Below are positions 1-6,332 of a stretch of DNA of 6,332 nt, in pieces. Source of the DNA: a bacterium. GTDB taxonomy: Bacteria; Patescibacteria; Paceibacteria; UBA9973. Position numbers and translations under genes: made by a program. The stretch is taken from assembly GCA_021813235.1 (NCBI GenBank), contig JAKALG010000050.1, positions 1 to 6,332 on the forward strand, read 5' to 3'. A model generated the notes under the pieces. It was not told the origin of the DNA, searched no databases, and worked only from the letters and a program-made list of their open reading frames with translations. Numbering within the stretch: the first letter of the stretch is position 1; each line of letters opens with the position of its first letter.

Positions 1-1
1 T

Positions 2-214
2 GTTGGCAAAGGAAAAATCGGAAAGTTCGACACAATCCGTATAGGCTTAAATGCCGAAAAACTTCCACAACCCAATGAACGAGGTTACATAAATCTCGTT
101 GTGGCGCAAATGAAGGAGACGGACAAGTGGGGCAATACACATACCGTCTATGTTGATGATTACCAGAAAAAATCACACGGTGAATTTCAAAATTCCGATG
201 GATTGCCGTTTTAG
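2..214 (+). CDS. C-terminal fragment of a phage ssDNA-binding-like protein
   Basis: The reading frame enters from the left edge and stops with TAG, giving 70 residues and no start in the window. The visible part reads KFDTIRIGLNAEKLP, then GYINLVVAQMKETDKWGNTHTVYVDD, and ends in ...SDGLPF. A beta-rich body with a short acidic tail finishing in a DGLPF/DDLPF-type tip is what phage single-stranded-DNA-binding proteins show; in known SSBs that tip recruits partner proteins. The KETDKWGNTH-VYVDD stretch is of a kind I associate with small phage DNA-binding or replication accessory proteins. The next gene, two bases downstream, is a NinB-like recombination protein, a usual neighbour of an SSB. Only the C-terminus is available, so the family assignment is an inference. 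Confidence 0.6.
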   Translation, partial: VGKGKIGKFDTIRIGLNAEKLPQPNERGYINLVVAQMKETDKWGNTHTVYVDDYQKKSHGEFQNSDGLPF

Positions 215-216
215 AT

Positions 217-630
217 ATGCCACTACACCGAGAATTTATCCGCACAGTTCAAGACGATAAAGTTATCCTGTCCTTGCCTGAATTTAAGGGCAGGGCGGTG
301 ATAATCACGGTTGAGCCTAAACCGAGCAAGCGCAGTCTCAGGGCGAATCGGTATTACTTTGGCGCATTGGTGAGGGCTATTAGTGGTTATACGGGAATGA
401 CGGTTGAGCAGGTTCACGATTACATAAAGGAAACCCTGAACAAGCAAGAAGTATTAGACCCGATAACCAAGCAGAACATATTTATTGCGGGTAGCACGGC
501 TAATATGCGAAGTTTTGAATTTGCTGAATTGGTTACTAAAGTTCAGGAAGTCTGCGATAAATTGGGCATACAATACGGAACAGTAGATGAATACTACGAT
601 TCATTAGAAAGGGATGACAATGAGCAATAA
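217..630 (+). CDS. NinB-like phage recombination protein
   Basis: The product has 137 residues. Residues 38-72 (SKRSLRANRYYFGALVRAI, then GYT-MTVEQVHDYIKETL) carry the signature of the NinB/Orf family of phage recombination mediators: a basic patch, N-RYY-G, then a helix with EQVHDYIK. A serine/threonine-rich segment (STANMRSFEFAELV, about 93-106) and a helix ending in LGI (about 116-118) match the C-terminal half of that family. Lambda NinB/Orf acts with SSB in recombination-dependent repair, and here the gene directly follows an SSB-like tail. The start at 217 lies two bases after the upstream stop with no clear Shine-Dalgarno site, so translation is probably coupled. The length is normal for the family. 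The match is by motif only. Confidence 0.72.
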   Translation: MPLHREFIRTVQDDKVILSLPEFKGRAVIITVEPKPSKRSLRANRYYFGALVRAISGYTGMTVEQVHDYIKETLNKQEVLDPITKQNIFIAGSTANMRSFEFAELVTKVQEVCDKLGIQYGTVDEYYDSLERDDNEQ

Positions 631-835
631 AACCTCACAGAACATTTTGATTCTCGACTATCTCAAACAAGGCAATACACTCACTCCACTCGAAGCCCTG
701 AATATGTTTGATTGTTGGCGGCTTGGGTCGGTGATACATAAACTGAGAAAGCGTGGTTTTCAGATTAAAACCAAGATATGGGAGACCCCAAGCGGAAAGC
801 ACGTGGCTGAGTATAGGCTTGTAGGGCAATCTTAG
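620..835 (+). CDS. Small winged helix-turn-helix DNA-binding protein (HTH_39-like)
   Basis: The product is 71 residues from ATG 620. An in-frame ATG at 614 exists, but the GAAAGGG at 607-613 lies six bases before 620 and abuts 614, so 620 is preferred. The sequence fits the small phage winged-helix family: SQNILILDYLKQGNTLTPLEALNMFDCWRLGSVIHKLRKRGFQI. It has a first helix, a turn with L-TPLEAL, a recognition-type helix with C-RLGSVIH-LRKRG, and a closing hairpin ending VAEYRL. Proteins of this type are common in phage early regions and are thought to bind DNA. The gene overlaps the NinB-like gene by 11 bases and is the last of its operon, since an intrinsic terminator follows about 30 bases after the stop. 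Its target is unknown. Confidence 0.75.
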   Translation: MSNKTSQNILILDYLKQGNTLTPLEALNMFDCWRLGSVIHKLRKRGFQIKTKIWETPSGKHVAEYRLVGQS

Positions 836-862
836 GCACGATATTTGCCGTTTGTAATCTTT

Positions 863-890
863 GCAAGACAAGGTTTTTCCTTGCTTTTTT
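863..890 (+). terminator. Intrinsic terminator closing the ssb-like/ninB/HTH operon
   Basis: CAAGG at 869-873 pairs with CCTTG at 879-883 around a T5 loop, and C plus six T follow (884-890). An alternative pairing, GCAAG 863-867 with CTTGC 880-884, gives the same end point. The position, about 30 bases past the stop of the winged-helix gene, fits a transcription end. Confidence 0.7.
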
Positions 891-960
891 CGAGTTCACA
901 TGGTAACTTGTAGTAGTCATATCAGAGGGCAACAATGAAACTAAAAAATTATGAATCTTC

Positions 961-1030
961 TCCCGATGTTCGGCAATGCGACCTTCTGATTGCTTTCCCT
1001 TCCTATTCGCAAAGCTGGCATCGGGATTTT
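961..1030 (+). repeat. 8-bp inverted repeat with inner hairpin and T-tract
   Basis: TCCCGATG (961-968) and CATCGGGA (1019-1026) are perfectly complementary and are followed by TTTTATTG. Inside, GCAAT (973-977) can pair with ATTGC (988-992). This could be a long-loop terminator or part of a larger structured RNA just upstream of the tRNA-like gene. A 33-codon frame (934-1035) after AGAGGGC crosses the whole structure; I do not call it a gene. CTCCCGATG (960-968) recurs at 2346-2354 in another structured gap. Confidence 0.45.
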
Positions 1031-1042
1031 TATTGATTCGGT

Positions 1043-1116
1043 GGACGTGTCGTATCTAATTGGTAGTACGGCGAGGAAATAAACTTGAGGTGTCGGTTCG
1101 AGTCCGACCACGTTCA
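1043..1116 (+). tRNA. tRNA-like gene with aberrant anticodon arm (possible pseudo-tRNA)
   Basis: A cloverleaf can be drawn for most of the molecule. The acceptor GGACGTG (1043-1049) pairs with CACGTTC (1109-1115), with one G-U. The D arm is GTAT/GTAC around a loop holding TTGGTA. The T arm GTCGG/CCGAC (1092-1096/1104-1108) encloses a canonical TTCGAGT loop, and the discriminator is A1116. The acceptor helix can extend by two more pairs (1041-1042 with 1116-1117). The anticodon arm is wrong: the best pairing is CGAG with CTTG, only four pairs, around an eight-base loop GAAATAAA that lacks U33 in its usual place, so no anticodon can be assigned. CCA is not encoded (ACAAG follows). It may be a decayed phage tRNA, an unusual eight-base-loop tRNA, or a tRNA-like domain of a larger RNA. 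Confidence 0.6.
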
Positions 1117-1220
1117 CAAGATTTAATCGTGGCTACGCATTGAGGGTAGGATAATATGAGCAATGTCTCGCGGACAAAAATAGGAGAAGTCGTCCCGCTA
1201 AATATTTCCTGAGCGACCTA

Positions 1221-1243
1221 AACGTAGCTACGTTATTACGTAG
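1221..1243. repeat. 14-bp palindrome with overlapping alternative hairpin
   Basis: AACGTAGCTACGTT (1221-1234) is a perfect palindrome. Its right half, CTACGT (1228-1233), can instead pair with ACGTAG (1238-1243) across a TATT loop, because ACGTAG occurs on both sides. This could be a dimeric protein-binding site or a switching hairpin. The 12-mer AGCTACGTTATT within it (1226-1237) recurs exactly at 1365-1376. Confidence 0.6.
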
Positions 1244-1281
1244 TTTGTAGATTCATAGAATCCGGTGGATGATTCCTTTTG

Positions 1282-1416
1282 GTGAGCAACCGCCCCAACG
1301 AGATTGGGAACATTGGAAGCAAGAAAATCCAGCGTTGGAACAAAGTCTATGATGAGCCAAAACAAGCTACGTTATTCGGGCAGATGGTGGTGGCGAGAGT
1401 TTGCGACATTCCCTGA
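1282..1416 (+). CDS. Doubtful 44-residue ORF in the structured gap
   Basis: From GTG 1282 the frame is open for 44 codons to TGA. It reads SNRPNEIGNIGSKKIQRWNKVYDEPKQATLF, then ...VARVCDIP, a mixed composition that looks protein-like. A GGTGGA (1264-1269) lies about 12 bases upstream and would be a weak ribosome binding site; the start is not ATG. The second copy of the 12-base repeat (1365-1376) falls inside it and encodes part of KQATLF. No family is recognised. It could be a real small gene, the remnant of a longer decayed gene, or a chance frame within a structured RNA region. Confidence 0.28.
   Translation: MSNRPNEIGNIGSKKIQRWNKVYDEPKQATLFGQMVVARVCDIP
1365..1376. repeat. Second copy of 12-base direct repeat AGCTACGTTATT
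   Basis: This is identical to 1226-1237, 139 bases upstream. The core GCTACG also occurs at 1132, 1442, 2680, 2980, 3001 and 6279, and as its reverse complement at 1223 and 2749. Nearly all copies are outside confidently called genes, so a dispersed intergenic element is more likely than chance. Confidence 0.6.
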
Positions 1417-1503
1417 TAAGGGCGTATGAGTCCACGGACTGGCTACGCAGATATATACGCACTCACACCGCCTGCTCTGCCCTCAACAAAAGGAGAAAGA
1501 AAA

Positions 1504-1827
1504 ATGTTTATAGAAGTTAAGGATAAGTTATTAGATTTTACGGTGCTAATTAGTGCCGCAAAAGAAGAAGCAATAAAAGATTTAATTAAAAAAAACCGCG
1601 TCGAATTTGACAAACTTCTGGTTAAACATTTCAAAAAGATTTTAGTGGTTGAGGACTCAGAGCGAAGGTCTGAGGAATCTTTTACTTGTCCCTGTGGTGG
1701 TGAAATTAAAAAGACGGAGAGACTTTCAAGTGGAACACGCTATAAAGATGGAGAAGAAATATATATGTGCACCACCTGCGGGTATCAAAATACTCTGCAC
1801 CTTATGATAATACGAGAAAAGAAATGA
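1504..1827 (+). CDS. 107-residue zinc-ribbon protein
   Basis: The start is ATG 1504, eight bases after AGGAG (1491-1495). The frame extends back to 1426, but that part covers the GCTACGC gap sequence and has no ribosome binding site. Residues 1-50 are charged and probably helical (EEAIKDLIKKNRVEFDKLL). Residues 60-107 hold a four-cysteine zinc-ribbon pattern: C62-x-C64 (CPCGG) and C89-x2-C92 (CTTCG), with a beta-type tail LHLMIIREKK. Such domains bind zinc and often contact nucleic acid or protein, but no specific family is recognised. It is the first gene of a four-gene run with overlapping ends; the next gene starts inside its stop (ATGA at 1824-1827). Confidence 0.75.
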   Translation: MFIEVKDKLLDFTVLISAAKEEAIKDLIKKNRVEFDKLLVKHFKKILVVEDSERRSEESFTCPCGGEIKKTERLSSGTRYKDGEEIYMCTTCGYQNTLHLMIIREKK

Positions 1828-1970
1828 AACCCTGTAAACCAAGAAAATATGAACCAAGCGGATATTTTCAGCATTGCGAATGGGTCCATAAAATGGCAAA
1901 AACTCACATTCAAAAAAAGTGTAAGCGGTGTGGATTGTATCACATTTGGACTCGAAAAAAACGAAAATGA
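1824..1970 (+). CDS. 48-residue Cys/His-rich basic protein
   Basis: The start at 1824 makes an ATGA overlap with the stop of the upstream zinc-ribbon gene, a strong sign of coupled translation. An in-frame ATG at 1767 lies deep in that gene and is rejected. The protein is highly basic. It has C18-x3-H22 (HCEWVH) and C33-x2-C36 (KKCKRCGLYHIW), which could form one zinc site, and ends in a lysine/arginine tail (RKKRK). Compact knuckles with a CGLYHIW-like end occur in small phage proteins of unknown role. The charge suggests nucleic-acid contact. The next gene overlaps its stop in the same way. Confidence 0.68.
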   Translation: MKPCKPRKYEPSGYFQHCEWVHKMAKTHIQKKCKRCGLYHIWTRKKRK

Positions 1971-2143
1971 AACTCGCTAAGCTCGTTATTCTTCCCTATT
2001 ATATGCTCAAATTTTTTGGGATAACCCTTCACTATATGCCCAAATACACGTTAAAGAATCTTTCTATCGTGTTGAGAACTAATTGGCGAGATGCAAATTT
2101 AAAGTTTTCTTTTACACGGTGGGGTCGTCATGACCAAGAATAG
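1967..2143 (+). CDS. 58-residue basic protein with hydrophobic N-terminus
   Basis: ATG 1967 overlaps the previous stop as ATGA (1967-1970). An earlier in-frame ATG at 1928 would overlap that gene much further and is not preferred. Residues 3-24 (LAKLVILPYYMLKFFGITLHYM) are hydrophobic with scattered charges and could lie in or on a membrane. The rest is basic and aromatic (WRDANLKFSFTRWGRHD). It has no cysteines, unlike its neighbours. The product is not recognised. Support comes from its place in the overlapping run: the following zinc-knuckle gene starts 14 bases before its stop. Confidence 0.5.
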   Translation: MKLAKLVILPYYMLKFFGITLHYMPKYTLKNLSIVLRTNWRDANLKFSFTRWGRHDQE

Positions 2144-2291
2144 CGAAGATGCATTGATGCCCACAGAAACAACTAAGCCCGTGCTTAGTATTTGCCCGAA
2201 TTGCGGGCTTGAAACCGTGCAAGGATATGTCCAATGCTGGAGATGTGGAAAGAATATCTTAATTATAATTCCTCGTGGCAACCCTAAATAG
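2130..2291 (+). CDS. 53-residue zinc-ribbon protein
   Basis: ATG 2130 follows GGTGGGG (2118-2124) at five bases and overlaps the preceding gene by 14 bases. The protein has a textbook four-cysteine ribbon: C22-x2-C25 (ICPNCG) and C36-x2-C39 (CWRCGK), separated by a short beta hairpin (LETVQGYVQ). A polar leader of about 20 residues precedes it, and a hydrophobic strand with a basic tail (ILIIIPRGNPK) follows. Such isolated zinc ribbons are common in phage and bacterial genomes; the function is not predictable from this alone. It ends the 1504-2291 operon. A small hairpin (CCCTA/TAGGG, 2282-2293) overlaps the stop but has no T-tract, so it is not a terminator. Confidence 0.7.
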   Translation: MTKNSEDALMPTETTKPVLSICPNCGLETVQGYVQCWRCGKNILIIIPRGNPK

Positions 2292-2299
2292 GGGGTGAA

Positions 2300-2366
2300 A
2301 TCGGGCGGGAATTTCTATCTCGTTAGTAATTTTACGCGGACACTGCTCCCGATGCTGTTGGTGTCC
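2300..2366 (+). other. Possible H-type pseudoknot
   Basis: ATCGGG (2300-2305) can pair with CCCGAT (2348-2353), which lies in the loop of a second 6-bp stem, GGACAC (2338-2343) with GTGTCC (2361-2366). The two stems interlock, as in an H-type pseudoknot with a 32-base first loop. It lies just upstream of a small ORF with a good ribosome binding site, so it might be a leader structure. Six-base pairings can arise by chance, and no known riboswitch is recognised. Confidence 0.3.
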
Positions 2367-2396
2367 CTGCCACGGGGTTAATTTGAGGAAATAACA

Positions 2397-2519
2397 ATGT
2401 TCATGACCCAAGAATATCTCTGTATAGCCTGTAAGCGTGGATTTAGGCTATTTCATTACAGGAATTACTTCAAAGCCCTGAATACACGAATTGGAACGGT
2501 CTATTTGTGCTTAAACTAA
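2397..2519 (+). CDS. 40-residue cysteine-containing small protein
   Basis: ATG 2397 lies eight bases after GAGG (2385-2388). The product begins MFMTQEYLCIACKRGFRLFH, with C9-x2-C12 like the first knuckle of a zinc ribbon. A basic/aromatic middle follows (RLFHYRNYFKALNTR), and the end is VYLCLN, with a single C38. A complete ribbon would need a second pair, so the protein looks cut short two residues after its third cysteine. The stop TAA is directly followed by the first base of a strong RNA stem at 2520. It may be a genuine tiny gene, a truncated ribbon, or a chance frame. The ribosome binding site and composition favour a real or recently real gene. Confidence 0.5.
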   Translation: MFMTQEYLCIACKRGFRLFHYRNYFKALNTRIGTVYLCLN

Positions 2520-2617
2520 TTCCGGTGAGAATCCCCCTAACCGTGAGGCGGGGGCACGACACCATAAGTCGAGTAGGCTTATGAAATCTCGCCGGAAAGA
2601 TTTTTTATTTTTCTCTT
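2520..2617 (+). ncRNA. Three-way-junction RNA structure ending in T-tract (terminator or regulatory RNA)
   Basis: An 11-bp closing stem is formed by TTCCGGTGAGA (2520-2530) and TCTCGCCGGAA (2587-2597), with one G-U. Inside it sit two arms. CCCCC/GGGGG (2533-2537/2550-2554) is capped by CC-GTGA-GG, a GNRA tetraloop. CATAAG/CTTATG (2563-2568/2578-2583) has a nine-base loop. Junction strands are AT, CACGACAC and AAA. A tract of TTTTTTATTTTT starts four bases after the closing stem, so it can end transcription of the upstream small ORF. The elaborate interior is more than a terminator needs. The words CCGGTGAGAATCC recall cobalamin riboswitches, but the rest does not fit. Confidence 0.6.
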
Positions 2618-2621
2618 GCTT

Positions 2622-2650
2622 TTGACGATTTGTCTGTTTATATTTGTAGT
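2622..2650 (+). promoter_or_regulatory. Candidate sigma70-type promoter for the pseudoknotted RNA
   Basis: TTGACG (2622-2627) and TGTAGT (2645-2650) are separated by 17 bases: five of six and four of six matches to the consensus boxes. Transcription would start near 2657-2659, just before the interlocked stems, and after the T-tract of the preceding structure. Confidence 0.4.
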
Positions 2651-2657
2651 GCGAATA

Positions 2658-2783
2658 GTCATTGAAAACCAAATTTTATGCTACGAACAAATTACATATT
2701 ATCATTTTATAACCCGCAAGTTTGCCCGCAGGGGCTATTGGCATTGTTCGTAGCAATGACTTTCGCGCTTGCGGGTTTTTTAT
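2658..2783 (+). ncRNA. Candidate self-contained small RNA with interlocked stems and terminator
   Basis: Stem A is a perfect 12-bp pairing of TGCTACGAACAA (2679-2690) with TTGTTCGTAGCA (2744-2755). Stem B is a perfect 10-bp pairing of AACCCGCAAG (2711-2720) with CTTGCGGGTT (2768-2777). B begins inside the loop of A and ends after it, so the stems interlock as a pseudoknot. A small hairpin GCCC-GCAG-GGGC (2724-2735) sits between. Stem B runs straight into TTTTTT (2776-2781), so B doubles as the terminator stem. With the candidate promoter upstream, this predicts an RNA of about 125 bases. No significant ORF lies in it. No known family is recognised; 12- and 10-bp perfect pairings are far beyond chance in this span. 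Confidence 0.62.
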
Positions 2784-2859
2784 TTTAATTAACGGTGATG
2801 TAGAGAGCCAGTAAATCAGCCAACAAAAGCATATTCTCGCCCTTAATCATAATCGAAAT

Positions 2860-2926
2860 GATTGTGTTACTTTCCGACTATTGCGCGGATTGGTTCTGGT
2901 AAAAATTTTAATTCAGAAACACAATC
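2860..2926. repeat. 9-bp inverted repeat, possible third RNA structure
   Basis: GATTGTGTT (2860-2868) pairs with AACACAATC (2918-2926). Inside, TTCTG (2894-2898) can pair with CAGAA (2914-2918), competing at one base. Just upstream, AATCAT (2845-2850) can pair with ATGATT (2858-2863). No T-tract follows, and nothing in this stretch looks coding. Confidence 0.4.
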
Positions 2927-2960
2927 GGAGCATTGCCCATCCCACCGAGCAGTAACAATA

Positions 2961-2974
2961 GGGGGGTAGGGGGG
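2961..2974 (+). other. G-rich tract, two runs of six G
   Basis: Two GGGGGG runs (2961-2966 and 2969-2974) are separated by TA. Each run could supply two G-triplets, so an intramolecular G-quadruplex with tight loops, or a two-strand one, is possible. The surroundings are AT-rich, which makes the tract stand out. It lies about 100 bases before the start of the 3073-5890 operon on the sense strand. Confidence 0.5.
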
Positions 2975-2979
2975 TAAAG

Positions 2980-3020
2980 CTACGCTGAGAAACGCGTATG
3001 GCTACGCTTCGCTCGCCATA
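2980..3020. repeat. GCTACGC repeats with alternative hairpins
   Basis: GCTACGC occurs at 2980-2986 and 3001-3007, with GCGTA (2994-2998) between. GCGTA can pair with TACGC on either side; the right-hand choice makes a 5-bp hairpin with a TGGC loop. A competing 6-bp stem joins TATGGC (2997-3002) to GCCATA (3015-3020). The arrangement resembles the 1221-1243 element. It sits in the leader of the large downstream operon, 53 bases before its first start. Confidence 0.5.
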
Positions 3021-3072
3021 TATATCTATGTGAAAAGATTGTTAAAAGATGAAAACTAAAAGGAGAAACAAT

Positions 3073-3534
3073 ATGAGTCATCACGGAGACAAACCAGAAT
3101 TGAGCAAACGGTTTGAGGAATTTCTCAAGACGGTACCGCGAAGTAGTGGATTGAAAGAAAGTCCGCTTGGTAATACCGGAAATTGCACACCCATATTCGG
3201 TGCAACGGGCAAGTTCCCCAATGGTAAATTAAACGAAAACGATGAGGGTGAAATTCGCATAGGCATTAGAGCTGATTCTAATGGAATAGTAACAATGAAT
3301 TTCGGCAAACCTACGGCTTGGATTGGTTTTACGAAGAAACAGGCTTATCAAATCGGCGAACTATTGATAAAGGATGCTTTACCGACAGACGTTAAATCGG
3401 AATTGGATTTTTTGAGAGAAATATGGGATAGTCTTTCAAAATCAAAACATGCATTGGGTATGGAATTGCTTTTGAACGAAATCTCGTTGCGTATAGCTTA
3501 TCTATTACAGTTTTCTGCGGAGGGAGACAAATAA
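3073..3534 (+). CDS. Conserved phage hypothetical protein, 153 residues
   Basis: ATG 3073 follows AAGGAGA (3058-3064) at eight bases. An in-frame ATG at 3049 precedes that site and is rejected. Residues about 31-60 are glycine/asparagine-rich (GNTGNCTPIFGATGKFPNGKLNENDEGE). The region DEGEIRIGIRADSNGIVTMNFGKPTAWIGFTKKQAYQIGELL resembles a short beta-sandwich-plus-helix segment seen in hypothetical proteins of environmental phages (EGEIR...FGKP-AWIG...A..L...L). The C-terminal third is helical (SELDFLREIWDSLSKSKHALGMELLLNEISLRIAYLL). No enzymatic motif is visible. It is first in an operon; its C-terminal bases carry GGAGGGAGA, the ribosome binding site of the next gene, whose ATG follows the stop directly. 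Confidence 0.72.
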   Translation: MSHHGDKPELSKRFEEFLKTVPRSSGLKESPLGNTGNCTPIFGATGKFPNGKLNENDEGEIRIGIRADSNGIVTMNFGKPTAWIGFTKKQAYQIGELLIKDALPTDVKSELDFLREIWDSLSKSKHALGMELLLNEISLRIAYLLQFSAEGDK

Positions 3535-3681
3535 ATGAAAATAACAAAAGTCTTGGTCAAGGAATTTGAATATCAACAAAAGGAATTTGGTACAAGAACG
3601 GCAATATATAATTTAATTTGGTCTATCACTGCTGATTTGTTAAAAGACATCGGAATTAAGCATATAAAAACGAGGGGATGA
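3535..3681 (+). CDS. 48-residue hypothetical protein
   Basis: The start at 3535 touches the stop of the upstream gene (TAA-ATG) and is preceded by GGAGGGAGA (3519-3527), one of the strongest Shine-Dalgarno sites in the window. The product (MKITKVLVKEFEYQQKEFGT... to ...IGIKHIKTRG) is charged, and reads as an N-terminal strand followed by a helix (NLIWSITADLLKDIGI). No domain, cysteine cluster or membrane segment is evident. The stop overlaps the leader of the next gene, which starts two bases later after GAGGGG (3672-3677). Gene status rests on its position and ribosome binding sites; the function is unknown. Confidence 0.6.
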   Translation: MKITKVLVKEFEYQQKEFGTRTAIYNLIWSITADLLKDIGIKHIKTRG

Positions 3682-3682
3682 C

Positions 3683-4015
3683 ATGAGGGAATTAACATTA
3701 TTTGAGAGAGTTATATCTTGGTTTGCCAGACTTTGTTTTAAGAGCCTTCTTTCCTTATCACATAGAACCGAAGAGGAATATTGGCAAGAAGTATATGAAC
3801 TTGAAAAAATGGCACGGGGGGATTATTGGCATGATATTAACGACGGAATGCCTAATTACGACGGCAGATATTTATGTTTTGTAGAAAAAACAGAGCCATG
3901 CGGGAATATTTATCATTTTCAGCAGATTTGTGTCTGTAATATGAATCAATGGGTTACGGATTCTACAGAGAGGGTGATGTTTTGGAATAAATTGGGAGAG
4001 AGTCCAAATTGGTAA
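3683..4015 (+). CDS. DUF551-like phage protein
   Basis: The product has 110 residues, from ATG 3683, five bases after GAGGGG. The N-terminal 45 residues are helical (LTLFERVISWFARLCFKSLLSLSHRTEEEYWQEVYELEK cut by a polar turn). Residues 49-110 match the layout of the small DUF551 domain of phage proteins: YWHDINDGMPNYDGRYLCFVE (W-x2-I-D-x-MP...G-YL), a central strand with a ICVCNMNQW turn, then ERVMFWNKLGESP in place of the usual THW-PLPEPP ending. DUF551 proteins are common in phage early/accessory regions and have no established function. The N-terminal helical extension is not part of the usual domain. It gives strong support for a phage origin. Confidence 0.7.
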   Translation: MRELTLFERVISWFARLCFKSLLSLSHRTEEEYWQEVYELEKMARGDYWHDINDGMPNYDGRYLCFVEKTEPCGNIYHFQQICVCNMNQWVTDSTERVMFWNKLGESPNW

Positions 4016-4051
4016 AACCCTGATAGAATGTTCATTAGAAGAAAAAACAGA

Positions 4052-4249
4052 ATGAAAATAAAATCAAAAGACCTTAAATCTCTGCTCGATAAAGAAATCA
4101 AATGGTGCATGATAAATTCAGTTGGCAATATATGTTGCAAGCTCGGCTTCATTTCTGGTCTTCAACAAGCTAAAAGATTTGTAACTAAACTTGAAAAATT
4201 ATTAATCAGGAGAAATAATGAAAAAACTCGTAACCATAGAATGGGATGA
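4052..4249 (+). CDS. 65-residue basic hypothetical protein
   Basis: The frame is open from 4028, but neither ATG 4028 nor ATG 4052 has a strong ribosome binding site. ATG 4052 has an A/G-rich stretch (AGAAGAAAA) upstream and a typical MKIK start, so it is preferred weakly. The protein is lysine-rich (MKIKSKDLKSLLDKEIKWCM), with a CC pair (28-29) and a helical segment GLQQAKRFVTKLEKLLIRR. No family is recognised. The C-terminus overlaps the start of the next gene by 32 bases; the last residues (EKTRNHRMG) are probably shaped by that overlap. The AGGAG at 4208-4212 within it serves the next gene. Confidence 0.5.
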   Translation: MKIKSKDLKSLLDKEIKWCMINSVGNICCKLGFISGLQQAKRFVTKLEKLLIRRNNEKTRNHRMG

Positions 4250-4478
4250 ACCAGCAGATATAAATTGGCTTAATAAATATAACATAGCGGTGGTTTTGCA
4301 TGAATATTGTAAAAATACAAAATTTAAGGTAGAGGATGTTACCGCCGATGATATAGTTAATATTGTTAAAAATGAAGCATTTTATTTTGAACCATTTAAC
4401 GAACAGCTTGTATCGGTTAATCTTAGAGAGCTTAAAAAAACCATAAGCGCACTACTTTTAGAGGATGGGAAAAAATAA
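4218..4478 (+). CDS. 86-residue small acidic phage-type protein
   Basis: ATG 4218 lies five bases after AGGAG (4208-4212). The product begins MKKLVTIEWDEPADINWLNK and continues NIAVVLHEYCKNTKFKVEDV. An opening strand, a DEP-x-D-x-NWL turn and a helix with ALH-YCKNT is a pattern I associate with small uncharacterised phage proteins. The middle is acidic (VTADDIVNIVKNEAFYFEPF) and the end helical (NLRELKKTISALLLEDGKK). No catalytic motif or metal site is seen. It overlaps the upstream gene by 32 bases and is followed after five bases by a GTG-started gene, so all three are probably co-transcribed. Confidence 0.65.
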   Translation: MKKLVTIEWDEPADINWLNKYNIAVVLHEYCKNTKFKVEDVTADDIVNIVKNEAFYFEPFNEQLVSVNLRELKKTISALLLEDGKK

Positions 4479-4483
4479 GCACT

Positions 4484-4795
4484 GTGCCAAGAATACTAAC
4501 AGAAAATGAATGTGATTTGCTTGAAAAGAATATAGTCCCAAGTGGGAGACGCTGTAAGAGTGCGTCCAGAGAGTGGAGTGATGATGTTGTATTAGATATG
4601 TTAAATACAATCTCTTTTTTGCGCTCCAATATTATTGAATTAGAGACACATGTTGGAGAATTAGGTGGTTCGGTGGAAGAAGCAAATATACTTGAACGAC
4701 AAAGAGACGAAATGGAAGAGAAACTTCTTGAATTGGGCTATACATGTTTATATTGTAAGGGGCAAGTAGAATTTAAAAATCTTAATGAGGCGTAG
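4484..4795 (+). CDS. 103-residue coiled-coil protein with C-terminal CxxC
   Basis: The only suitable start is GTG 4484, five bases after the previous stop; no good Shine-Dalgarno site precedes it (GAGG 4461-4464 is far), so coupling or weak translation is likely. Residues about 35-85 form a probable coiled coil (DVVLDMLNTISFLRSNIIELETHV, then SVEEANILERQRDEMEEKLLEL). A single CxxC (C88-C91, TCLYCKG) follows; with one pair only, zinc binding would need a dimer or the earlier C10/C24. The tail LNEA-stop runs directly into the next ATG. That junction is nearly the same as the one at the end of the next gene. No family is recognised. Confidence 0.62.
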   Translation: MPRILTENECDLLEKNIVPSGRRCKSASREWSDDVVLDMLNTISFLRSNIIELETHVGELGGSVEEANILERQRDEMEEKLLELGYTCLYCKGQVEFKNLNEA

Positions 4796-4975
4796 ATGAG
4801 TTATTCTGTCTGTTTGATTTGTAGCAGGATAGTGAAAAAATATGAAAAACTTTGTGGGGATTGTATGGAGTGGCATGGCAGAAAAAATCAAGATTTGGAT
4901 TATTGGAGACATCATTTTAATTTAGACGATGAGGATGTCATACGTGAGAAAAATAGAATACTCAACGAGGCATAG
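4796..4975 (+). CDS. 59-residue zinc-knuckle protein
   Basis: ATG 4796 touches the upstream stop TAG, with GAGG (4787-4790) five bases before it inside the upstream coding sequence. The protein carries two CxxC pairs: C6-C9 (VCLICSR) and C20-C23 (CGDCMEW), only ten residues apart, a compact zinc knuckle, with His residues after it (EWHG, HH). An acidic C-terminal half (DLDYWRHHFNLDDEDVIREKN) ends in LNEA, the same four residues that end the previous gene. The next ATG follows its TAG directly. No family is recognised; a zinc-stabilised adaptor or nucleic-acid-binding peptide is the general expectation for such proteins. Confidence 0.7.
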   Translation: MSYSVCLICSRIVKKYEKLCGDCMEWHGRKNQDLDYWRHHFNLDDEDVIREKNRILNEA

Positions 4976-5512
4976 ATGAGTAAATCCGCTCCATTTGATT
5001 TAGTAATGCTCATCTACCGTCCAGTGTGGGAAGCTGATAGCCGCTATAAAGGTGAAAAATATAGAGCTACTGGACGAGACCTTAAAAGCGCAAAAGAATT
5101 TCTAAATCTCAATCCCGATATTTTAGACGAAGTGGCAGAGTTTCAGGAACATGCCCTTGAATATCTTAAAAGTAAATTTGATGGCTGGAATGAACTTAAA
5201 CATCCTTTCTGGGGGTTAGCCAATAATTACAATGTCTACACGCCTAAGAAAACAAAAGAACAACGAGAATGCCAGCCCAAGCCCCAATTACCACAATATT
5301 GCGACATTTGTGAACATCATGGGCGACAAACGTTGCTAAAGCCAAAAGAACTATGTCCGGTCTGTTTTCCTGTATGTGAAAAATGCAACATCCAACACGC
5401 CCCTGAACAATCCTGCGAAGATGCAAAGAAAAATATGGAGAGATTGCAGAGGATTTTATATGGTGATGGTAAGCGGACAAAAGAGACGAAACAACTTAAT
5501 GAATTGCTATGA
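4976..5512 (+). CDS. 178-residue phage protein with C-terminal zinc-binding cluster
   Basis: ATG 4976 touches the upstream TAG, with GAGG (4967-4970) five bases before it. The N-terminal part (residues 25-90, YKGEKYRATGRDLKSAKEFL through FQEHALEYLKSKFDGW to PFWGLANNYNVYTP) resembles helical segments in phage replication accessory proteins, where K/GRD-x-KSAKEFL and a closing F-x-LANN-N-Y recur; this is a weak likeness, not a family call. Residues 109-137 hold six cysteines in pairs: C109-C112 (YCDICEHHG), C127-C130 (LCPVC) and C134-C137 (VCEKCN), enough for one or two zinc sites. A charged tail (KRTKETKQLNELL) follows. It is the largest gene here and may be a DNA-binding or helicase-loader-like protein. 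The function is inferred. Confidence 0.68.
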   Translation: MSKSAPFDLVMLIYRPVWEADSRYKGEKYRATGRDLKSAKEFLNLNPDILDEVAEFQEHALEYLKSKFDGWNELKHPFWGLANNYNVYTPKKTKEQRECQPKPQLPQYCDICEHHGRQTLLKPKELCPVCFPVCEKCNIQHAPEQSCEDAKKNMERLQRILYGDGKRTKETKQLNELL

Positions 5513-5525
5513 AATGGAGTAAGCC

Positions 5526-5684
5526 ATGACGAGAGAACATAGATGCGCTGAAATCAGAATAAGGTTTTCTGAGCAGACAAAACAATGGGTATTATATCGC
5601 CACGCAGATAGCGTACCATTTTTAAGAAATATTTCTTTCTGTCCTTACTGCGGAGAGAAACTAACGAAAGGAGATGCGGAATGA
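5526..5684 (+). CDS. 52-residue phage zinc-finger-type protein
   Basis: ATG 5526 follows GGAG (5516-5519) at six bases. The product has one N-terminal Cys (C7 in EHRCAEIRIRF), a beta-type stretch with QWVLYRHADSV, and a C-terminal FCPYCGEKLT knuckle (C39-C42). The layout H/C near the start, a strand with W, then FCPYCGEKL is a frequent form of tiny phage proteins; C5/H5-C7 with C39-C42 could complete one zinc site. Its stop overlaps the next start as ATGA (5681-5684), and AAGGAG (5668-5673) inside it serves that gene. The role is unknown. Confidence 0.72.
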   Translation: MTREHRCAEIRIRFSEQTKQWVLYRHADSVPFLRNISFCPYCGEKLTKGDAE

Positions 5685-5890
5685 TGCGTGAATGGACTAT
5701 TTATTTTACCGGAGACGATGAGAAATTAACCGTTTTTGCTGAATCATATGAAAAATATTGGCATGGGGAGTCTTCGTATTGGTATTGGAAATTCTCAGAT
5801 GGTTCGATGATACCAACGATTGGCGTAAAAGCCATTATAAACGATACAGACCCAGACTTTGAAAAACAACAATCCAGCCCTTCATCTTGA
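5681..5890 (+). CDS. 69-residue aromatic-rich hypothetical protein
   Basis: ATG 5681 overlaps the preceding stop by four bases and lies seven bases after AAGGAG (5668-5673); ATG 5684 is a less likely alternative. The sequence is rich in Trp/Tyr (EWTIYFTGDDEKLTVFAESY, then SYWYWKFSDGSMIPTIGVKAI) and predicts as a small all-beta fold: strand, turn with GDDE, strand, W-x-W-F hairpin, strand. The tail (QQSSPSS) is disordered. No cysteine, membrane segment or catalytic motif is present. It is the last gene of the 3073-5890 operon; no clear terminator follows, only the structured gap at 5898-5982. Confidence 0.65.
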   Translation: MMREWTIYFTGDDEKLTVFAESYEKYWHGESSYWYWKFSDGSMIPTIGVKAIINDTDPDFEKQQSSPSS

Positions 5891-5897
5891 ATCTTTC

Positions 5898-5982
5898 GCA
5901 ATGCTTGTAGGATAGCCTATTCGTGCAATGCGTGGGGTTGTTTTTTAACATATCTGCAAGCGTCGGGATGGTCTACCCATCC
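5898..5982 (+). other. Structured intergenic leader with two stems and a 7-base direct repeat
   Basis: ATGCTTGTAG (5901-5910) pairs with CTGCAAGCGT (5954-5963), ten pairs with two G-U. Just after it, GGATGG (5966-5971) pairs with CCATCC (5977-5982). GCAATGC occurs at 5898-5904 and 5925-5931. A T6 run (5941-5946) lies inside the large loop, not after a stem, so it is not a terminator. It may be a leader for the membrane-protein gene at 6041. Confidence 0.4.
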
Positions 5983-6040
5983 ACCCATAGAGGTAACCCA
6001 TTGGCAACCCCTACCAGAGCCACCGAAAGGAGAATGAGTG

Positions 6041-6220
6041 ATGAAGCTAAGAATGAACGGCAGACACCTTACATATTGTTTTGTTGGGATAATATTTATG
6101 GTTTTAGGTAGCATCTCAGAAATCACGGATTTTACAACCATTGCCCTTGTATTGCTTATTGTTTTTATGATTGAATCAGTTGTTTGGGAAAAACCAAATG
6201 CCCACAACGAACATTCCTAA
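6041..6220 (+). CDS. Small two-helix membrane protein
   Basis: The start is ATG 6041, eight bases after AGGAG (6028-6032). GTG 6038 in the same frame is possible, and ATG 6034 in another frame is too close to the site and gives only 25 residues. The 59-residue product has two hydrophobic segments: about residues 10-28 (TYCFVGIIFMVLGSI) and 31-50 (FTTIALVLLIVFMIESVVW). A basic N-terminus (KLRMNGRH) favours a cytoplasmic N-end, and the short acidic turn between the helices a hairpin, with a polar tail (EKPNAHNEHS). Small two-helix proteins in phages include holins, but nothing here proves lysis function and no endolysin is visible. The downstream ORF overlaps its end by 23 bases. Confidence 0.62.
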   Translation: MKLRMNGRHLTYCFVGIIFMVLGSISEITDFTTIALVLLIVFMIESVVWEKPNAHNEHS

Positions 6221-6332
6221 AACAAAAATCCAAACCAAGAACACCCGATGCAACGGACTAAGCGATTGTTACGGTCGGGCTACGGGAGAATTAGATGTTA
6301 GCGTAGGCGATAGAATCCAAAAGAGACAACTT
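6198..6332 (+). CDS. N-terminus of an unidentified protein, cut by the window end
   Basis: From ATG 6198 the frame is open to the last base, 45 codons. The sequence starts MPTTNIPKTKIQTKNTRCNG and continues LSDCYGRATGELDVSVGDRIQKRQL. GGGAA (6187-6191) lies six bases upstream. It overlaps the membrane-protein gene by 23 bases. The leader is basic and threonine-rich, and a CNGLSDC segment (C18, C24) follows. Too little is present to identify it. The GCTACG motif at 6279 lies inside this frame. It could be a real gene start or a chance open frame at the edge. Confidence 0.42.
   Translation, partial: MPTTNIPKTKIQTKNTRCNGLSDCYGRATGELDVSVGDRIQKRQL

Follow-up and report, generated by a model that had tools for sequence, protein, structure and literature searches.

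Phage leader RNAs with terminators are already known, and so are leader pseudoknots, but separately. To our knowledge, no pseudoknot is involved in gating at lambda PR′-tR′ (6S RNA), where a sigma-70 promoter, a short leader RNA and an intrinsic terminator are followed by phage genes downstream. This gating is reported to use Q joining the paused polymerase (PMC4604602, PMC4825925). IsrK of Gifsy-1, as described in the latter paper, is a prophage RNA with its own promoter and terminator, with a small and a messenger RNA arising from one promoter; read-through of the terminator yields an mRNA in which a short upstream frame is coupled to the next gene. The word pseudoknot is absent from the main text of that paper (PMC4825925), as it is from a 2025 review of phage small RNAs (PMC12197685). 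The AbiF-associated RNA (RCd22) is described as a phage RNA of 100–130 nt with a sigma-A promoter and a Rho-independent terminator, located before a gene (PMC12373285). The odc1 motif is reported to connect a pseudoknot with an upstream frame and with the control of a gene; it differs from the phage unit treated here in belonging to an alphaproteobacterial metabolic gene and in having a conserved sequence motif (PMC8632094). Within open-licence literature joining phage, pseudoknot and terminator or leader, no title or abstract opening among the matches listed describes a design of the kind reported below.

The locus lies in a stretch of 6,332 nucleotides that was analysed as a whole and is called the window. 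Judged by its sequence, the window is phage-like. It encodes NinB (phrog_72, 1.2e-17) at 217–630 and a winged-helix protein (HTH_39, 7.3e-14) at 614–835, and the best match among the other eight proteins submitted was an unknown family (6.8e-5). Searches of five phylum samples with the NinB profile gave 0/398, 1/296 (weak, 3.3e-5), 0/247, 0/251 and 0/299. A small protein family with the conserved motif LGATGxFPDGKLNENDEGEI and 15 relatives besides the window member is encoded at 3073–3534, with no Pfam match at cutoff. By eye, about 1039–1117 is tRNA-like with a good T arm (GTCGGTTCGAGTCCGAC), though it was not called by ARAGORN.

The unit begins with a promoter-like pair, TTGACG (2622–2627) and TGTAGT (2645–2650), read directly from the letters with a 17-nt spacer; all its features are on the + strand. 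The transcript predicted from this promoter and the terminator would cover 2653–2783 (about 125–130 nt). Stem A pairs 2679–2690 with 2744–2755 (12 bp) and stem B pairs 2711–2720 with 2768–2777 (10 bp); both are 100% complementary, their arms interlock, and they make up two of the three inverted repeats found in 830–3050 (minimum 10 nt, seed 9, distance at most 150). Behind stem B stands T6 (2776–2781), part of the directly read U tract TTTTTTATTTTA (2776–2787), and the RNA 3′ end is predicted near 2783. Constrained folding adds an outer 6-bp helix A1 (2657–2662, AGUCAU, with 2756–2761), which lengthens stem A on its outer side, and a 4-bp hairpin P3 between the arms (GCCC-GCAG-GGGC, 2724–2735; stem 2724–2727/2732–2735). 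UCAU is seen by eye in loop L1 at 2702–2705. The hexamer GCTACG/CGTAGC, the most over-represented in the window (10 occurrences against 0.93 expected), is apparently mostly non-coding and is present in both arms of stem A.

Since the arms of A and B alternate and the two helices are predicted to be able to coexist, the predicted fold is of the H type. The pseudoknot was estimated at −38.4 kcal/mol against −31.8 for the best nested fold; this estimate adds stem energies and a fixed penalty, with no partition function, and ranks folds rather than measures them. The G+C-rich stem B stands directly before the U tract TTTTTTATTTT, as in an intrinsic terminator. Its loop is 47 nt long and the terminator scan allows 3–8 nt only; the scan reported a small nested terminator-like hairpin at 2762–2775 as well.

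The letters of the promoter and its 17-nt spacer are as given in the initial annotation, but the −10 element has no A at position 2, and a consensus promoter scan of 2280–3100 found none and missed this one, which is one of two + strand promoter-like sites scoring at least 8.0 in the window. Taken alone it is, on its letters, weak; it gains credit because better promoters occupy the same place in relatives. The same annotation had also described the unit as free of any open reading frame, which does not hold strictly: a 36-codon ATG frame (2678–2788) crosses it and a TTG frame (2616–2753) overlaps it. None of eight ribosome-site words tested is present before the ATG frame, and 22% of shuffles carry a frame like it. 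The frame was dropped as a protein candidate, being without a ribosome site.

Directly upstream, 2520–2597 folds into a very stable branched hairpin before a U run (MFE −38.1 kcal/mol, z −4.9; 0/200 shuffles match the MFE). With its 11-bp base, two inner hairpins and long U run, the element (2520–2612) is a second structured RNA before the unit. It is a possible insulating terminator, and because a stable U-run hairpin lies directly upstream, the unit may be insulated on both sides.

The interlocked stems are hardly an accident of composition. At a loose cut (A at least 9, B at least 7, span at most 110, T tail), the pair A/B was the only one found on either strand of the window, and dinucleotide shuffles gave 0.057 such pairs per window. 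None of 300 shuffled windows reached the observed sizes (A at least 12, B at least 10). When 249 sliding segments were folded, 2501–2610 had the lowest + strand z and 2676–2785 the third lowest. Both perfect stems and the T6 described in the initial annotation are thus confirmed by direct reading, inverted-repeat search and shuffling, and its picture of a self-contained pseudoknotted unit in which stem B is pseudoknot and terminator stem at once is supported at the level of sequence.

Scanning 1.83 Mb with a descriptor of the design, both strands included, gave 232 candidates, compared with 155 in shuffles. The first instances were already known when the descriptor was drawn up, and the scanned loci are no random sample, most having been collected for other reasons (about 165 of them by the stem B pattern), making the scan a control and no survey. 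Loci L171, L177, L178, L182, L184, L185 and L179–L181 were left out as repeats of L172, L176 and L173–L175, and L001/L187, L176/L194 and L172/L197, being the same records, were each counted once. Scores above 65 were reached by six distinct instances and their duplicate loci: three in the phage record G001 and one each in G017, G018 and the window. Among shuffles the highest score was 58.2, and the best other real score was 63.3, in G017 just behind the unit. Copy 4 of G001 scored 58.2, equal to the shuffled maximum, and was recognised by a test centred on promoters. That test covered 33 promoters in four records, with cut-offs set low enough to take in the units (G001 9.0, G017 8.6, G018 8.3, window 8.0). 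Crossing stems beat 60/60 shuffles in the window, G017, G018 and copies 2, 3 and 4 of G001; copy 1 was equalled or beaten by 2/60. For copy 3 the best pair used a stem B other than that of the descriptor scan, and an unrelated site (L190, minus strand, 3543) likewise came out ahead of every one of the 60 shuffles, by a single point. As a further control, the stem B pattern was found at 47 sites in 45 loci of bacterial and archaeal genome contigs, none with a perfect crossing stem longer than 8 bp; the 8-bp one lies, by eye, in a tRNA.

In total, seven instances were recognised: the window, G017, G018 and four in G001. Searching viral contigs for stem B with a long gap gave two matches, of which L001 (G001) has the full architecture behind a promoter TTGACA-17-TAGAAT. 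NinB alignments gave six loci and later L183, and the alignments overall yielded L170–L176 and L183. In L176 (G017) a promoter TTGACA-17-TATATT is followed by an outer helix AGCAAAACC/GGTTTTGCT, an inner helix CTGCGAGAAATGAAT/ATTCATCTCTCGCAG with one mismatch, a hairpin TGTCCC/GGGACA analogous to P3, and stem B TGCCCCCGA/TCGGGGGCA with TTTTTATTTT. The unit lies 2.3 kb after NinB in G017 and 2.0 kb after it in the window, and the order NinB, RNA, "MSKSxPF" protein is common to both; NinB is 40% identical between them, and the MSKSxPF protein downstream of the G017 unit shares 52% identity over 97 residues with window 4976–5512. The G018 unit (L172, whose RNA region is identical to that of L171) has a promoter TTGCAA-17-TATATT, a stem A of 15 bp, a stem B of 9–11 bp and a hairpin UUACU/AGUGA that looks analogous to P3 by eye; it lies 0.9 kb after NinB and adjoins a DnaD-like gene. 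Synteny backs shared descent only for G017 and, loosely, G018. No score above 50.9 was found in two whole records scanned from the NinB group L173–L175, where the unit is absent, and L183 stops 316 bases past its NinB match, too soon to be informative for the unit; of the three informative NinB groups other than the window, two have it. A tRNA-Cys was called in L173 at 3981–4062.

A sigma-70-like promoter precedes the unit in each relative, near-consensus in G001, and its spacing is 17 in all instances but G001 copy 4 (16). T tracts are weak in copies 3 and 4 of G001. Two G001 promoters (L187, 6547 and 8888) are near-identical over about 24 nt and the stems behind them differ. Cognate stem arms pair at 93–100% of positions with G-U allowed, and non-cognate arms at 43% on average and 90% at most (42 combinations per stem). 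Near-identical arms are those of stem B in the window and G001 copy 2, which served as the search key, and the first six letters of stem A are common to G017 and G001 copy 3. As pairing was the means by which G001 and G018 were found, covariation draws its weight from the scan; G017, found via a neighbour gene, is the strongest single case. Covariation among homologues had been named beforehand as a check, and the syntenic G017, which keeps both stems with different letters, leaves the pseudoknot unrefuted. The energy estimate prefers the pseudoknot in G017 (−52.0 against −45.1 nested) and G001 copy 1 (−35.1 against −31.7); the nested fold is lower in G018 and in G001 copies 3 and 4, with a tie in copy 2. 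UCAU occurs in L1 in five of the seven instances, 1–6 nt before stem B, an observation by eye; apart from it, no loop conservation was seen by eye across the instances.

Other searches returned no further relatives. The exact stem A pattern had no match in viral contigs, and the wider stem B pattern, with at least 120 stretches, gave no new instance among the matches listed. Comparison of four of the RNAs with phages by blastn produced short, chance-level matches for three and none for G018. No similar DNA was detected by blastn in phages (whole window) or plasmids (830–3050), nor any match by tblastn of NinB against phages or by single-protein scans of viral contigs. Two phages with relatives of a G001 protein, Alicyclobacillus phage MMB025 and Myxococcus phage Mx9, showed no instance in the 113 kb of their sequence that was scanned (best score 48.3).

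The instances take two forms. The window and G017 have a free-standing unit of about 125 nt that lacks a ribosome site, with no clear gene immediately behind it (290 and about 530 nt, respectively). An open frame through the knot is within chance for both (22% and 25% of shuffles), the G017 frame staying open for 161 codons. The units of G018 and G001 are leaders between promoter and gene, crossed by a short reading frame. Each of the five has a ribosome-site word together with a frame of 28–60 codons that passes through the knot and both its stems, and in four of the five its stop overlaps or abuts the start of the next gene. The ribosome-site word and start are in or near the 5′ arm of stem A, or in L1 for G001 copies 2 and 3. 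Three of the frames start with ATG; the other two starts are unusual, G018 using ATT and copy 3 TTG, and ATT was admitted only where a ribosome-site word came before. The genes behind encode a DnaD-like loader (G018), an AAA ATPase (copy 1), an HNH/AP2 endonuclease (copy 2) and what we take from its sequence to be TnpB (copy 3); in copy 4 the leader frame itself is a 60-codon small protein.

In G017 the unit holds the only promoter scoring at least 9.3 in the 41-kb record. The strand of the unit carries 42/44 non-overlapping ORFs of at least 110 aa listed for the record's two 20-kb pieces, and has the terminase and portal genes downstream. A second terminator-like hairpin with a 14-bp stem (TTTTGTTT) and a T-rich tail (L176, about 5297–5380) begins less than 20 nt past the U tract; because it follows almost at once, read-through in G017 is disfavoured. 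Another conserved structured stretch is common to the same phages (L176 5388–5480, L171 8345–8450 and, more weakly, window 5890–6040, GTGGCGTGTNCCCAGCAGGG...GAGAACCTGCCAGC), and 7/24 of its predicted pairs are changed on both sides in at least one of the three sequences.

What the sequences show directly is the anatomy of the unit, the fact that it exceeds chance, its recurrence in other phages under altered letters and, for G018 and G001, a location between a promoter and a gene; we are confident that the unit is a real, pseudoknotted RNA element. It matches no known Rfam family, in agreement with the initial annotation: at the gathering score Rfam found nothing in the window or in L171, L176, L173 and L001, and in L187, L188, L194 and L197 only a Type II hammerhead ribozyme elsewhere in L188 (410–470, G001 phage; 39.1 bits, cutoff 37). 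The window RNA scored 10.9 bits with the IsrK model (RF01394, cutoff 50) and thus falls outside that family. The unit is like lambda PR′-tR′ in its sigma-70 promoter, short leader RNA, intrinsic terminator and downstream phage genes, and differs in being built as a pseudoknot. No convincing Q homologue was found; a Q-like match in G017 covers residues 122–157 only and is no evidence, because it rests on a zinc motif (CxxCxG by eye). The G001 and G018 leaders resemble IsrK in coupling a short upstream frame to the next gene. The unit shares promoter and terminator with the AbiF-associated RNA, and differs in having no Abi gene among tested neighbours and no Rfam match.

We propose, with a probability of roughly 45%, that the main role of the element is that of a promoter-proximal conditional terminator of phages, built as a pseudoknot; here we infer the transcription, folding order, read-through and trigger. 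A host-type RNA polymerase would start at about 2653. Helix A, together with A1, would close once its 3′ arm is made and bring the arms of stem B together; stem B would then close at the U tract and transcription would end, setting free a stable RNA of about 125 nt whose two ends are held in helices. Were helix A prevented, stem B would have to close over a long open loop and the polymerase would read into the same-strand genes. Termination would depend on A, because B alone closes a 47-nt loop and a formed A holds its arms together. In the leader-type relatives an early-loading ribosome on the leader frame could hold A open, with read-through feeding the coupled gene; such gating fits because the leader frame ends at the gene start. 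In the window the block on helix A would come from some factor, and for free-standing units the short RNA could be active in its own right. A cis-acting conditional terminator is preferred over a free small RNA or ligand riboswitch because the G018 and G001 units sit between promoter and gene and overlap the leader frame. Against it speaks that in the window and G017 no gene follows directly and the knot has no ribosome site, and, on the energy model, that the nested fold is preferred or tied in G018 and G001 copies 2–4, with weak T tracts in copies 3 and 4. The weak window promoter, the unusual leader starts of G018 and copy 3, the second hairpin behind the G017 unit and the lack of the unit in the two L173–L175 records scanned count against it as well.

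The main rival, a possibility of real weight, is a trans-acting phage small RNA. The knot would then serve only to shield the two ends, and an unpaired loop (L1 with its UCAU, for instance) would base-pair with targets or be bound by a protein such as Hfq. This reading would account for the free-standing units of the window and G017, which end in long U tracts and lack a clear gene immediately behind them, for the second terminator-like hairpin behind the G017 unit, for the structured U-run hairpin upstream in the window and for UCAU, seen by eye in L1 of five of seven instances. It is harder to reconcile with the five of seven that are gene leaders with leader frames, and with loops that, UCAU apart, show no conservation by eye. 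An unlikely alternative is a translational or protein-feedback leader, where a start site is concealed by the pseudoknot until a protein of the phage or host, or the ribosome, opens the fold, termination having no real role. It agrees with G018 and G001 copies 1 and 4, where the 5′ arm of stem A contains the Shine-Dalgarno word or the start codon, and with the weak T tracts of copies 3 and 4, but the window and G017 have long U tracts and a frame without a ribosome site. That stem A is fortuitous and stem B just an ordinary terminator is very improbable: the weak window promoter and the empty Rfam result would allow it, and against it stand 0/300 shuffled windows, the syntenic repeat in G017 and the 47 genome sites with the same stem B, whose best perfect crossing stem is 8 bp (in a tRNA by eye).

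Several known designs were dropped. HDV-like ribozymes, which have the same strand order (P1-P2-P3-P1′-P2′), have a short P1 with a short P1-P2 linker; here stem A is 12 bp, the linker is 20 nt and Rfam gave no match. For an AbiF RNA or type III toxin-antitoxin RNA, no Abi or ToxN-type toxin gene was found among the tested neighbours (ten window proteins and ten neighbours of relatives with Pfam; nine window proteins and one of G018 with padloc; neighbours of G001 copies 1, 3 and 4 left out). A frameshift pseudoknot was dropped with no shared slippery site seen by eye, and a ligand riboswitch with only UCAU common to loops by eye (five of seven) and no ligand or metabolic gene link seen. Of the identities first suggested for the RNA, that of a phage regulatory RNA stays a candidate, the riboswitch-like element is less favoured, with no metabolic gene among tested neighbours, and no large ornate RNA was seen.

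Extending the conditional terminator, we tentatively speculate, and consider it rather doubtful, that these units form an undescribed class of phage "knot gates", each with a promoter, a clamp helix and a terminator working only with the clamp closed, several in one genome and with mutually distinct stems. Such a gate would read the arrival of a ribosome or factor within the time taken for some 60–80 nt and pick between a short knotted RNA and the operon behind, independently of ribosomes in the window and G017. Since its letters are hardly conserved, such an RNA would tend to escape pipelines built on nested structures as well as Rfam models; a searchable descriptor of promoter, crossing stems and U tract is gained here. 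If the proposed role is true, a terminator stem doubling as the second stem of a pseudoknot would be a simple folding rule for conditional termination, and at least one phage would use the knotted terminator in several distinct copies. The same design, recurring with largely different letters in a few other viruses, points to a real, undescribed switch or small RNA.
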